DNA of 64,000 nucleotides from an uncultured Candidatus Saccharibacteria bacterium (GTDB taxonomy: Bacteria; Patescibacteria; Saccharimonadia; Saccharimonadales; UBA4665): NCBI GenBank assembly GCA_946482575.1, contig CAMLRZ010000003.1:1-64000 (forward strand), in the 5' to 3' direction. Below, one piece after another: positions 1 to 64,000 of the stretch. Each line of letters begins with the position of its first letter. Within the stretch, counting starts at the first letter, position 1. The notes under the pieces are model-generated. The model was not told the DNA's origin. It ran no database searches and worked only from the letters and a program-made list of their open reading frames with translations. A program made the position numbers and the translations under genes.

Positions 1-90
1 GCACGACGAGATAGCCCGGTACTTTGGGCGATAAATCGGTTAATGCGAATGGGTGTGTCACTCATCGCTGTTATTATAGCGGGTTATGGC

Positions 91-2073
91 TTAGAGCGCG
101 ATGTTGTTAGGATCGCTGGGGTTTGGCGCAGTGGGCGCTGCGACTGGCGCGGGTGCTGCTACGGCTGGTCGTGCGGTAAGGTCGGGCGCTTCTTGCGTGC
201 CGTTTGGTGAAATTACATGCCCAGGCTGGTGAGGTGTGTTATATGGCGATGTTGGTTGCTGCGCTTCTTGATGTTCGTCTAATGAACCGATGCCCTCTTT
301 GGCCAGGAGTTCGTTGAGGTCGGGTCGTGTCTTGATAGGTTCCACTGGCGGCTGAATGATTTTTTTGCCAGCCACAGTAACGTTGTCGTCATCTGTGGTT
401 GGAGCCTCGGGCTCGGTAGCTTCTGGCGCTGGTTGCTCTGTGGTGGGCGCAACGGTTTGCGGCGCAGCTGGAGCCTCAGGCTTCTCACTGGGGGCAACCT
501 CTGGTGTTGTCTCTGGAACCTCGGGTCGTGGTGCTGGGGTTGTGGGCGCAGCTGTGTCGCTGGTAGTGGTTTCGGGCGCAATAACGGTTGGTGCTGGCTG
601 GCTGCTAATAGGTGCGGTCAGGTCCGGAGCTTCTTCTGCTACTGGTGCAGGAGTTGGCTCGGTAGTTGGAGCTTCATCCGCAGGCGCTGGTGGTGTGGCG
701 AGCTCGGGCGCAGAGGTAGGCGTGGGAACGGCAGCCGGCTCGGGCTGTACGCCTTGTTGTTGTACGAATTGGTTGATCTGCTCTTGCATGAGTGCTTGTT
801 CATCGGCAGCCGAGGTAGCAGCGTCAGTAGCTTCTGCTGGCTCCGGCACAGGCATGGTTGGGGCTGCTGGAGGTTGAACGGCAGTTGGCTCTGCGGCTTC
901 AGCAGTAGCTTCAGGCTCCACGGGAGCCTCAACTGGTTCGTCGGAGGTCGTTTGCACGGGAGTTACCGCTGCTGGCTCCGGCGCGGTTGGCGTTGGCGTG
1001 TCAGGTTCGGCCGGCGTAGTAGCGTTGTCGCTTGCCGCATCAGCGGGTGGCTCCACTACGGTACCGCCCAGCTGCTTAACGGCGTCAGCCATAAGCTGGT
1101 CGTCAGCAGTTTGGTCATCATTAACAGATGGTGCAACCGGTGGTTCAGCTGGCGTAGTAGGTACGGCAGGTTCAGTGCTTGGGGCTGGGCTCGCGGCGGT
1201 GTTATCTGCTGGCTCCGGCGCAGTGGGCGCGGCTACATCGGTAGCGGGTGCTGCGGGCGGTACAACCGGGGTGGCGGCTGTTGTAGGTGCGGCGGTATCT
1301 TGCGTAGATGCTGTGTCTTGTTGCGGCGCAGCTGGAGCCTCAGGCTTCTCACTGGGAGCAACCTCTGGTGTTGTCTCTGGAACTTCAGGCCGTGGTGCTG
1401 GGGTTGTTGGTGCAGCGGTGCTGCCAACTGGGGCCGGTGTGACCTGTGTTGGTTCAGGGCTCGGTGCTGGTGTTTCAAGCGATGCCGGGGCTGGCTCAGC
1501 AGCTGGAACGGTAGCTGCTGGCTCAGCGGTGGTCGGATTTGCTGGCGCGGCGGGCTCTGGAGGTGTCGCCATTGGGATGCTTGCTGTCTGAGGTGCTACG
1601 GGGGCAGCTGCTGGTGCTGCGGCAGTAGCGCTTGGGGCTGGGCTCCCTTGATCCGTAGAACCTGCATCTTGAAGAGCGGTAGATGCAGCGGCTGGTACGG
1701 CACCCGCATCTTTCAAAAGTTCGTCGGCTGCCTGCACGATGTCCTCCAATGTTACCTGTGATTTTACTAAATAACGATCTGCACCTAAGGTGTCGGCACG
1801 AGTCTTGTCTTCGGCTTGGCCCAAAGCGGTGAGCATGATCACTTTTGTGTCTTTAAGACCTTCGGTGTTGCGCAAAATGTCCAGCATCTCAAAACCGCTG
1901 ACGCGTGGCATCATGACATCAGAGATAACTAAGTCGGGCTTTTCCTGTTTGGCTTTTACCAGAGCTTCTTCGCCATCTTGAGCTGACACAATCGTGTAGC
2001 CTTCGGCCTGCAAGCGAGCCTCATAGATTTCGCGCAAATTATTATCGTCTTCGACCAAGAGGATTTTTGCCAT
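91..2073 (-). CDS. Response regulator with long Pro/Ala/Thr-rich tail
   Basis: Residues 1-120 form a CheY-like receiver: acidic pair E8/D9-D10, phospho-acceptor D52 in the ISDVMMP strand end, and a conserved Lys in YLVKS near residue 104. Residues 130-660 are almost entirely P, A, T, E and S and carry no recognisable output domain. A 29-residue segment starting TTPAPRPEVPE occurs twice in this tail. The start at 2073 follows a TACGAT box at short distance. The histidine kinase lies 50 bases upstream on the same strand and is the likely partner. The receiver is certain; what the tail does is unknown (possible wall or cytoplasmic spacer, or a glycosylated segment). Confidence 0.9.
   Translation of the reverse strand: MAKILLVEDDNNLREIYEARLQAEGYTIVSAQDGEEALVKAKQEKPDLVISDVMMPRVSGFEMLDILRNTEGLKDTKVIMLTALGQAEDKTRADTLGADRYLVKSQVTLEDIVQAADELLKDAGAVPAAASTALQDAGSTDQGSPAPSATAAAPAAAPVAPQTASIPMATPPEPAAPANPTTAEPAATVPAAEPAPASLETPAPSPEPTQVTPAPVGSTAAPTTPAPRPEVPETTPEVAPSEKPEAPAAPQQDTASTQDTAAPTTAATPVVPPAAPATDVAAPTAPEPADNTAASPAPSTEPAVPTTPAEPPVAPSVNDDQTADDQLMADAVKQLGGTVVEPPADAASDNATTPAEPDTPTPTAPEPAAVTPVQTTSDEPVEAPVEPEATAEAAEPTAVQPPAAPTMPVPEPAEATDAATSAADEQALMQEQINQFVQQQGVQPEPAAVPTPTSAPELATPPAPADEAPTTEPTPAPVAEEAPDLTAPISSQPAPTVIAPETTTSDTAAPTTPAPRPEVPETTPEVAPSEKPEAPAAPQTVAPTTEQPAPEATEPEAPTTDDDNVTVAGKKIIQPPVEPIKTRPDLNELLAKEGIGSLDEHQEAQQPTSPYNTPHQPGHVISPNGTQEAPDLTARPAVAAPAPVAAPTAPNPSDPNNIAL
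458..552. repeat. Direct repeat copy 1 inside the response-regulator tail
   Basis: About 95 bases here recur at 1322-1416 with only a few, mostly third-position, changes. They encode the duplicated 29-residue Pro-rich block. The reading frame is preserved, so this looks like an internal tandem-type expansion of the tail. Confidence 0.85.
1322..1416. repeat. Direct repeat copy 2 inside the response-regulator tail
   Basis: Partner of 458-552; the two copies are about 860 bases apart in the same frame. Recombination between them would delete roughly 290 codons of tail without a frameshift. Confidence 0.85.
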
Positions 2074-2122
2074 GGGAATTATCGTACCTTTGTTGTTAGT
2101 GCTTATGTTTACTGGTATTGTA

Positions 2123-3904
2123 TCATGCTTTCGCTGAAGCGCTAGGTGTTGGCGCGCTGGCGGCCTTGCTCTCTTCTTCTGATTGCAATGCTTCGGCGCG
2201 CTGAATGCTGAGCCGCGGCAGGTTGATAAAGAAGGTGCTACCCTTGCCTAATTCGCTCTCTACCCAGATACGACCCTTGTAAAGTTCCACAATTTTGCGA
2301 CAGATAAATAAGCCTAATCCAGTACCACCAATGGTGCGCGTTGCGGAGTTATCGACGCGGTAGAATTTTTGGAACAAGTGCGGGATGTCGTCGGCAGGAA
2401 TACCGGCGCCGGTGTCGCGAACGTAAAGCTGCACCACATCGGCATCACCGGTAAGCCCAATGGAAATCTTGCCCTGTTCGGTGTACTTACAGGCGTTGTC
2501 GAACAAGTTGGTAATGACTTCGCGCATGCGGTCCGGATCAGCCATGACGTAATATAACGGTTTGAGGACGTGCGCATTAACAGTATCTTTATTGGTGGCG
2601 TCTATGGCATCGTTGGTGGAACCCACCAAGAAGTCCACGAACAAACCTTTCTTTTCGGCTGCAAATTTGAGGTCATCGGTAAGCTGCTGCAGATAGGCGC
2701 CCATTTCGACTACCTGTGGGTGGTTGCTCAAACGGCCGTCTTCGGCCTTGGAAGAAGTAAGGAGGTCCTGAAAGAGCTTGCCAAGGTGCTGCGTAGAAGT
2801 ATGGGCTTTTTCCAGATAGCCGCGGGCGCGGGTGTCGATGGTGCTGACTTTTTCGTTGAGCGCCAGCGCCAAGTAGCCCTCGATGGCCGCTACTGGCGTA
2901 CGCATTTCGTGGCTGGCGGTGCTAATGAAGTCGGCTCGCTGTTTTTCGGCGGCGCGTTCGTCGCTAATGTCGCGCATCACGGCAACGGCACCAAATAAGC
3001 GATTGCCCGTCGGCTCGATAACCGGTGAAATTACCAGCGATACGGTTTGAGATTTGCCGTCACGCCCGGTAAGCAGCAGCGTTTGATTCACGTGCTTTTG
3101 CTGCTTGAGCACAACGGTAAACGGATTGTCTTCGGGCTGTATCTCTTCCCCGTCTTCGTGGCTCATTTTGGCCACCAGTTGCGCATCGACCCCGATAGCG
3201 TCGTTAATTTGCCATTCTGTCATGGCTGCGGCCGCCGGGTTCATAAGAGTAATTTTGCCTTCGGTGTCCACCACGATTACCCCGTCAGCGATAGATTGAA
3301 TGAGGATTACAGATTGCTGTTGATTGGTTTTGAGCATGCCCGATAGTTGATTCACCTCTTGTTCTTGCGCGTTCACAAAGCGGTGTTTCCAGAACAGATA
3401 GGCGCCGGCTGCGATGATTATGGTGCCCGCCAGCAGAACCCACGAACTGTGGGTGATGGCTCCCGGTTCAAAGTTACTATGCAAAATAATATAGACAAAG
3501 GTAACAAATGTACCACCTAATAGGAGCGGCATGCCAAAACTGCCCACCAGGAAGGTAGACATCAACCAAATGGCCACATACACGTAGTTGGCTGTGCTGT
3601 CGGTGGTATTGGCCAATCCGTTAAGCAGTTGCAGGGTTAGCATCATGGACGCGACCAGCGTGCCAAACGGCAAGCTGTATCGTGCAATGGGCCAATAGGC
3701 GATCAATAAATAAATCAGGCTGGCGCAACTCATCATAAAAGCGGTGCGACCGATGCTGTAGGTGCTGGCATAGGCACTAATTTGGGTGGAGAATTGCGCC
3801 AACACGTACACAGCAAAAATGGCTACGCTGCACACTAAACTCAAGGCCCAGTACAATCTATACCAGACACGACCAACTTGATATAAAAAGAAGTCTTTGG
3901 CCAT
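2123..3904 (-). CDS. Membrane sensor histidine kinase with PAS domain
   Basis: About six hydrophobic segments fill residues 18-170. A PAS domain follows at about 195-320. The HisKA box carries the phospho-acceptor H332 (STASHEMRTP). The ATPase domain shows the N box (NLFDNACKY), G1 (DTGAGIP) and G2 (GGTGLGLF). It should autophosphorylate in response to a membrane or cytoplasmic cue and pass phosphate to the receiver encoded 50 bases downstream. A TACACT box (minus strand, 3912-3917) ends 7 bases before the ATG and there is no Shine-Dalgarno, so the mRNA is probably leaderless. The short tail after the ATPase domain is Ser/Ala rich. Confidence 0.93.
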   Translation of the reverse strand: MAKDFFLYQVGRVWYRLYWALSLVCSVAIFAVYVLAQFSTQISAYASTYSIGRTAFMMSCASLIYLLIAYWPIARYSLPFGTLVASMMLTLQLLNGLANTTDSTANYVYVAIWLMSTFLVGSFGMPLLLGGTFVTFVYIILHSNFEPGAITHSSWVLLAGTIIIAAGAYLFWKHRFVNAQEQEVNQLSGMLKTNQQQSVILIQSIADGVIVVDTEGKITLMNPAAAAMTEWQINDAIGVDAQLVAKMSHEDGEEIQPEDNPFTVVLKQQKHVNQTLLLTGRDGKSQTVSLVISPVIEPTGNRLFGAVAVMRDISDERAAEKQRADFISTASHEMRTPVAAIEGYLALALNEKVSTIDTRARGYLEKAHTSTQHLGKLFQDLLTSSKAEDGRLSNHPQVVEMGAYLQQLTDDLKFAAEKKGLFVDFLVGSTNDAIDATNKDTVNAHVLKPLYYVMADPDRMREVITNLFDNACKYTEQGKISIGLTGDADVVQLYVRDTGAGIPADDIPHLFQKFYRVDNSATRTIGGTGLGLFICRKIVELYKGRIWVESELGKGSTFFINLPRLSIQRAEALQSEEESKAASAPTPSASAKA

Positions 3905-3968
3905 TTGCTATAGTGTACCGCTTATGCTTAGTTTGCGCCATGCCTGACGCTCATTTTTTACGCGGTTT

Positions 3969-5615
3969 TTAAGCGGCGTGAATGAACTCTTCTGGGTAGC
4001 GGCGATTGCCCTCAAAATCAGGATCTTTTGCATGAGCGCACAAGCCCAGCCAGCGTAAGGTGTTTGGTACGGTGGTGAATTTGTAGCTTTCGGTGCGAGC
4101 TAATTCGCGGATTTCTTGGCGGCGGGCCTGGAGTACGGCAGGATCAGCCAGCTCGTACGCCAGTTGAGCCATGTGGTCCGCCCAGGCGGCAGTATCTTCG
4201 GGGTCCAAAATATGGCCGGTGCGACCTTCGATAATCTGCAGCGGAATACCGCCGCGGTTGGAGCCCAACACTTCTACTCCCTGCCATAAGGCATCGGTAA
4301 CGCGTGATTCAAAACCTTCTTTGATAGATGGCTGTAGCGCGGCAATGGCACCGCCGATCACGGCGTTAATCGCCATGTCGTTGTGCGGCACGCGGGCTAC
4401 CTTAAGGTCTTCTTGGGCCTCTGCGTCCAACTGACTACGTTGTGTCATTATTTTTTCGAGCATGGTTGGACCGTCCGGATCATCCACCGAACCGTTACCA
4501 ATAAGCAAAAATTGAGGAATATTCTCTTTGGGTACACCGTCGGCCAGCAGCTTTTCGCGCATCTGTACGTAGGCTTCAATTCCCTTGTCCATGCCTTTGG
4601 AGGGGTCGAATCGCGCCATCAAAATAAAGTATGAGCGGCTGAGGTCTAGCGGCTTTTGATCTTCGTTGAGTGCCAGCTGGCGGTTGATAAACCCAATACC
4701 TGCCTGACGTTCAGCGGTAGAAAGCGGGCGGTTAAGGTCGTCGAGCGGATCAATAGTAGCTGGCATGTAGACAACTTTTTGATCAGGAACGTTACGCGGC
4801 ACAAAATCGTCTACCGGGTGCGTAATAAAGGCATCGGCTTCTTTGACGCGGTTGTGATCCCAAATGAACGACCACGTTTTGTGTTGTGGCGTGCCAGGTG
4901 TTTCCATAAGTTCGCCCTCTGTCTGAATGTGGTCGCGGAACAGCAAAGTGGCGTTGGGGTTGAGGCCGGCGTGGTGCTTGGTGGTGCCGTCGGCTTGTGT
5001 CTCGTCATGGCCTTTTATGTACGGAATAAGGCCCGAGGGCTGCCAGTCGTCAATGATAATGTCGGTTGCGGTGCTGAGCGGCTCTTTGAGCATTTTGGCG
5101 TTATCGGCCATCCAGCCTTCGTAGTAGCGTTCGTCGTCTTCGGTGAGTTCGGTGCCAGCTGGCGCCACGTCCTGTAACACGTTATGAAACTTGCCTTTGG
5201 TGATTTCAAAGGCTCTTTCGTCGGGTCGCAGCGCAAACCACCGCGCTTTGATACCCACGGAGTTAAGCAGATGAATCAATGGTGAGCGCATAATTGCCAC
5301 ACCACCCCCCGCTGCCGTGGCGTTTATGAATAACAGCTCACGGCCTTGCATTTTTTCGGCGTAGGCTTTGAGCATTTCCATGTCTTCGGCAGGCGTAATT
5401 GCTTCATAATTTTCCAGAGTTACCGAGCTGGTGATGGTAATCTCGCCTGTTTTTTCGTCGTATTGTTTCTGGTAGGCGTTCTCGATGTTCCGAGGACTTT
5501 CTTCTACCGCTAGTGTTGTCGCCATTTCTGATAATCTTCCCGCTAAATCTTGTGGGTGTAGCTCCTCTTCTACTCCTGGCACATAACCAAGATTGAGGTT
5601 TGCTTCTGCTTCCAT
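3969..5615 (-). CDS. GT4-family glycosyltransferase, trehalose synthase (TreT)-like
   Basis: 548 residues with two Rossmann-like halves. The pattern IIDDWQPSGLIPYIKG and later IKEGFESRVTDALWQG...GGIPLQI resemble the acceptor and nucleotide-sugar signatures of GT4 trehalose glycosyltransferring synthases, including the E-x7-E region. TreT enzymes join NDP-glucose and glucose reversibly to make trehalose, and the closest overall resemblance is to that group, but other GT4 specificities are possible. The start at 5615 has a clear AAGGAG six bases upstream, unlike most neighbours. No other trehalose gene is adjacent. Confidence 0.75.
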   Translation of the reverse strand: MEAEANLNLGYVPGVEEELHPQDLAGRLSEMATTLAVEESPRNIENAYQKQYDEKTGEITITSSVTLENYEAITPAEDMEMLKAYAEKMQGRELLFINATAAGGGVAIMRSPLIHLLNSVGIKARWFALRPDERAFEITKGKFHNVLQDVAPAGTELTEDDERYYEGWMADNAKMLKEPLSTATDIIIDDWQPSGLIPYIKGHDETQADGTTKHHAGLNPNATLLFRDHIQTEGELMETPGTPQHKTWSFIWDHNRVKEADAFITHPVDDFVPRNVPDQKVVYMPATIDPLDDLNRPLSTAERQAGIGFINRQLALNEDQKPLDLSRSYFILMARFDPSKGMDKGIEAYVQMREKLLADGVPKENIPQFLLIGNGSVDDPDGPTMLEKIMTQRSQLDAEAQEDLKVARVPHNDMAINAVIGGAIAALQPSIKEGFESRVTDALWQGVEVLGSNRGGIPLQIIEGRTGHILDPEDTAAWADHMAQLAYELADPAVLQARRQEIRELARTESYKFTTVPNTLRWLGLCAHAKDPDFEGNRRYPEEFIHAA

Positions 5616-5751
5616 AATACGCTCCTTCGGGGCTTACGTGAATGAAAAACGAGCACAAAAAATACTGCACGCAGGTTGCAGCGATGAACGGAAAAATCAG
5701 ATTGTAGGACAATAACAGACCTGAGTCGCACTAGCCATTATTCGGCTTAAA

Positions 5752-5833
5752 CATACACATGTCAAGTGTATGTTTATGTTTTTTCTGAGTGCTGTGTGGA
5801 GTGTCCCTGATGGGTCTGGGACACTCCACAGTC
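5752..5833. terminator. Two hairpins between MFS gene and GT4 gene
   Basis: A 10-base-pair stem around 5752-5778 (AAACATACAC / GTGTATGTTT) is followed by a longer one at about 5791-5828 (stem GTGGAGTGTCCC / GGGACACTCCAC). The second lies directly 3' of the MFS gene and probably ends its transcript; the first sits in the upstream region of the GT4 gene and could be an operator or a leader structure. Confidence 0.5.
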
Positions 5834-5840
5834 GTCAGCT

Positions 5841-7115
5841 CTAAAAGGCACGCGTTGCATGCCAGAGCCTATACAGGACGACGCTGTTGAGGATAAGGCA
5901 CCCTCCTCCAATAACTAGATATGCCGCTCCGGGACTGGTGCTGTCGGCGACGAACCCCACGCCTATTCCGACGATCCCGAACGCCAAGGTCTGAATGGCA
6001 TCCACAATCGAGATGTCAATTGAGCGCGTGAAGTCATCTTCGCCGAGCCTCTTGTAGAGGTAGGTGGCCAAACAGGCGGTAGCGCAGGCTCTGAAGAGCG
6101 CGAAGCCCGTCAAAACGATAGCCACGCCCAGGTAACCGCCGTACAGGCTAGCGCCCACACACCCCATGCCAGTAGTGATTGCGATGACACTCCACGACAG
6201 AACCGGCCCTGCGCGCTGCAGCGCTCGAGTAGCCCAGGTGAACAGGCCGATACACACCGACTGGCAGGCGTAAATCCAGCCAAAATTGGTGACACTTATG
6301 CCGCTATTGTTCATATACGGCTGTATCAGCCAGTAGCCAGCGATCGAGGTAGCCCCCGTAACGACGTACGAGGCTATTGCCCAGCGAATATCCGGCCGGT
6401 CTACCACGAGCAGCCGCAGCTGCTTACGAATGGTGCCGATTGTCAGATGCGGTGCGGGCTCGCGGAGCTCTACCGTTCGCCAGACAGCAATGAGCGGTAT
6501 CAGATTCACAGCTCCCTGCAGCATAAACGGCACGTGCATGCTGATCTGGGTGGCCAGGAAGTTCCCTCCCAGGGTTGCCACCAAGATCATGAGAGCGCGA
6601 ATCCGTGATGCCACGCGGTGGTACTGCTCGAAGAACTCTTCTCGCTGCTGCGGGTCGGCTAGTGCCCGTCGCAGAGTAACGGTGCAGAGCGTGTCGCTCG
6701 TGCCGTTTAGCAGCGCAGCCTGCATGCCAGTTCCCACCAGCGCGATCTCGAACTGCCAAAACTCGCGGCAGGTTGCGAAATACGCGGCTTGCATCAGGCT
6801 GATTGCGGTACCGCAAAGCATGACCTTACGGATGCCGTACCGATCTGCGAGCCACCCACCGATGGTACTACCCAACGTGGCTATGGAAGCCCACGTTGCT
6901 TGCAGTATGAAGACTTGTACGTTACTGAGCCCCATCTCCTTTGTGTAGTAGGTTGACATGATGGATGTGCCCAGAAAGCACGTCCACGCCCCCTGTATGA
7001 CCATGATCATGCGCCAATTACGACGCCCCGGTCCCGGTGGCAGGTGTGTTCCGAGCAACGCAGTCTGGCTCTTATGCACGATGGCACGGAGCCGACGATC
7101 GGCAGCCTCAGGCAC
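5841..7115 (-). CDS. Major facilitator superfamily transporter
   Basis: 424 residues with about twelve hydrophobic segments. The loop after segment 2 carries GGWLADRYGIRKVM, the classical MFS G-x-L-x-D-R-x-G-R-K-type motif. The substrate cannot be told; the general look is of a drug or sugar exporter. The start is GTG with AGGAG just upstream. An extended -10 (TATGCTATAAG, minus strand 7157-7167) lies 42 bases before the start, matching the promoter type of the GC-rich cassettes. Codon use is GC-richer than its neighbours but less extreme than the islands further right. Confidence 0.85.
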   Translation of the reverse strand: MPEAADRRLRAIVHKSQTALLGTHLPPGPGRRNWRMIMVIQGAWTCFLGTSIMSTYYTKEMGLSNVQVFILQATWASIATLGSTIGGWLADRYGIRKVMLCGTAISLMQAAYFATCREFWQFEIALVGTGMQAALLNGTSDTLCTVTLRRALADPQQREEFFEQYHRVASRIRALMILVATLGGNFLATQISMHVPFMLQGAVNLIPLIAVWRTVELREPAPHLTIGTIRKQLRLLVVDRPDIRWAIASYVVTGATSIAGYWLIQPYMNNSGISVTNFGWIYACQSVCIGLFTWATRALQRAGPVLSWSVIAITTGMGCVGASLYGGYLGVAIVLTGFALFRACATACLATYLYKRLGEDDFTRSIDISIVDAIQTLAFGIVGIGVGFVADSTSPGAAYLVIGGGCLILNSVVLYRLWHATRAF

Positions 7116-7156
7116 GGCTCTCCTGATAGTTAAAGGACGGGTGGTTGCCCAGTATA

Positions 7157-7167
7157 CTTATAGCATA
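7157..7167 (-). promoter_or_regulatory. Extended -10 promoter of MFS gene
   Basis: Minus strand reads TATGCTATAAG. Same class as the boxes at 16991, 23758, 24880, 25880 and 34106. Confidence 0.5.
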
Positions 7168-7187
7168 CGCATATTACGCCAGCATAC

Positions 7188-7224
7188 ACAAAAACCACCC
7201 GCTTTCTGCACGGGTGGTTTTTGT
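7188..7224. terminator. Intrinsic terminator after serine hydrolase gene
   Basis: Stem AAAAACCACCC / GGGTGGTTTTT with a short loop, flanked by T-runs on either strand, so it can work in both directions. It lies 14 bases past the stop of the minus-strand serine hydrolase. Confidence 0.85.
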
Positions 7225-7237
7225 AAGCTGCAAAGAG

Positions 7238-8248
7238 CTAGTACAAGATCTTGCTTTCGACTTGCGAGTCCTGTGTGGCAAATGGTGTAACGGCGTTGTT
7301 TTGGTTCTTTTTGGCTTTATCGCCATCCAGTCGCAGCACGTCTTTGCCCATGGTGCCTAATGAGGTCTGCGCCTGGGCAGTACCAGTGGTATTCTCGTAC
7401 GGTGTGGTAGTCATAAACGAATATCCGTATGATTTGTGAGTCTTGGTGTTGTACACAATGCCCACGTCGTGACGGTTGTTGCCGTCCGGATCGTCCAGGA
7501 TACCTACTTTGTTAACCAGTACGATGTAATCGTTACCGGCCAGCTGGCTGCGTACGCCAAAATCGGTAAAGATGTTGGTGGCCAGGGCGTTCTTTAGGAA
7601 CTGTTGGTAGCTGTCATTTTTGCTCATGAGCTGCGTCATAACCCATAGCGACTCTTTGGCGGTGCTGTTGCCGACGTAAAATCGTGTGGCATCCAGCGGT
7701 TGCAGCCGGGTGTTTGGAATTTGCGGATAAGTCGCCAGCCGATCGTTAACAGCTGTCGCTCCACCTAGCTCGTAGTTTACGATGACGCGCACTGCGGTGT
7801 TGCCGGAATGGTTGAGCATGTCGTACAGCACATCTTGCACTGTAGCACTGGTGGGTGCGCCGGGTTGGTCGTATACGCCGTAACCGCCGCGAACATCACT
7901 GGCTTGCCAGGTTACAGTGTCAGTTAAATTAAATTTGTGTGCTCGCAGGTCTTGCAGCGCCAGCCATGCAATTGGTAGTTTGTTGATGCTGGCTGCAAAA
8001 TGCACGGCATCTTGATTTTCTTGCACGATGGTTTTGTGCGCCTGGAAATCATAAATATCGGCGCTGGTTACACTTACACCGGCTTCGGTGTTGGCTTTAA
8101 TAACTTGCTGAATGCGGTATCGTAGTACAGCATTTTTTATGCTGTTGGAGATGTCGGTTCTATCAAACACAGAGCCTCCTAGGGACTGCACTTGGGCGGT
8201 GCTTGGTGTACTTGATTGATCAAATGTTGATGGCAATGGTACCTGCAT
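7238..8248 (-). CDS. Class A beta-lactamase-like serine hydrolase
   Basis: 336 residues. The catalytic S-x-x-K is S87-I-N-K90 (FAASINKLP), the second motif is SGN in LNHSGNTAV, and the third is KVG in VNKVG where most relatives have K-T/S-G. This is the penicillin-binding fold of class A beta-lactamases and small D,D-peptidases, so it may act on beta-lactams or on cell-wall peptides. No signal peptide or membrane segment is visible at the N-terminus, which is odd for a periplasmic or wall enzyme; the first 30 residues are a polar Ser/Thr/Gln leader. An AGGAGGAT Shine-Dalgarno precedes the start. Confidence 0.82.
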   Translation of the reverse strand: MQVPLPSTFDQSSTPSTAQVQSLGGSVFDRTDISNSIKNAVLRYRIQQVIKANTEAGVSVTSADIYDFQAHKTIVQENQDAVHFAASINKLPIAWLALQDLRAHKFNLTDTVTWQASDVRGGYGVYDQPGAPTSATVQDVLYDMLNHSGNTAVRVIVNYELGGATAVNDRLATYPQIPNTRLQPLDATRFYVGNSTAKESLWVMTQLMSKNDSYQQFLKNALATNIFTDFGVRSQLAGNDYIVLVNKVGILDDPDGNNRHDVGIVYNTKTHKSYGYSFMTTTPYENTTGTAQAQTSLGTMGKDVLRLDGDKAKKNQNNAVTPFATQDSQVESKILY

Positions 8249-8317
8249 AGATCCTCCTTAGTTAAACACAAGCTTTATTGTATCAAGATATTCACGGAGC
8301 TTTGCTACACTACGACT

Positions 8318-8653
8318 ATGCAAATGTTAGTTATACTCAATTGGGCGATCTTATTTTTAGTTGAACTAGCCATGCTGGCTGGCTTTTTTATGTTTGGACT
8401 GTCGCTGCACATACCTACTGCCCTGCGTATTTTGACAGCTCTAGCTATTCCTTCAGGCGTGGCAGTTTTATGGGGAATGTATTTTGCGCCTAAGGCAACG
8501 TACAATCTAGCGCAGCCTTGGAATGCGCTTGGCGAGTATGCTCTTTTTGCCCTCGCGGGCCTGGCGATTATGGCCAGTGGCCGTAAGAGGTTGGGTCTTA
8601 TTTTTATAGCGGTCGCTTTTGTATCGGAAACAATTGCCCTCTTTCAAAAGTAG
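8318..8653 (+). CDS. Small four-helix membrane protein, DUF2568 (YrdB)-like
   Basis: 111 residues, four hydrophobic segments. The core LRILTALAIPSGVAVLWG...FAPKA matches the DUF2568 family pattern, whose function is unknown. TACACT at 8306-8311 ends six bases before the ATG with no ribosome-binding site, indicating a leaderless message. It is divergent from the serine hydrolase. Confidence 0.75.
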   Translation: MQMLVILNWAILFLVELAMLAGFFMFGLSLHIPTALRILTALAIPSGVAVLWGMYFAPKATYNLAQPWNALGEYALFALAGLAIMASGRKRLGLIFIAVAFVSETIALFQK

Positions 8654-8671
8654 CGCTCAGCAACTAAAACT

Positions 8672-8703
8672 AAAAAACGCTCACCGTATAGTGAACGTTT
8701 TTT
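8672..8703. terminator. Bidirectional intrinsic terminator
   Basis: AAAAACG...TCAC / GTGA...CGTTTTT hairpin with A-run and T-run on its two sides, between two convergent genes (8653 + and 8718 -). Confidence 0.85.
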
Positions 8704-8717
8704 AGGGTATGGGGGTT

Positions 8718-9482
8718 TTAGGCCAGCGAGCGCTTTTTGTATGCTTGCACCGAAAGTGCATAGAATACAATCAGGATGCCGGCGGTCCAGGCAAAGGCTA
8801 AACCAGCTTTGCTGCCCAAGGTTCCGTTGGTAAGCAACGAGCGCATTGTTTCGATGATCGGCGTAAACGGCTGATTGTTTGCAAAGCCGCGCAATACTGA
8901 GGTCATCGAAGATGTTGGTACAAATGACGGGCTCAGGAATACCAGGAACATAAGCAGGTAGCTAAATGAGCTTGCTCCCTCAACTGATGTTGCCTTGATA
9001 CCAAAGTAGATTGCCATCCACGTCATGGCCAGCGTCAGTAACACTAGTAATCCGGCAAAAGCAAGCCATTCGGTAAGACCGGCGTTGGTACGAAAGCCCG
9101 CCGCAAACGCCACACCCAAGACGATCAGCGATGAAAACAGATTAGACAAAGCTGATGACGCTGCCTGACCACCCAAGATTGAGGATGGCGCAATCGGCAT
9201 AGTGCGAAATCGGTTGATAATCCCCTTTTGCACGTCGGTGTTCAGGCGAAATGCTGCGTATGCCACGCCACTGATCACCGTAAAGATGATAATGCCGGGC
9301 GTTATGTAGTTAATATATTTGGTGGCGCCCGCTTGGGCCTCAAGTGCTCCACCCAGAATGTATACGAACATAAGTAACAGCGCCACCGGAGTGATAATTA
9401 CCGTAATCAGCGTGTCGGGGCTGCGGACGATATGACGCAGGCTGCGTTTTGCCATCGTCCAAGTGTCTTTAAGCGCGTACAT
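8718..9482 (-). CDS. ABC-2 type exporter permease (DrrB-like)
   Basis: 254 residues, six hydrophobic segments in the ABC-2 permease arrangement. The segment NRFRTMPIAPSSILGGQ resembles the cytosolic loop of DrrB-type drug exporter permeases. The start codon overlaps the stop of the upstream ATPase gene by one base, so the two are translationally coupled and form one exporter. Substrate unknown; antibiotic, peptide or lipid are possible. Confidence 0.88.
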   Translation of the reverse strand: MYALKDTWTMAKRSLRHIVRSPDTLITVIITPVALLLMFVYILGGALEAQAGATKYINYITPGIIIFTVISGVAYAAFRLNTDVQKGIINRFRTMPIAPSSILGGQAASSALSNLFSSLIVLGVAFAAGFRTNAGLTEWLAFAGLLVLLTLAMTWMAIYFGIKATSVEGASSFSYLLMFLVFLSPSFVPTSSMTSVLRGFANNQPFTPIIETMRSLLTNGTLGSKAGLAFAWTAGILIVFYALSVQAYKKRSLA

Positions 9483-10411
9483 TATTTTTCCTCCTTGATC
9501 TTGCTGGTGAGTTTAAAGAATACGTCGTCCAGCGTTGGTACTTGTTGCGAAAAGTCAGTTGGTTCTACCTTTGCGTCGCGCAAGCTGGTGAAAAGCTCGG
9601 CAATGTGTGCTGCGCTGCCGCCAGTACGCACCGTAAGTGTGGTGCCTTCACTGGTTACCTGGAACTTTTTGTCCAAAGTAGCTACGGCTTTTGTCAGCCG
9701 TGCTTCATCGGGGAATGACAAAGTAACCACGCCGGCAGGAACCAGACTCTTTAATTCTTGAGCGGTGCCGGTGGCCACAATTGTGCCCTCGTGCAACACA
9801 GCAATGCGGTCGGCCAATTCGTCGGCTTCGTCCAGATACTGCGTGGTCAAAAAGATGGTAGTGCCACTTTTGGCCAGGGTTTTAATGGCGTGCCACATGT
9901 TTTTGCGAGCCTCTGGGTCCAAACCGGTGGTTGGCTCATCCAAAAAGATAATGGATGGATTGCCAATGAGGCTCATGGCGATGTCTAATCGGCGGCGCAT
10001 GCCGCCCGAGAAGGTTGCAGCGCGACGATCGGCAGCATCGGTAAGGTCAAATTGCTGCAATAGATCTGTTGCGGTTTGAGCAGGATTTTTTACGTGACGT
10101 AAGTCGCCAATGAGGGTTAAGTTTTCGCGAGCGGTGAGCACGTCATCCACGGCGGCGAATTGCCCCGTCAGACTGATGCTTTGGCGTACTTTTTCGGCTT
10201 GTTTGGCTGGGCTGAAACCGTTGACGGTTACGCTGCCCTGGTCTGCTTTCATTAGCGTGGTCAGAATGTTAATGGTAGTCGTTTTGCCGGCGCCGTTACT
10301 GCCCAGAAGTGCGAATATTTCGCCGTCCTGTACTGTAAAATCCACGCCTTTAAGAACCGGGTTGTTTTTGAACGCTTTGGTCAACCCGTTGACTGTAATT
10401 GCCGCTTTCAT
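9482..10411 (-). CDS. ABC exporter ATPase (DrrA-like)
   Basis: 309 residues. Walker A is GSNGAGKTT at 37-45, the signature is FSGGMRRRLD, Walker B is IIFLDEPTTGLDP, and a C-terminal extension of about 80 residues follows as in DrrA proteins. It powers the permease encoded immediately downstream. Two genes of the family usually linked to such exporters (DUF1048 and a MarR/PadR-type regulator) lie just upstream in the same operon. Confidence 0.93.
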   Translation of the reverse strand: MKAAITVNGLTKAFKNNPVLKGVDFTVQDGEIFALLGSNGAGKTTTINILTTLMKADQGSVTVNGFSPAKQAEKVRQSISLTGQFAAVDDVLTARENLTLIGDLRHVKNPAQTATDLLQQFDLTDAADRRAATFSGGMRRRLDIAMSLIGNPSIIFLDEPTTGLDPEARKNMWHAIKTLAKSGTTIFLTTQYLDEADELADRIAVLHEGTIVATGTAQELKSLVPAGVVTLSFPDEARLTKAVATLDKKFQVTSEGTTLTVRTGGSAAHIAELFTSLRDAKVEPTDFSQQVPTLDDVFFKLTSKIKEEK

Positions 10412-10420
10412 GGCTTCTCC

Positions 10421-10765
10421 TTATTTTTTGAGCTTTTTGGTGATCGCTTCGTTTAGTTTGTCGCGCAAGCTATCTGCGTAGGTTTTCTCGTCGTGCACTA
10501 GGCCGTCTACGAATGCCGCTACGTCTTTGCCAGTGATGTCCAATACGTCCTTGCCGTGCTCTGCGCCTTCTTCAAAGCGCTCTACAACCTGCTTGAACAT
10601 TTTGCTTGGGTCCATCACGCCAGTGCCGCCCTGCCATACGTAGTGCTTGATTTCGTCGTACACTGCTTTGTAGTCGTCGGGCAATGCCTTGGCGCGGGCT
10701 TCTAGGGCCTTCCACTCTTTTTTGCCTTCTAGGTCGCCAATGATTTTAGTTAAAAAGTCGTTCAT
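10421..10765 (-). CDS. DUF1048 family small protein
   Basis: 114 residues, wholly helical and charged, with WKALEARAKALPDDYKAVYDEIKHYVW, which is typical of DUF1048. Members are commonly encoded beside DrrAB-type exporters and a regulator, but their job is not known. A TAAGGAG site lies just upstream of the ATG; the gene begins 9 bases after the regulator ends. Confidence 0.8.
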   Translation of the reverse strand: MNDFLTKIIGDLEGKKEWKALEARAKALPDDYKAVYDEIKHYVWQGGTGVMDPSKMFKQVVERFEEGAEHGKDVLDITGKDVAAFVDGLVHDEKTYADSLRDKLNEAITKKLKK

Positions 10766-10774
10766 ATGTACTCC

Positions 10775-11251
10775 TTATTTTTTAGATGCTTTAGATTTTT
10801 TGTAATGCGCTTCCCATTCCTGGTACAACTTTGGCAGACGCTCCGCCAAAAAGTCGCCCAGTGATTCGGTAGCTTCGAGTGATGCTCGGCGCTCCGGAGA
10901 GGCATGTTTGAGCAATTCCAACCCTTCACGAGCCAAATCTGCGAGCTCTTTGTACTCTCCTGCGTCAAAGCCACTTTCCATACTAATGTTGTTCAGGCTG
11001 ATCAGGTCGGCACGAGTACCCGCGGGGCGCGTACGTTTAATGAGTTTTTGCGTTTCCAACAATTTGAGCGCGTTGTTGACAGCGCTGCGGCTAGTGAGCA
11101 ATGCGTCGGCAATGTCGTTAATCGACTGCTCCATTGGCTCACAAACCGACAAGTACCCCACTACCCTGCCCATTACAGGCGGAAGGCCGTGGCGCTGGGC
11201 GTTGTAACGGCCCATGCGATCTGCGTATTGTAATATCTTTTCTTCGACCAT
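10775..11251 (-). CDS. MarR/GbsR-type winged-helix repressor of the exporter operon
   Basis: 158 residues from the chosen start. The winged helix is at about 30-95 (SINDIADALLTSRSAVNNALKLL is the recognition region). A longer reading from 11284 exists but would begin inside the operator and -35, so the ATG at 11251 is preferred: TATACT (minus strand, 11258-11263) ends six bases before it, making the transcript leaderless. The gene heads an operon with DUF1048, DrrA-like and DrrB-like genes and probably represses itself and them through the palindrome at 11276-11299, with an exported compound as likely inducer. Confidence 0.82.
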   Translation of the reverse strand: MVEEKILQYADRMGRYNAQRHGLPPVMGRVVGYLSVCEPMEQSINDIADALLTSRSAVNNALKLLETQKLIKRTRPAGTRADLISLNNISMESGFDAGEYKELADLAREGLELLKHASPERRASLEATESLGDFLAERLPKLYQEWEAHYKKSKASKK

Positions 11252-11257
11252 ACCTCT

Positions 11258-11299
11258 AGTATACACAAATAATTGAAATGACACAATTTTGTGTCATTT
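11258..11299 (-). promoter_or_regulatory. Promoter with palindromic operator for exporter operon
   Basis: On the minus strand, -10 is TATACT (11258-11263) and -35 is TTGTGT (11281-11286) with a 17-base spacer. The -35 lies within a perfect inverted repeat at 11276-11299: arms AAATGACACAA and TTGTGTCATTT around TT. A repressor bound there would block RNA polymerase directly. The encoded MarR-like protein is the obvious candidate. Confidence 0.8.
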
Positions 11300-11314
11300 G
11301 GTGCATGTGAATGG

Positions 11315-11327
11315 GCTCTTCCGATCT
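11315..11327 (+). other. 13-base match to the Illumina adapter end
   Basis: GCTCTTCCGATCT here is identical to the last 13 bases shared by common Illumina sequencing adapters. Bases before it do not continue the match. It falls in an intergenic stretch between the exporter operator and the micro-ORFs and may be a trimming or assembly artefact rather than biology. Confidence 0.6.
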
Positions 11328-11470
11328 GTTAAAACCCATGTTGTAATTTTTATTTATAGCTTGCATGGTGCCCGATCTGGTTATAAATACCGTATTCTTA
11401 TGTAAAGTATCTTACTGATTTATGGCGCTACCCTGCCATACTGAGCCAAAGATATCAGCAAGGAGGGATC

Positions 11471-11620
11471 ATGAATCAAGAAGAACATGAACATCAAACG
11501 CCTCAACCACTGCGTGACGAATTGAGTCTACACGGAGGCGAGCCATATGGGGAGGCTCGGGAGCCCCGCTACGAACAAGCCGAAGTTGGTCAGGAGTACG
11601 ACCCCGCAAAAAAAGGATGA
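11471..11620 (+). CDS. Micro-ORF, 49 residues, acidic
   Basis: ATG preceded by AAGGAGGGATC, one of the strongest Shine-Dalgarno sites in the window. The product starts MNQEEHEHQTPQP and is rich in E, H, P and G, with no hydrophobic segment. It ends in an ATGA overlap with a second micro-ORF. No family is recognised. Position beside an adapter-like 13-mer means the region should be confirmed before the gene is trusted. Confidence 0.5.
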   Translation: MNQEEHEHQTPQPLRDELSLHGGEPYGEAREPRYEQAEVGQEYDPAKKG

Positions 11621-11691
11621 GCGGAGACCGCAGACCTACCATGGGTAGAACGCGGCCTCCAACAAACTTAGACTACATGTACGGAGAATGA
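11617..11691 (+). CDS. Micro-ORF, 24 residues, coupled to previous
   Basis: The start overlaps the previous stop as ATGA, which suggests translational coupling. The product begins MSGDRRPTMGRTRPP and is basic, opposite in charge to its 49-residue neighbour. It may be chance; it ends just 6 bases before the convergent membrane protein gene. Confidence 0.3.
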   Translation: MSGDRRPTMGRTRPPTNLDYMYGE

Positions 11692-11697
11692 CGCGCG

Positions 11698-12276
11698 CTA
11701 GGCTTTGAGCGTTTCTAGCTTGGAAAAAATCCTTAACAAAGAGAGTAATAGCACTAGGGTCACAAACAGTTGCAGCACGACCCACACCCAAGGATATACC
11801 GGGTGTTGATTAAAACGGGCCAAAAATACGAGCTCAAGTATGCATGTACCTATCTGTAAGAAGGCGGCAGCGCCCAGTACTTTGTCGCGTAGTTTTCGTG
11901 CCAACCACGCCAGGCCCCCGGCAGCAAACACTACAAAGAGTAGCGCGGCAAGGTTATGGACGGCTATTTGCGTCTCGCTACCTTTATACGGTATAAGCAC
12001 TACCAGTCCAATGCACAGCGCACTAGTGTACAGGGCGATACCCGCTTTATGCAGCTCCTGTGCCCGCAGCTTTCTTCCTGTGTGTAGCAGTAAAAATATA
12101 GTGGTTCCCATTGCCAGCAAAAAGAATGGCAATGTATACGCTTGTAGCGCAAGATGACTGAATGTAACCCAGTGTGGGTAGAGTATATAGGCCACGCCAA
12201 TATTGAGCACAAAGAAGCCAATACTTCCCTGAAGGATTTTTTTGTCATTGGAGAGAGCATGTCTTAAGTTGTTCAT
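11698..12276 (-). CDS. Six-helix membrane protein of unknown function
   Basis: 192 residues with about six hydrophobic segments joined by short basic loops (TGRKLRAQE, ARKLRDK). No catalytic motif is seen and I do not recognise a family. It is convergent with the micro-ORFs and divergent from the HAD phosphatase gene. Confidence 0.7.
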   Translation of the reverse strand: MNNLRHALSNDKKILQGSIGFFVLNIGVAYILYPHWVTFSHLALQAYTLPFFLLAMGTTIFLLLHTGRKLRAQELHKAGIALYTSALCIGLVVLIPYKGSETQIAVHNLAALLFVVFAAGGLAWLARKLRDKVLGAAAFLQIGTCILELVFLARFNQHPVYPWVWVVLQLFVTLVLLLSLLRIFSKLETLKA

Positions 12277-12351
12277 TTACCGCTTAAGTATAGCAGAGCC
12301 AGAGTGATTTAAAGGCCACAGCTACCCTGCTATTTGCTATACTGCAATAAT

Positions 12352-12993
12352 ATGATTTACAAAGCTGTATTATTTGACATGGACGGAGTGATTGTTGATA
12401 GCGAGCCTCTCCACGTAGCTGCATTTCAGGCGACAATAAAAGAATATGGCCGAGACCTGAGCGCAGACGAGTATAAAGATTTTTTTGCTGGCCGGACCGA
12501 CCAGGCTGGATTTGAAAAGTATTTTGATTTTATTGGCGAGACGGTGGATATGCCGGTCATTATGGACAAAAAGGCCAAAAAGTATCTGCAAATTGCTGCC
12601 GATCAGCTTACGCCCTACCCGCACATCGTGGAATTTATACGTGAACTTGGTGAGCGCAACGTTCCTCTGGCGTTGGTAACGGGCTCGCTCCGTGCCGAGG
12701 CCGAGGTTGTGCTGAACACCTTTGATCTGGCTCAATATTTTACCGCAGTCATTGCCGCCGAAGACATTTCTGAAAGCAAGCCCAACCCCGAGGGTTACCT
12801 AAAAGGCGCGACTGCCTTGCAGACTTCACCAGAGGACTGTGTAATTATTGAAGACGCCCCCAGCGGCGTGCTGGCAGCAAAGAACGCTGGAATCCGCTGT
12901 GTGGCCATAACCAACACGCACACTAGCGATGAGCTCAAAGAGGCAACCATAATTGTAGACAGCTTACAGCCGGGAGCTCTAGAGAATCTGTAG
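12352..12993 (+). CDS. HAD phosphatase, beta-phosphoglucomutase-like
   Basis: 213 residues. Motif I is FDMDGVIVDSEP (nucleophile and acid aspartates), motif II is the T in ALVTGS, motif III Lys is in ESKPNPEGY, motif IV is IEDAPSGVLAA. The helical cap between motifs I and II fits subfamily IA phosphatases or beta-phosphoglucomutase; a sugar phosphate is the likely substrate. TATACT at 12338-12343 ends eight bases before the ATG, so the start is 12352 and the message leaderless; an upstream TTG in frame would sit within the promoter. Confidence 0.88.
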   Translation: MIYKAVLFDMDGVIVDSEPLHVAAFQATIKEYGRDLSADEYKDFFAGRTDQAGFEKYFDFIGETVDMPVIMDKKAKKYLQIAADQLTPYPHIVEFIRELGERNVPLALVTGSLRAEAEVVLNTFDLAQYFTAVIAAEDISESKPNPEGYLKGATALQTSPEDCVIIEDAPSGVLAAKNAGIRCVAITNTHTSDELKEATIIVDSLQPGALENL

Positions 12994-12999
12994 TTGAGG

Positions 13000-13737
13000 T
13001 TATGACAATTTTCTGGTTGCGTGTTTGACAATCCACTGCGTATTTGGGTCCGCTGATGCGCCCCACTCTTTGATAAGCAAGCGAACTGGTGCAGGATTAA
13101 TCTTTAAATAGTCCGTAAGATGATTGGCGACGGATTTTTGTACAAACCGGACTGGATCCTCCTTGAGAATTTCTAGGATTTCAAATGCTGGCGTTGGATT
13201 ATTTACAAAGGTGTCTAACTTTGGAGCCCACGGTAGTTTGGGGCGCAGACCCTCACTCGCCAGTCGGCGCAGATGAAAGTTATCGGATTGTGCCCACTGC
13301 TTTAGGTACCCCAGGGCTTTCTGGGGATTTTGCCGGACGTAAGGACGAACGGCATATTCACCTGTATTGCGCTTCGTCACTTCGGCAATTGCTTGCATAG
13401 AGATGTCAAAATTATTAAGTCCGTGCCTTTCGATAAACTTACCTACGGGCATAAGCCAATAAAAGTGAGTGAACATGCCAGTTTGATTAGGATTTTCTGG
13501 CCCCAGAATACTCATCAGGATAGCCAACGCTTTGGCATAATCTTGCGGCAAAAATTCGTGCAGCGTGTCAGCAATGGCTTCAATACGCTGAGTGTAGGTC
13601 TTGCCAATCGTACGCGTCTTAACAGCTTGCACAAAGCCCCTATCGTCAAACATAGGATATACTGGCTTGATTTTTCCCGCCAAGATTTCTGCCAAATTAG
13701 CGCCAAATAACTCGGTAATTTTTATAGTCGTTGCCAT
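13000..13737 (-). CDS. AlkC/AlkD-like DNA alkylation repair protein
   Basis: 245 residues of HEAT-like helical repeats. The C-terminal part VQKSVANHLTDYLKINPAPV followed by an IKEWG motif matches COG4335 (AlkC-type 3-methyladenine DNA glycosylase). Such proteins bind alkylated bases non-enzymatically flipped and excise them. TACAAT (minus strand, 13746-13751) ends eight bases before the ATG, indicating a leaderless message. It overlaps the 3' flank of the HAD gene and is convergent with it. Confidence 0.75.
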   Translation of the reverse strand: MATTIKITELFGANLAEILAGKIKPVYPMFDDRGFVQAVKTRTIGKTYTQRIEAIADTLHEFLPQDYAKALAILMSILGPENPNQTGMFTHFYWLMPVGKFIERHGLNNFDISMQAIAEVTKRNTGEYAVRPYVRQNPQKALGYLKQWAQSDNFHLRRLASEGLRPKLPWAPKLDTFVNNPTPAFEILEILKEDPVRFVQKSVANHLTDYLKINPAPVRLLIKEWGASADPNTQWIVKHATRKLS

Positions 13738-13835
13738 TTATATAGATTGTACTATATCGATTAGTATTTCGTTGGGTCTATGGCGCGAAGCCATTCTTCC
13801 TGTCCGAGATAATGTATTTTTGTTATTATTAACCT

Positions 13836-14129
13836 ATGGGTAAACGATTACTGACAGCTGCAGCTGTTCTTGGCTTTATAGTTCCGTATTCTGTAGTCGG
13901 TATGTTCATTCTCCATAATGGCTTGGACATTTCTCTTTTGTTAAGTCAGGTATTCGCCTCGTATGGCTCAGTATTTTTTGCGCTAGATGTTATATTATGC
14001 GCCTTCTTTGTCATTGGCTTGTGTATTACAGATAAATCCTTGGGCAACAAGAGCTACCTTATCGTTGCAGTGACCCTTCTTGTTGGGCCAAGCTGCTCGA
14101 TACCTCTATATTATCGGCTCAAACGGTAG
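13836..14129 (+). CDS. Small membrane protein, DUF2834-like
   Basis: 97 residues with three hydrophobic segments. The middle reads FFALDVILCAFFVIGLCI, close to the DUF2834 pattern. Function unknown. TATTAT lies six to seven bases upstream of the ATG, with no ribosome-binding site. Confidence 0.6.
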   Translation: MGKRLLTAAAVLGFIVPYSVVGMFILHNGLDISLLLSQVFASYGSVFFALDVILCAFFVIGLCITDKSLGNKSYLIVAVTLLVGPSCSIPLYYRLKR

Positions 14130-14204
14130 TTAGCTCTAATTTTACTCGGGATTGCAGGTGAACAGACATGTCTCATGTGTTTTCGTGCTAAAGGAAACCA
14201 AGAA

Positions 14205-14232
14205 AAAACGCCCATCTTACGATGAGCGCCTT
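14205..14232 (-). terminator. Terminator of tRNA-Glu
   Basis: On the minus strand CGCTCATC GTAA GATGGGCG (with G-T pairs) is followed by TTTTTTC, immediately past the tRNA 3' end. Confidence 0.8.
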
Positions 14233-14236
14233 TTCT

Positions 14237-14311
14237 TGGTGACCTCACGGAGAATCGAACTCCGGTTGCTGGGATGAGAACCCAGTGTCCTAGCCGCTAG
14301 ACGATGAGGCC
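14237..14311 (-). tRNA. tRNA-Glu (anticodon CTC)
   Basis: 75 bases with encoded CCA. The acceptor stem is GGCCTCA / TGAGGTC, the anticodon loop TTCTCAT gives CTC, and the T arm contains GTTCGATTC. It reads GAG only, so a second Glu tRNA (TTC) must exist elsewhere. It stands next to the GC-rich island, whose Glu codons are mostly GAG. Confidence 0.95.
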
Positions 14312-14608
14312 AAATTTGCAGGAAAGCTGCCAAAATGTGTTTACATATTTTGGAGGTTTCCGAAAGTTTGGGTTCATATGCTGCAAGGCATATGAGAATT
14401 GCTGCTCGGCCGCAGGCCAAAACAACTCACATATAATAGCACAACAGAGGCGATCTTTCAATAATAATGGTGGTGCTGGCATGGGGTGGGGTTCGGGGAT
14501 TCGCGAAGAACGCGAAGCTTGTTCCCCGGAACGCCACCCCATGACCTGGCGGTGTCGTCACAGACGACGGTGCTCAGGATTTACAGCGAGTGTGCAGCAG
14601 AGCTGAGC
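14312..14608. other. Intergenic region with large hairpin past the Ubl gene
   Basis: No gene. It holds the upstream region of tRNA-Glu and, at 14480-14543, a 64-base hairpin (outer arms CATGGGGTGG / CCACCCCATG, inner stem TTCGCG / CGCGAA). The hairpin lies 3' of the ubiquitin-like gene and probably ends or protects that transcript, though no T-run follows it on the minus strand. Confidence 0.6.
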
Positions 14609-14887
14609 TCAGCCGCAGGCGATCTCGCTGCTGACGGTGATCACGTGCGTGGCCGCGCCGACCGGCACGATGGTGTCCGGCGTGATGGCCCGACCGTCGA
14701 GGTACACCACGTCGCTGTCACCCACGGTGACGCCGGCCTGGTCCAGGTAGAACTGGACGGTGCGGTCGGTCTCCTCGGGGATGTCGACGGAGCGGCCCTC
14801 GGGGTCGAAGACCTTCACCGGCGCGGCCAGCTGGGTCTCCTCGGCGGTGGTACCACCAGCGGTGGGGCTGAGCGTTGCTGCGGGCAT
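14609..14887 (-). CDS. Ubiquitin-like beta-grasp protein
   Basis: 92 residues. After a polar 20-residue leader, residues 23-88 show a beta-grasp pattern: strand VKVFD, turn, strand SVDIP, helix TVQFYLDQAG, strand VVYLDGR, then TIVPVGAATHVITV. The segment VYLDGRAI...VPVGA resembles the MoaD/ThiS/multiubiquitin turn. It ends A90-C91-G92, so the terminal Gly needed for adenylation is present without the usual Gly-Gly. An AGAGGAGAAC Shine-Dalgarno precedes the ATG. It is the last gene of the E2-like/E1/Ubl set and begins 19 bases after the E1 stop. The fold and role are inferred from pattern and context. Confidence 0.65.
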   Translation of the reverse strand: MPAATLSPTAGGTTAEETQLAAPVKVFDPEGRSVDIPEETDRTVQFYLDQAGVTVGDSDVVYLDGRAITPDTIVPVGAATHVITVSSEIACG

Positions 14888-14906
14888 GATGTTCTCCTCT
14901 TGCTCT

Positions 14907-15611
14907 TCAGAGCGTGTCAGAAGTTGTGCGGTGCATGGTGTCCAGATCCTCGGCTATGACTGCCTTGGGCATCGCTCCTTCCGGGGTTTCGATGCGGGTG
15001 ACCCACAACCGGTACTGGCCAACGGCCAGCGAGGCCACGGTTTGGGCCGGGTCGATGACCGCGCGCTCAGCGCACGGAAGCGGTTGGACCTGGGAGTCGG
15101 GCCGCAGGTACAGCGGGCTGGTGTAGCGCTCCGCAGCTTCGGTGTCCGCGGGGCTCAGCCGCACGATCTTGATTCGCGTGCGTCCCACCCGAAGGTCGAA
15201 GAACTGCGGCACGGCGGCCATGCTGGCCTGCGCGGCGGTGAAGACCTCCCGACGCGACTCCAGCGAGTCCGTACAGGCGAACACCACACCGCTCAGCGGG
15301 GAGTTGGCCGTGACGAACTCACGATGCAGCGTCAGCTCGGTGGCCAACTGCTGTCGCCTCAGGAACGCTTGGGCGGCGTCCACCTTGAAGGTGCCCACGT
15401 CGTCCTGACGGTAGACGTTGTTCAGCGTCGGGAGGTTGTGGGCCTCAACGCGGTCACCGTCCCAGATGTCCATGCTGCGAACGCCCATGCTCGCCAGCGT
15501 GGCGATGACGTGACTGCCGATGCTGCCGGCGCCCACCACGGTGACGTGTTGGTATCCGGCGATATCGGGGTCGAACAGTCCGCGCTGGTTGGCATACCGA
15601 TCGTTCCTCAT
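14907..15611 (-). CDS. ThiF/E1-like adenylyltransferase
   Basis: 234 residues. The nucleotide loop G27-A-G29-S-I-G32 follows a beta strand; D51/D53 and the NNVYR68Q...K76 stretch match the ATP and catalytic Arg/Lys positions of ThiF/MoeB/E1 enzymes, and FACTDSLESR (D115, R120) matches the A-D-N-x-x-x-R motif. C180 in LPCAERAVIDPA is the candidate thioester cysteine. There is no CxxC zinc pair and no rhodanese or E2 fusion. It should adenylate the C-terminal Gly of the protein encoded next. Its ATG overlaps the stop of the E2-like gene as ATGA, with GAGGAG upstream. Confidence 0.85.
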   Translation of the reverse strand: MRNDRYANQRGLFDPDIAGYQHVTVVGAGSIGSHVIATLASMGVRSMDIWDGDRVEAHNLPTLNNVYRQDDVGTFKVDAAQAFLRRQQLATELTLHREFVTANSPLSGVVFACTDSLESRREVFTAAQASMAAVPQFFDLRVGRTRIKIVRLSPADTEAAERYTSPLYLRPDSQVQPLPCAERAVIDPAQTVASLAVGQYRLWVTRIETPEGAMPKAVIAEDLDTMHRTTSDTL

Positions 15612-16867
15612 ACGTTCTCCTCTGCAATCTGCACGAAGGCTCGTGGAACCCTATGCACATGCTCCGAATTGACAGTGTGAAGTCCCTGCACTGCGAGTGC
15701 GGCTGCCTCCAGAACCTGTCCTTGGACAAGGTGGGTGTTGATGAGCGTTTCGTGCTGCCCAAAGCAGAACTTTTTGCCCATCCGATAGACCGGCGCGCCA
15801 CCACTCCAGCTTGCGAGCACGCCTGAGCGGAGCTCGATTGCCTTGACCGTTCCGGTCAAGTCCAGGTGAAGGTCCCAACTTCCCAGGTCGTAGCGGTTTC
15901 CTTGGTGTTCAAAGGTGGCCGCCACCATGAGGGCGATGGTGGTGTCACTCACCGGTCGCACACCCTGTACCCCAGGAAGTTGCTGAAGCCGATCGAACTC
16001 CTTTTCCAGCAGATCATCCGCGGGCGGACCCGGCTCGGCGATATCGTGGATCCGGGCCGACTCGGCCTTCAGTCGCAATTGCTTGTGCTGCGCCTCCTGG
16101 AGCTCCTTGGCCAGTTGGCCACAGAGTTCACGAACATCCTCCAGGTCACCGTTTACTTTTTCTTTGTAGAACTGGTGACCGGTAGCTGTTCCCCGCTGCC
16201 GCATCTGCCAATAGGTTACCTTGGCACCGGCAGCATCAGGTATGAAGCTTCGCTGCCGCTTGGTCCTGGGCTGTGTGGTGCGTTGTTGCGGCGGCTTTAT
16301 GAGCATTCGCACGCCACTGACGGCGAACGGGAGCCATAGCACCGGTATCCACAGCGCGAACCACCAGACCCACGGCCTGCTCCACGGTAGATCAGCCAGG
16401 TAGTGGTGCCGGTCCTTGCAGTCCCAGTAGTACACCACGCCGAGCATCAGGCTGCAGGCGACCGCCGTACATGCGATCCAGGCCAGAATCCAGTCGTATA
16501 TGAAAGGACTCCAGGACAAAGGGTCGGTCGTAGTCCAGCCGCCGCTGCCCGTTCGCTCCACGGCATTGAGCATCCACCGGAAAGTCGAGTCGTCGAGGGC
16601 GTCGGGCGCGAGCCCTTGGCTGTGTAGCCACAAGAGGTTGGTGGCTACTGCCTGGCGCTCATCGGGGCTCTGGGCGGCGAGCGTGTCAACCACATGAAGC
16701 TGGGCGTTATAACGCTCCACGCTATTGAACCATATGTAGGTGTATCGCACGGTGATGCCGATCAGGCCTAGCCCGCTCAGTGCAGCTACCAGACGATAGG
16801 CATTGGAATAGGAGTCCATGCGATCCCAGTGCTTACTCGAGGTGTAGTTGGTCCGCTTTATGGGCAT
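15608..16867 (-). CDS. Membrane-anchored E2/UBC-like protein (putative)
   Basis: 419 residues. Hydrophobic segments at 24-46, 123-147 and 165-188 anchor it; a basic linker and a coiled coil (about 240-275) follow. Residues 284-405 resemble a UBC/RWD fold: helix LLEKEFDRLQQL, then strands IALMVAATFEHQGNRYDLGSW and DLHLDLTGTVKAIELR, then KKFC368FGQ with a helix ending LHTVN, as in prokaryotic E2-like proteins where Cys precedes a (W/F)G. C368 is therefore the candidate active site; no HPN tripeptide is present. It is the first gene of the set, with AGGGAG upstream of the ATG and a 124-base leader. The E2 call is inference; the membrane topology is clear. Confidence 0.55.
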   Translation of the reverse strand: MPIKRTNYTSSKHWDRMDSYSNAYRLVAALSGLGLIGITVRYTYIWFNSVERYNAQLHVVDTLAAQSPDERQAVATNLLWLHSQGLAPDALDDSTFRWMLNAVERTGSGGWTTTDPLSWSPFIYDWILAWIACTAVACSLMLGVVYYWDCKDRHHYLADLPWSRPWVWWFALWIPVLWLPFAVSGVRMLIKPPQQRTTQPRTKRQRSFIPDAAGAKVTYWQMRQRGTATGHQFYKEKVNGDLEDVRELCGQLAKELQEAQHKQLRLKAESARIHDIAEPGPPADDLLEKEFDRLQQLPGVQGVRPVSDTTIALMVAATFEHQGNRYDLGSWDLHLDLTGTVKAIELRSGVLASWSGGAPVYRMGKKFCFGQHETLINTHLVQGQVLEAAALAVQGLHTVNSEHVHRVPRAFVQIAEENV

Positions 16868-16886
16868 AACGCTCCCTGCGCGAGGA

Positions 16887-16935
16887 TATATCGGGCCAAA
16901 AACTCAGAATATTTCTGAGCTCATAGCCCGATATA
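16887..16935 (-). promoter_or_regulatory. Nested palindrome in leader of the E2-like gene
   Basis: Outer arms TATATCGGGC / GCCCGATATA (10 of 10) enclose an inner CTCAGAA / TTCTGAG (7 of 7). In RNA this would form a two-part stem 20 bases before the start codon and could hide or expose the ribosome-binding site; as DNA it could be an operator. CAGAAT recurs twice just upstream. Confidence 0.6.
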
Positions 16936-16990
16936 ACACGTGATCAGAATGTTAAAAAACAAAGGTCAGAATTACTCTGGCCCGGGTGAA

Positions 16991-17001
16991 TTTATATCAT
17001 A
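16991..17001 (-). promoter_or_regulatory. Extended -10 promoter of the Ubl/E1/E2-like operon
   Basis: Minus strand TATGATATAAA, 124 bases before the E2-like start. Confidence 0.5.
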
Positions 17002-17020
17002 AGTACGTCCACGGGGCAAT

Positions 17021-17045
17021 AAAAAACACAGCTTTCGCTGCGTGT
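17021..17045 (-). terminator. Intrinsic terminator after the coiled-coil gene
   Basis: Minus strand: ACACGCAGC GAAA GCTGTGT followed by TTTTTATT. It separates the 410-residue gene from the E2-like operon. Confidence 0.85.
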
Positions 17046-17180
17046 CGTTCTAATGTGTGGTGTCTTCGGAAAGGAGGCTGCAGCTGATGCTTGGTGTCGC
17101 GATTGCGACGCATCGAACTGCAGCGCTCCCCTCCTTCAGGTGGTCACCTCAGTGGTGGCCGGGGGTGTGTAGTGAGTGGA

Positions 17181-18392
17181 TCACTCCTTGTGGTTGTCGT
17201 AGTGGTAGGGGTCGGCCTGGGGCTCGACGGAGCCGTTGCGGCGCGGGCCGAAGCCGAAGCTGCCGAGCCCGCCGGAGCTGGGCTGCGAAGGGCCGCCGAA
17301 CGGGTGGACGGCGACGTAGTCGAAGCCGGCCGACGGGTCGTCGCCCAGGCCCAGGAAGGCGTTGAAGAAGTCCTTGCACTCCGGGCAGTTCTCCCCGCCG
17401 GTGTGGCTGGGTTCTTCGCCGAAGCGCAGGAGGTCCGTGAGGCTCAGGCCACCCGTGGCCTTGCGCGTCAGCTTCTCGGAGTACTGCACGGCTGCCTCGG
17501 GCTCCGCGTAGATCCGGGCCAGCTCCTCGGTGGTGAGGTGCGGGACGCCGGTGCGGAACCAGTTGTTGGTCGTCCGACGCAGCACGCCCTCCAGCGTCTC
17601 GCGGCCGTGCTGGCTGAGTCCGGGCACGCGGGAGTTGGGTCGGGTCTCCAGGACCACCGGGACCAGTCGCGGCAGGTCGGAGTCGTTGGCCGACTCGAGC
17701 ATGACGTGGTCCCGCATCATGCCGATGGTGTCGGGCGCCTGGGCGCGGACGGTGAACTTGAAGCCCGAGAGCTCGAACGACGTGGTGACGGTGTCGCCCA
17801 GCACGTGGAGCTCGCCCGGGTGCAGACCCGATCGCACGTTCTTGGCGCCGGCGGCGAGGAGCTGGATGAAGCTGTTGACGATGCCGTGGACGTCGCGGCG
17901 GTAGGTGTCCACCCGCTGCATCATGCCGATGATGTCGTTGAGGCTGGCGATGCGCGTGTTCTTGCCGTCGAGCTCGCGACCGTGCCGCTCGGCGATCTCC
18001 TGCTGGTCGGCCATGAAGTCCTCGCCGAGCTTCGCCAGGGCGGCGTCTTTCTCGGCGTTGAGCTCCGCGCGGAGCGTGTCGAGCATGGCCTGGGCACCCT
18101 GTCGGGCGTTGTTGCTGGCCTCCTCCAGGCGCTGGTCGATCAGCTGCTGGATGCCCTTGGCGGCGTTCTGGATGGCCGACGGCTTGTCGGTGACGTTGTC
18201 GCCCTGCAGCAGCCACGCGATGACCTCGGGGTCCCACAGGAGCGCGCTGGCGTCGACCAGGTCGTTGTGTCGGGCGATGAGCTCCTTCATGGCGGTGCCG
18301 TAGTTGCCACGCGGTGACGGTACGAACTTGCCGCTCTCGTCGAAGTTGCCCTTCGGCTTCTGCTCTTCGGGGGTGCTGGATTTGCTGCTCAC
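17181..18392 (-). CDS. Coiled-coil protein of unknown function, GC-rich island
   Basis: 403 residues from GTG at 18392, which has AAAGG seven bases upstream; an ATG at 18413 with a weaker site is also possible (410 residues). Residues about 85-160 form a charged coiled coil, the middle is mixed alpha/beta, and near the C-terminus GENCPECKDFF gives a C-x-x-C pair before a Gly/Ser/Pro-rich tail. No membrane segment. I recognise no family. It lies directly upstream of the Ubl/E1/E2-like genes on the same strand but has its own terminator, so it may be an accessory or target of that system, or unrelated. Confidence 0.7.
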   Translation of the reverse strand: MSSKSSTPEEQKPKGNFDESGKFVPSPRGNYGTAMKELIARHNDLVDASALLWDPEVIAWLLQGDNVTDKPSAIQNAAKGIQQLIDQRLEEASNNARQGAQAMLDTLRAELNAEKDAALAKLGEDFMADQQEIAERHGRELDGKNTRIASLNDIIGMMQRVDTYRRDVHGIVNSFIQLLAAGAKNVRSGLHPGELHVLGDTVTTSFELSGFKFTVRAQAPDTIGMMRDHVMLESANDSDLPRLVPVVLETRPNSRVPGLSQHGRETLEGVLRRTTNNWFRTGVPHLTTEELARIYAEPEAAVQYSEKLTRKATGGLSLTDLLRFGEEPSHTGGENCPECKDFFNAFLGLGDDPSAGFDYVAVHPFGGPSQPSSGGLGSFGFGPRRNGSVEPQADPYHYDNHKE

Positions 18393-18876
18393 GGATGTAC
18401 CTTTCGGTCTCATGCGGTGCGCACTTCCCTGTCCCTAAATCAGACAGTTGCGTATGGACGCAAAAAGTTTCCACTTGTACACATTGTGAAAGCTCGTGGA
18501 ACTTCAGAAGGCTGCTAAAGGTTTTTTACAAAACCGCTAGCAGCCGCCCAAAGCTCGACACGAGCTTGCTTTCAGTTTGGCTAAGCCAAAAAAGCTGAAC
18601 AGACATACTTTACACTATTTTTGCACTTTATTCAATATGTGCCGTACAGGTGTACGTAAAATGATCCAAATTAACAGCGGTTGCCGTTAAAAAGTCCTTT
18701 TCTTTTTAACGAACTTATGGTAACTTTTACAAGTCAAAGCGCTAATGGTGGGTTCGTTGGAGCGCTTTGGAGTAAAGCGCTCCTTTTAAGATAAAAGTTT
18801 TGTTACATTTTGTTTTTACGCTGGCCCAATGGTCGAGCGCTTATTTTTTATTGTCAAAAAAATAATGGGAGGATAC
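18393..18876. other. Divergent regulatory region with several hairpins
   Basis: No supported gene in about 480 bases. It holds stems at about 18507-18542 (GGCTGCTA / TAGCAGCC), 18551-18571 (AAGCTCG / CGAGCTT) and 18759-18783 (GGAGCGCTTT / AAAGCGCTCC, then TTTTAA). The last is terminator-like on the plus strand, 94 bases before the fibre-like gene, so it could attenuate it. Confidence 0.6.
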
Positions 18877-20418
18877 ATGGCACGATTACCGCAGCCCGGA
18901 AAAGATGCTGGAAACTGGGGTGGCATACTGAACCAGTTCCTGATGCGTTCTCATAACGTTGACGGTACATTGCGACCACTCACCTACACTTCTCAAGCCG
19001 ATCGCTCAGGTCAGATTACTCTTCACGCTGTTAATGATCCCCAGGGCTATGTGGCCAAGAATGTCATCTTTGCGGCAGACGGTGAGCTCTCTAGGGGCGG
19101 ACCGGTGTGGTTTGATAATCATGGAAGATTGCAAACCTGGATCGGCTGGCACGATAAAATTCCATCCGGCTCTTCGCATCACGGCTTTGAAGTTAAAACT
19201 GCGGCAGACCCTAACGGACCGGGCCCCGATGTTCTTGCAACGCGTTTTCGACTTAGGTCTGACGCGGATAGAACCCAGGCGGCATTTTACAGCCTAGAAA
19301 ACCTATACCTTGACCATGGCATTTTTGAACCTGATCAGAAGTTTGGCATTATTTTTGACGAACCACAATCAGGGGATGTGGTAGCCGGCACATCAAGTGG
19401 CCGATATCGATTGGGAAAAGTTGTAGCTACCACTGATGCTGCGGGCGCCGCCACTATAGACATCGCCGCCGGACTAGATAACTGCACAGGCGGAAAGATC
19501 CACTTCTTTCGCGATTCTAATGTTGCAGATGCGCATCTTGCCGTCTACGCAGCGGACGATTCTACTACCCAGGTATTTTACATTGACGCCAAAACTGGAA
19601 ATACCTTTCTGACCGGCCGTATTCAAATGCGCACCACAGACGGTACTACCCTTACCGAGAGTCGAGCTACGCTAGACGCGGGCTCGAATACACTGGTCGA
19701 CAACGATGTGTTTACAACAGATACGACCAAGAATGCTTCGTATAGGTTCTTCCGAAACACGAACACGACCGCGACCAAAAAAATACGTGTCCTTAAAGGA
19801 GACGGTACTAATACTGACAGCGTTGTTATTGACGCTGGAGCAAGCACAGTATCTGCACTTGGCCAAGATGGCGTGACGTTGCAGCCGGCTGTTCTTAATG
19901 ATGATCCGCGCATATCGGGTGCAATTTCGACGCAACGTTCAAGTGACGTGTCCACTATGGACCGCCTTTTCGCTGCATCTAACTTGAACCTGACTTCGGG
20001 GACAATATATGTCGTGCGGGCTGTTACGCGCAAAGCTGGCACTTTCACAAAAATAAGATTTGCTACTGGGTCAACTGCGCCGTCAGGTATAACTGATATT
20101 CGTGCTGGCGTTTTTAACGCCACAACCCTCGTGCCTGTTGCGCAAACGGCCAACATTGCAGCAAGTGTGACTGCAGCAAGTGCTGTCGTTGAGGCGCCGC
20201 TGGGAGTACCTGTAACACTTACAACTGCCGGTGAAGTATTTTTGGGCCTCTCTTATGTGGGCACTTCCCTGCAAGTTAAGGGCTCGTCCGTCCCTGCCGC
20301 TATGGCGGCATTGAGCCCCGTTATGTCGCGTACTGGTAGTTGGACTGGCGGCACCGTGCTTGGGTCGGCCGGAGGCACCGCAACCGGAAATATTATTTGG
20401 GCAGAGCTAGTTCCCTAG
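18877..20418 (+). CDS. Fibre-like surface protein
   Basis: 513 residues. It opens with ARLPQPGKDAGNWGGILNQFL, the short P-x-x-G-x-D-x-G-x-W-G-x-x-L-N-x-F-L motif that starts many phage tail-fibre and bacterial surface repeat proteins. The body is Thr/Ala/Asp-rich beta-strand sequence, and the C-terminal 130 residues look like a compact beta domain (VFNATTLVPVA...GEVFLGLSYVGTS). No signal peptide is visible. GGGAGG six bases before ATG fixes the start at 18877 rather than 18829. A role in host-cell attachment is attractive for an epibiont but unproven. Confidence 0.65.
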   Translation: MARLPQPGKDAGNWGGILNQFLMRSHNVDGTLRPLTYTSQADRSGQITLHAVNDPQGYVAKNVIFAADGELSRGGPVWFDNHGRLQTWIGWHDKIPSGSSHHGFEVKTAADPNGPGPDVLATRFRLRSDADRTQAAFYSLENLYLDHGIFEPDQKFGIIFDEPQSGDVVAGTSSGRYRLGKVVATTDAAGAATIDIAAGLDNCTGGKIHFFRDSNVADAHLAVYAADDSTTQVFYIDAKTGNTFLTGRIQMRTTDGTTLTESRATLDAGSNTLVDNDVFTTDTTKNASYRFFRNTNTTATKKIRVLKGDGTNTDSVVIDAGASTVSALGQDGVTLQPAVLNDDPRISGAISTQRSSDVSTMDRLFAASNLNLTSGTIYVVRAVTRKAGTFTKIRFATGSTAPSGITDIRAGVFNATTLVPVAQTANIAASVTAASAVVEAPLGVPVTLTTAGEVFLGLSYVGTSLQVKGSSVPAAMAALSPVMSRTGSWTGGTVLGSAGGTATGNIIWAELVP

Positions 20419-20556
20419 TGTTGCGCCAACGCAGACGACTAAATATGTAGTCAGCTAGGGTGGTGCAACAGGTGGGGCGGCTCGCGAATACGCGATGTGT
20501 GCCGCCCCACCTGGGTGCCCGATGGGCATGTAGTTACTTATGTTGCAGGATGTGCT
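20419..20556. terminator. Branched hairpins between convergent genes
   Basis: GTTGCGCCA...TGGTGCAAC encloses GACTA...TAGTC (about 20433-20470); a second strong stem follows at 20470-20512 (CAGGTGGGGCGG / CCGCCCCACCTG). They lie 3' of both convergent genes and lack T-runs. Confidence 0.6.
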
Positions 20557-22023
20557 TTACTTGATGGGCTTGTCCAGCCGCAGGATGGTGATGTCCTCCT
20601 TGAAACCGCGGAAGGTCTTGAGCTTCGTGGCCGAGGCCAGGAGCTCGTTGACGGTGTGCGTCCGCGGCGGCTGCTGGGTGTGGGAGTTGTAGGTGATCAT
20701 GTACGTGGCCCCGTGGCAGGCGCCCGCGTGGGCGATCTTGCAGTAGGGCTGCGTGATGACGCTTCCGATGGACTCCTCGGTGACGACCTGGGCTTCCCTG
20801 GGGAGGTGGTTCTCGGTCCAGATGGCCGTGGCCTTGAGGGCGTTGTCCGTACTGCCGGCGATCCTCACGGCGAAGGCCGTGGTGTTGGCTGCGATGAAGC
20901 AGACCATGGCCGCGACCGCGATCAGGGTCAGGCGCCGCTGGGAGCGGTGCCTGCCGGTCTCGCGCTCCTCACGGCTCGTTGCTCGCTGCTGCAGCTCGCT
21001 GGCGAGGTAGCAGACCACGGGCACGATGACCATGATGAAGTAGTGCGGCAGCCAGAGCTGCATGAGGCCGAAGCACAGCAGCCCCGCCGCCGCGAACGAG
21101 AACAGGATGGGGTTGGAGCCGAAGGGCTTGACGTTCCGGCCGCGGATGGCCTGGATGACGCGCACGATCACCACCACGAGCCCGATGGCGACCAGCAGCA
21201 CGGTGATCACGAAGATCTTGTACTGCATGACCAGCGGGTCGATGATGTCGCTGAAGCTGTTGATCGCCCCGCGTGACTCGCGCATCCCGAGGATGCGCTG
21301 CACCTGGACGGTCGATTCGCTCCAGTAGCTGGTGCCGTAGATCACGGACATCAGCCCGACGTACAGCGCCAGGAGGGCGCCGATGGTCGCGATCAGAGCC
21401 GTGTGCAGGCCGTGCTTGACTCGGATGATGAGCCAGTTGATCAGCACGGCCACGACGAAGTAGATCCCGACGTGCTTGTAGACCGCGACCAGGCCGAGAA
21501 CGGCGCCCGCCGCGACGAACTTGCCGAGGCTGGGGCTTTTGAGCGCCCGGGTGTACAGCCAGAGGCCGACGATTCCCAGGGGCATCATGGTGTTCTCGAT
21601 CCAGCCTACTCTGGCCGTGAATACGACCCAGCCGTCGATGGCCAGGATCGCGGTTGCCACCAGGGCCCACTTGTCGCCGATCAGGCGCCGCAGCCAGAAG
21701 GCGACGACGACCAGCATCAGCAGTGAGCCACCGGCCGCCAGCACTCGTGCCGAGGGGATTCCGGTGCCGAACAGGCGGAACCAGAGCCCCAGGAGCATGA
21801 AGTACAACGGGGGGTGGTAGAGATAGGCCTCGGACGTGAAACCGGCTTCGGTCTTGGCCTGCAGCAGGTCGTGCTGGGCCATGTTCGAGCCGATGACCTG
21901 GTACACCGACTCATCCCAGTCGTAGCCGGGGCGAGTGGCGATGTTCCAGAACCGCAGGAGCCCGGCGATGACCAGGACGATCGAGAGCGCGGGTATGAAC
22001 CGGCGCTCGATGGTGCTTCTCAT
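20557..22023 (-). CDS. GT39/ArnT-like membrane glycosyltransferase
   Basis: 488 residues with about ten hydrophobic segments. The first loop carries PGYDWDESVYQVIG: an Asp-Glu pair after segment 1 is the catalytic signature of GT-C enzymes using polyprenyl-phosphate sugars (protein mannosyltransferases, ArnT). It would transfer a sugar from a lipid carrier to protein or glycan on the outer side of the membrane. GC-rich codons throughout. AGAGAGG precedes the ATG, and the GtrA-GT2 gene ends 33 bases upstream, so the two are co-transcribed. Confidence 0.82.
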   Translation of the reverse strand: MRSTIERRFIPALSIVLVIAGLLRFWNIATRPGYDWDESVYQVIGSNMAQHDLLQAKTEAGFTSEAYLYHPPLYFMLLGLWFRLFGTGIPSARVLAAGGSLLMLVVVAFWLRRLIGDKWALVATAILAIDGWVVFTARVGWIENTMMPLGIVGLWLYTRALKSPSLGKFVAAGAVLGLVAVYKHVGIYFVVAVLINWLIIRVKHGLHTALIATIGALLALYVGLMSVIYGTSYWSESTVQVQRILGMRESRGAINSFSDIIDPLVMQYKIFVITVLLVAIGLVVVIVRVIQAIRGRNVKPFGSNPILFSFAAAGLLCFGLMQLWLPHYFIMVIVPVVCYLASELQQRATSREERETGRHRSQRRLTLIAVAAMVCFIAANTTAFAVRIAGSTDNALKATAIWTENHLPREAQVVTEESIGSVITQPYCKIAHAGACHGATYMITYNSHTQQPPRTHTVNELLASATKLKTFRGFKEDITILRLDKPIK

Positions 22024-22056
22024 GGGTGTGCCTCTCTGAGAGTTGAATGCCCTTGC

Positions 22057-23658
22057 CTACGCGAAGCGCGGCGTGGGGATGGCGGTTGCGATGGTCGGGC
22101 TGTCGGGCTGCACGAAGTGCAGCTTGTGCAGCGTGGGCTTGATGAGCTCCTTGTTGGCCAGGAGGCGTCCGGTGAAGCCGATGATGAACATCGACCCCAG
22201 CAGAAGCGAGATGAACGGGTAGCTCATCGCCTCCAGACGCCGGACCTTGATCGCCACGGCCGAAGCCAGCGCGATGCTTGCTCCCAGGCCGCCGAGAACC
22301 GTGTAGACGGGAGCGGCCACCAGCAGCACGAACATGGCGAGCATCAGACCGTAGAAGGTCAGGAGCTGCCGGACGCGCTTCTGAGCGAAGACGCACTGCC
22401 CGTAGCGGGTGTTCACGAGGTCGCCACAGCCCTTGCCCGATCGCTTGTACTCACGGATGAGTGGCCGGAGCCCCTCGCGGTGGTACCGCTCACAGGCGAG
22501 TGCCTTGTCGCAGAGGATGTTGTAGCCCCCCTGGACCATGACCGACATCCAGCTGTAGTCCTCGTACGAGTTGGTGAACGCGGGGTCGGGACCGCCCACC
22601 GCCTCGTATAGCTCGCGAGTGATCGCGAAGTTGGCGGTGACAGGCGGCTTCCGACGCTTGAGCGTCTGCCTGTTGAGAACGTAGCCGGCGGAGATCCGGG
22701 GCATCTTGCTGGCGGCCGGGTTGCGGTCGATGTAGCGGGTCCAGAACGAATCGCCCAGACCACTGACCGGACCGGCCACTGCGTGGATGTTTCCCTGGAG
22801 CCGACTTGCCACTTCGAGCGCCCAGGTGGGGCTCGGGATGACGTCGTCGTCCATGGCAGCCAGGATGTTGGACCCGATCGACGCATGACGCAGTCCGATG
22901 GACCGCTTCATGTTGGAGTCGCGACCCGGCGACGAGATCTGAGCGGCGTACCGCTTGATCAGGGGGCCGAACCGTTCGAGGTGTCGCCATGCGCCGTCAC
23001 CGATGTCACCGACGACGATGATCTCCAGGCGGTGCGGGTACTGCTGTGCGAGCAGGGCCTCGACGGTCTTGACGATCCGTACGTCCTCGTTGACGCCGTC
23101 CTGCACGTTCTTGGTGGGAAGTACCACAGAGAACGGCGGGGCGCAGTCGGCGGTGGGCGACATGGGTGTCTCCTTGTTGTCGGGGGCGGTTTCGGTGCCC
23201 GTGGTGGTTTCTTTGTCGGCGGTCTTGCTGCGGAACACGAACCGGTCGCTCAGCACATAGTTGACGATCGTCGTGGCGACGATGCACAGTGCGTTGGCGA
23301 ACAGGTAGTGGACGCCCGCCCAAACCAGGCCGTTAAAAAGCGCTTGGTTGAGCGGAATGGTGATGACCAGGCGAACGGAGTGGAACCGTCGCCAAGCACC
23401 AGGAGCGCGTCGGTCGCCAAACGTGAACCAGTAGTTGAGCACAAAGTTGAGCTCAATCGAGATCACGGTCTGGACGACGTAGGCCACGCTGGTGTTCCAG
23501 TGCCAGATGTCGACAGCGATGAACATCACCGCGTAGCCGACCAGCGTCACGAAGACACCGACACACCCAAAAACAATCTTACGGGTATGCCTCTGTAGAA
23601 ACTGGATGGCCTTGGGGCTAGAGCGCACCGTCTTGCGACGATGTTTTGCCTCCGCCAT
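22057..23658 (-). CDS. GtrA-like flippase fused to GT2 glycosyltransferase
   Basis: 533 residues from ATG 23658 (AAGGG about nine bases upstream; a TTG at 23700 lacks such a site). Residues about 10-145 form the four-helix GtrA domain (FGCVGVFVTLVGYAV, NFVLNYWFTFGDRR). Residues 175-440 are a GT-A domain (FSVVLPTKN, the DDD of AAMDDDVIPSPTW, SYEDYSWM), and two or three hydrophobic segments close it. GtrA proteins flip or handle polyprenyl-phosphate sugars, while GT2 enzymes make or use them; here one polypeptide does both. It precedes the GT39 gene and follows a GT2 gene, suggesting one envelope glycosylation pathway. Confidence 0.85.
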   Translation of the reverse strand: MAEAKHRRKTVRSSPKAIQFLQRHTRKIVFGCVGVFVTLVGYAVMFIAVDIWHWNTSVAYVVQTVISIELNFVLNYWFTFGDRRAPGAWRRFHSVRLVITIPLNQALFNGLVWAGVHYLFANALCIVATTIVNYVLSDRFVFRSKTADKETTTGTETAPDNKETPMSPTADCAPPFSVVLPTKNVQDGVNEDVRIVKTVEALLAQQYPHRLEIIVVGDIGDGAWRHLERFGPLIKRYAAQISSPGRDSNMKRSIGLRHASIGSNILAAMDDDVIPSPTWALEVASRLQGNIHAVAGPVSGLGDSFWTRYIDRNPAASKMPRISAGYVLNRQTLKRRKPPVTANFAITRELYEAVGGPDPAFTNSYEDYSWMSVMVQGGYNILCDKALACERYHREGLRPLIREYKRSGKGCGDLVNTRYGQCVFAQKRVRQLLTFYGLMLAMFVLLVAAPVYTVLGGLGASIALASAVAIKVRRLEAMSYPFISLLLGSMFIIGFTGRLLANKELIKPTLHKLHFVQPDSPTIATAIPTPRFA

Positions 23659-23757
23659 GCGGCTAAACCCTTCTTGTATCCTGTGGGTATTAAAGAACAA
23701 GCCCCGAATGATTTACCATTCGTGGCCGTAAAGCGTGCAAGCGAACTTACGAATAAA

Positions 23758-23768
23758 ACAATAACATA
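23758..23768 (-). promoter_or_regulatory. Extended -10 promoter of GtrA-GT2/GT39 operon
   Basis: Minus strand TATGTTATTGT, 100 bases before the ATG at 23658. Confidence 0.4.
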
Positions 23769-23941
23769 TTTTTAGTATTTACGCAACAAAAAACATATGC
23801 CACAAGCTGTTTTTGTAAAGATGTCAGGCAGTACCCTTGCAAAAATAGCTTGTGTGCGTGGGCAGTCGATTTCTGGTGGCTGGATTGCCAAAGAAAAAGA
23901 CTGCCCCATCGGTGGCCCGATGTAGCACATTCACGCTGTAG

Positions 23942-24796
23942 CTAGCTGATGCGAATCGGCAGTGTGCGGAGTCGGTGTTCCAGCAGCTGGCTCAGGAAGG
24001 TAAGACCTTCCTTGAGGTTTCCCTTGCTTTCGCCGCCGCCGCGCTCACCGAAGATGAACGGGATTTCTGAGCGGCTGAGTCCGGGGTGAGAGAGCAGCGT
24101 CTCCACGAGGATCTTGAAGCCTTTGGGCCGCAGGAGGTCCAGCTTGAGCGCACTGCTTCGGAATCCGTAGAACCCGGTCATGGGGTCGCTGATGCCGCGC
24201 AGGCGCTGCGGGAACAGCCCCTTGGCCAGTCCGGTGGACCCGCGAGAGGCAAAGACTCGCCAGGTGTCGGCAAGGCCTTCGTTGCTGCCGCCCTTGGTGT
24301 AACGGGTTGTTGCCACGAGGTCGACCGCGTCCATCTCCTTGAACAGAGGCGGGATGTAGGCGGGGTTGTGCTGCAGGTCACCATCCATGACGATGATCCT
24401 CAGGCTCTTTACATGCCTCTTCGCCATGGCGCGTGCCTCTTCGATCCCGTGCTTGACAGCACCGGACAGTCGGCCAGGCCGCTGGTTTGCAGGACGAACG
24501 ATGTGCACCACGCGCAGGTATGCGCAGTTACCGCCGCAGAAGTCACGGGTGGTTTCCTTGGAGGCGATGGCACCCTTTTCGTGGTCGCTGTCGTCAACGA
24601 AGATGACCAGGAGCGGGACGGTGAGCTGGTGCGCGATGTCGTGGAGTCCGGGCTGTGAAGTCAGGCGGGGGTGATCCGCGGTGCCCTTGAGCATATACGG
24701 AACGTTTTCCTCCTCGTTGCGGATCGGCACGATCACCGCGTGAGTGTACGCGGTGGCGTCTGCCAGTGTCTCGTTGGCCAGCTGGGCAAAGGTCAC
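23942..24796 (-). CDS. GT2 glycosyltransferase, polyprenyl-phosphate sugar synthase-like
   Basis: 284 residues. The GT-A core shows AVIVPIRNEEENV, VIFVDDSDHE and IVMDGDLQHNPAYIPP (the D-x-D-type metal site), as in Dpm1/polyprenyl-phosphate hexose synthases. There is no C-terminal membrane domain. Product would be a polyprenyl-phosphate sugar that could feed the GT39 enzyme encoded nearby. GTG start with GGAGAG upstream; promoter box 84 bases before it. GC-rich codon use. Confidence 0.82.
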   Translation of the reverse strand: MTFAQLANETLADATAYTHAVIVPIRNEEENVPYMLKGTADHPRLTSQPGLHDIAHQLTVPLLVIFVDDSDHEKGAIASKETTRDFCGGNCAYLRVVHIVRPANQRPGRLSGAVKHGIEEARAMAKRHVKSLRIIVMDGDLQHNPAYIPPLFKEMDAVDLVATTRYTKGGSNEGLADTWRVFASRGSTGLAKGLFPQRLRGISDPMTGFYGFRSSALKLDLLRPKGFKILVETLLSHPGLSRSEIPFIFGERGGGESKGNLKEGLTFLSQLLEHRLRTLPIRIS

Positions 24797-24879
24797 GATT
24801 CTCTCCGAGTCTCGGGGTGTTACAGATGAATGTGCTGAGAGTGAATGTTCGACGTCCCTGTAGAGGATAGTCGCGCAAG

Positions 24880-24890
24880 ATTATATCATA
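24880..24890 (-). promoter_or_regulatory. Promoter of the GT2 gene
   Basis: Minus strand TATGATATAAT; TTTACT lies 17 bases upstream of the TATAAT as -35. Confidence 0.65.
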
Positions 24891-24945
24891 AAATTGACCA
24901 AAAGTAAATTCACCGAAGGATAGTTGGAAATGGACACAAAAAAAC

Positions 24946-24964
24946 ACAACCGTTGTGGTTGTGC
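24946..24964 (-). terminator. Intrinsic terminator after the 242-residue gene
   Basis: Minus strand CACAACC ACAAC GGTTGTG followed by seven T. A longer imperfect stem (24979-25055) lies between it and the stop codon. Confidence 0.85.
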
Positions 24965-25079
24965 GATATTCGGTGGTTCGGGACGGAGTCTGCAGTAGTG
25001 TTGTTGATGCGGTCGCAGAAGCGACAGCGAACACGTACCACAGACTCACGTCCGTCACCGTTCAGTTGTTACAGATGGA

Positions 25080-25808
25080 TCACTCCTGGGGGTCGGTGGA
25101 GCCGGGCTCCTGGGTGGTTTCGACGTAGGGGTCGAGCAGCTCATCGGCGCGGCGACGGCCGTGGACGAAGGCGCGAGCCAAGTTGGCGGCGTGCGTGGCT
25201 TCGGGGTCGGCGTCGGGTGCCAGGTCGGTGTTGCCCAGGGCGGTGAGCTGGCCGAGCAGCATGCTGCGGCGGACCATGCCGTGGGCGAAGGAGGCGTCGA
25301 GCGGGTTGAAGACGGTGTTGGGGTGCGGCGTGTGCCGGAAGAGCTCGCCGGTGGCCATCTGGTCGAACTGCGCGCGGCGGCGCTGGGTGCGGCGTGCGGC
25401 CAGCTCGTCGAACATGCCCCGTGAGCGGTCGGTGACGGTGTTGGTGACGTCGTTGACCGAGCCGTAGTCGGTGTCGCCGGTGTGCGCGTCCATGTCGTCG
25501 ATGATGATGAGGGCGATGGGCGGCAGGACCGGCATGGCGATGATGCTGAACAGCTCCTGCATGTCCGCGAGGGTCATGAGCAGCTGCAGCGGGGTCATAC
25601 CGAGGATCTCGGCCATGGCCAGCAGTTCGTCGGTCGTGCTCATGGCGCGAGCCAGCCCGATCAGGTAGCCGAGGCTGTCCTCGTCGTTGACCGAGCCGTA
25701 GGACACGTACGGGTCGATGTCCATGACGCGGTCCAGCTCTTCCAGATCCCGCAGAAAGCGCGAGATGTTGCCGGTGTTCTGCTCGTCGTACGGGTTGCTT
25801 CCGGACAT
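25080..25808 (-). CDS. Unknown soluble protein, GC-rich cassette
   Basis: 242 residues, acidic, mainly helical. The hexapeptide YGSVND occurs twice (about residues 37 and 116). One hydrophobic stretch (FSIIAMPVLPPIALIIID, about 87-104) could be a buried helix or a membrane segment. A basic run RRTQRRRAQ follows in the middle. I recognise no family. AGGAG precedes the ATG, and it stands alone with its own promoter and terminator. Confidence 0.7.
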   Translation of the reverse strand: MSGSNPYDEQNTGNISRFLRDLEELDRVMDIDPYVSYGSVNDEDSLGYLIGLARAMSTTDELLAMAEILGMTPLQLLMTLADMQELFSIIAMPVLPPIALIIIDDMDAHTGDTDYGSVNDVTNTVTDRSRGMFDELAARRTQRRRAQFDQMATGELFRHTPHPNTVFNPLDASFAHGMVRRSMLLGQLTALGNTDLAPDADPEATHAANLARAFVHGRRRADELLDPYVETTQEPGSTDPQE

Positions 25809-25879
25809 AGTCCGTCTCCTTTTTGGGAGTGGTGTGCTGTGAATGAACGGTGGATTGTTCCCTGAAGGGTAACCTACCT

Positions 25880-25890
25880 ATTATAACATA
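25880..25890 (-). promoter_or_regulatory. Extended -10 promoter of 242-residue gene
   Basis: Minus strand TATGTTATAAT, 72 bases before the ATG. Confidence 0.6.
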
Positions 25891-25915
25891 AAAATAATGA
25901 TTTTACTAGCACTTT

Positions 25916-26350
25916 CTAGGCTTTGTGGTACGGGTGTCCGGCGGCAATAGTACTGGCGCGGTACAGGGCTTCAGCCAAGACAACCATGGCTAAATCGTGC
26001 GGAAATGTTAGATCAGAAAAACTCCAAGCCAGGTTCACGCTCGTGCGCACTTGGGGTGGCAATCCCTCGGGACCGCCAATTATAAAGCAGACCTCCCTGC
26101 CTCCTTGTGCGCGTTGCTCCAAAAATATTGCCAGATCAGGACTGGAAAGCTGCTTGCCTTCAATTACGAGCCCTACACTGTAGGCATTGCCTACGGCTTG
26201 CATTATCCGGCTAGCATCGTTGGCCCACTTGTCTGCTAGATGCGTTACCCTTACCTGGTGGTAGCGTTGTAAACGGCGCAGATATTCCTCCCACCCCGTT
26301 TTGGCGTACGCAAGTTTGGGCTCGCCGATAGTCACAATGTGGATCTTCAT
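25916..26350 (-). CDS. rlmH: 23S rRNA (pseudouridine-1915 N3) methyltransferase
   Basis: 144 residues, a little shorter than the usual 155. SPOUT-fold marks are FIIGGPEGLPP in the SAM-binding knot and the closing AEALYRASTIAAGHPYHK, both diagnostic of RlmH. It methylates pseudouridine in helix 69 of 23S rRNA. TATACT (minus strand, 26357-26362) ends six bases before the ATG, so the message is leaderless. Confidence 0.95.
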   Translation of the reverse strand: MKIHIVTIGEPKLAYAKTGWEEYLRRLQRYHQVRVTHLADKWANDASRIMQAVGNAYSVGLVIEGKQLSSPDLAIFLEQRAQGGREVCFIIGGPEGLPPQVRTSVNLAWSFSDLTFPHDLAMVVLAEALYRASTIAAGHPYHKA

Positions 26351-26364
26351 ACCTTTAGTATACG

Positions 26365-27030
26365 TTACGCTTTATGTAGATGGATGATTGCAATGTTGTG
26401 TTCGCCCTGAATTGAGCGAATCGATTTGCCCTGAAAGAAGTCGGTAATGGCCCGCTCTACGCCGGGCAGCGTTTCGCGTTTGTAATCGTCAATCAAAATT
26501 GTGCCACCGGCTGCCATGCGTGGCCACACCAAGCGCAGCGAATCAATAATAGATTGATAAAAGTCGCCGTCCAAAAACGCAAACGCAATTGCATCGGGCA
26601 CGTCATGCTCGGTTAGTTGGTTGAACCACCCTTTGTGAATCACGGGTAATTGTAGATTTGCCGCCCGGAACACCTTGGTAAAATCGGCTTTACTAACGTA
26701 TAGTTTGCCGGCTTCAAAATCCACGCCTGCGGCATTGTGGTCCTGGGTGGTTTTGGGCGGCAGACCTTCAAATGAGTCGTATACATGAAACGCACGCTGA
26801 CTAGACTGATCGTACGTATCCAGAAGTCGGCGAATAAACAGGCTGGTAGTACCAGCGTAGCAGCCAAATTCCACTACGGCGCCTGGTATGCCAGCCTGCA
26901 CTATTCGTTCTAGCTCGCGCCACACTACACCCACGCCTTCTTTGGTAACTTGGTCAGAAATAAGCGGATATCCCTGGAAGGTATGCTGGGCGTCGGCTTT
27001 AACAAGGTGGTCTTTGAGCGAGTCTTTCAC
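26365..27030 (-). CDS. SAM-dependent methyltransferase, TylF/MacO-like
   Basis: 221 residues. VVEFGCYAGTTSLFIRRL is the SAM loop; FHVYDSFEGLP and AFAFLDGDFYQS followed by ILIDDYKR match TylF-type O-methyltransferases that act on sugars or polyketides and use a metal. The substrate here is unknown; a surface glycan would fit the context. The start is GTG with TACAAT (minus strand, 27037-27042) ending six bases before it, a leaderless GTG message. Confidence 0.8.
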   Translation of the reverse strand: MKDSLKDHLVKADAQHTFQGYPLISDQVTKEGVGVVWRELERIVQAGIPGAVVEFGCYAGTTSLFIRRLLDTYDQSSQRAFHVYDSFEGLPPKTTQDHNAAGVDFEAGKLYVSKADFTKVFRAANLQLPVIHKGWFNQLTEHDVPDAIAFAFLDGDFYQSIIDSLRLVWPRMAAGGTILIDDYKRETLPGVERAITDFFQGKSIRSIQGEHNIAIIHLHKA

Positions 27031-27068
27031 GCAGCTATTGTACGAAGAAGACGGCGCTCACACAAGGG

Positions 27069-27707
27069 TTAGTCAGCGAGTTGCTGTAATTGCTCGAGTC
27101 GCTGCGTCATAGCAACTTCGCCCTCGATGCCAAAGTCGTGGTCTACTAAACCGTTACCTCCCTGCAGAGCGCGAATATCCAGACGTACCTCGCCTGCAAA
27201 TTCCTGTGCGCTTGTTGTAACCACGGTGGCGTGATTTTCTTGTGGTAAGTCGACACGGTGCGTGTAAAGAACTTGGTCTTTGCACGATAGTTCGGCCAAG
27301 GTCTTAGGATTTCCTTGCAGATCGTACCAGCTGGGCGCTTGGGCGCTATCGCGTTCAGTATCGAGCGTCACGCCCGTGCTGGAAATATTTTCGGTGAACA
27401 GTGGTTGCTTGGTGGCTGGATCAAGAATTGGGTTAGCAACGGTTCGGAAACCTTCGGGAACCCGCAGTACCACGAGCCCGCGGCATACCAGGGCGCTTCC
27501 CTTGCCGGATAAAACATCACGTGGCAGCGCAGTAGGCGAAGCCTCGGGCACTGGTTTGCTGGTACCAGGCGCATCACTGTGGCTCACCGAAGGCGGTGTG
27601 ACATCATCGGGGGCATTGCCGGCACTTTCTGTTCCGCAACCGGTCAAAACGGCTAATCCGAGCGCGCCCGCTGCAACACGTCGCGGTAAAGTATATTTCT
27701 CTGACAC
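27069..27707 (-). CDS. Predicted lipoprotein of unknown function
   Basis: 212 residues. The N-terminus is basic, then hydrophobic, ending in the lipobox LTGC (Cys about residue 24), so it is lipidated and anchored outside the membrane. A Ser/Pro-rich linker of about 45 residues follows, then a small folded domain. GGAGGG lies five bases before the GTG start. No family recognised. Confidence 0.75.
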   Translation of the reverse strand: MSEKYTLPRRVAAGALGLAVLTGCGTESAGNAPDDVTPPSVSHSDAPGTSKPVPEASPTALPRDVLSGKGSALVCRGLVVLRVPEGFRTVANPILDPATKQPLFTENISSTGVTLDTERDSAQAPSWYDLQGNPKTLAELSCKDQVLYTHRVDLPQENHATVVTTSAQEFAGEVRLDIRALQGGNGLVDHDFGIEGEVAMTQRLEQLQQLAD

Positions 27708-27737
27708 AATCCCTCCTATAGTTATATCCGTACTAGT

Positions 27738-29030
27738 TTAAAGGTTGGGTGTAATGCGTGCAACTGGTAATTCGCTCCATTGGGATACGTATCGGGGTGA
27801 GCGAATACCTCCCTTGGGGCGCCACGTTTTGCTTAGATCTTCGGCGGCGTAATACACATGGCCTTTGCCATACTTTTTATTAATGGCGTCCACTGCCTGC
27901 ATGCGGGCGGTAGATTTGGTGTGCCCCGGAAGGTCGGTGGTGCCAAACACGTCGGTTTGCAGGGCTTCCTCGGGAATTAGATCGTACAAAAAGACGCCCA
28001 AGCGGTGATATTTGTGTGCTGGATTATAAAATTCGGTTAGTTTTTGGGTGAGCAGTTGAATGATCTGGCCGGTGTCGTTTAGGGGTGTATCAACAGTGAT
28101 TTCGCGGCTCCACTTGCGGTAACCAGGTTTGTGGCGGTTAGTATTTACAAATACACCGACCCGCTTTGCTAATAAATGGTGATGTCGTAGCTGCCACGCC
28201 GCACTGGCGCCTAGCGAAGCGATGGCCGCCTCGAGCACGTACGCCTGATTGGTGTCTTCACCGAAGGTGCGCGATCGCAAAATGCTTTGAGCTACTTTGC
28301 CTTGTTGTTCCAGCGGATGGCAGGCTTCGCCATTGAGCTCGTTAACCAACTGCCTGCCACGCACGCCCATAAGTTGTTGGGCATATTGCGGCCGCATCTG
28401 CGCAATATGCAGCGCAGTACTAAAGCCCTCGGCCCTCATTTTGGGCGCTAATTGCCTGCCAATGCCCCAGATATCTTTGATTGGTGTTTGGTGAAGTGCT
28501 TCGTCCCATTTTTGGGAGGGCAGCCCTACAAAACTAAAGACACCGTGATGCTCCGGATGTTTTTTGGCTAGCTCGGTGCCCAGTTTGGCCAGTGTTTTGC
28601 TGGGCGCAATGCCTATAGACACGGGCACGCCAATTTCTTTCCAGATACGCTCCCGCACCGCCGTTCCCCACGCTGCATAGTCTGATATGTGCAGTTCACT
28701 GAGGTCCAAAAATGATTCGTCCACCGAATATACTTCGATGCGCGGTGTGACTTGGCGCAGAATTTCGGTAATCCGTTTGCTAATGTTGCCGTACAGCTCA
28801 AAATTAGCCGAAAACTGCTGGATATTATGCTGCCGGAACAGGTAGCGATATTTAAATGCGGGTGCACCCATGGGCACGCCGACTTGCTTGGCCTCGTTAC
28901 TACGCGCCACAACACACCCGTCATTACTAGAGAGCACCACGGTAGGTCGGCCTTCCAGTTCTGGGCGAAAAAGCCGTTCGCAACTCACAAAGAAGTTGTT
29001 GCAGTCAATAAGGGCAAAAATTGGTTTCAT
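27738..29030 (-). CDS. umuC: Y-family DNA polymerase (UmuC-like)
   Basis: 430 residues. Catalytic carboxylates are in FALIDCNNFFVSCE (D8) and EVYSVDESFLDLS (D-E pair); the little-finger domain and the C-terminal WSELPVARITP resemble UmuC. It performs error-prone translesion synthesis. In UmuC operons the S24 partner lies directly upstream; here a UmuD-like gene is 0.7 kb upstream on the same strand with an opposite-strand GC-rich gene between. The promoter region holds a perfect palindrome (29058-29072) that may serve as a damage-response operator. Confidence 0.92.
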   Translation of the reverse strand: MKPIFALIDCNNFFVSCERLFRPELEGRPTVVLSSNDGCVVARSNEAKQVGVPMGAPAFKYRYLFRQHNIQQFSANFELYGNISKRITEILRQVTPRIEVYSVDESFLDLSELHISDYAAWGTAVRERIWKEIGVPVSIGIAPSKTLAKLGTELAKKHPEHHGVFSFVGLPSQKWDEALHQTPIKDIWGIGRQLAPKMRAEGFSTALHIAQMRPQYAQQLMGVRGRQLVNELNGEACHPLEQQGKVAQSILRSRTFGEDTNQAYVLEAAIASLGASAAWQLRHHHLLAKRVGVFVNTNRHKPGYRKWSREITVDTPLNDTGQIIQLLTQKLTEFYNPAHKYHRLGVFLYDLIPEEALQTDVFGTTDLPGHTKSTARMQAVDAINKKYGKGHVYYAAEDLSKTWRPKGGIRSPRYVSQWSELPVARITPNL

Positions 29031-29057
29031 AATAGTGTGGCGATACTGAACGTGTCA

Positions 29058-29072
29058 TTGTATAGTATACAA
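29058..29072. promoter_or_regulatory. Palindrome between umuC and the inserted gene
   Basis: TTGTATA G TATACAA is a perfect inverted repeat and includes TATACT, a good -10, on the minus strand towards umuC (about 33 bases before its ATG). It can serve as an operator or a shared promoter core for the two divergent genes. Confidence 0.5.
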
Positions 29073-29113
29073 GTCTCAACCGAGGCACAACACTCCTCCG
29101 GAGGTTTGGAACT

Positions 29114-29566
29114 ATGGCATCTGATGCCACTTTGCCGGAAATGGCGCCCGTTGGCGACCCGGTGGTAGTAGACCCCCACGCAACACCGAGCACTGAGCTG
29201 GTGGCTGTGCGCCCCAGTCGGCGCAAGCCCCGCCAGCGCATGTCCCTGTTCCAGATGATCCACGCCGAGCTCTCGATCATGCTCTTCATGCTCGGCCTGG
29301 GGCTGTGGATCGCGATGATCGTGCTGTCCGTGATCTTTCCGTTCAGCGGAGCGGTGGACGACATGAACCGTGCCGGCATGTACATCACGGCGCTCGCCGG
29401 CCTGACGGTGATCCTGATCGCCCCCTCTGTGGTGACCTTCTGGAAAGAAGGCTCGCGCTTCAGCGTCCTGCTGTCACTGGTGCTGATGCTGGCGATGGTC
29501 GGTAACTGGCTGGGCTGGCTGTATCACTTCAGCCTGCCGTCCTACATCGCGCAGCTCTTCAGCTGA
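29114..29566 (+). CDS. Three-helix membrane protein, GC-rich cassette inside umuD-umuC
   Basis: 150 residues. A 50-residue Pro/basic N-terminal arm (RPSRRKPRQRM) precedes three hydrophobic segments at about 58-78, 92-108 and 118-138. No family recognised. GGAGG nine bases before ATG lies in the palindrome CCTCCGGAGG, which could mask it. The gene is opposite in strand to both umuC and the umuD-like gene and has its own terminator, so it looks inserted between them. Confidence 0.7.
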   Translation: MASDATLPEMAPVGDPVVVDPHATPSTELVAVRPSRRKPRQRMSLFQMIHAELSIMLFMLGLGLWIAMIVLSVIFPFSGAVDDMNRAGMYITALAGLTVILIAPSVVTFWKEGSRFSVLLSLVLMLAMVGNWLGWLYHFSLPSYIAQLFS

Positions 29567-29622
29567 TCGCTGCCCCGTGCCCGCCGCCACGTACCCAAAC
29601 CAACTGAAGGAGCTGATACACC

Positions 29623-29680
29623 AAGGAGTGCGCAGGCGACCACATGGTCGTTCTTTTATGGCCCTGGCCGCGCACTCCTT
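29623..29680 (+). terminator. Hairpin after the inserted gene
   Basis: AAGGAGTGCGC / GCGCACTCCTT (11 of 11) with an inner GCGACCA / TGGTCG. No T-run follows. Confidence 0.65.
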
Positions 29681-29695
29681 ACTCAACTTGCACTA

Positions 29696-30037
29696 TTAGG
29701 AACGTAGCTGGTGAATTACCGCTGTTACCACGCCCCACATGCTAGCTTCGGCTGGCACGCGTTTAAAATGTGACAGTGCAAATTCGCCCACTGATTCGTT
29801 CCACCAGACCACAATATCCCCGTTGCGAGCAGTTAGCGCTCGGTCGATAACCGCGACATCACCCTCAAAAATACCCAGGTCTTGCCAGTCGTTGCCGGCA
29901 ATGCGAAACAAAAACGTACTAGCTGGTCGCGGTACCAGTAATTGATGCAGGTCTAAATTATCCAGCGACCGATCGGCCGCAGGGTTTGGAAAACCAGCGT
30001 GTACCGACACGCCATGAGGCACCTGCTCTTCTTGCAT
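29696..30037 (-). CDS. UmuD/LexA-like S24 protein lacking the catalytic serine
   Basis: 113 residues. HAGFPNPAAD matches the UmuD/LexA cleavage region (here Ala-Gly), and GIFEGDVAVIDRALTARNGDIVV matches the S24 core. Where the family has G-D-S-M, with Ser as nucleophile, this protein has G-N-D-W, so self-cleavage by the usual dyad is not expected; the Lys may remain in HFKRV. The C-terminal half of the fold is shortened. It may act as a non-cleavable UmuD'-like partner of the polymerase. TATACT (30044-30049, minus strand) ends six bases before the ATG. Confidence 0.75.
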   Translation of the reverse strand: MQEEQVPHGVSVHAGFPNPAADRSLDNLDLHQLLVPRPASTFLFRIAGNDWQDLGIFEGDVAVIDRALTARNGDIVVWWNESVGEFALSHFKRVPAEASMWGVVTAVIHQLRS

Positions 30038-30056
30038 GGTTATAGTATACGCGTTT

Positions 30057-30461
30057 TTATAACTTGAGCGTATCCAAAAACTCTACTAGTTCGTGAGGTG
30101 TAATTTCGGCTTTTACAATGTAGCCGTCGGCTTGCTTTTCGATATCGGCGCGAATATCATCACGTTGCTCCAGGTTGGTCGTAATGATAATTTTGGCCTT
30201 CAACTGCGGTGCACCGGCGCCGCGCAAGTGGCGCAGCACTTCGATGCCGGTGATGGTTGGGATCATTAAATCGAGCAAAATAATATCATATTGATCAGTT
30301 AATGCTAAATCCAAGCCCTTCTGACCGTCAATTTCCACCGTAACATCGTAGCCAGCACGTGTCAGTGCACGAACATACAGCTCGCTAATAAAGTGCTCGT
30401 CTTCGATACATAGAATTTTTTTACCAATAGGATGATCTGCATTTACGGTGTGGGGGTCCAT
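30057..30461 (-). CDS. Single-domain response regulator
   Basis: 134 residues, a receiver only: acidic residues E20/D21/E22, phospho-acceptor D64 in IILLDLMIP, and Lys in GYIVKAEI. With no output domain it probably works by protein contact, as CheY does, or as a relay. It starts 4 bases after the histidine kinase gene, its likely partner. Confidence 0.9.
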   Translation of the reverse strand: MDPHTVNADHPIGKKILCIEDEHFISELYVRALTRAGYDVTVEIDGQKGLDLALTDQYDIILLDLMIPTITGIEVLRHLRGAGAPQLKAKIIITTNLEQRDDIRADIEKQADGYIVKAEITPHELVEFLDTLKL

Positions 30462-30464
30462 GAT

Positions 30465-32015
30465 TTATCTCCGATACATTGAATGGTTTTTGATCCAGCC
30501 GTGAGCGCTGCGAACAATGCTTTCGGCTTCATTATCGCTGGTTTTTTGTGTCTCGGCAACTGTTCTATATGGTTGAACGGTAAAACCAAAGGTAGTGCCC
30601 TGGCCTTCGTGTGAGCGTACCCAAATGTGGCCGCCGTGGGCGCCGACGATTACTTTTGCCAGGTATAAGCCTAGACCGGTGCCGCCAATCTGTGCCCGGT
30701 TGCGGTGGTTGCGATAGAATTTTTCAAACAAATGGGGCACGCCGCTCTCGGGAATGCCTACACCAAAGTCCTGAACAGTGGTCTCCACCTGACCTTCGTT
30801 GTTAGTGTGGGTGCGAATTACAATTTTATCGCTGGTGCCGCTGTACTTAATGGCATTGTCGATAAGGTTGTTCACGACTTCGGTAATGGCTACTCTGTCC
30901 ACGCCCACATCAGGCAGATTACTGTCGCCCATAAACTCCAGGTGGATGCCGCGAATCTCGGCTCGCGCCGCCATGGTGTCAACCGAACTTTGCACAATGT
31001 CATTCCAGCTTTCTTTATGTAGCTGCAGCTCAAGCTGATTACTCTCAATACGAGAGACATTCAAAATAGTGTTCACAAATGACGACAACTGCCCTGCCGC
31101 AACAGACATTTTCTTCATAAAGCCTTCTAGCTCAGGGTCAACTTTGCCAGCCAAATCTTCCTGGAAGGCCTCAATATATCCGCGTAGCAGCGTGAGTGGT
31201 GTGCGCAGCTCGTGAACTGCCAGTGCTACAAAACTCATGGCTTGGTCGTCTTGGGCGTACTGATGCGTGTGATCAAAGAAGATAATCATTGTTTCGTAGC
31301 CCTGCGGATTATTTTTGTTGTAGTAAGCCGCTAAATCCAGTTGAGGCTGCGCCGAGACTTCCCGATCTGGTAAGTTAAGCCGTACGCGCTCCCATGTTTG
31401 CGTGGCTACTGCTTTGTTTGCCTTGGCGTCCTGTAGCCAAACATCAAAGGTGCGATCATTGGTAAAGCTCAGGTCAGCTACAGAGTAGATACTCTTGCCG
31501 GTTAGTTCCTGGCGGTCCTGCTCTATATAGGTGGCCATGGCTTGGTTTACGAATACAATTTCGTCATTTTTATTAAGGATGGCGAGCGGTAATGGCAGAC
31601 TGGCGGCTACAAAATCGTGGCTCGCATCGGTGCGTTCTTTGGTGGCAGTGGCTTCTACGTCGCTTACTACGCTGGCCAGTTGGTAAATATGGGTGACCAT
31701 GCTGGCTACCAGATCATGACCTAACTGTACGTGGTTGATGTTGGGCTTGGGCGATTCTGCCGTATCCGGCGCTATGTACAAAATAGCTCGCCAGACAGCT
31801 TTCATTGGCGACGACAAATAGCTGGCGCTGAGCGTTGCGAATCCTAGGGTAAGAATCGCCGCACAGGCAATCAGCAGCCACAAGGTGCTAACATCGGGCA
31901 AATTGCCGTAGGTATGTGTCCACCACCAGGCTCCAATAAGAAAAGCGTTGTTCGCCAACAAAATGACAAATAAATGAGTGCGGACTTGAGTAAGGTATTT
32001 TTGCAGGTGATCCAT
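30465..32015 (-). CDS. Membrane sensor histidine kinase with PAS domain
   Basis: 516 residues from the ATG at 32015, two bases after the upstream stop (TAACAATG). Two hydrophobic segments at 12-34 and 44-65 with only a short outside loop; PAS-like domain about 135-250; HisKA with H268 (LAVHELRTPL); ATPase boxes NLIDNAIKY, DFGVGIP and GGTGLGLY. Middle gene of a DUF3048-kinase-receiver operon, so it may sense the cell envelope. Confidence 0.92.
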   Translation of the reverse strand: MDHLQKYLTQVRTHLFVILLANNAFLIGAWWWTHTYGNLPDVSTLWLLIACAAILTLGFATLSASYLSSPMKAVWRAILYIAPDTAESPKPNINHVQLGHDLVASMVTHIYQLASVVSDVEATATKERTDASHDFVAASLPLPLAILNKNDEIVFVNQAMATYIEQDRQELTGKSIYSVADLSFTNDRTFDVWLQDAKANKAVATQTWERVRLNLPDREVSAQPQLDLAAYYNKNNPQGYETMIIFFDHTHQYAQDDQAMSFVALAVHELRTPLTLLRGYIEAFQEDLAGKVDPELEGFMKKMSVAAGQLSSFVNTILNVSRIESNQLELQLHKESWNDIVQSSVDTMAARAEIRGIHLEFMGDSNLPDVGVDRVAITEVVNNLIDNAIKYSGTSDKIVIRTHTNNEGQVETTVQDFGVGIPESGVPHLFEKFYRNHRNRAQIGGTGLGLYLAKVIVGAHGGHIWVRSHEGQGTTFGFTVQPYRTVAETQKTSDNEAESIVRSAHGWIKNHSMYRR

Positions 32016-32017
32016 TG

Positions 32018-33211
32018 TTATTTGTACAGAATTGAGCTTGCCGAGCCAAGGGCGGTGAGCCAAGTCTGCCCCGCGTTAAGTTTTACTGGTGCTCCAGCTT
32101 GATCCGTAAAGGTAAAGTTAGTGCTGGCGTCGGCTTTGTGCCACGTGCCCACTGTTACGGTGCCATCCTGAAAGATGTAAGCCTGGCCGGTGCCCAGTGT
32201 TTGATAGCTGGTGTGCAAGTCGTCGGCCTCAATACCTTTAGGCATGACCAACCCAATTACTACTTTTGGTGTGTTTTGCGTTTGAACACCTGCGCCGTTA
32301 ACCGACATGTGTGCTGCCCCGCCCTCGAAGCGCTTGTAGGCGTTGGTGGTTTTGTCGTAATCATAGTGAACATTGTACAAAGCGCTGGAAATGGTAAAGT
32401 CGATGCTGCTGGCGTTTGGCGCAGCGCTTGGTGTTGCTGCTTTGCGCGCAAATCCGGTGTAGTTTGGCTTGCCAAACCCTTTTTTGGCTTCCAGTGCGTT
32501 CAGGTTTGCCATGCTGGTGTATACGTTGTGCGGCGCGGCGCGGCTGGATATACGGCGGTATGTACCTCCATTATAGAATTGGTCCAGGTCTTTAACGCCC
32601 CAATTTTTGATATCTTGTAGCGCCTGAGGGCTACCGCCAACATGAGCTACGGCGGCATCAAAGCCCATCAGCCATTGCAGATAATATGGCCGTACCGATC
32701 GCACCGGGCCAATGTAATCGGGCGCCGTATCCTGGAAGAGGGCTACAAATCGGGTAATACCGCCTTCGGCTACGGCCTCAAACACCACACCGGCCTGGTC
32801 AAGGCTTGATTGTGGCCGGGCGGACGGGCTGTTCTCGATCATGACTGCTGTAACGGGGCGGTCATTTATGGTGCTATCGCTAATGGGTAAACCGGTAAGG
32901 GTGGATGTAATAACCTGTGGTGCGGGCTTGGGGGCTGGCTTTTTAACCTGCTTGGTAGTTGTTTTGGGCTTGTCCTTGTGTAGTACCTTGTAAGCTACAA
33001 CTCCACCACCGCCCAACAGCAATACCAGTACGATAATAGTGATGATCCACTGTTTTTTGGTGTGCGGCATACGGGGCGGCCACCATTTGTGCTTGCGGTG
33101 ATGGCTCACCACGGCCGACCCGGCGCCGTGTTCCCACTTACTAATAGGAGAGCTTGCTGGAGGTTTTTGGTGCACATCTTTGTTTTGGGACGTTTGCTGA
33201 TCGTCATTCAT
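32018..33211 (-). CDS. DUF3048 (YerB-like) membrane-anchored protein
   Basis: 397 residues from ATG 33211. A single hydrophobic segment at about 60-80 (WIITIIVLVLLLGGGGVVAYK) leaves the C-terminal part outside. That part reads TGLPISDSTINDRPVTAVMI...ARPQSSLDQAGVVFEA...IGPVRSVRPYYL, diagnostic for DUF3048, a family of YerB-type lipoproteins of unknown function. TACAAT (minus strand, 33219-33224) ends seven bases before the chosen ATG; the longer in-frame reading has no support. First gene of a two-component operon. Confidence 0.88.
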   Translation of the reverse strand: MNDDQQTSQNKDVHQKPPASSPISKWEHGAGSAVVSHHRKHKWWPPRMPHTKKQWIITIIVLVLLLGGGGVVAYKVLHKDKPKTTTKQVKKPAPKPAPQVITSTLTGLPISDSTINDRPVTAVMIENSPSARPQSSLDQAGVVFEAVAEGGITRFVALFQDTAPDYIGPVRSVRPYYLQWLMGFDAAVAHVGGSPQALQDIKNWGVKDLDQFYNGGTYRRISSRAAPHNVYTSMANLNALEAKKGFGKPNYTGFARKAATPSAAPNASSIDFTISSALYNVHYDYDKTTNAYKRFEGGAAHMSVNGAGVQTQNTPKVVIGLVMPKGIEADDLHTSYQTLGTGQAYIFQDGTVTVGTWHKADASTNFTFTDQAGAPVKLNAGQTWLTALGSASSILYK

Positions 33212-33251
33212 ATGTAGTATTGTAGCAGCGCTTACGCTTAGCTGAAAGGCC

Positions 33252-33278
33252 AAAAGAAAACCACCCTACGCGGGTGGT
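33252..33278 (-). terminator. Intrinsic terminator after 227-residue gene
   Basis: Minus strand ACCACCC GCGTA GGGTGGT followed by TTTCTTTT. A second stem at 33296-33345 (CAAGGCTGTACT / AGTACAGCCTTG) lies between it and the stop codon. Confidence 0.85.
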
Positions 33279-33364
33279 ACATTATGCTGTTCGTGCCAAG
33301 GCTGTACTGGTGGTGTCACCGTGAGGGCGACGAGTACAGCCTTGGGCTTACCGAAGGGGTGGTG

Positions 33365-34048
33365 CTAGACCTTGGCCTCGATCACCTCGGGCTCACGGTG
33401 GAGCGGCGTGCGGACCGGCTCGGGGATCGGATCGATCAGGAACAGGCCCATCCACTTGGCGACGTAGCCGGCGGTCTGTACCGGGTCGTAGATGGAGTCG
33501 TGCACGTCCGGCGTCACCCGCACCATGAAGGTGTAGGTGCCGTTCGGTTCCTTGGTGACCTCCAGGTCGTCGCTGTTGCGCAGAGCGCTGAAGTCCGGGT
33601 CATCGACCTCGCCTTCGGTGATCGCGAGCGTGACCTCTGTGGCGATGTGCTTGCCTTCCAGGGTGAGCTCCTCGATGGAGGCGCCACCGGCAGCCACCAT
33701 GCTGACCTGGGCGATCTGCTGCAGTACGTACTGGCTGACTCGCTCAGAGAAGGCCGTGGTGTTGTCGGGCTGGTTGTCGGTCAGGCAGAGGACGAACTTG
33801 ACGCACGGGCCCATGCCGGAGTCGTGGATGGTGCGCTCGACTTCCTCGTCGACGGTGAATCCCCAGTGCTCCGCCTGGCGGGTGAGCTCGGCGATGGCCG
33901 CCTGGTCGGTGTGGTTGAAGCAGCACGCCGGCCGGTATAGGTCGATGTAGGCGTCGTGTTCTGCCGTTGCCCGGAATGAAGCCGATGGCCGGTGCGCTCG
34001 TACGTACAAGCTGCGCTCGTCCTCGCTGACATTGATGGGAGTTCCCAT
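33365..34048 (-). CDS. Unknown soluble protein, GC-rich cassette
   Basis: 227 residues, acidic, mixed alpha/beta, no signal or membrane segment. Cysteines cluster in PACCFNH and GPCVKFVLCL. The body alternates strands and helices (ATEVTLAI, YTFMVRVTPDVHD). I recognise no family. GAAGGGAAG precedes the ATG; a promoter box lies 58 bases upstream and a terminator follows, so it is a stand-alone unit. It neighbours a second unknown GC-rich gene transcribed the same way. Confidence 0.7.
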   Translation of the reverse strand: MGTPINVSEDERSLYVRAHRPSASFRATAEHDAYIDLYRPACCFNHTDQAAIAELTRQAEHWGFTVDEEVERTIHDSGMGPCVKFVLCLTDNQPDNTTAFSERVSQYVLQQIAQVSMVAAGGASIEELTLEGKHIATEVTLAITEGEVDDPDFSALRNSDDLEVTKEPNGTYTFMVRVTPDVHDSIYDPVQTAGYVAKWMGLFLIDPIPEPVRTPLHREPEVIEAKV

Positions 34049-34105
34049 CTTGCACTTCCCTTCGGTGTATGGCTAAAAGCCAAGCCTCTTCGGTGAGACC
34101 TGAAA

Positions 34106-34116
34106 ATAATATCATA
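34106..34116 (-). promoter_or_regulatory. Extended -10 promoter of 227-residue gene
   Basis: Minus strand TATGATATTAT. Confidence 0.5.
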
Positions 34117-34139
34117 ATTATAAGAAAAAGCAATGTGAT

Positions 34140-34197
34140 GTGCTGACTGCGCTCTTCCCTATGGAAGGTCTGTGAAGACACGGTAGCGCAGCCAACA
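34140..34197 (-). terminator. Hairpin after 200-residue gene
   Basis: Imperfect stem GGCTGCGCTA / AGCGCAGTC with inner CTTCC / GGAAG, directly 3' of the next gene. Confidence 0.5.
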
Positions 34198-34203
34198 TAC
34201 CGA

Positions 34204-34806
34204 CTAACTCGTGGAAATATCTACCCGTGGCAGCTGGGTTACCTTTACCAGGACTGCATCCTGTTCCCATGCCGCCAACTCGGCTTCGTCTTCGGGACGA
34301 ATGCCACGGCAGTCCGTTCCCTTGAAGAATGGATTGCGGAGAGCAAAGCGGTGTGGGGCGAACGGCTCAGTGTCCTCGTAGGGCTTAATTGTGACCACGC
34401 TGTTTACATACAGGCCGTGGTAGTACACAGGCTCCACAGTGGCCTCTGCGCGCCTTTTCAGCCCGGCGAGCGTGACGCTACGCAGTTTGCTGACGACGTC
34501 TTCGGTTAGTGCCTCACTTAGGCTCATGACCGTGTCGATGGTCACAAGATTTCCCCTGATTTCGATGAGGTCGCGGAGCGGCTCGTGGCGTGCAATTCGC
34601 TTGTCAACGAGGTCACGAACTTCGAGTCCAAAGTGGGCGAAGAACGCCTCCAATGCCTCAACGGCCAGGTACGATACAGCGTGATTGTCGCGTTGCATCG
34701 TCAGGTCAATTGGGGTGGCAACGAACTCGCCCGTGACCATATTGACCTCAAGAAGCGAAAGTCCCAATTCCCGGTTGGCGAACAGGTCGTCCCAGCGCTC
34801 CACCAT
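34204..34806 (-). CDS. Unknown soluble protein
   Basis: 200 residues, no membrane segment. It opens with an acidic/hydrophobic helix (ERWDDLFANRELGLSLLEV), contains a helical middle (YLAVEALEAFFAHFG) and ends with a strand-rich part. No family recognised. GGAGGAATC stands directly before the ATG. Base composition is closer to the chromosome average than in the other cassettes, but promoter (TGCTATTATAAT), leader and hairpin arrangement are of the same kind. Confidence 0.7.
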   Translation of the reverse strand: MVERWDDLFANRELGLSLLEVNMVTGEFVATPIDLTMQRDNHAVSYLAVEALEAFFAHFGLEVRDLVDKRIARHEPLRDLIEIRGNLVTIDTVMSLSEALTEDVVSKLRSVTLAGLKRRAEATVEPVYYHGLYVNSVVTIKPYEDTEPFAPHRFALRNPFFKGTDCRGIRPEDEAELAAWEQDAVLVKVTQLPRVDISTS

Positions 34807-34867
34807 GATTCCTCCACGAGTGTCGGTGTCTCTGTTTGGACCAGATTATAATAGCACGAGTGTATGC

Positions 34868-36298
34868 CTATAGCGCTGCAAGCGTCTGATCAATACGGCG
34901 CAAGATTGTTTCGCGACCTAACACGTGCATGGTGTCGGCGAGCCCGGGGCTTGCTGGTGCTTGGGTGGTGGCAATTCGGATCAGACTGAACAGTATGCCG
35001 GGTTTTTGGCCAGTTGTTTCAAGTAGACCGTTCAGGCGGTCAGTAAGGTCTTGGACTGTGAAATCGCTGGCTGCAATCTGTTCCCTTGCTTGCTCCAGTA
35101 GGCTCTTTAGATCGGCATGGTCAAACTTTTTAAGCTGTTTGTTGCCGTCAATCAGATCCATGTTTACGGGCAGATCGGTAAAGAAAAATGCTGTCAGTTC
35201 AGGAATCTCGGCCAGGAACTTCAAGCGCTCCTGGATCAGACCAAGCACCTGCTTTTTATAATCATCGGTGGCGCTCGTGGTGTTCTTTGGCCAGAATTCG
35301 CGACTGCGTTCAAACAGCTCGTCTACTGAAAGTTCGCGAATGTAGTGGCCGTTCATCCAGAGCAACCGTTGTTCGTCAAAGCGCGCGCCACTGCGTTGTA
35401 CGCGGTCCAAGCTAAATTTGTCGATCAGCTCTTGCCGGCTAAAAATTTCCTGTTCGGTTCCGTCGTTCCAACCGAGCGAAGCCAAAAAGTTTAACATTGC
35501 TTCTGGCAAAAAGCCCTGTGCTTTGTAGTCCAAAATAGATTTTGCCCCATCGCGCTTGCCGAGCTTCTTTTTGCCGTCGGCAGCCATAATATGCGGCGCA
35601 TGCGCTAAAACCGGCACAGGAATTTCTAGTGCCTCATATAATGCTAGATATTTTGGCTGTGAGGCAATGTACTCCAGGCCGCGAATGACGTGCGTGATGC
35701 CCATCTCGTAGTCGTCGACCACATGAGCAAAGTTATATGTCGGCAAACCGTCAGACTTGATGATAATAAAGTCATCCAGCGCCTCGGGTCCGGCTGATAA
35801 GTCGCCCATAATCTCGTCATGCCAGTGGTAGGATTTAATTTCGGGAATTTTAAAGCGTAGCGGTTGTGAACCGTCCCATGCTGGTGGATTTTGGGGCCGG
35901 TGGTCGCGATACAAGAATGCTCGCTTCTCTGCCTTGGCTTGGTCGCGAAATGCCTGCACTTCCTCGGGAGTGTAAGGGTCGGCGTAGGCCAGGCCTTTGT
36001 CGATCAATTTTTGCGCCCACGCTTTATAAATTTCGGTGCGCTCTGTTTGCAAGTACGGACCGTACGGACCGCCCACGTCGGGGCCTTCGTCCCACGTCAT
36101 GCCCATCCAGTTCAGCGTTTCTTTCATGACGTCAATGGCGCCTTCTACTTCACGGGCGCGGTCGGTGTCCTCGATACGTAACACAAATGTGCCGTTATTG
36201 TGGCGCGCTACCAGCCATGGAAAAAGAGCTGCGCGAACGTTGCCCACATGCAAAAAGCCAGTGGGACTTGGCGCAAAACGTGTTCGGATAGGTTTCAT
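34868..36298 (-). CDS. gltX: Glutamyl-tRNA synthetase
   Basis: 476 residues, normal length. The HIGH-type motif is FLHVGN (residues 15-20) after APSPTG; the KMSKS-type motif is KLGKRDGAKS near residue 245; the anticodon-binding helical domain fills the C-terminal third. It charges tRNA-Glu, and in lineages lacking GlnRS also tRNA-Gln. TATAAT (minus strand, 36307-36312) ends eight bases before the ATG, a leaderless essential gene. Confidence 0.97.
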   Translation of the reverse strand: MKPIRTRFAPSPTGFLHVGNVRAALFPWLVARHNNGTFVLRIEDTDRAREVEGAIDVMKETLNWMGMTWDEGPDVGGPYGPYLQTERTEIYKAWAQKLIDKGLAYADPYTPEEVQAFRDQAKAEKRAFLYRDHRPQNPPAWDGSQPLRFKIPEIKSYHWHDEIMGDLSAGPEALDDFIIIKSDGLPTYNFAHVVDDYEMGITHVIRGLEYIASQPKYLALYEALEIPVPVLAHAPHIMAADGKKKLGKRDGAKSILDYKAQGFLPEAMLNFLASLGWNDGTEQEIFSRQELIDKFSLDRVQRSGARFDEQRLLWMNGHYIRELSVDELFERSREFWPKNTTSATDDYKKQVLGLIQERLKFLAEIPELTAFFFTDLPVNMDLIDGNKQLKKFDHADLKSLLEQAREQIAASDFTVQDLTDRLNGLLETTGQKPGILFSLIRIATTQAPASPGLADTMHVLGRETILRRIDQTLAAL

Positions 36299-36332
36299 AA
36301 GAAGTAATTATAAAAGAAAACGCCTGCTAGTG

Positions 36333-37517
36333 CTAGATGCTACTGGCGATAGACAGAATTTCTTTGCTGCTGATGTTACCATCGGTTTTCAGGCTGTATA
36401 AGACACCGCCGTTCACCCAGGCAGCATTGTCACCGTAGATGTAAATAGTCTGGCCGCTGGCGCTGAGCTTTTCGTGTTGCTTGCTCGAAATAGCAACGAC
36501 ATTGTCGTACAGAGTTTGGCTGTCCCAGTCGGAAGTTTGCTGGCGCAAGGTGTAACTACTGTCGCCAGAACGGTACGTAGCGGTCGCCACGCTGCTCTTA
36601 GCTTGTACGCCGCCAGTTAAGGCGTAGCCGGTTGGGGCGTAGTTGGGGAGTTGCACGCTGAATCCAACTCGTACTGACGCTAGCTTAACTTCTATGTTGG
36701 ACATGTTGGTGTAGGCGATAAAGCCGCTCAGTACCAAAAATGCGGCAACGCCGGCAGTGATGCCGACGAACTTTTGGCGACCAGTGCGCTTGGCTTTAAC
36801 TTTGGGCTGTTCGTGACTGCTTGCATTGGCGATAGCTGCTTCAAACAGATCTGCGGCTTTGGAATTCTCTGATTTTTGAGACTGTGCAGCAACGGGAGCA
36901 GCTTGCATCTGTGCGGGGCGTGCCGCTACCGCTACTGATGCAGTTGCTGCGCGGGCATGTGAAACAGGATAATTTTGTTGCAAGGTGCTAAATCGGCGTA
37001 CGTACGTGCTGCGACCAGTCTGTCGGGCGCGACTTAAACGTTTATCGTCTACAATATGGGCGGCTTTTTTGAGTTGTGGCGTTAGTTCGGACACAGGAGC
37101 GGCAGCAAGTTCGCTTGGCTTTTGCGTTTTGATGGCTTTTTTCATAGCCACTTCGGGTTTGTGCACTACTGAGCGCATCAGTGTTTTGGCTTTTTCGGGT
37201 TGGCGAACTGCAGTAGTTTTGGCAGGTGTGCGCTTAACGTTAGGCTTCTTTTTGACTGGTTCCATCATTTTGGGCGCAGCACCCTTGGGGATCACTGCCT
37301 TGCTGTTGGGGACTACCAACGTGCCAGATTTTACCGTAGGAGCTGCGGTTTTGGCGGCGGCGTGTGCGGGCTTTTTCTTTACAAAACCATCAATAACGCG
37401 GCCTTGGTGCGTTGCATGTCGACGCGCGGCTACGATTGAACCAACTGGACTGTCACCAAGCAATGCACCAGTTCGTGCATCATAACGCTTGCCGTTTATA
37501 TCTATAGTATTGCCCAC
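36333..37517 (-). CDS. Anchored protein with DUF4367-like C-terminal domain
   Basis: 394 residues. The first 250 are Lys/Ala/Pro-rich and probably disordered in the cytoplasm. One hydrophobic segment (about 257-277, FVGITAGVAAFLVLSGFIAYT) follows, then a C-terminal domain beginning VRVGFSVQLPNYAPTGYAL, similar to DUF4367/MucB-type sensor domains. Type II orientation is suggested. The start is GTG with AAGGG eight bases upstream. A role in wall sensing is possible. Confidence 0.7.
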   Translation of the reverse strand: MGNTIDINGKRYDARTGALLGDSPVGSIVAARRHATHQGRVIDGFVKKKPAHAAAKTAAPTVKSGTLVVPNSKAVIPKGAAPKMMEPVKKKPNVKRTPAKTTAVRQPEKAKTLMRSVVHKPEVAMKKAIKTQKPSELAAAPVSELTPQLKKAAHIVDDKRLSRARQTGRSTYVRRFSTLQQNYPVSHARAATASVAVAARPAQMQAAPVAAQSQKSENSKAADLFEAAIANASSHEQPKVKAKRTGRQKFVGITAGVAAFLVLSGFIAYTNMSNIEVKLASVRVGFSVQLPNYAPTGYALTGGVQAKSSVATATYRSGDSSYTLRQQTSDWDSQTLYDNVVAISSKQHEKLSASGQTIYIYGDNAAWVNGGVLYSLKTDGNISSKEILSIASSI

Positions 37518-37650
37518 GCGTTGCTACCCTTTTGTGTCTTTTTTACGTGTACTGTTATAGTACCGCTCTCGCTTACATCTTGCAACCCAGAAATACTGTC
37601 CGAAAAGCCTCTAGCCAAATCCGCAGAGCGTTATATAATAGGTACAGCAT

Positions 37651-39147
37651 ATGGATTTCCTAGATCCCAAAAAACAGAAAGCGCACGCTGTTCGAATCAT
37701 TGTTGGATACGTGCTGATCGCCATCGCCTTATTGTTGGCAGCGATTATTTTGCTATACCAAGCCTACGGGTTTGGCTTGAACGGCAACGGTAAAGTTATT
37801 CAGAACGGATTAGTATTTGTGTCGTCATCGCCAGCAGGTGCGGACATTTATGTTAATGGCAAAAAAGAAGACAACCAGACCAACACTCGCCTGCTGTTGT
37901 CATCTGGCCAGTACACCATGCAACTAAAGCGCACGGGCTACTCTGACTGGCGCCGAGCCATTACGGTTGAGGGCGGCAGTGTGGAGCGCTTTGACTATCC
38001 GTTCCTCTTTCCTTCGTCACTTACTGCTACCGACGTTAAACAGTACAGCGGCGTGCAGTTGGCTACGCAAAGCCCTGATCGCCGTTGGCTGGTGTTGCAC
38101 ACCGCGGTAACAAGTGGCACGTTTGACGTGTACGACCTCAAGGATCCAAAAGCATTGGCCAAGAATATGCAAACGGTCACCTTGCCTGCGGCTGCATTTA
38201 CTACTCCCGCGGACACTACTGGTCAGACATGGGCTCTGGAGCAGTGGTCAACCGACAACCGCCACGTGCTGCTCAAGCACAGCTTCAAAAAAGATGGCCA
38301 ACCAACTTATGAATATGTGCTGCTGGATCGTCAGGACGCTACAAAGTCGGTCAACCTCACAGCCACGTTAGGCGTAAACCCTACTCGTATCGAATTGCGG
38401 GACCAAGATTACGATCGCTATTACCTGTATGACGCTACGGCTCGCACAGTTACCACCGCCGACCTAAAAACCCCCACACCACAAGCCTTTCTAACCAACG
38501 TCTTGGCGTTTAAGTCATATGGTTCAGACCTAATAACCTACATTGCTCCCGACGAAAAAGATGCCACCAAGGTATCTGTAATCTGGCAGCAAGACGCCAA
38601 GAAATACACCATTCGCTCTTTGCCCGCCAACACTACGTACACGCTGAACTTTACCAAGTACAGCGGTGATTGGTATGTGGCTGCTGGCAACGCTGCCGAG
38701 GGCAAGGTTTATGTATACAAAAACCCGCTCGACATGCTAAAAGAACAAAATGTCACGGTGCCAGTGCGAATTTTGAAAGTGCCAGGTGTGGATTATGCCG
38801 CCTTCTCTACTAGCGACCGCTTTATTATGGCTGAGCACGGCAACCGCTTTGCGGTGTATGACGCCGAGAATGACAAAAGCTATGCCTACACGCTTGATGC
38901 TCCCGTTGACGCCCCGCAAGCGCATGCCACTTGGATGGACGAAGCTCGCATTATGCTCGTCAGCAATGGCAAAGTTACGGTATTTGACTTTGATGATGCC
39001 AACAAGCGTACGCTGTTGAGTGCTAACGCCAGCTTCCTGCCTTTCTTGAGTAGTAACTACGCCTACATGTACACGCTGAGCCCCACTACGCCTGCCGGCC
39101 AATCTACCTTGCAGCAAATTCCACTGCGCACCACCGCCGACTTGTAA
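37651..39147 (+). CDS. PEGA-domain, membrane-anchored beta-propeller-like protein
   Basis: 498 residues. One hydrophobic segment at about 12-36, then a PEGA domain (VFVSSSPAGADIYVNGKKE, about 52-110), then about 380 residues of repeated strand pairs that suggest a propeller (for example YDLKDPKAL, YDAENDKSY, FDFDDANKR, each following a hydrophobic strand). It probably works on the cell surface. TATAAT at 37634-37639 ends 11 bases before the ATG, and no ribosome-binding site is seen. Confidence 0.75.
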   Translation: MDFLDPKKQKAHAVRIIVGYVLIAIALLLAAIILLYQAYGFGLNGNGKVIQNGLVFVSSSPAGADIYVNGKKEDNQTNTRLLLSSGQYTMQLKRTGYSDWRRAITVEGGSVERFDYPFLFPSSLTATDVKQYSGVQLATQSPDRRWLVLHTAVTSGTFDVYDLKDPKALAKNMQTVTLPAAAFTTPADTTGQTWALEQWSTDNRHVLLKHSFKKDGQPTYEYVLLDRQDATKSVNLTATLGVNPTRIELRDQDYDRYYLYDATARTVTTADLKTPTPQAFLTNVLAFKSYGSDLITYIAPDEKDATKVSVIWQQDAKKYTIRSLPANTTYTLNFTKYSGDWYVAAGNAAEGKVYVYKNPLDMLKEQNVTVPVRILKVPGVDYAAFSTSDRFIMAEHGNRFAVYDAENDKSYAYTLDAPVDAPQAHATWMDEARIMLVSNGKVTVFDFDDANKRTLLSANASFLPFLSSNYAYMYTLSPTTPAGQSTLQQIPLRTTADL

Positions 39148-39150
39148 TCC

Positions 39151-39270
39151 AGTAAGTAACTGCAGTAACTAACTCCTTAGGGCGCACTCTACGGGGAGCC
39201 TTTCTAGGCTCTCCCGTGGCGTTCGGCTGGCTTCGCCACAGGCCCTTCGAAGGTTAGTTGCTGCAGTACT
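39151..39270. repeat. Long hairpin between convergent genes, repeat copy 1
   Basis: Outer arms pair AGTAACTGCAGTAACTAAC with a matching tail at 39251-39270. The core 39180-39243 (GGCGCACTCTACGGGG ... GTGGCGTTCGGCTGG ... CCACAGGC) recurs in inverted orientation at 41834-41897. It probably works as a bidirectional terminator. Confidence 0.75.
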
Positions 39271-39275
39271 TCCCT

Positions 39276-40748
39276 TTAATTATTGTCAGAGTTGCCGGTC
39301 ACCCAGTTGGTGAAGCGCTTCCACATAGATGGGCCGTTGCCGTTGATTTCGGTTGGGGTGTTTGTGGTTGGCGCGGTCACAGGAGCCGTGGCGCCACTTG
39401 GATCAGGGCTGACTTGCTCGCCCCAAACAACTAAACGGTTCAGCGATGTGCCGGGCGGATCACAGGTGATCAGCGTAGCGGTGGCCGTTTTGTCGGCAAC
39501 ATTGTTGAGTACTTCCACTTGCGATGGTTTTACAATCTGTTTTGCGTAGACTTTGTAGGTGTAAACCTTGCCGTTGTAGGTGAGGTAAAAGAGGTCGCCG
39601 GGTACCAATTGGTGCAACAAAACAAAGGCGAACTTATACTTACCCGGGTTAAAAATGTTGTTACTGGAGTGTCCAAAAATGGCGGTGTTGCCCTGCTCCC
39701 CTGGTTTAACGGTGTTGGGGTAATGCACGGTGCCGTTCTCGAGCGAACTTTGAATGGCGTCTTCGGCGTTAGTGGTCAGACTGTAGTCAACCGGAATCTC
39801 CACGTTAATTTTGGGAATAATAACTTCTGGCGTGGAAGTAGGCGCAACGCTGTCTGAACTGAGGATAATTGGCGTAGAGCTGGCTGCGCTGCTGGGCTGG
39901 ATAAAGGGCGCGATGACCATTTCGTTGAATAGACCAAACAAGACAATCAGCAACACCAACAGGCCGCTACCAATGCCAAAGAGCACTGACTTGGCGTGCT
40001 GCACGGCCTTGGTCTGTGACGCTGAGGCTTGGGCAATCTTGTGCACGATTTTTTTGTGCAATGCTTTGGCGGACTTGCCCTTGGGTGCACGGCCGAAAGC
40101 AGGCTGAGTTGCAGGCGCTTCCTCGGCCTCGTTCAGTTTAATCATGGAGGAAATTGGATTTACCGGAACTGCCTTTTCGCCCGGAGCAGCTGGAGCTGGC
40201 GTGGCGGGCGCTACGGGCTGAGCTGGAGCTGTAGGCTGCTGAGGTTGCGCCACGGGCTGCCCAAAAGCGGCCACGTTTTTGCCGTTATTGGCGTAAAATT
40301 CTTGCCATACCTGGTGTTTTTCGGTGTCTGGCAAAGCCACGTAGTAGTTGTGCCATTCGGTTTGAATCTGCGCGAGCGACTTGCCTGATCGGCTCAGCTC
40401 GTACATAAATTGCTGGTGCTTGCTACGTTGTGGAGCCGGCTGCACTGTGCTGATTTCGGCCTCAGCCTGACTGCTTGGCTCGGCCGCGTACATGGTCTCT
40501 AACTTGTTGCGAATCAGTGCTACGGCGGGATTTACCTTGGGCTGATGCTCGTGCTGGGTGGTGGTGTGCTCTGTCTGACTTTTGTGATGCACCTGGTGAT
40601 GTGCGTGGTGTGGCTCGGCGCGTTCTGGCTGTAGATCGGTATGCAACGGTTGGATTTTGCGGCCATGACGATTCGGCAAGACGTAACCCCCGTCCTGTTT
40701 CTTGGGTTTCTTGTGTTTATCATCGTCGGCTGCAAATAACGGATTCAT
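39276..40748 (-). CDS. Sortase
   Basis: 490 residues from the ATG at 40748; the longer reading starts within the upstream region. A Gln/His/Pro-rich cytoplasmic arm of about 260 residues precedes one hydrophobic segment (LFGIGSGLLVLLIVLFGLFN). The catalytic domain shows IFGHSSNN (His), TLITCDPPGTSLNRLVVWG (Cys and Arg). This is the C60 fold that links surface proteins to wall or pilus subunits. The unusually long N-terminal arm may bind a cytoplasmic partner. No sortase substrate with an LPxTG tail is adjacent. Confidence 0.9.
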   Translation of the reverse strand: MNPLFAADDDKHKKPKKQDGGYVLPNRHGRKIQPLHTDLQPERAEPHHAHHQVHHKSQTEHTTTQHEHQPKVNPAVALIRNKLETMYAAEPSSQAEAEISTVQPAPQRSKHQQFMYELSRSGKSLAQIQTEWHNYYVALPDTEKHQVWQEFYANNGKNVAAFGQPVAQPQQPTAPAQPVAPATPAPAAPGEKAVPVNPISSMIKLNEAEEAPATQPAFGRAPKGKSAKALHKKIVHKIAQASASQTKAVQHAKSVLFGIGSGLLVLLIVLFGLFNEMVIAPFIQPSSAASSTPIILSSDSVAPTSTPEVIIPKINVEIPVDYSLTTNAEDAIQSSLENGTVHYPNTVKPGEQGNTAIFGHSSNNIFNPGKYKFAFVLLHQLVPGDLFYLTYNGKVYTYKVYAKQIVKPSQVEVLNNVADKTATATLITCDPPGTSLNRLVVWGEQVSPDPSGATAPVTAPTTNTPTEINGNGPSMWKRFTNWVTGNSDNN

Positions 40749-40846
40749 ACAAATATTTACGATTATGCTCGCATTATCTCTATAAGTATAGTACAATAAC
40801 CCTGTTCAACCTACCATTTACGATCATTTGATTGTGTGGACCACCT

Positions 40847-40933
40847 GGGCGGGTGGCGGAATTGGTAGACGCGCTGGACTCAAAATCCTGTGAACGCAAG
40901 TTCGTGAGGGTTCGATTCCCTCCTCGCCCACCA
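40847..40933 (+). tRNA. tRNA-Leu (anticodon CAA)
   Basis: 87 bases with encoded CCA. Acceptor GGGCGGG / CTCGCCC, anticodon loop CTCAAAA, long variable arm (TGAACGCAAGTTCG), T arm GGTTCGATTCC. Reads UUG. Confidence 0.95.
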
Positions 40934-40972
40934 AATGAAAACAACCAACCTCGCCGTTGGTTGTTTTCATTT
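40933..40972. terminator. Bidirectional terminator after tRNA-Leu
   Basis: A perfect 17-base-pair stem, AAATGAAAACAACCAAC with its complement, around a 6-base loop. It serves tRNA-Leu and the minus-strand kinase-like gene ending at 40981. Confidence 0.9.
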
Positions 40973-40980
40973 GTACTTCC

Positions 40981-41784
40981 CTAGTTGATCGTGCGGATCG
41001 CGGCGGTCATGGCTTCTAGCGGCTTGCTGGGGTTTTGCAGCCACCAGACGCTGGTGTGTGCAGCGGCGCGCAGTCGCCAGATGCGCCACTTGGTTTCGGG
41101 ACCGGTTAGTTTGGTGGTGCTCACCTGCCCGTTGGCGGCCACAAAAATATTGTCCAGATGCTTTACGATCAGGTGAGGTGCGTGTTGTAGCGTGAATTCG
41201 TGCAGCCAATCCACCAATCGCAGCATGTCCATGCTAAATGCAATGGGCTGCGCAAACTGGGCTGCGGTGCCAAGGCGTTGCAGCTGCGACAAGCTCAGCA
41301 CCAAGCAGGTATTTTCGCGCGCAAGCACACTGTGCGGAGCCGACACGCAGTAATCTACGGCGTCTTTGGTGAGCGTGGCGGCCAAGGTGGTTTTTTGTAA
41401 AAATTTCTCTAGTAAAATAGCGGTTTCTGAGTTGCGGCCTAGGTCGCCGGCCACCAAAACGCCATCGGCCCACAGGCTCTCGCTGAGCAGCTCAGCCAAT
41501 GCTTTGTGCGCAAAGCTGCCACTGGGCGTGCTGGGCACGAATTGTGTCTGGTCAATAATAATGCCCACTAGTTTTTGAATAGCATCGGGTAGCACGGCAC
41601 GAGCGGTGCCAATCCCGGCGCGCTGAGCTTCGGCATAGGCCTCGGCGGGTGCGGCAAAGCCGTGCGCGCTACCGCCCACGATCAGTAATTTGCCGGCGTA
41701 GGCGCGATTTTCGGGCCGACTCCAATCTAACTTCGTAAAAAGTGGGTTGTCGGGTGTTTGCTTGAGCCAGTAATCGCGCTGCAT
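40981..41784 (-). CDS. Ribokinase-fold protein, NAD(P)HX dehydratase (YjeF-C)-like
   Basis: 267 residues from the ATG at 41784. KLLIVGGSAHGFAAP and ADGVLVAGDLGR resemble the substrate loop of ADP/ATP-dependent NAD(P)H-hydrate dehydratases. The usual GTGD catalytic motif near the C-terminus is not evident, so activity may be lost or changed. TACAAT (minus strand, 41791-41796) ends six bases before the ATG. The best guess is nicotinamide-nucleotide repair or a derived nucleotide-binding role. Confidence 0.55.
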   Translation of the reverse strand: MQRDYWLKQTPDNPLFTKLDWSRPENRAYAGKLLIVGGSAHGFAAPAEAYAEAQRAGIGTARAVLPDAIQKLVGIIIDQTQFVPSTPSGSFAHKALAELLSESLWADGVLVAGDLGRNSETAILLEKFLQKTTLAATLTKDAVDYCVSAPHSVLARENTCLVLSLSQLQRLGTAAQFAQPIAFSMDMLRLVDWLHEFTLQHAPHLIVKHLDNIFVAANGQVSTTKLTGPETKWRIWRLRAAAHTSVWWLQNPSKPLEAMTAAIRTIN

Positions 41785-41827
41785 GCTTATATTGTACACG
41801 CTGCAGTCGGTGTAGTTCCGAGCTTTA

Positions 41828-41903
41828 TCAAAAGCCTGTGGCCGCAGGCCAGCCGAACGCCACGGGCGAGCCTAAAGGGCGCCCCGTAGAGTGCGCTTTT
41901 GAA
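41828..41903. repeat. Hairpin, inverted repeat copy 2
   Basis: The core 41834-41897 is the reverse complement of 39180-39243, with about 85% identity by eye. Flanking CAAAAGC / GCTTTTG extends the stem. Probably a terminator for the NUDIX gene or a dispersed repeat element. Confidence 0.7.
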
Positions 41904-41921
41904 AAGTCGGAGCAAGCAAGA

Positions 41922-42389
41922 CTAGAGCTCTGTAACAATGTCGAATTCGGCATGCTGCATGCGATCGGTATGGTCAAAACTGAACGCACCGCGCAACTTT
42001 TTGCCTTTTAGCACCTGTGGCAGCCAAATTTCGTCGTCCTGCCACATGTCATCGTAGGGAATGCTGGCCAAGTTGTACCACCGAGGCGCCATTTCTTCGG
42101 ACTCGGTGGGATCGCCTTTCCACTTGGTGCACATATACACATGCACTTCTTGCTGCCACGGCTTAGTGTCGGCATCAATAGTAAAGTCCAGATACGCTAC
42201 CTGTTCATATTCCACGGGCGTAACGCTGATTTCTTCTTGCGTTTCACGGATCATGGCTTGTTCGATGGTTTCGCCAGCATCAACTTTGCCGCCCACGCCG
42301 TTCCAGCGACCTTCGCCAAAGCCTCGTTTTTTCATAGCCAGCAAAATCTGATCATCTTGACGCAAAAATAACAGCGTACAGTCGGCCAC
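41922..42389 (-). CDS. NUDIX hydrolase, MutT/MTH1-like
   Basis: 155 residues from GTG 42389, which overlaps the upstream stop by one base (TAGTG) and has AGAGGAG eight bases before it; a longer ATG reading would overlap the previous gene by 45 bases. The Nudix box is GKVDAGETIEQAMIRETQEEISV. Resemblance is to oxidised-purine (8-oxo-dGTP) phosphatases of the MTH1 group. Operon with the MazG-like gene fits nucleotide-pool cleansing. Confidence 0.85.
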   Translation of the reverse strand: MADCTLLFLRQDDQILLAMKKRGFGEGRWNGVGGKVDAGETIEQAMIRETQEEISVTPVEYEQVAYLDFTIDADTKPWQQEVHVYMCTKWKGDPTESEEMAPRWYNLASIPYDDMWQDDEIWLPQVLKGKKLRGAFSFDHTDRMQHAEFDIVTEL

Positions 42390-42778
42390 TACAACGTCTC
42401 CTCTTTTTTGTGATTGGTTTTGGCGTTCATCCAAGCCTCATGCATCTCGGCCGCGTTCTTGTTTTTGAATGCTTCGGCCGGGTACTTTTTCTTGGTCTTT
42501 TCGAGCTTCTTGAGAATAGCGTCGGCAATGTCTATCTGATTAGACTGTGCAAATTGAAAGGCGTAAATAAGCACATCAGCGAGCTCCGCGGCCAGCTCGT
42601 CGCGACTGCCCACCGGCTTGTCCGACCACTGATAGTGCTCCATGAGCTCCGCAGCCTCTAACGCAATTGACATTGCAATGCTCCGCGACGGATTGTCTAA
42701 CCAATCCCGTTCCAGTAAGTATGTACTTATTGTATCGCCGATCTCGGCAAATGTTTTGTCACTCTGTTGGTACGCCAT
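42389..42778 (-). CDS. MazG-like nucleotide pyrophosphohydrolase (dCTPase-like)
   Basis: 129 residues from ATG 42778, preceded by AAGGAGAGGG. The all-alpha MazG core shows the metal-binding E-x-x-E...E-x-x-D pattern in EAAELMEHYQW and ELAAELADVLIYAFQFA. Similar to DCTPP1/RS21-C6-type enzymes that destroy modified dCTP and other dNTPs. Translationally coupled to the NUDIX gene. Confidence 0.85.
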   Translation of the reverse strand: MAYQQSDKTFAEIGDTISTYLLERDWLDNPSRSIAMSIALEAAELMEHYQWSDKPVGSRDELAAELADVLIYAFQFAQSNQIDIADAILKKLEKTKKKYPAEAFKNKNAAEMHEAWMNAKTNHKKEETL

Positions 42779-42824
42779 AACCCTCTCCTTTGGCGGCAAC
42801 TATAACACAGTGCGAGCGGTCTTG

Positions 42825-43625
42825 CTAGATATCGAGGGTAACGCTGACTGGACAGTGGTCAGAGCCCATAACATCGGCATGAATTTCGGCTTTTTTGACA
42901 TGTTTACGTAGACTGTTGCTGACCAAAAAGTAGTCAATGCGCCAGCCAACGTTGCGTTCGCGTGATTTGGCAAAGTGACTCCACCAACTGTAGTAGCCGT
43001 TACCCTTTTTAAACATGCGCAACGTGTCCACAAAACCGTGGTCCAAGAAGTTTTGGAAGCCTTGGCGTTCTTGGTCGGTAAAACCTTTTTTGCCGCGATT
43101 TGGCTTGGGGTTGGCCAGATCATCTTCGGTGTGTGCTACGTTGAGGTCGCCACAGAACACGACGGGCTTGGATTTTTCCAGCTGTTGGCAGTATTCCAAG
43201 AAGGCTGGATCCCAGTGTTTTTCACGCAGCGGCAGGCGGCTGAGGTCGTCTTTGGCGTTGGGTGTATACACGGTGACCACATAAAACTTATCGAATTCGG
43301 CGGTGGTGACGCGGCCTTCGGTGTTCGGGTCGCCGTACGAATCGTCTGTCATATCGTACTTTTTGCGGATATCTTCGGGCAACCCGTTTATAACAGCGAT
43401 TGGCTTAATTTTGGTAAAAATTGCGGTGCCGCTGTAGCCAGCCTTGTCGGCTGAGTTCCAGTATTCTTCGTACCCTTTCATCTCGATTTCAGCCTGCCCT
43501 TGCTTGGCTTTGGTCTCTTGCAAACACAAAATGTCGGGGTTTTCTTTGGTAATAAACGGCACAAATAATTCTTTACGTACCACGGCGCGGATGCCGTTTA
43601 CGTTCCATGAGTAAATCGTAATCAT
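42825..43625 (-). CDS. xthA: Exodeoxyribonuclease III
   Basis: 266 residues, normal length, from ATG 43625. SWNVNGIRA, LQETKAKQG, CGDLNVAHT, IDYFLVS and GSDHCPV give all the metal and catalytic residues of the ExoIII/APE1 fold. It cleaves abasic sites and trims 3' ends in base-excision repair. TACTAT (minus strand, 43632-43637) ends six bases before ATG; the longer in-frame reading runs into the next gene and is not used. Confidence 0.95.
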   Translation of the reverse strand: MITIYSWNVNGIRAVVRKELFVPFITKENPDILCLQETKAKQGQAEIEMKGYEEYWNSADKAGYSGTAIFTKIKPIAVINGLPEDIRKKYDMTDDSYGDPNTEGRVTTAEFDKFYVVTVYTPNAKDDLSRLPLREKHWDPAFLEYCQQLEKSKPVVFCGDLNVAHTEDDLANPKPNRGKKGFTDQERQGFQNFLDHGFVDTLRMFKKGNGYYSWWSHFAKSRERNVGWRIDYFLVSNSLRKHVKKAEIHADVMGSDHCPVSVTLDI

Positions 43626-43680
43626 ATATTGATAGTAGCGTGCAAACGCATTAAATGCGAGCATATGGTAAGATGAAAAA

Positions 43681-44202
43681 ATGCGAGTAGCAATTGGAAC
43701 CACTAACCCTAGCAAACTAACAGCAGTCGAGAACGCCTTTAGGCAGTTCTTCCCTGCCACCGAGATTGAATTTGTCCCTGTCAAAGCAGAGTCCGGTATT
43801 AGCGATCAGCCCATGAGCGATGAAGAAACGTTTCAAGGTGCTCAGAACAGAGCAACAAACGCACTTCAGATGGTGAATGGTGCTGATTATGGTGTTGGTA
43901 TTGAGGGCGGATTGCAACAAATTGGCGAACACTGGGTGGTTGGCAATATTGCCGCTGTAGCCAAAAGCACTGGAGTTACGAGCGCTGGCGCGAGTGCACG
44001 GGTAACCGTACCTGAAAAAATCATGGCTCAAGTGCACAACGGTGCCGAGCTCAATGACGCAGTGCACCAAATTACTAGTCTTGAAGACAACGGCAAAAAA
44101 GGTGGTGTTCTTGGATTGTTATCAAAAGGAGCAGTAACGCGCTCAAGCGCATGCCACGACGCGGTACTGCTCGCCCTTTCGGGTGCTGAATCGACTATCT
44201 AA
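43681..44202 (+). CDS. yjjX: Inosine/xanthosine triphosphatase, YjjX-like
   Basis: 173 residues. IGTTNPSKLTAVENAF at the N-terminus and YGVGIEGGL in the middle are signatures of the DUF84/YjjX family, which removes ITP and XTP. Divergent from xthA with 55 bases between them; TAAGAT lies about eight bases before the ATG. It overlaps the convergent next gene by four bases. Another nucleotide-sanitising enzyme in this stretch. Confidence 0.9.
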   Translation: MRVAIGTTNPSKLTAVENAFRQFFPATEIEFVPVKAESGISDQPMSDEETFQGAQNRATNALQMVNGADYGVGIEGGLQQIGEHWVVGNIAAVAKSTGVTSAGASARVTVPEKIMAQVHNGAELNDAVHQITSLEDNGKKGGVLGLLSKGAVTRSSACHDAVLLALSGAESTI

Positions 44203-45008
44203 AGTCGGACGTGTTGGCTTAAAAAGACGGCATCATCAAGATTGGCTGCTGACGTAGACAAACATAAACCACGGACACAAACGCTTACTTCATCCTCAAC
44301 AGAAATGTCGGGGATGAGCTCGTTTGCCTTGCGTTCTCGTACGCCATCTAAGTAGGCATCAAGAGGCACCCAGCTTAAGCTTCGGTACGATTCTGATGTT
44401 TGAATAACGTCCTGGCTTTCTACCGATACTACTGTTCCAAGCATGAGTAATGGCTCATAGACGGGCACGCTTTCGCCACTTGGAAGCTCCCGGTCGGCGG
44501 CGTAACTGAAACCGCCAAGGATGGTGGCAAGTGATGCGTGAGCAAGCGGCCTGTCACTGCTTGCTAGCTCAAGCGATTGGGCGCAACCTAGCTTGCCTGC
44601 CATTAGAGCCCCAACAACGTAGGCTAGCGGCTGCTCTCTGTTGGGCACGACTTCGATGTTTGCTGAAAGTCGTTCTGCAATGCTTGGCTTTTGTGGATCA
44701 AGCGTGCTAATGCTCCAGTTTTCTAGGTGTGGTCGAGCGTCTGCTTTGGCGTCAAAAATAGCGGATGCGATTGATCTGGGTAGGCGCCCTGTTGGTGTAC
44801 TGACCACATTTGGGTGGGTAGGGTTGGAATCAGCCTTTCGTATGCCGTCAAGCACCTGTAGACCGTCCTCTGTTTCGGTTACGATAGTTAAGGATAGAAC
44901 CGTTTGCCAGTCGGTATCATGTGCAAGGCTTTCGTCAAGGCTGGCTGGCTCGCCAAAGCCGGGTAAATTTGCCTGTTCAATCTCTTGTGCTGTGTATAAT
45001 TCTGCCAT
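44199..45008 (-). CDS. Unknown soluble protein, possibly NUDIX-related
   Basis: 269 residues from the ATG at 45008. Two similar-looking parts can be seen: TVLSLTIVTETEDGLQVLDGI with TGRLPRS, and LLMLGTVVSVE with SYRSLSWVPLDAYL. The second resembles the end strands of NUDIX domains, but no complete Nudix box is present. A role in nucleotide handling is suggested only by its neighbours. It overlaps yjjX by four bases at the 3' end. Confidence 0.55.
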   Translation of the reverse strand: MAELYTAQEIEQANLPGFGEPASLDESLAHDTDWQTVLSLTIVTETEDGLQVLDGIRKADSNPTHPNVVSTPTGRLPRSIASAIFDAKADARPHLENWSISTLDPQKPSIAERLSANIEVVPNREQPLAYVVGALMAGKLGCAQSLELASSDRPLAHASLATILGGFSYAADRELPSGESVPVYEPLLMLGTVVSVESQDVIQTSESYRSLSWVPLDAYLDGVRERKANELIPDISVEDEVSVCVRGLCLSTSAANLDDAVFLSQHVRL

Positions 45009-45123
45009 AATTAATCTACGATAACACATGTTGCTTATGTTTTTGCAAACAAAATAAGAAATACGCCTGACATACATAAAAAGGTGCTTGCGCTAAGCGG
45101 CATGCTCTGCTACTTTTAGGGCA

Positions 45124-45828
45124 ATGTATAAACGCGTCTTACTCAAATTTTCGGGCGAACAACTTTCTGGTAAACATGAATTTGGCATTGATCCGGCGGT
45201 GGCGCGATCGCTTGCCGCGGAATGTAAAAAAATTGTCGAAGCCGGCTGTGAGCTGGCTTTAGTTATAGGTGGGGGCAATTTGGTGCGCGGTGCCGAGACC
45301 GCCGGCAACGGCATTAAGCGCGTTACTGCCGACCAAATGGGCATGCTGTCTACCCTGCTGAATGCCATGGCACTGACCGACATCTTTGAGAGTGAAGGCC
45401 TGCCCACGCGCTGCATGAGTAATGTGTTTGTCACGCAAGTTGCCGAGTCATACAGTTTTCGACTGGCCGAAAAGCACCTGGAGCGTGGCCGCGTCATTAT
45501 TATCGCAGGTGGTACGGGCCGACCTTACTTTACTACCGATACATCGGCGGTAAATCTGGGCTTGGAACTATGCTGCGATGTTGTTATGAAAGCCACCAAA
45601 GTGGATGGCGTGTACGATAAAGACCCGGTTAAATTCCCTGACGCCGTAAAGTTCGACAAGCTCGATTATCAGCATGCGTTAGAATCAGGCGCCATTAAAG
45701 TAATGGACAAAGCGGCGCTGGGCCTGGCCATGGAACAGCACATGCCGGTGATTGTTCTAAACGCCTTCAAAGACAGCAACGCCCTGCGAGCAATTCAGGG
45801 CGAGCCAATTGGCACTTACATTTCCTAG
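45124..45828 (+). CDS. pyrH: UMP kinase
   Basis: 234 residues, standard length. VLLKFSGEQL (phosphate loop), VIGGGNLVRG, RVIIIAGGTGRPYFTTDT and VDGVYDKDP are the conserved UMP-kinase blocks of the amino-acid kinase fold. It makes UDP for RNA and wall precursors. TACTTT sits about seven bases before the ATG, without a ribosome-binding site. Usually beside frr or tsf, neither of which is here. Confidence 0.96.
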   Translation: MYKRVLLKFSGEQLSGKHEFGIDPAVARSLAAECKKIVEAGCELALVIGGGNLVRGAETAGNGIKRVTADQMGMLSTLLNAMALTDIFESEGLPTRCMSNVFVTQVAESYSFRLAEKHLERGRVIIIAGGTGRPYFTTDTSAVNLGLELCCDVVMKATKVDGVYDKDPVKFPDAVKFDKLDYQHALESGAIKVMDKAALGLAMEQHMPVIVLNAFKDSNALRAIQGEPIGTYIS

Positions 45829-46457
45829 ATTTCGATAGATTCACCTGGTTTAAGCGAGTGATATGTGGTGCCTACTTCTTGGCATACGCCGCCAACCAAA
45901 CGGTCAATTAAGCCTTCGCCAACCTCGGAAAGAATGGCATTATGCGTTGGAAAACAGGCTTGCGGTTGTACGGCAGTCAAAAAGTCAGCCGCCTCGCTAA
46001 ACTTGAGCCACGGCGCACTCACAGGCAAAGCCAACATACGGACCGGTACATTTGGCGTCGTAAATGAATCCCCAGGGTAGTAGAAAGCGCTATTTACCAA
46101 GAGGCCGATGTTCTGATCGGCGGGCATCGATGGTCTGATTGTGGCGTGCTGACCTCCGTAAAAGGCTATGGCAAAGGGGCCGACCTGTACCGTCTGTCCC
46201 GGTTGAGCAACGGCGGTGTTTTGGCCTGCCAGGGCGTCTGCGACTTGTTGGGTGCCAAAAATCTGCACGCCTGGATTAGTCGCCACGAGTTGCGCAATAT
46301 TATTCGCATCGCAGTGATCAGCGTGAACATGGGTGATTACAATGCCGACAACCCCTGTAAGCGCATCAAGTTGCGTCCATCCACCAGGGTCAATGACTAA
46401 TCGTTTTCCCTGTTCTTCGAGCACGACGCAGGCATGCTGATATTTTGTAAGTTTCAT
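45825..46457 (-). CDS. Metallo-beta-lactamase-fold hydrolase (UlaG-like)
   Basis: 210 residues. THVHADHCD is the metal-binding HxHxDH motif; VIDPGGW, FYGGQHATI and CFPTHNAI supply further ligands. Closest in look to the UlaG/UPF0173 metal-dependent hydrolases; the substrate is unknown. Convergent with pyrH, overlapping it by four bases. Confidence 0.85.
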   Translation of the reverse strand: MKLTKYQHACVVLEEQGKRLVIDPGGWTQLDALTGVVGIVITHVHADHCDANNIAQLVATNPGVQIFGTQQVADALAGQNTAVAQPGQTVQVGPFAIAFYGGQHATIRPSMPADQNIGLLVNSAFYYPGDSFTTPNVPVRMLALPVSAPWLKFSEAADFLTAVQPQACFPTHNAILSEVGEGLIDRLVGGVCQEVGTTYHSLKPGESIEI

Positions 46458-46504
46458 GCTGTCCCTATCTTGTTAGTAACCTTACTAGGTATTGTACTGC
46501 TTTG

Positions 46505-46533
46505 TTGACTTTTTTGGCATTTTGTTGTAAAAT
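46505..46533 (+). promoter_or_regulatory. Promoter of the 222-residue exported protein
   Basis: TTGACT, 17 bases, TAAAAT. The predicted leader is about 160 bases and includes a stem at 46595-46639 (GAGACCGG / CCGGTCTC) and a short CCTC/GAGG stem overlapping the Shine-Dalgarno. Confidence 0.7.
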
Positions 46534-46699
46534 AACGTAGTATTTGTCACCCATGGGAGGCAAGCACATTTACAGAAGTATGCATTGTATATGAGAGACC
46601 GGATGCGGCGCTATAAAATGTAGCCCCACACCCGGTCTCGCAGCCAACGAGAATACGTGGAAATCCACCGTCAAGCAATACCTCTTCGAGGAGTTTTTC

Positions 46700-47368
46700 G
46701 TGGAAACCATCACCAACGAGCCGCAGCAGAACCGCCCGCAGCCCGAGATCAGCCGCCGTATGGCCATCCTGATCCTCGCGCTCCTCCTGGCAACCGTCGG
46801 CGGCACCTACGCCCTCACCAGCTGGGGCCGTTCCGCGGAGTCCTACCCGGTCTCCAACGCCACCAAGGTCGTGAAGCAGGACTGCACCAAGCCCGGCACC
46901 AAGGTCGGCGAGCTCTGCTCCTCGGTCAAGGTCGAGCACGGCGTCACCGTCACCCGCACGTACGTCACGCTGAAGTACGACGTCCCCGCCGACAAGTTCT
47001 ACAACTACCTGCAGGGCACCACCGTCCAGCTGAACTACGGCAACACCGCCACCATCAGCAACCTCTGCACCGCCGCGGCCGTCGCCACCACCAACTCGGA
47101 CCGTCCCTACGACTACGAGTACGCCACCACCAAGAAGGAGTACTGCAACCCGGCCCAGAAGGCCAAGGACGCCGGCAACTTCAAGAAGTGCGCCAGCATC
47201 CTGGACGGTCTCGCCTACGCGGCACCGGCAGCCTTCACCTGGGCCAACGTCGACGACGCCTGCGCCGTCCCCGTCCAGCCCAAGGCCAAGGAGGCCCTGG
47301 TGGACACGTCCCAGTTCCTGAACGACACGCCGTTCTACACCGACCCGTCGGCCACTCCGACCCACTGA
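46700..47368 (+). CDS. Membrane-anchored or exported Cys-rich protein, GC-rich cassette
   Basis: 222 residues from GTG 46700, with GAGGAG seven bases upstream. A hydrophobic segment (about 20-40, AILILALLLATVGGTYALT) after a basic patch acts as signal or anchor. The outside part holds seven cysteines, enough for three disulfides (a VKOR-type oxidase is encoded at 51.5 kb). No family recognised. In the first 50 codons 46 end in G or C; in the first 25 of pyrH only 9 do. It stands alone between an MBL-fold gene and tRNA-Ser. Confidence 0.7.
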   Translation: METITNEPQQNRPQPEISRRMAILILALLLATVGGTYALTSWGRSAESYPVSNATKVVKQDCTKPGTKVGELCSSVKVEHGVTVTRTYVTLKYDVPADKFYNYLQGTTVQLNYGNTATISNLCTAAAVATTNSDRPYDYEYATTKKEYCNPAQKAKDAGNFKKCASILDGLAYAAPAAFTWANVDDACAVPVQPKAKEALVDTSQFLNDTPFYTDPSATPTH

Positions 47369-47496
47369 TCCTTCCACTACGCCTGACGGCGGCCGGTCTC
47401 GGAGCATTCGCTCCCTGCCCGGCCGCCTCGGCCCGCCCCTCTTTGACTGCCCCATCCCTACAACTGCATACTTCTGTTCCACCCCAATTTGTACGC

Positions 47497-47520
47497 CCGA
47501 GCTTGTTGCTCGGTTTTTTT
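47497..47520 (+). terminator. Intrinsic terminator of the exported-protein gene
   Basis: CCGAGC TTGTT GCTCGG followed by seven T. Confidence 0.9.
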
Positions 47521-47591
47521 GTGCATAAAAAAATAAGGGATTCGGTTCTGTTTGCCAATTGATGTATGGGGATTCAAAAGATGGGGATTTC

Positions 47592-47608
47592 GAGAGATGG
47601 GGATTCGA
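47592..47608. repeat. Duplicate of tRNA-Ser 3' segment
   Basis: 17 bases (GAGAGATGGGGATTCGA) are identical to 47718-47734 inside tRNA-Ser, covering acceptor and T-arm sequence. Shorter copies of ATGGGGATT occur just before it. Such duplications mark tRNA-associated integration sites. Confidence 0.6.
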
Positions 47609-47677
47609 TTCTGTTCGAAGGAACATGCCCCCGGCATGTTCCGGCTATTCATTCGAACCCCCTACCTTTCCAAGAAA

Positions 47678-47710
47678 CTAAAAAGACCAGCTTAATGCTG
47701 ATCTTTTTAG
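47678..47710. terminator. Terminator of tRNA-Ser
   Basis: CTAAAAAGA-CAGC / GCTG-TCTTTTTAG stem with T-run, directly 3' of the tRNA on the minus strand. Confidence 0.85.
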
Positions 47711-47712
47711 TT

Positions 47713-47802
47713 TGGCGGAGAGATGGGGATTCGAACCCCAGATACGGTTGCCCGCATACACACTTTCCAGGCGTGCTCCTTCAACCACTCGGACACCTCT
47801 CC
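47713..47802 (-). tRNA. tRNA-Ser (anticodon GGA)
   Basis: 90 bases with encoded CCA. Acceptor GGAGAGG / TCTCTCC, anticodon loop CTGGAAA, long variable arm around GCGGGCAACCG, T arm GGTTCGAATCC. Reads UCC and UCU. Confidence 0.95.
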
Positions 47803-47917
47803 ATCAGGGGCGCATGATGTAAAAATCTGGCTTGTCACCATTATAAACTAAAAGTTACGTAAATTACTACGAAAAACACCTTGCCCTTAGAGCAAAATCG
47901 AGGTTACACTAAGGTAA

Positions 47918-48804
47918 ATGGCGATTATTGAATTACAGGACGTAAGTAAGCTTTTTGGCTTCGGCGACGCAACAAATGTTGCGCTCGATGAGGTTTCCCT
48001 TAATATTGACGAAGGCGAGTTCGTGGCGGTAATGGGCCCCAGCGGCTGTGGCAAGTCTACCTTGATGAATGTGATCGGCTTGCTGGATCGCCCTACGCAC
48101 GGACTATACAGTCTGCACAACCGCCCCGTTGCTCGCTTGCGGGCTACGCAGCGTGCTCGTGTTCGCCGCGACACCGTTGGTTTTGTCTTTCAGTCGTTCA
48201 ACTTGTTGCCTCGCCTGACGGTGTTGGAAAACGTTGCGCTGCCACTTGCCTACAACGGCATTGGTGCTACCACCCGTGCCAAACGAGCGCTTGATATGTT
48301 GGAGCGCGTTGGCTTACGCGATCGTGCCTACTACTACCCTAACCAGTTGAGCGGCGGCCAGGCCCAGTGCGTGGCAATTGCCCGCGCGCTCATTAACGAC
48401 CCTCGTATTATTATTGCCGACGAACCTACCGGAAACCTCGACAGCGTCAGCAGCCGGTTGGTCATGGAACTGCTCAGCGAAATTCACCGCTCTGGCAACA
48501 CCATTTTATTCGTAACGCACAACCCTGAGCTTACTCGATATGCAACTCGCACCGTGTACATGCACGATGGCGGCATTGTACATGATGAACAAACCGAAAT
48601 CGGTGAGGTTGCCCCAACCGCCCGTAAGGCGCTGTACAGCCTGTTCCGCAAAACGGTCGACGATGACCTTGCCGGTGTTTCGGCTCTTATGAAAGCGGTA
48701 CCGCACCCTAGCGACAGCCCCAAAAAGAAGCCCACCAAGTCGGCAAAAAAGACCACCACCAAGTCAAAGTCAAAGGCCAAAACCACCGCTAAAGGGAGCA
48801 AAAA

Positions 48805-48808
<4 letters not shown>
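47918..48808 (+). CDS. MacB/LolD-type ABC ATPase with Lys-rich tail
   Basis: 296 residues. Walker A GPSGCGKST, signature LSGGQAQCVAIARAL (Q-A-Q-C where Q-Q-Q-R is usual), Walker [14 protein letters not shown]. After about residue 225 comes an extension ending in a run of Lys/Ser/Thr (SPKKKPTKSAKKTT...), which may touch phospholipid or nucleic acid. TACACT at 47905-47910 ends seven bases before ATG. It drives the permease whose start overlaps its stop by four bases. Confidence 0.92.
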
Positions 48809-50040
<1,232 letters not shown>

Positions 50041-50042
50041 AA

Positions 50043-51419
50043 CTACAGATATATCGACACGATGGTTGCTGCGCCGGCAGCGGTCATCAGCAAGAATGTG
50101 ATCCAGCCAATAATGGTTACCGGTTTGCGGTTGACCCAGCGGCCCATGATCTTTTTGTTGCTACTGATAAGGATAATGAGTAACAGGATTAACGGTGCTA
50201 CCAGGCCGTTCGCCACAGCAGAATACAGCAGCGCTTTAATGGGGTCGATGCCAATAAAGTTAATGCCGAGCCCCACAAGCATCGAGATAATAATTGTGCC
50301 GTAAAAAGCGTAGGCCTGTTGCAGGTTCTGGTACAGGCCTTCTTTCCAGCGGAAGCTTTCGGCTAGTGCGTAAGAAGACGATCCAGCCAATACAGGAATA
50401 GCTAGCAAGCCGGTGCCGATCAGGCCAATCGCAAACAAAAAGTACGTAGCGTCGCCGGCAAACGGTCGCAGCGCCTCGGCGGCTTGAGCGGCGGTTTCGA
50501 TGTTAGTAATTCCCTGTTTGTACAAAATCCCACCACAGGCGGCAATAATAAAGAACATCACAATGTTGGACAGAAACATACCCGACCAGACGTCGATGCG
50601 CATGCCCCGAATGTCACTTTTGTCGGTATGACGACGCGATCGAACAGTGGTTTTACCCTGCAAAATCTGCTCTTCAACTTCTTGCGACGTTTGCCAAAAG
50701 AAAAGATAGGGCGAAATAGTAGTACCAAGCACCGCACAGACTAAAAAGATCTCGTCTTTGGTGAAGTTGAACTGCGGGATGTAGGCGTTGTGCAAAACCT
50801 CACTCCAGTTTAAGTGCGCCAAAATAGACGACGCCACATAAGAAAGCAAAATGAGGGCCAGCCATTTTAGATAGCGTGCGTACTTGCCGTAAGGAGTAAA
50901 AATCTGCAAAAGCACGCAAAATACAGCAAACCCAACTACCAAAAAGGCAAAATTGGCCTGTGGGTACAGCAGCTGAACACCTTTGGCCATAGCGCCTAGG
51001 TCGGCCCCGATATTAATAGCGTTGGCTATAAATAGTAAGAATGTACAGATGTACAAGATTTTTTTAGGAAAGAAAACCCGAATGTTGCCGGCTAGTCCCC
51101 TGCCGGTGACGATGCCAATGCGGGCACACATTTCTTGCACCACTGACATGAGTGGAAAGGTCCACACCGATAGCCATAAAAAGTGAAAGCCGAATTGAGC
51201 ACCAGTTTGCGAGTAGGTGGCGATGCCCGACGGGTCATCATCGGATGCACCAGTAGTTAAACCCGGGCCTAGTCTGTCCCAGAAACGTTTGGTTCCCCGA
51301 GCTACGCGCCCATTACGCAGCCGTGCGCCAACCTCTTCGGTAATTAATACTGTTTTAGCAAGCGTTACGGCAGGCGCTTCGGCAGTACGGGTAAGAATAT
51401 CTTTTTGTTTTTTGGCCAT
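50043..51419 (-). CDS. Nramp-family divalent metal transporter
   Basis: 458 residues, about eleven segments. The first unwound helix has ASDDDPSGIATYSQ, the Asp-Pro-Gly/Ser metal site of the family (DPSG here rather than DPGN), so it may belong to the Nramp-related Mg or Al branch or a divergent Mn/Fe branch. Convergent with the MacB-type permease gene, ending three bases from it. Confidence 0.85.
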   Translation of the reverse strand: MAKKQKDILTRTAEAPAVTLAKTVLITEEVGARLRNGRVARGTKRFWDRLGPGLTTGASDDDPSGIATYSQTGAQFGFHFLWLSVWTFPLMSVVQEMCARIGIVTGRGLAGNIRVFFPKKILYICTFLLFIANAINIGADLGAMAKGVQLLYPQANFAFLVVGFAVFCVLLQIFTPYGKYARYLKWLALILLSYVASSILAHLNWSEVLHNAYIPQFNFTKDEIFLVCAVLGTTISPYLFFWQTSQEVEEQILQGKTTVRSRRHTDKSDIRGMRIDVWSGMFLSNIVMFFIIAACGGILYKQGITNIETAAQAAEALRPFAGDATYFLFAIGLIGTGLLAIPVLAGSSSYALAESFRWKEGLYQNLQQAYAFYGTIIISMLVGLGINFIGIDPIKALLYSAVANGLVAPLILLLIILISSNKKIMGRWVNRKPVTIIGWITFLLMTAAGAATIVSIYL

Positions 51420-51456
51420 TTTTGTTGTTTAGCGTTAGCTTAATTATATACTATTT

Positions 51457-52098
51457 TTACAAAAGGTTCCCGTAATAATACCAAAAGTGTTTTAAGATAA
51501 AGGCGGCAATCAGCAGGAGCCAGAAAATAAAGATGTCCAGGTGGTGCTTGCGCACAAACACCGCAACGGGCTCCCATTTTTCGGGAATTTTGTGGAAGTT
51601 GAGCTGCACAATATAGAGCGTGGTATACCAAAAGATGCCAATAGTCATCACCCACACCACCATGCAGTATGGGCAGAGGGCGTTGATCCGATACACGCTT
51701 TGGAACATCAGCCAGTGTACAAAAGCCACACCAAAGAGCGCACCCAGTTCTAGTCCCATCCAGTACCAGCGGCGCAGTGTTTGAGCACCAGCGAATAAGG
51801 CCATGCCCGTGGCTATAACAACCGGAAACGCCACCAGGCCAATAATCGGATTAGGGAATCCAAAGGCGTGCGCTTGATCTGATGCCATTACCGATCCGCA
51901 GCTAATTACAGGGTTGAGGTCGCATGATGGCGTGTAGCTTGCGTTCTGCAGCAGCTCCAACTTTTCGTACATAATAATAAAGGAACAAATCAGCGCAATA
52001 GTTCCCGCGATCACGTAGAGCCACGGCAAAAAACGGATCAGAGTCACTTTGGTTGTAGGGCGTTTGGTAGGTTTTTTGGTTGCCAGGGCTGCTTTCAT
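51457..52098 (-). CDS. Vitamin K epoxide reductase (VKOR) family protein
   Basis: 213 residues, five segments. C59 and C67 form the loop pair (SCDLNPVISCGSV) and C142-P-Y-C145 is the active-site CxxC. VKOR homologues re-oxidise DsbA-like enzymes using quinone, and so allow disulfide formation in exported proteins. No fused thioredoxin domain. TATACT (minus strand, 52106-52111) ends seven bases before the ATG. Confidence 0.92.
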   Translation of the reverse strand: MKAALATKKPTKRPTTKVTLIRFLPWLYVIAGTIALICSFIIMYEKLELLQNASYTPSCDLNPVISCGSVMASDQAHAFGFPNPIIGLVAFPVVIATGMALFAGAQTLRRWYWMGLELGALFGVAFVHWLMFQSVYRINALCPYCMVVWVMTIGIFWYTTLYIVQLNFHKIPEKWEPVAVFVRKHHLDIFIFWLLLIAAFILKHFWYYYGNLL

Positions 52099-52133
52099 GG
52101 GTCTAAGTATACTCGTTTCTGTGCGGTCTGTCT

Positions 52134-53306
52134 TTATTGGGCGCAGTTTCCCGTCCCTACTGATGCAGTGTCGCCTTTGACGCTGTTGAGCTCTTGAATC
52201 ACCTGCGACATAGTCAGCGCATAGCCCACGTTTTCATAGGTAACCGATCGAGCAAAGACAACGCCAATAACTGCCCCGTCTTTATTGATGAGCGGCCCGC
52301 CAGAATTACCCGAAATAACATCTGCTTTGAGCGAGTAAATCTCGCGCGTCGCAGATTCTTGCCCGTAAATGTTGCGACCGGTTGCCGTAAAGGCATCAAT
52401 GGTGGCCGCTGGATCGGCGTGGAAGGTGCCACCGCCGGGATATCCCAAGACCGCTGCTTGTGTACCATCGGGAACTGTTTGTTCCACGAGCGGCAACGGC
52501 AAGCCAGCTAAATTAGTGGTGCGCAAAATAGCCAGGTCCAGATCGGGGTTGAACCAAATAACTGTTGTGCTGTGGCGTCCATTGGCGTCAATCACCTTGG
52601 GTTTGGCTACGCCGGCTACGACGTGCGCATTAGTGATAACGACGTTGGTGTCGGCTACAAAACCCGTACCTTCTACGATACCGCCGCAGCCTTCACCTTC
52701 TACTTTGACCACCGATGCCTGGTCGTTGCGCACAGCTGCCGTTAACTCGCCCATGTCGGGGATTTGTACGGCTGTTTGGTTAGGCTCGGGTTCCTCGCCA
52801 CTAAATACCTGCGGAAATCCGTTAGGAGTAATCAAGTTACCGAGCTTGGCAATTACCCGGGGCGCTTGAGGGAGCGCTTTATTTATGTGCGAAATAATGG
52901 CTGACTGCTGAATTTCCTGCTGGAGCGCTGGAAACGTGCCGGTAGAGAGTGCGCTTGAGCCCAGCCATACGGCGGCTAAAATAGCAGCGCCGCCAAATAT
53001 CGCGCCCAGCGCTTTATCTGCTTTGTTGGCACCCGAAAATTCGAGCCGTGATTTAAGTTTTACGGCAATATATTCTCCGATCGCCAAGCAAACAAACGCA
53101 CATCCTAACAGAATACTAATAGATAGCGCTGCCCGTGAGGTGGCTGTTTGAGTGCTGGGCAAGAAGGTGCTTTGCAAAGATGCTCCCAAGAATAAGCCGC
53201 CAAAAAAGCCACCCGCTGGCAACAATTGCCGGGCAAATCCTTTGTCGATGCCGCGCACAATGCCAGCAATCAGCACAATGATAATGACAATATCGAGCCA
53301 GTCCAC
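52134..53306 (-). CDS. CvpA-domain membrane serine protease (MarP-like)
   Basis: 390 residues. Residues 1-115 are a CvpA domain with four segments (WLDIVIIIVLIAGIVRGIDKGF). The protease part has the trypsin triad: His in VVITNAHVVAG, Asp in DLDLAILRT, Ser in SGNSGGPLI. This is the architecture of MarP in actinobacteria, which protects against acid and oxidative stress by cutting a wall hydrolase. Starts 8 bases after the flippase-like gene ends. Confidence 0.92.
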   Translation of the reverse strand: MDWLDIVIIIVLIAGIVRGIDKGFARQLLPAGGFFGGLFLGASLQSTFLPSTQTATSRAALSISILLGCAFVCLAIGEYIAVKLKSRLEFSGANKADKALGAIFGGAAILAAVWLGSSALSTGTFPALQQEIQQSAIISHINKALPQAPRVIAKLGNLITPNGFPQVFSGEEPEPNQTAVQIPDMGELTAAVRNDQASVVKVEGEGCGGIVEGTGFVADTNVVITNAHVVAGVAKPKVIDANGRHSTTVIWFNPDLDLAILRTTNLAGLPLPLVEQTVPDGTQAAVLGYPGGGTFHADPAATIDAFTATGRNIYGQESATREIYSLKADVISGNSGGPLINKDGAVIGVVFARSVTYENVGYALTMSQVIQELNSVKGDTASVGTGNCAQ

Positions 53307-53314
53307 TGCCGTAC

Positions 53315-54211
53315 CTACTCCTTGGTCTCACTTTCCTGCTGCAGCTGACGCAGCTTGAGTCGTCGATTAGCGTGCAGCCCAAATACCAGGATAAACAACA
53401 GGCCTAAGAATACGATGTAGGCGGCTCGGTCAATAATATTAGCGGTCACAATTGTGGTATTGCTGATGTGGTGCAAGTTTTGCGTGAACACCAAAAACGC
53501 TTCGCGGATACCAATGGCGCCAGGGGTAAGCGCGGCAAAAAGCGCAAAGTTAGCCGCGCCGGTGTAGCTGATCATCTGGCCTAATGAGGCATGGCTGCCA
53601 GTGGCCTGGAGCTCCATGCTGTAAATAACTACCTGTACCAGTAGTTGTACGGCAGTTGCCACAAACATCCAGCCGCCAAATTTTAAAATAGCTGCACGGG
53701 ATTCAGTCAGCTTTGACCGGCGCATATACCAGCGAATTACCAGTGTACTGGCCACACCTGCGGCGACCACAAAGCCGGCCGTTTGCCACCAGGGGCGCAC
53801 GCCTCCTAACATCAAACAGGCACTAATTACGGCATAACATGCGTAATACAACAGCGTTGCAAAAATGTAATCCTTGATGCGCATACCCACACGTTTTTTC
53901 AGATACAAGCCGCGTACTCCCGGACCGCTCTGCCCCGGTCCAAAAAAGTTTGCCAGCGATGAATAGGCACTGAGCAGGAAGTTATCGCGAATGCCCATGT
54001 GCTTTTTGTACATCAGAACTGAGATTTGCAGTTGCGCAACAACTGCCGTGAATGTCACGCAGTACAGGAGTACTAACACAATCAAAAGCGCAGGATTGAT
54101 GCGTTTTAGCTGGTCGACAATCTCTGGATGACCGTGTAAATACCACGCAAACACCGCAACGGTGGCGATAAGAATAATCGGCGCCAAAATGGCTTTGATG
54201 TGTTTTTTCAT
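53315..54211 (-). CDS. LPG-synthase/UPF0104-type integral membrane protein
   Basis: 298 residues, about eight segments. FFGPGQSGPGVRGLYLKKRVG and AALTPGAIGIREAFL are the conserved loops of the lysyl-phosphatidylglycerol synthase membrane domain (AglD/UPF0104), without the aminoacyl transferase part. Such proteins are thought to flip lipids. TATAAT on the minus strand ends seven bases before ATG; it leads an operon with the CvpA protease. Confidence 0.85.
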   Translation of the reverse strand: MKKHIKAILAPIILIATVAVFAWYLHGHPEIVDQLKRINPALLIVLVLLYCVTFTAVVAQLQISVLMYKKHMGIRDNFLLSAYSSLANFFGPGQSGPGVRGLYLKKRVGMRIKDYIFATLLYYACYAVISACLMLGGVRPWWQTAGFVVAAGVASTLVIRWYMRRSKLTESRAAILKFGGWMFVATAVQLLVQVVIYSMELQATGSHASLGQMISYTGAANFALFAALTPGAIGIREAFLVFTQNLHHISNTTIVTANIIDRAAYIVFLGLLFILVFGLHANRRLKLRQLQQESETKE

Positions 54212-54296
54212 GTGCTCTTATTATACGCCATCTGACGTCGCGTAGCATTCTTTCTTTGTTATGGTAATCCTCAGGCTCTTTTGTATAATTGTGGTA

Positions 54297-55805
54297 ATGA
54301 CCGCACACCAGCTCTCTAAACGTTGTACTGCTTTCTTGGGTTCGCGCATCTTTTTTGCTGGCATACTGACGGTGTTCGTTTTGCAAGCGCTATGGTTCGC
54401 GTTGTCGGCGCTCTACCCCATGGCTTTTGACGAAGAAGTGCATTTTGGCATCATCAATATTTATGCGCACCAGTGGTCGCCATTTTTGGCGGGCCAGCCC
54501 GCCGGTGCTGATTCGTTTGGAGCAATTGCCCGCGACCCGTCGTACCTGTTTCATTACCTCATGAGCTTTCCTTATCGCTTGCTGGAACAGATTACCAGCA
54601 ATGTGTCAGCGCAAATTATTGTGCTGCGTTGTATGAATATCGTAATTTTTGCTGCGGGCCTATTGGTGTTCCGTCGAGTTCTATTGCGATTAACGCACTC
54701 CAACGCGTTTACCAATCTGGCGCTGGCAGTGTTTACGCTGATCCCTATTGTGCCGCAACTGGCTGCACATATTAACTACGACAACCTGTTGTTCTTGCTG
54801 GTGGGTTGGTGCGTACTGTTGACCACTGATATTCACCGGCAGTTTGCTGCTGGTCGCGTGGAGCTGCGCAGCATTGGAACGCTTGCCATTCTGAGCTTAC
54901 TCACTAGTATCGTAAAGTATTCATTCTTGCCTATTTTGTTGGCAATTGTAGTGTTTATAGCCTATGACGCATGGCGCAGTTTTCGTGGCCAGTCAGCTGG
55001 GCTGGTTACGGCGACCACCAAAAACTGGAAAACTATTGGCTGGCGCACACGAGTAGGATTTGTGGTTTTGTTTGTGCTGGCCGGTGGCTTGTTCTTTCAG
55101 CGCTTTGGCGTAAATATGTTGCGCTATCACACGCCAGTGCCCACCTGCGATCAAGTATTGACGTTTGAACATTGCAGCTCATATGGGCCGTGGATTCGTG
55201 ACTATCATTACGCAATGGAGCAACCTCAAACGAATCCAAACCCGTTGAGGTATACAGCGTCATGGTTTTACGGTTTGTGGTACCGTATGTTCTTTGCCGT
55301 TAATAGCAAGGATCGCGACTACCAAAACTTTGCGCCGCTCCCCTTGCCGGCGGGTGCTATGGCACTGGCGGCCATCTCATCCTTTGTGCTGATTCTTATT
55401 TTTGCGCGGCGTATTTTTAGGCAACCGCTGTTTGTATTCTGCGGGCTGGTGCTTATTTTTTACTGTGGCTCGCTGTGGCTTAGCAACTATCAGGCGTATA
55501 TGCACACTGGCCATGAAGTCGCCGTTAATGGCCGTTATTTACTGGTGGTGCTGCCGCTGGCGATGGCGCTTGCCTGGCGTGCCTGGACATACGCGCTAAC
55601 ATACGCTGATTCTTGGGCAAAACCAGCGCTTTCAGCGGCGATACTGCTGCTCTTTTTGCAAGGCGGTGGCGTGATGACCTTTATTCTGCGTAGCGATGCT
55701 AATTGGGATTGGTCCAATGCAACCGTGGTGCAAATAAACGATGCAGCCCGAAAAATAATTGCCCCCGTAGTTGTCGAGGGCAATAAAGACAAATACGGCT
55801 TATAA
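54297..55805 (+). CDS. GT-C-like membrane glycosyltransferase
   Basis: 502 residues from ATG 54297; TATAAT at 54284-54289 ends seven bases before it, so the earlier ATG at 54261 is rejected. About ten segments. The loop after the first has YPMAFDEEVHFG, the acidic (D/E) motif of GT-C enzymes using lipid-linked sugars. Ends one base before the convergent GT2 gene. Acceptor unknown. Confidence 0.75.
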   Translation: MTAHQLSKRCTAFLGSRIFFAGILTVFVLQALWFALSALYPMAFDEEVHFGIINIYAHQWSPFLAGQPAGADSFGAIARDPSYLFHYLMSFPYRLLEQITSNVSAQIIVLRCMNIVIFAAGLLVFRRVLLRLTHSNAFTNLALAVFTLIPIVPQLAAHINYDNLLFLLVGWCVLLTTDIHRQFAAGRVELRSIGTLAILSLLTSIVKYSFLPILLAIVVFIAYDAWRSFRGQSAGLVTATTKNWKTIGWRTRVGFVVLFVLAGGLFFQRFGVNMLRYHTPVPTCDQVLTFEHCSSYGPWIRDYHYAMEQPQTNPNPLRYTASWFYGLWYRMFFAVNSKDRDYQNFAPLPLPAGAMALAAISSFVLILIFARRIFRQPLFVFCGLVLIFYCGSLWLSNYQAYMHTGHEVAVNGRYLLVVLPLAMALAWRAWTYALTYADSWAKPALSAAILLLFLQGGGVMTFILRSDANWDWSNATVVQINDAARKIIAPVVVEGNKDKYGL

Positions 55806-56747
55806 TTAGCGTTTAAAGCGGTCGCGCTTGAGTTGCTCAAGTGCTTCTTCGTTAAGCGCGCGGTTAATACGGGTCAAGTCGGCCACAATACCCACGGTGG
55901 CAACGATCACAGCTGCGATAATGAGCACACTACCTACCAACAGTGATTGCAAGTGGGCACCGGCGTGGCGCTCAATCGACCATAAGATCAGATAGCGCAC
56001 AAAAGGAATCAGGCCTAACACAAAGAGGCTAATTGCGGCGGTGTTAAAGATTACGTAAGGGCGGTACATAATAAATGCCCGCGTAATGGCGGTGCCGGAT
56101 TTAAAAATATGTTCCCAGGATGATTTAAACAAGCGGGATTCGCGTGTTTTAGGGTTGGTGGCAATGGGTACGCTGGCAATAACCAGGCCTTTATTGCCAG
56201 CTTGAATCAGTGTTTCCATGGCGTAGCTAAACCGAGTAACTACGTTGAGCTGCAAGGCCGCCTCACGGGAGTATGCGCGGAAGCCGCTTGGCGCGTCGGG
56301 CACGGTGGTGCCAGCTGCCGCGTTCAGGATTTTAGTACCCACCGCCTGCATGATTTTTTTGCCTTTAGAGAAGTGGTCAATTGATTGCACCAAGCGATCA
56401 GCCAAAACAATGTCGGCCTTGCCGTCCAGAATTGGCTGAACTAAATCGCCGATTCGCTCCTGTTTATACTGGTTGTCGCCATCGGTATTTACGATAATAT
56501 CGGCTCCCATTTCCAGTGACTTCATGAGGCCGTCATGGAACGAACGCGCCAAACCACGATGTGGGCGAATGACAAAGTGTTTTACACCGTGCTTTTTGGC
56601 CACTTCTACCGTTTTGTCGGTACAGCCGTCATCAATAATAAGGACATCGATCTGATCTATACCTTTAATTTTCTTGGGAATGCTCTGTAGTACGAGCGGA
56701 AGAGTTTGCTCCTCGTTATAGCACGGAATTTGAACAACTAATTTCAC
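55806..56747 (-). CDS. GT2 polyprenyl-phosphate sugar synthase with membrane tail
   Basis: 313 residues. GT-A core with VVQIPCYNEEQTLP, VLIIDDGCTD and VNTDGDNQYKQE, then two closing hydrophobic segments (VIFNTAAISLFVLGL, LLVGSVLIIAAVIVATVG). Typical of DPM1/GtrB-type enzymes that load a sugar on a polyprenyl phosphate. It may feed the adjacent GT-C enzyme. The start is GTG. Confidence 0.88.
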   Translation of the reverse strand: MKLVVQIPCYNEEQTLPLVLQSIPKKIKGIDQIDVLIIDDGCTDKTVEVAKKHGVKHFVIRPHRGLARSFHDGLMKSLEMGADIIVNTDGDNQYKQERIGDLVQPILDGKADIVLADRLVQSIDHFSKGKKIMQAVGTKILNAAAGTTVPDAPSGFRAYSREAALQLNVVTRFSYAMETLIQAGNKGLVIASVPIATNPKTRESRLFKSSWEHIFKSGTAITRAFIMYRPYVIFNTAAISLFVLGLIPFVRYLILWSIERHAGAHLQSLLVGSVLIIAAVIVATVGIVADLTRINRALNEEALEQLKRDRFKR

Positions 56748-56852
56748 AAGATGAACCTCATATCTCTATTTGTAATTCTAGTATACTCTGTTTTGCATGA
56801 GGGTCACCTTAAAAGTTGCGTTTGCCTGCCCAAACCGGGTACTATTACGGTA

Positions 56853-57326
56853 ATGAGACGTGCGAGCCAGACCGGATTTACCCTTCCAGAATTGTTAGTT
56901 ACAGCAGTGTTGCTGATTGTGCTTGGGGCTGGAGCGGTCTTTTTACTGCGAGAATCCCCCCAAACAATTGCCCGCAATGACGCGCAGCGTCAAACTGATA
57001 CAGCGCTATTGGTACAGGCTGTGAGCAACTACCGTGCCAAAAATAACGGCTCATTGCCTGCCGGCATAGGCACGACGTATAAAACTATCGGTTCCCAAGA
57101 TGGCGAGCTGGATTTATGCGCTATTTTAGTGCCAAAATACCTCACCGATGTCCCTTATGACCCTACTACCGGCGCCCTTTCTGCTGTTGATGATCGCTGT
57201 GATGCCGCAGACCAGGAATATACCACGGGGTATCAAATTAAAAAGAATGATGATGGTTCGCAAATAATGGTGCAGGCACCGAGTGCACAAGGAAACAAGC
57301 TAATTATCATCACCAAAAAATTCTGA
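56853..57326 (+). CDS. Type IV pilin-like protein
   Basis: 157 residues from ATG 56853; a longer in-frame reading precedes the promoter. RRASQTGFTLPELLVTAVLL is a prepilin leader with cleavage after Gly, Phe+1 and Glu+5, followed by the hydrophobic helix. The C-terminal part is a small globular domain with two cysteines that may pair. TACTAT (56840-56845) ends seven bases before ATG. It may be a pilus subunit or minor pilin used for DNA uptake or attachment. Confidence 0.88.
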   Translation: MRRASQTGFTLPELLVTAVLLIVLGAGAVFLLRESPQTIARNDAQRQTDTALLVQAVSNYRAKNNGSLPAGIGTTYKTIGSQDGELDLCAILVPKYLTDVPYDPTTGALSAVDDRCDAADQEYTTGYQIKKNDDGSQIMVQAPSAQGNKLIIITKKF

Positions 57327-57474
57327 CGTTAACCGCTTTTTGGCCGCCAAAAAAGCAAAACATAAGAATTTTGCGTGTAATTATTACAATTTATGTTAAA
57401 TCTTTGTTAACTAACAGGGGTAGTGCATATCTATAAAATGTATAGTAAGGGTGGTATTTACTAAAATAATGTGC

Positions 57475-57585
57475 TATAATAAGTTTATTGTTTCGATGAA
57501 TCTTGGGCGTTAGTGTGTTTTGCTCGGTTCTAGGTTCTAATCTCGACAATCAGCAAAAACATTACCGAAAAGGATCATCCCTCGA
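57475..57585 (+). promoter_or_regulatory. Promoter and long leader of DEAD-box helicase gene
   Basis: Extended -10 TGCTATAAT (TATAAT at 57475-57480) gives a leader of about 100 bases, ending in AAAGGA before the ATG. Long leaders are common on cold-shock helicase genes. The remaining bases 57327-57470 show no gene. Confidence 0.6.
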
Positions 57586-58788
57586 ATGAATTATCAAAAA
57601 ACATATTCTTCAAAGTCGTCAAATTATCGTACGCGCCGCCCTGTTAACAGGGGCAATAGCCGTCGTAAACCACAAAAGCAAACGATTGACCCACGCCGTT
57701 TTGTGCGTGCCGCCAAGCCACGCGAAGAAGTGGTATACACGCCAAAGCATACATTTGAAGACTTTGCCGTTGAAGAACTTATCAAGAACAACCTGACTAT
57801 TAAGGGTTTTGTACAACCTTCACCTATCCAGGATCAGGCAATCCCAGTTGGTCTGGGTGGCCAGGACATCGTTGGTATTGCCAACACTGGTACCGGTAAA
57901 ACCGCTGCCTTCGCTATTCCTGTTTTGCACAAACTGATGACCGACAAAGAATCTCACGCTCTGATTGTGGCTCCAACTCGCGAGTTGGCACAGCAGATCG
58001 AAGACGAATGTCGCGCTATTGGTAAGCGCAGTGGCATTTTTGGTGCCTTGCTTATCGGCGGCAGCCCAATGGGCCGTCAGCTGGCTGACTTGCGCGCTAA
58101 ACCACAGATCGTTATTGGTACGCCTGGTCGTATCAAGGATCACCTGGAGCGTGGTTCGCTGCAGCTGGCAAACTTTAACCTCGTTGTTTTGGACGAAGTT
58201 GACCGCATGCTGGACATGGGCTTCATTCCTGACATGCGCTTTATCTTGGACAACTTGGCTCCACAGCGCCAGTCATTCTTCTTCTCGGCAACTATGAGTC
58301 GTGAAATTGAGACCCTGATTCGCACCTTCTTGCAAGACCCTGTAACTATCTCGGTAAAAACCGGTGATACGAGCGAAAACGTTGAGCAAGATGTCGTTAA
58401 CTACTCTGGCCGCGCCGACAAGATCGAGAAGCTGCACAGCGTCTTGAATCAAGACGACGTTGAAAAGGTTTTGGTATTTGCCGAGACGCAACGTAATGTT
58501 GAATCACTGAGCAACGAGTTGCAGGACCGCGGTTTTGCTGCCGATGCTATTCACGGCGGTAAGTCACAAGGTCAGCGTGAACGCGCTTTGCGCCGCTTTA
58601 AGAATAACGATATTCGCATTTTGGTAGCTACTGACGTTGCTGCTCGCGGTATCGACATCTCTGACATCACGCACGTGATTAACTACTCTATTCCACAGGC
58701 GTACGAAGACTACGTGCACCGCATTGGCCGCGCCGGTCGTGCTGGCCGCACTGGTAACGCATTGACGTTTGTAGAGCAGCGCTACTAG
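57586..58788 (+). CDS. DEAD-box RNA helicase
   Basis: 400 residues. A basic, Ser/Arg-rich arm of about 55 residues precedes the Q motif (SPIQDQAIP). Then motif I ANTGTGKT, Ia PTRELAQQ, II D-E-V-D (VVLDEVDRMLD; Val replaces the usual Ala), III SAT, V and VI HRIGRAGRAGRTG. It ends right after the helicase core, with no C-terminal RNA-binding extension. It unwinds RNA, probably in ribosome assembly or cold adaptation. Convergent with an RRM protein, sharing one terminator. Confidence 0.95.
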   Translation: MNYQKTYSSKSSNYRTRRPVNRGNSRRKPQKQTIDPRRFVRAAKPREEVVYTPKHTFEDFAVEELIKNNLTIKGFVQPSPIQDQAIPVGLGGQDIVGIANTGTGKTAAFAIPVLHKLMTDKESHALIVAPTRELAQQIEDECRAIGKRSGIFGALLIGGSPMGRQLADLRAKPQIVIGTPGRIKDHLERGSLQLANFNLVVLDEVDRMLDMGFIPDMRFILDNLAPQRQSFFFSATMSREIETLIRTFLQDPVTISVKTGDTSENVEQDVVNYSGRADKIEKLHSVLNQDDVEKVLVFAETQRNVESLSNELQDRGFAADAIHGGKSQGQRERALRRFKNNDIRILVATDVAARGIDISDITHVINYSIPQAYEDYVHRIGRAGRAGRTGNALTFVEQRY

Positions 58789-58805
58789 GGTAGCGCACAC
58801 CAACT

Positions 58806-58838
58806 AAAAAATCCCGGGAATAAATCCCGGGATTTTTT
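58806..58838. terminator. Bidirectional terminator shared by helicase and RRM genes
   Basis: A 14-base-pair stem, AAAAAATCCCGGGA with its complement, loop ATAAA, T-run on each strand. Confidence 0.92.
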
Positions 58839-58853
58839 ATGCGTTACGCTATT

Positions 58854-59177
58854 TTAGTAGCGACGACCGCCGTCGTTGCGTGGTGCGCGATCGCGTGGAC
58901 CGTTACCGCCGCTACGAGGTGGACGAGCTTCCTTTGGATGAGCTTCGTTTACCGCAATTTTACGGCCACCGAAGTCGCTGTCATGCAGTTGCTTGATAGC
59001 TTCTTGAGCTTCATCTGCGTTATCCATTTCAACAAAACCAAAGCCCTTTGAGCGATTAGTTTCGCGGTCAAAGATGACCTTAGCCGAAGATACGGCACCA
59101 AATGACGCGAACAAGTCACGCAGTTCATCATCGGTTGTACTGTATGGCAGGCCGCCTACAAAAAGATTAGTTGCCAC
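58854..59177 (-). CDS. RRM-type RNA-binding protein
   Basis: 107 residues. RNP2 is LFVGGLPY and RNP1 KGFGFVEM, in a single RRM at residues 3-80, followed by a short Arg/Gly/Pro tail. Such proteins are often cold-induced in bacteria. GTG start with GGGGAG upstream; the promoter TATACT lies at 59318-59323 (minus strand), giving a leader of about 130 bases, long for this genome. Together with the facing helicase gene it suggests an RNA-handling pair. Confidence 0.92.
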   Translation of the reverse strand: MATNLFVGGLPYSTTDDELRDLFASFGAVSSAKVIFDRETNRSKGFGFVEMDNADEAQEAIKQLHDSDFGGRKIAVNEAHPKEARPPRSGGNGPRDRAPRNDGGRRY

Positions 59178-59457
59178 GTCGTGGTTCTCCCCTTATTTTT
59201 TGATAAACCCGAGGTAACTTGCAACGAAAAAGAAACAGTTAGCTACACTTCCCCAAGCAATAATTGTTAACACTGTTAGAGCCTGTAACCGTGCAGCTTA
59301 AACTACTAACAGATGTCAGTATAACACAAACTTTGCTTTATACAGTTAAATCTTTAAACAAACTTACATAATCTTGAGAAAAAATCTTTAATAACTGGGG
59401 TGATACTGCTGTCAATTTGACGATACCAAAAACTTGAAGCAATACCAATACCAGGCC
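59178..59457. other. Divergent promoter region, AT-rich
   Basis: No gene. It holds the leader and promoter of the RRM gene (minus strand) and the -35 (TTGAAG, 59434-59439) of the plus-strand leader RNA. Otherwise AT-rich without clear structure. Confidence 0.6.
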
Positions 59458-59723
59458 TATAATCATAACCAGCAATGTGTGTGCTGGCCCTTAAGGGGCT
59501 TTCTTACATACAGGCTGAAGATGCATTTGGGAGGCACACTCACCAGCCGCTTAGGCTAGGCGTCACTGCATTCCCTCCAACAATTCAAGCAAGTTTTCCG
59601 TTAGATGCAAAAGATCATGTCGAGACGGCGCATTAGTCTTTGGCGGAATACTTCTCCTCACAGCCGTTCACTGCTGCAAAGCAGTTTCTCTTTTATCAAA
59701 AGTTTTGTAGGAGGCTTGAAACT
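59458..59723 (+). promoter_or_regulatory. Promoter and structured 250-base leader with possible attenuator
   Basis: TTGAAG (59434-59439), 18 bases, TATAAT (59458-59463). The predicted RNA starts near 59470 and folds at once: CCAGC / GCTGG (59469-59487), CCCTTAAGGG (59488-59497), a long stem at about 59531-59580 (GGAGG / CCTCC ends) and CTGCT GCAA AGCAG followed by TTTCTCTTTT (59671-59694). The last looks like an intrinsic terminator 30 bases before the start codon, so read-through may be regulated. I do not recognise a known riboswitch class. Confidence 0.55.
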
Positions 59724-60002
59724 ATGGCTCAACGTGTATCTGTTAACAAAGAAGTAGCGGTAACTGCGGTGTATTTCCGCAATGACGCGCAACTTAAGAG
59801 CTTTCCAAAGCGCATGGAATACGAAGGTCAGGAATACACTTTTGTAGAGTCAGGTATTCGTTACCTGGTCGAAAAAGGTCAAAACCTGATTCAGCTGTTC
59901 GATATGACAGACGGTTCCATGGATTATCGCTTAAAGTTTGACACCAAACAGTCAACCTGGACGCTCGTAACAATGAGTGAAGCTCAGCGCGCTCTCGCCT
60001 GA
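59724..60002 (+). CDS. Small conserved-looking protein of unknown function
   Basis: 92 residues from ATG 59724, with TAGGAGG nine bases upstream; an in-frame start at 59640 would lie within the leader hairpins. The sequence is strand-rich and balanced in charge (VAVTAVYFRNDAQLKSFPKR...YTFVESGIRYLVEKGQN), with no membrane segment. It could bind RNA or protein; no family recognised. The elaborate leader implies tight control or high expression. Confidence 0.75.
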   Translation: MAQRVSVNKEVAVTAVYFRNDAQLKSFPKRMEYEGQEYTFVESGIRYLVEKGQNLIQLFDMTDGSMDYRLKFDTKQSTWTLVTMSEAQRALA

Positions 60003-60015
60003 GCCCATCACACGG

Positions 60016-60056
60016 CCAAAACATCCGCCATCGTCTTGTACGGTGGCGGTTTTGTT
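60016..60056 (+). terminator. Terminator of the 92-residue gene
   Basis: AAAAC-CCGCCA-CGT / ACG-TGGCGG-TTTTG stem followed by T-rich sequence. Confidence 0.8.
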
Positions 60057-60101
60057 ATATAAGGTGTTTGCCCGGCCGGCTCCAACCGGTATACTGAGGC
60101 T

Positions 60102-61766
60102 ATGAATGCAAATATCTCGGACTATTACTTGGCACTGCTCCAAGTGCAAATGGCTGTATTGGGTGTGGTGATTGCGGGCATCGTGGCGCTTATTCAAATT
60201 TTGAACGATGCAAAACCAAAGCGTCAGACGAACTTACTGGTGCCGCCGATGGTACTGGGCGGATATATTGGATTTCTTTCGATGCTCCTGGTAACCATTG
60301 CCTTTGCTAGCTGGGTTACTACCACGCCAGGCGATGCGGAGCGTATGTTCGGCCAGTGGACGACAACGGTGTTTGGTGATGGCGCTACGCTGCTGGGCAT
60401 GTTGGTATTGTCCGTTGTGGGACTTTTGGCTTTTGCCGGATTGATTTACCGTTCACGTCATCTGCTGGATCCTCGCCTGTATCTTATAAAATACGTGTCA
60501 GTGGTGCCCGCCGGCCAAGTGCGAGCGTATTTGACCGAAGCCTATCGCACAGATGTTGCTGAGCAACCCAAAAAGATGAAGCGCGTTCGTGCAAGCCGCG
60601 ATGTGCGAGCGTTTCGCCGCTATTTTGAACGCGAGCAAGCCATGTACGACCCGTTTCAGCCGGTCAACGAGTATATTAAGGACAATGCGTTCAAATTGTA
60701 CGATTACGGCACAGGTGCTGGTCTACACTTGTTTGGTGAGCTGTTTGACGCTTCGCTGGCGGCAATTCACAAGAACCCGAAGCCAAATGAGTATTATTAC
60801 CTGGCCAAGTACCTGAGCGACAGCGCGCTGGAATTCTTTGCCATCTTTCACAAGACGTCCTCTGAAAAGCGCAAAATGGATGTCATACGGTTGGTGTATG
60901 AAAAAGGCAGCAAGCTAACAGAAGTCTCTGATGCCGAAGGACTGCTGACAGTTGTTCGCTGTCTGGAGAATATCGCTCAGATGACTGACGATGACGATGA
61001 GATCATCGCGGCCGTTGGCTACATGCACGCCCTGACTGACTCTTACCTGGAGCGCCACAAAAAAGCGCCATGGACGGACATTGCCAGCACCTTTGAGGAA
61101 ATCTGCTTGTCGGTGACTCGTTTGAGCGAAACCTACTACCTGCAAAAAAATAATCCGCTAAAGACAGTGCCTATTATTGGTCATTACACCGGCGAACACC
61201 ATACGGTAACAGCTGCGCTGGTGGACTTTTTCCGGTCGTATCAGGATTTGGCCGATCGGTACACCGACGCCTATCCTATCAATTACTTTGCGGCTATCGA
61301 GGCTGTCATTGAGGCGCTGTTTGCTCGCTTGGGTGACATTGTGCGTGATGGCCAGCAAATGGTGGGCTTGAACGCTACGTACCACGACCTTACGTACTCG
61401 CTGTACTCGTTGTATGTGACCTTCGGATTGGACGCCGTAGAGCACCACAAGCCTGAATTGCTGTCCCTCTGCATGAGCAATATTCGCCGCATCATAAAGC
61501 CAGCCAAAAATATGAAACTGGAAAGTGAACGCCGTATTTTGACCCGTATGCTGCTGGAGCTGGCTTTGCGTGGCGGGCTGGAATTAGGTAACGTGCAGAT
61601 CAAAGACGATGGCCGCACTATTGCCGACTACACCAAAGTTACGTTGCACAAGCATGCCCTGCAAGCAGATGTGGAGGCTGCGCTCAAAGAACTACAGGCA
61701 CAAGGCATTGATATCAAGGATGCCAAACTTAAGCCAATTATGGCTGCTGTTCACGCTGCTAAATAA
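60102..61766 (+). CDS. Large membrane protein with helical cytoplasmic domain, unknown
   Basis: 554 residues. Three hydrophobic segments at about 12-33, 45-68 and 92-115, then some 430 residues of helical, charged sequence without signal. No catalytic motif or family is recognised; the layout resembles DUF2254-like or sensor-type proteins in outline only. TATACT at 60090-60095 ends six bases before ATG, so it is leaderless. Confidence 0.65.
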   Translation: MNANISDYYLALLQVQMAVLGVVIAGIVALIQILNDAKPKRQTNLLVPPMVLGGYIGFLSMLLVTIAFASWVTTTPGDAERMFGQWTTTVFGDGATLLGMLVLSVVGLLAFAGLIYRSRHLLDPRLYLIKYVSVVPAGQVRAYLTEAYRTDVAEQPKKMKRVRASRDVRAFRRYFEREQAMYDPFQPVNEYIKDNAFKLYDYGTGAGLHLFGELFDASLAAIHKNPKPNEYYYLAKYLSDSALEFFAIFHKTSSEKRKMDVIRLVYEKGSKLTEVSDAEGLLTVVRCLENIAQMTDDDDEIIAAVGYMHALTDSYLERHKKAPWTDIASTFEEICLSVTRLSETYYLQKNNPLKTVPIIGHYTGEHHTVTAALVDFFRSYQDLADRYTDAYPINYFAAIEAVIEALFARLGDIVRDGQQMVGLNATYHDLTYSLYSLYVTFGLDAVEHHKPELLSLCMSNIRRIIKPAKNMKLESERRILTRMLLELALRGGLELGNVQIKDDGRTIADYTKVTLHKHALQADVEAALKELQAQGIDIKDAKLKPIMAAVHAAK

Positions 61767-61767
61767 A

Positions 61768-61796
61768 AAGCGTCCGACTACGATAATCGGACGCTT
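61768..61796. terminator. Bidirectional terminator
   Basis: AAGCGTCCGA / TCGGACGCTT (10 of 10) between convergent genes. Confidence 0.85.
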
Positions 61797-61812
61797 GATT
61801 GCAGCGGACGGC

Positions 61813-62484
61813 TTACTCCTGGGTAAGCACCCCGTCGTTTAATTTGAATGTTTTATCGGTTTTACCCGCAATGGACAGGTCGTGCGTGACGGCCAAAATC
61901 GTGGTGTTCTCGGTTTTGGCCAGGCCATGCAGTAGGTCAAAGATCATCTTACCCGTCTGACTGTCCAAGTTACCCGTGGGCTCGTCGGCCAAAATTAATT
62001 TTGGCTTATTGGCGAGTGCTCGAGCAATCGCCACGCGCTGTTGTTGCCCGCCGCTGAGCCGGCCAGGTTTACGTTGCTGCTGATCTGCTTCCAGGCCTAC
62101 CTGGCTGAGCAGTTTTTTAGCGCGGTCCAGGCGCTCCTTTTTGGGAACTTTAGCGTACTCCATGGGCAGCATGACGTTTTCGATTGCTGTCAGGTTGGGC
62201 ACTAAATTGTAGTTCTGAAAAATGAAACCAATCTTTTGTCCGCGATATTTGATAAGCGCGTGGTCGTGCATTTTTGCCACATCTTTGTCGTCTACGATAA
62301 TGCTGCCGCTGGTGGGTTTTTCGAGTGCTCCCAAGATGCTGAGCAGTGTCGATTTACCTGAACCACTGCGGCCAATGATCGACGCAAATTGGCCTTCCGG
62401 CACGGTAAAGGTCACATCCTTCACCGCCGTTACTTTGGTGTCTCCCGAGGCAAAAACCTTGGTAATTTTATCTACTTGTAACAT
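61813..62484 (-). CDS. MacB/LolD-type ABC ATPase
   Basis: 223 residues, the compact family length. Walker [10 protein letters not shown], signature [15 protein letters not shown], Walker [14 protein letters not shown]. Its start overlaps the permease stop by one base. A second MacB-type exporter besides the one at 47.9-50.0 kb. Confidence 0.95.
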
Positions 62485-63842
62485 TATTCTGCCCTCATTA
62501 CTTCTGCAGGTCGGACTTTGGCAATAAAGAACGATGCGATGCTACTGCCGATGACTGCGATTATGATTGCTGCGCCCAGGCCGTACAGGATGATATCCCA
62601 GCCAACGCTGGCGGTAATATTGCCCACGCCACGCCCAATTTCGTTAAACGCGCGTCCGGCGCCACGGCCCATTTGCATGCCGCTGTCGCCGCTGCTTGTA
62701 CTGTTGTCTACCAACAATTTGGTAATTGGATTGCCGGCGATCACTCCTGCAGCAATGCCAATTACAGAGCCAAGCACGGTAAGAGTAACGGCCTCGATCA
62801 TAAATTGGATCATGATACTGATGTTGGACGCGCCAATGGCTTTGACAACACCAATCTCACGGCGTCGCTCGCGAACGATCATAATCATGGTGAGCAAAAT
62901 GATAACCGAACCGGCAATGACCGAACCAATCAAGCTGTACATAGAAATGGTTTGAATGTTTTGCAGCGGCTTGATGGTGTTTTCGGCCTCTTCTTGAGCG
63001 CTTTGCACATCGGCGTCGCTGCCCAAAGCGGATTTTACGGCGCTGGTTGCGCTGGAAAGGTTGTCGGCAGAGTCCACGGTAGCTGTGGCGCCGCTCACTA
63101 CACCACTTTGGTCACTCAGTCGCTGCAGCGTTGCTAGCGATACGACAACAATGTCGTTGCCGGCTTGCGTGCCGCTGTCAAAAATGCCCGCAACCGTTAG
63201 TGTTTCGCCGTAGGCAGTAAAGGTTGAACCTACTTTGAGGTTGTTTTTGCTCGCCATAGCGGTGCTGACCATCGCTTGATTGGCATCTTTGGTGCCATCG
63301 ATAGTTTTACCGCTCTTGAGGGTAACATCGTTTCCGTTTGGATGTGCCGGGTCGGTGGTACCCAGTATTGATACGGGCAAACTAAAGTTGCTTGGTAGCG
63401 ACGAACTGCCGTTGATCATGATCTTTGGGCCACTACTGCCCTCTTTATTAACGGAGTTAAGATCAACCGCTGACTTTAGACTGGTAGTAGCATTGGAGTC
63501 CGACCGACCGCCTGGCCCCACCATGGCTGTGGCCCCCTCGGTTGTTAAGCGGCCCGTCAGATTTTCGGTTACTGACGAAACGTGGTCAATAGTTTTGACC
63601 TTAGCCAAATCGCTCGTGGTGAGCGCATTATTGGCATCACTCATAGCATTATAGCCGGCTGGCGATATGCTAATTGTGTTGCCCACAGAGCTTTTAACCG
63701 AATCAATTTTGTCGCCTACGGCTTGCCGCGCAATGAGCATAGATAATGCCAGCGCAATGCTTAGCCCCAGGATGACAACGATTGAAAAAGTTCGGATGGT
63801 ATTGCGGAAGGCGTTCCGAATACCCCTAGTTACTACATTCAT
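62484..63842 (-). CDS. MacB/FtsX-type ABC permease
   Basis: 452 residues. First segment (FSIVVILGLSIALALSMLIA), an outside domain of about 260 residues rich in Ser/Gly/Asn, then three FtsX segments with RERRREIGVVKAIGASNISIMIQF as coupling region. The loop before the last segment contains Gly/Met-rich SGDSGMQMGRGAGRAF, unusual for the family. AAGGA stands before the ATG. Confidence 0.92.
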   Translation of the reverse strand: MNVVTRGIRNAFRNTIRTFSIVVILGLSIALALSMLIARQAVGDKIDSVKSSVGNTISISPAGYNAMSDANNALTTSDLAKVKTIDHVSSVTENLTGRLTTEGATAMVGPGGRSDSNATTSLKSAVDLNSVNKEGSSGPKIMINGSSSLPSNFSLPVSILGTTDPAHPNGNDVTLKSGKTIDGTKDANQAMVSTAMASKNNLKVGSTFTAYGETLTVAGIFDSGTQAGNDIVVVSLATLQRLSDQSGVVSGATATVDSADNLSSATSAVKSALGSDADVQSAQEEAENTIKPLQNIQTISMYSLIGSVIAGSVIILLTMIMIVRERRREIGVVKAIGASNISIMIQFMIEAVTLTVLGSVIGIAAGVIAGNPITKLLVDNSTSSGDSGMQMGRGAGRAFNEIGRGVGNITASVGWDIILYGLGAAIIIAVIGSSIASFFIAKVRPAEVMRAE

Positions 63843-63908
63843 AGAAATCCTTATTATTTAGTAATATCCCCAGTGTAGTTACAGATAATTAAAGCCACCT
63901 TAAATAAC

Positions 63909-63936
63909 AAAAGCACCCCGTTTCAGAGGTGTTTAC
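63909..63936 (-). terminator. Possible terminator at right edge
   Basis: Imperfect stem AAACACC / GGTGCTT with TTTTGTT following on the minus strand; would serve a gene beyond the window. Confidence 0.5.
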
Positions 63937-64000
63937 AAAAAATAATGCTGGTACAGGAGGCGGCGATGGAGTTCTGAGGTCGGCGCAGTGCCGCCAGAAT

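What the first reader, a model, noticed from the sequence alone, without database searches (positions are those of the whole stretch)
14609..16867. Compact membrane-tethered ubiquitin-like conjugation cassette (Ubl + E1 + E2-like)
Three tightly coupled genes (4-base overlap, then a 19-base gap) encode a beta-grasp protein ending in Ala-Cys-Gly, a ThiF/E1-like enzyme with nucleotide loop, Arg/Lys pair and candidate C180, and a three-helix membrane protein whose cytoplasmic end looks like a UBC/RWD fold with C368. Known bacterial Ubl operons usually include a JAB peptidase and a soluble E2; none is seen here, and membrane anchoring of the E2 would place modification at the envelope. The Ubl tail has one Gly, not Gly-Gly, with Cys before it. 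It could modify envelope proteins, or work in defence or host contact.
Basis: partly seen in the sequence, partly recalled or inferred. Interest (0 to 1): 0.88.

Follow-up and report, generated by a model that had tools for sequence, protein, structure and literature searches.

The report
Membrane-tethered bacterial ubiquitin-like tagging cassette
Three coupled bacterial genes look like a stripped-down ubiquitin-type tagging system whose transfer enzyme sits in the cell membrane and which has no removal enzyme nearby, an arrangement that would mark something at the membrane, probably for good.

Summary
The trio is real and correctly placed. On the minus strand a 419-aa membrane protein (16867-15608) overlaps a 234-aa ThiF/E1 (15611-14907) by 4 bases; a 92-aa protein ending Ala-Cys-Gly (14887-14609) follows after 19 bases. 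The E1 is unambiguous (ThiF 2e-19); its C180 is Cys in 20 of 20 aligned E1s, 11 of them phage. The C-terminal domain of the 419-aa protein is very probably E2-like (UBC): UBC-like predicted topology; of the 50 listed structural matches, the 41 in that domain are all UBC/UEV/RWD-type; and the family profile finds, in viral locus L018, an ORF placed between E1 and JAB with an HPH..C-x-G motif (E 8e-6; hhalign 83%), C368 on its Cys. C368 (8/8) and the tail EIACG (6/6) are invariant. No JAB was found in the window (0 of 820 ORF segments; held-out controls 9/9). Unusual points: a membrane E2 without HPH/HPN, a Ubl ending at Gly as encoded, no JAB. Likeliest mechanism: an E1-E2 relay attaching the Ubl, one-way, to a membrane-proximal target. 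Chemistry, target and role are inferred. Weak points: low-confidence Ubl model, middling structural scores, unresolved topology, co-travel seen only indirectly.

The parts
14609..14887 (-). 92-aa candidate Ubl modifier; beta-grasp-like order over about residues 24-86, C-terminus Ala-Cys-Gly with no extra tail (Gly92 codon 14612-14614)
   Evidence: sequence; EIACG invariant 6/6; beta-beta-alpha-beta-beta-beta order, mean pLDDT 50; the listed matches are largely ubiquitin-like/beta-grasp chains; Foldseek none at E<=0.001
14907..15611 (-). 234-aa ThiF/E1-like activating enzyme; catalytic Cys candidate C180 (codon 15072-15074), K76, D51/D53, N59
   Evidence: PF00899 2e-19, 70.1 bits, cutoff 28.1; UBA7 2.5e-12, NEDD8 E1 5.5e-12; C180 20/20
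15608..16867 (-). 419-aa membrane protein with C-terminal E2-like (UBC) domain
15620..16018 (-). E2-like (UBC) domain, residues 284-416, with candidate active-site C368 (codon 15764-15766)
16046..16234 (-). Long predicted helix (coiled coil?) residues 212-274, contains invariant C249
   Evidence: helix 212-274, block pLDDT 53-75; weak coiled-coil matches; C249 invariant 8/8
16298..16792 (-). Membrane module residues 26-190: three hydrophobic segments with a conserved ~68-residue segment between the first two, probably outside the cytoplasm (inference)
   Evidence: hydropathy in 8/8 relatives; invariant residues between Y53 and W119
16885..16937 (-). Strong hairpin/dyad just upstream of the E2 start codon; possible leader or operator, role unknown
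   Evidence: 313-nt intergenic stretch folds at z -7.9, 0 of 100 shuffles as stable
17026..17043 (-). Terminator-like hairpin with T-run between the upstream 410-aa gene and the trio; would make the trio its own transcript
   Evidence: consensus match; 5 sites found in the region against 4.2 in shuffles, so not evidence by itself

Best explanation
A minimal, probably one-way ubiquitin-like conjugation cassette. The Ubl is encoded with its reactive glycine already at the C-terminus, so no processing peptidase is needed (tail shown by sequence; reactivity inferred). The ThiF-type E1 adenylates Gly92 and captures it as a thioester on C180 of its adenylation domain (inferred from conserved residues and homology). 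The Ubl passes by trans-thiolation to C368 of the E2-like domain (inferred). That domain hangs on a long helix from a membrane module (shown at the level of sequence and model), so transfer happens at the inner face of the membrane, to a membrane-proximal protein or to the E2 itself (inferred). The E2 has no HPH/HPN motif, like UFC1 (TAK), so the last step must use other residues or a non-standard acceptor (inferred). With no JAB found nearby, the tag is expected to be permanent (inferred). The cassette would derive from the phage/bacterial Ubl-E1-E2-JAB kind by loss of JAB and replacement of the E2's N-terminal module by a membrane module (inferred from L018).
Confidence: 0.6

Rival explanations
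1. The UBC-like domain is an inactive, RWD/UEV-type adaptor. The E1 charges the Ubl, and the membrane protein only recruits Ubl or E1 to the membrane, with C368 conserved for another reason (structure, disulfide).
For: HPH/HPN is absent in all 8 family members; UEV (TSG101) and RWD chains score as well as E2s; inactive E2-like proteins are described in bacterial polyUbl operons (PMC1779556, section 14); a second Cys (C249) is invariant too.
Against: C368 is invariant in an invariant FCFG block and aligns with the Cys of the L018 ORF, which keeps HPH; RWD-type domains lack the Cys (PMC1779556; for UEV recalled); UFC1 works without HPN (PMC7602216, passages).
Confidence: 0.17
2. Sulfur-carrier system: E1 and Ubl make a Ubl thiocarboxylate for a membrane-linked sulfur transfer, as ThiF/ThiS or MoeB/MoaD do.
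For: Single-domain ThiF of minimal size; ThiF/MoeB structures are among the matches; the Ubl model also resembles MoaD and TtuB.
Against: Scores far below curated cut-offs for ThiF (55.3 of 275.25 bits) and MoeB (21.8 of 376.55 for TIGR02355, 40.4 of 266 for NF004281); the tail is Cys-Gly, not Gly-Gly; no sulfurtransferase or cofactor gene in the Pfam scans of 30 neighbouring ORFs; the E2-like partner is unexplained.
Confidence: 0.1
3. Anti-phage or stress immunity: the cassette is a mobile defence module like Bil/Bub, with the membrane E2 tagging virion parts or triggering membrane-level death. This is a statement of role and does not conflict with the mechanism above.
For: Foreign base composition (GC3 0.71-0.91; 31 other listed genes 0.43-0.70); near a tRNA gene; few relatives found (7 for E2, capped to 7998 scored candidates); bacterial Ubl operons appear to act mainly against phages (PMC12687455, passage); Bub operons are often next to DNA-damage regulators (PMC13373217, passages).
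Against: PADLOC on the trio and the 410-aa protein gives only generic E1 matches, plus a weak ZorA match of the 410-aa protein; no integrase or recognised defence gene in the Pfam scans of 30 neighbouring ORFs; no flanking repeat at the tRNA; related cassettes sit in phages themselves; the same EMBO J paper says Bub operons have not been shown to protect against phage.
Confidence: 0.35
4. Chance assemblage: a ThiF-family enzyme beside two unrelated proteins.
For: Ubl sequence similarity to known Ubls is not significant.
Against: 4-base overlap and 19-base gap; relatives turn up on contigs of identical length (8394 for all three; 2910 and 2840 for E2+E1; 4715 for E2+Ubl); the L018 locus has E1, the E2-like homologue and JAB together.
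Confidence: 0.03

Closest known systems
Cassette of IMG/VR contig 3300001986_000001 (L018) and the looser phage E2-JAB-E1 cassettes among L001-L017
   Same: Single-domain ThiF E1 with the same Cys; E2-like ORF with a C-x-G motif; small candidate Ubl ORFs nearby in several; in L018 also a long helical stretch before the E2 part and significant E2-domain homology
   Different: They keep HPH before the Cys (14 of 14 E2-motif ORFs read) and have a JAB-motif ORF (16 of 18 loci: next to E1 in 15, after E2 in L018; in the other two E1 lies at a contig end); no membrane module in the 11 checked; candidate Ubls of L001 and L018 end Gly-Ala rather than Gly
Bacterial Ubl operons of Iyer et al. 2006 (PMC1779556), especially type 6d (that 6d is PRTRC is recalled)
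   Same: Small Ubl with conserved terminal Gly, E1-like, E2-like lacking the classical His
   Different: There JAB is always fused or adjacent (section 14); type 6d has a conserved His after the Cys and an alpha-helical partner; PRTRC ThiF model 23.5 of 144.75 bits here; no membrane E2 in section 14 or the passages seen
Bil (BilABCD) and Bub operons
   Same: Ubl + E1 + E2 conjugation in bacteria
   Different: BilA is a two-domain Ubl processed by the JAB BilC to bare its Gly (PMC11354881, passage); Bil and Bub are described as in some cases complete with a specific protease (PMC12687455, passage). The primary papers were not held
Type II CBASS Cap2 (E1-E2 fusion)
   Same: E1 and E2 activities; Cap2 and CdnG-E2 among the structural matches
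   Different: E1 and E2 are separate genes here, a candidate Ubl is present, and no CD-NTase appears in the Pfam scans of 30 neighbouring ORFs
Eukaryotic UFM1 pathway (UBA5-UFC1) and ATG12/ATG8 pathways (works like)
   Same: Single C-terminal Gly; E1 with its Cys inside the adenylation domain; E2 without HPN (UFC1 has TAK; PMC7602216, PMC8304084, passages); ATG12 needs no processing and has no deconjugase, ATG8 goes to a lipid (recalled)
   Different: No orthology claimed; UFM1 is processed by proteases and needs an E3; E2s there are soluble (recalled)

Membership tests
ThiF/E1-like superfamily | PF00899 fold with nucleotide-binding GxGxxG and conserved Asp/Lys | tested here: met
   70.1 bits, cutoff 28.1; G27, G29, D51, D53, N59 in 19 of 19 rows with a residue there, K76 and C180 20/20
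E2/UBC superfamily | UBC fold | tested here: inconclusive
E2/UBC superfamily | Active-site Cys | tested here: met
   C368 8/8, aligned with the Cys of the L018 motif; activity untested
E2/UBC superfamily | HPN (or HPH) motif before the Cys | tested here: not met
   x-P-V-Y in the family against H-P-H-V in L018; UFC1 also lacks it
Ubiquitin-like beta-grasp modifiers | beta-grasp fold | tested here: inconclusive
   Element order and listed matches fit, but model pLDDT 50, Foldseek none at E<=0.001 and no profile match
Ubiquitin-like beta-grasp modifiers | C-terminal Gly | tested here: met
   G92 6/6
Iyer-type prokaryotic E1/E2/JAB operons | JAB fused to or adjacent to E1 | tested here: not met
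   0 of 820 window ORF segments; held-out controls 9/9; rule stated in PMC1779556 section 14
PRTRC system | PRTRC_ThiF model above cut-off | tested here: not met
   23.5 bits, cutoff 144.75
Bil/Bub operons | Dedicated protease of the cassette (JAB in Bil) | tested here: not met
   No JAB found in the window; other protease types were looked for only by Pfam on 34 ORFs. Bub membership could not be tested by model: primary papers not held
ThiS/ThiF or MoaD/MoeB sulfur carriers | Curated ThiF/MoeB score and Gly-Gly tail | tested here: not met
   55.3 of 275.25 and 21.8 of 376.55 bits; tail Cys-Gly
UFM1-like pathway | Biochemical UFMylation-type relay | not testable with these tools
   Analogy only

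The most novel reading that the evidence does not exclude
A receptor-type E2: the conserved ~68-residue segment outside the membrane senses something in the envelope or outside, and through the transmembrane module and helix switches on a cytosolic E2 that attaches the Ubl irreversibly to a membrane-embedded acceptor, possibly a membrane lipid amine as with ATG8, or the E2 itself. This would be a bacterial transmembrane signalling system whose output is Ubl conjugation rather than phosphorylation.
Probability: 0.18. Interest if true: 0.88.

Novelty: new variant of a known kind. Interest (0 to 1): 0.62.

Why it matters
In the bacterial E1/E2 operons surveyed in 2006 a JAB peptidase always sits by the E1 (PMC1779556, section 14), and Bil needs its JAB to ready the Ubl. 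A cassette reduced to Ubl, E1 and a membrane-embedded E2, with a ready-made Gly terminus and no JAB nearby, would show how little is needed for Ubl conjugation, would place it at the bacterial membrane, and would give a three-gene system simple enough to rebuild in E. coli. It also ties an E2-like family with no Pfam entry to a phage cassette.

Tried and rejected
Relatives in GTDB genomes: none confirmed with the E2 profile or the E1 profile. Viral contigs with the E2 profile: none. Plasmids and phages by tblastn of the E2: none. E1 against plasmids (7 records, at most 35% of the query) and phages (9 records, up to 80%): distant only. Viral scans with P0015, P0016, the Ubl profile and the 410-aa protein: none; with L018's E2-like ORF only itself, and none in plasmids.

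Ubl-to-phage-Ubl profile comparison: the six candidates together score 12.2, within the shuffles (best 12.7 of 60); the best single one, L018, 14.8 (1.4%, E 0.037) has no matched control and is not significant; HMM none of 7. PDB sequence search with the E2 family: only chance matches to coiled-coil, membrane and other unrelated proteins; with the phage E2-like ORFs: none (A4) or mostly coiled coils (L018). Insertion at the tRNA: no direct repeat of 18 or more bases involving it (shorter repeats not tested). The upstream 410-aa gene as a fourth member: no homologue in phages, plasmids or viral contigs, weak coiled-coil-type matches, a terminator-like hairpin in between; left out, not excluded. 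RNA family in the structured intergenic region: none but the tRNA. That I found no description of a membrane E2 of this kind rests on searches in the held open-access library alone; the hits were seen as listings, passages (and for PMC1779556 section 14) of seven papers were read, and the primary Bil/Bub papers are not held.

Full report
What is there. Upstream lies a 410-aa gene (18413-17181), separated by 313 nt that hold a terminator-like hairpin (17043-17026, though such sites are hardly more frequent in the region than in shuffles) and a strong hairpin just before the 419-aa gene (about 16885-16937; the whole stretch folds at z -7.9). Of 39 genes measured, the trio and the 410-aa gene have GC3 0.71-0.94, four genes in a second block (20557-25808) 0.79-0.93, and the other 31 have 0.43-0.70. 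So the trio was probably acquired from a GC-rich source. A tRNA-Glu lies at 14237-14311, but no repeat of 18 or more bases supports insertion there.

The E1. The 234-aa protein is a ThiF-family enzyme (2e-19, 70.1 bits, cutoff 28.1). A profile of nine members matches UBA7, NEDD8 E1, ubiquitin E1, MoeB and ThiF in the PDB. It is far below the curated cut-offs of the ThiF, MoeB and PRTRC-ThiF models. In an alignment of 20 E1s (nine of this family, eleven phage) C180, K76 and D139 are identical in 20 of 20. R68 is conserved in the family but, in the alignments, falls on the second Arg of NLSRQFLFR; the place of the first Arg is Thr, Ala or Val in 9 of 9. A review lists MoeB Arg73, Lys86 and Asp130 with their UBA1 counterparts (PMC12355090, passages); that Arg73 is this first Arg is recalled. 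So 'Arg/Lys pair' is only half right.

Sequence evidence is independent of the model. The E1 profile drew 18 distant viral loci. Sixteen of 18 have a JAB-motif ORF (next to E1 in 15, after the E2-like ORF in L018; in the other two E1 lies at a contig end), and 14 of 18 an ORF with an H-P-H...C-x-G motif (several loci are near-duplicates). Named phages look alike: Dulem virus 41 and bajarodcaudo virus 1 have an H-S-H...C-x-G ORF and a JAB before E1, and Xanthomonas phage PhiXhv-12 an 892-aa ORF with HPH...CLG before E1 (the two JABs by held-out HMM). These 'E2' ORFs have no credible Pfam, NCBIfam or PDB match where scanned: their naming rests on the motif and on standing beside E1 and JAB. In L018 the order is small candidate Ubl, E1 (frameshifted), E2-like, JAB. 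The family's UBC profile aligns with the L018 ORF over 115 columns (probability 83.2, E 8.8e-6, score 38.7), C368 on the Cys of HPHVDSNGKACWG; 100 shuffles reach score 17.4 and 22 other phage proteins 18.6. A HMM of the family picks that same ORF from the six-frame translation of L018 (E 8.2e-6) but finds none in eight other phage loci; L022 alone, L001 alone and the other eight together do not match (0.2-1.3%), and all eleven together reach 28.5%. So the link is to the L018 type, in which HPH stands where this family has x-P-V-Y.

The membrane module. Three hydrophobic segments recur in 8 of 8 relatives; the eleven phage ORFs have no comparable segment (peak 0.75-1.56 against 1.96-2.41). In the window's protein, charges favour the N-terminus (K+R 5, D+E 2) and the stretch after the third segment (6 and 1) on the inside and residues 52-119 (4 and 8) outside; residues 148-165 are neutral (3 and 3). 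That needs one segment, most likely the proline-broken third (LWIPVLWLPF, in a stretch of block pLDDT 47-57), not to cross fully. This is inference. Residues 52-119 hold many invariant positions, which would suit an external sensing or docking role.

No JAB. A HMM from nine phage JABs finds none among 820 window ORF segments of 40 aa or more, and no JAMM-like motif was matched. With each JAB held out in turn (L003 and L007 held out together, being close) the same procedure finds it in its locus, 9 of 9, and nothing in the window. Pfam on 34 window ORFs shows none. Iyer et al. state that in their operons JAB is always fused or adjacent to E1 (PMC1779556, section 14). BilA must be trimmed by JAB to bare its Gly (PMC11354881, passage); here the gene already ends at Gly. 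Lack of JAB and a ready-made tail fit together: no maturation needed, and no reversal. The rest of the genome could not be searched.

Do the genes travel together? Relatives of all three have a longest contig of 8394 bases, E2+E1 2910 and 2840, E2+Ubl 4715. Equal lengths are indirect evidence; the contigs themselves could not be fetched.

Verdict. It would work most like a one-way, membrane-placed UFM1- or ATG12-type relay; it does not meet the tested features of PRTRC, Bil-type or sulfur-carrier systems. I rate it a new variant of a known kind.

Noticed in passing
L022 238-2916 (Xanthomonas phage PhiXhv-12) and L001 2587-3630: Phage ORFs with an HPH...C-x-G E2-like motif and a Cys-rich C-terminus (RING-like by eye), next to E1 in L022 and to JAB and E1 in L001. 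E2-like and zinc-type regions in one phage protein look unusual.
   Followed up: partly
L020 1221-4651 and L021 517-4648 (Dulem virus 41, bajarodcaudo virus 1): Possible Ubl, E2-like, JAB and E1 ORFs in a row close to a primase gene; all but E1 annotated as hypothetical.
   Followed up: partly
L018 7872-8545: The E1 gene of the viral cassette is split by a frameshift into two overlapping ORFs.
   Followed up: no
window 17181-18413 (-): 410-aa gene, GC3 0.94, coiled-coil-like, with a CPEC motif and Gly-rich tail; no homologue found in phages, plasmids or viral contigs.
   Followed up: partly
window 20557-25808 (-): Second block of foreign composition (GC3 0.79-0.93 in four genes) with PMT_2, GtrA/glycosyltransferase-2 and glycosyltransferase-2 genes; perhaps a separately acquired surface-polysaccharide island.
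   Followed up: no
window 16885-17140 (-): Two long hairpins in the intergenic region before the trio (z -7.9 for the stretch), no Rfam match; leader, operator or mobile-element end unknown.
   Followed up: partly
window 16121-16123 (-), residue C249 of the 419-aa protein: A second invariant Cys (8/8), in the long helix before the UBC-like domain; could be a disulfide, a regulatory site or an auto-modification site.
   Followed up: no
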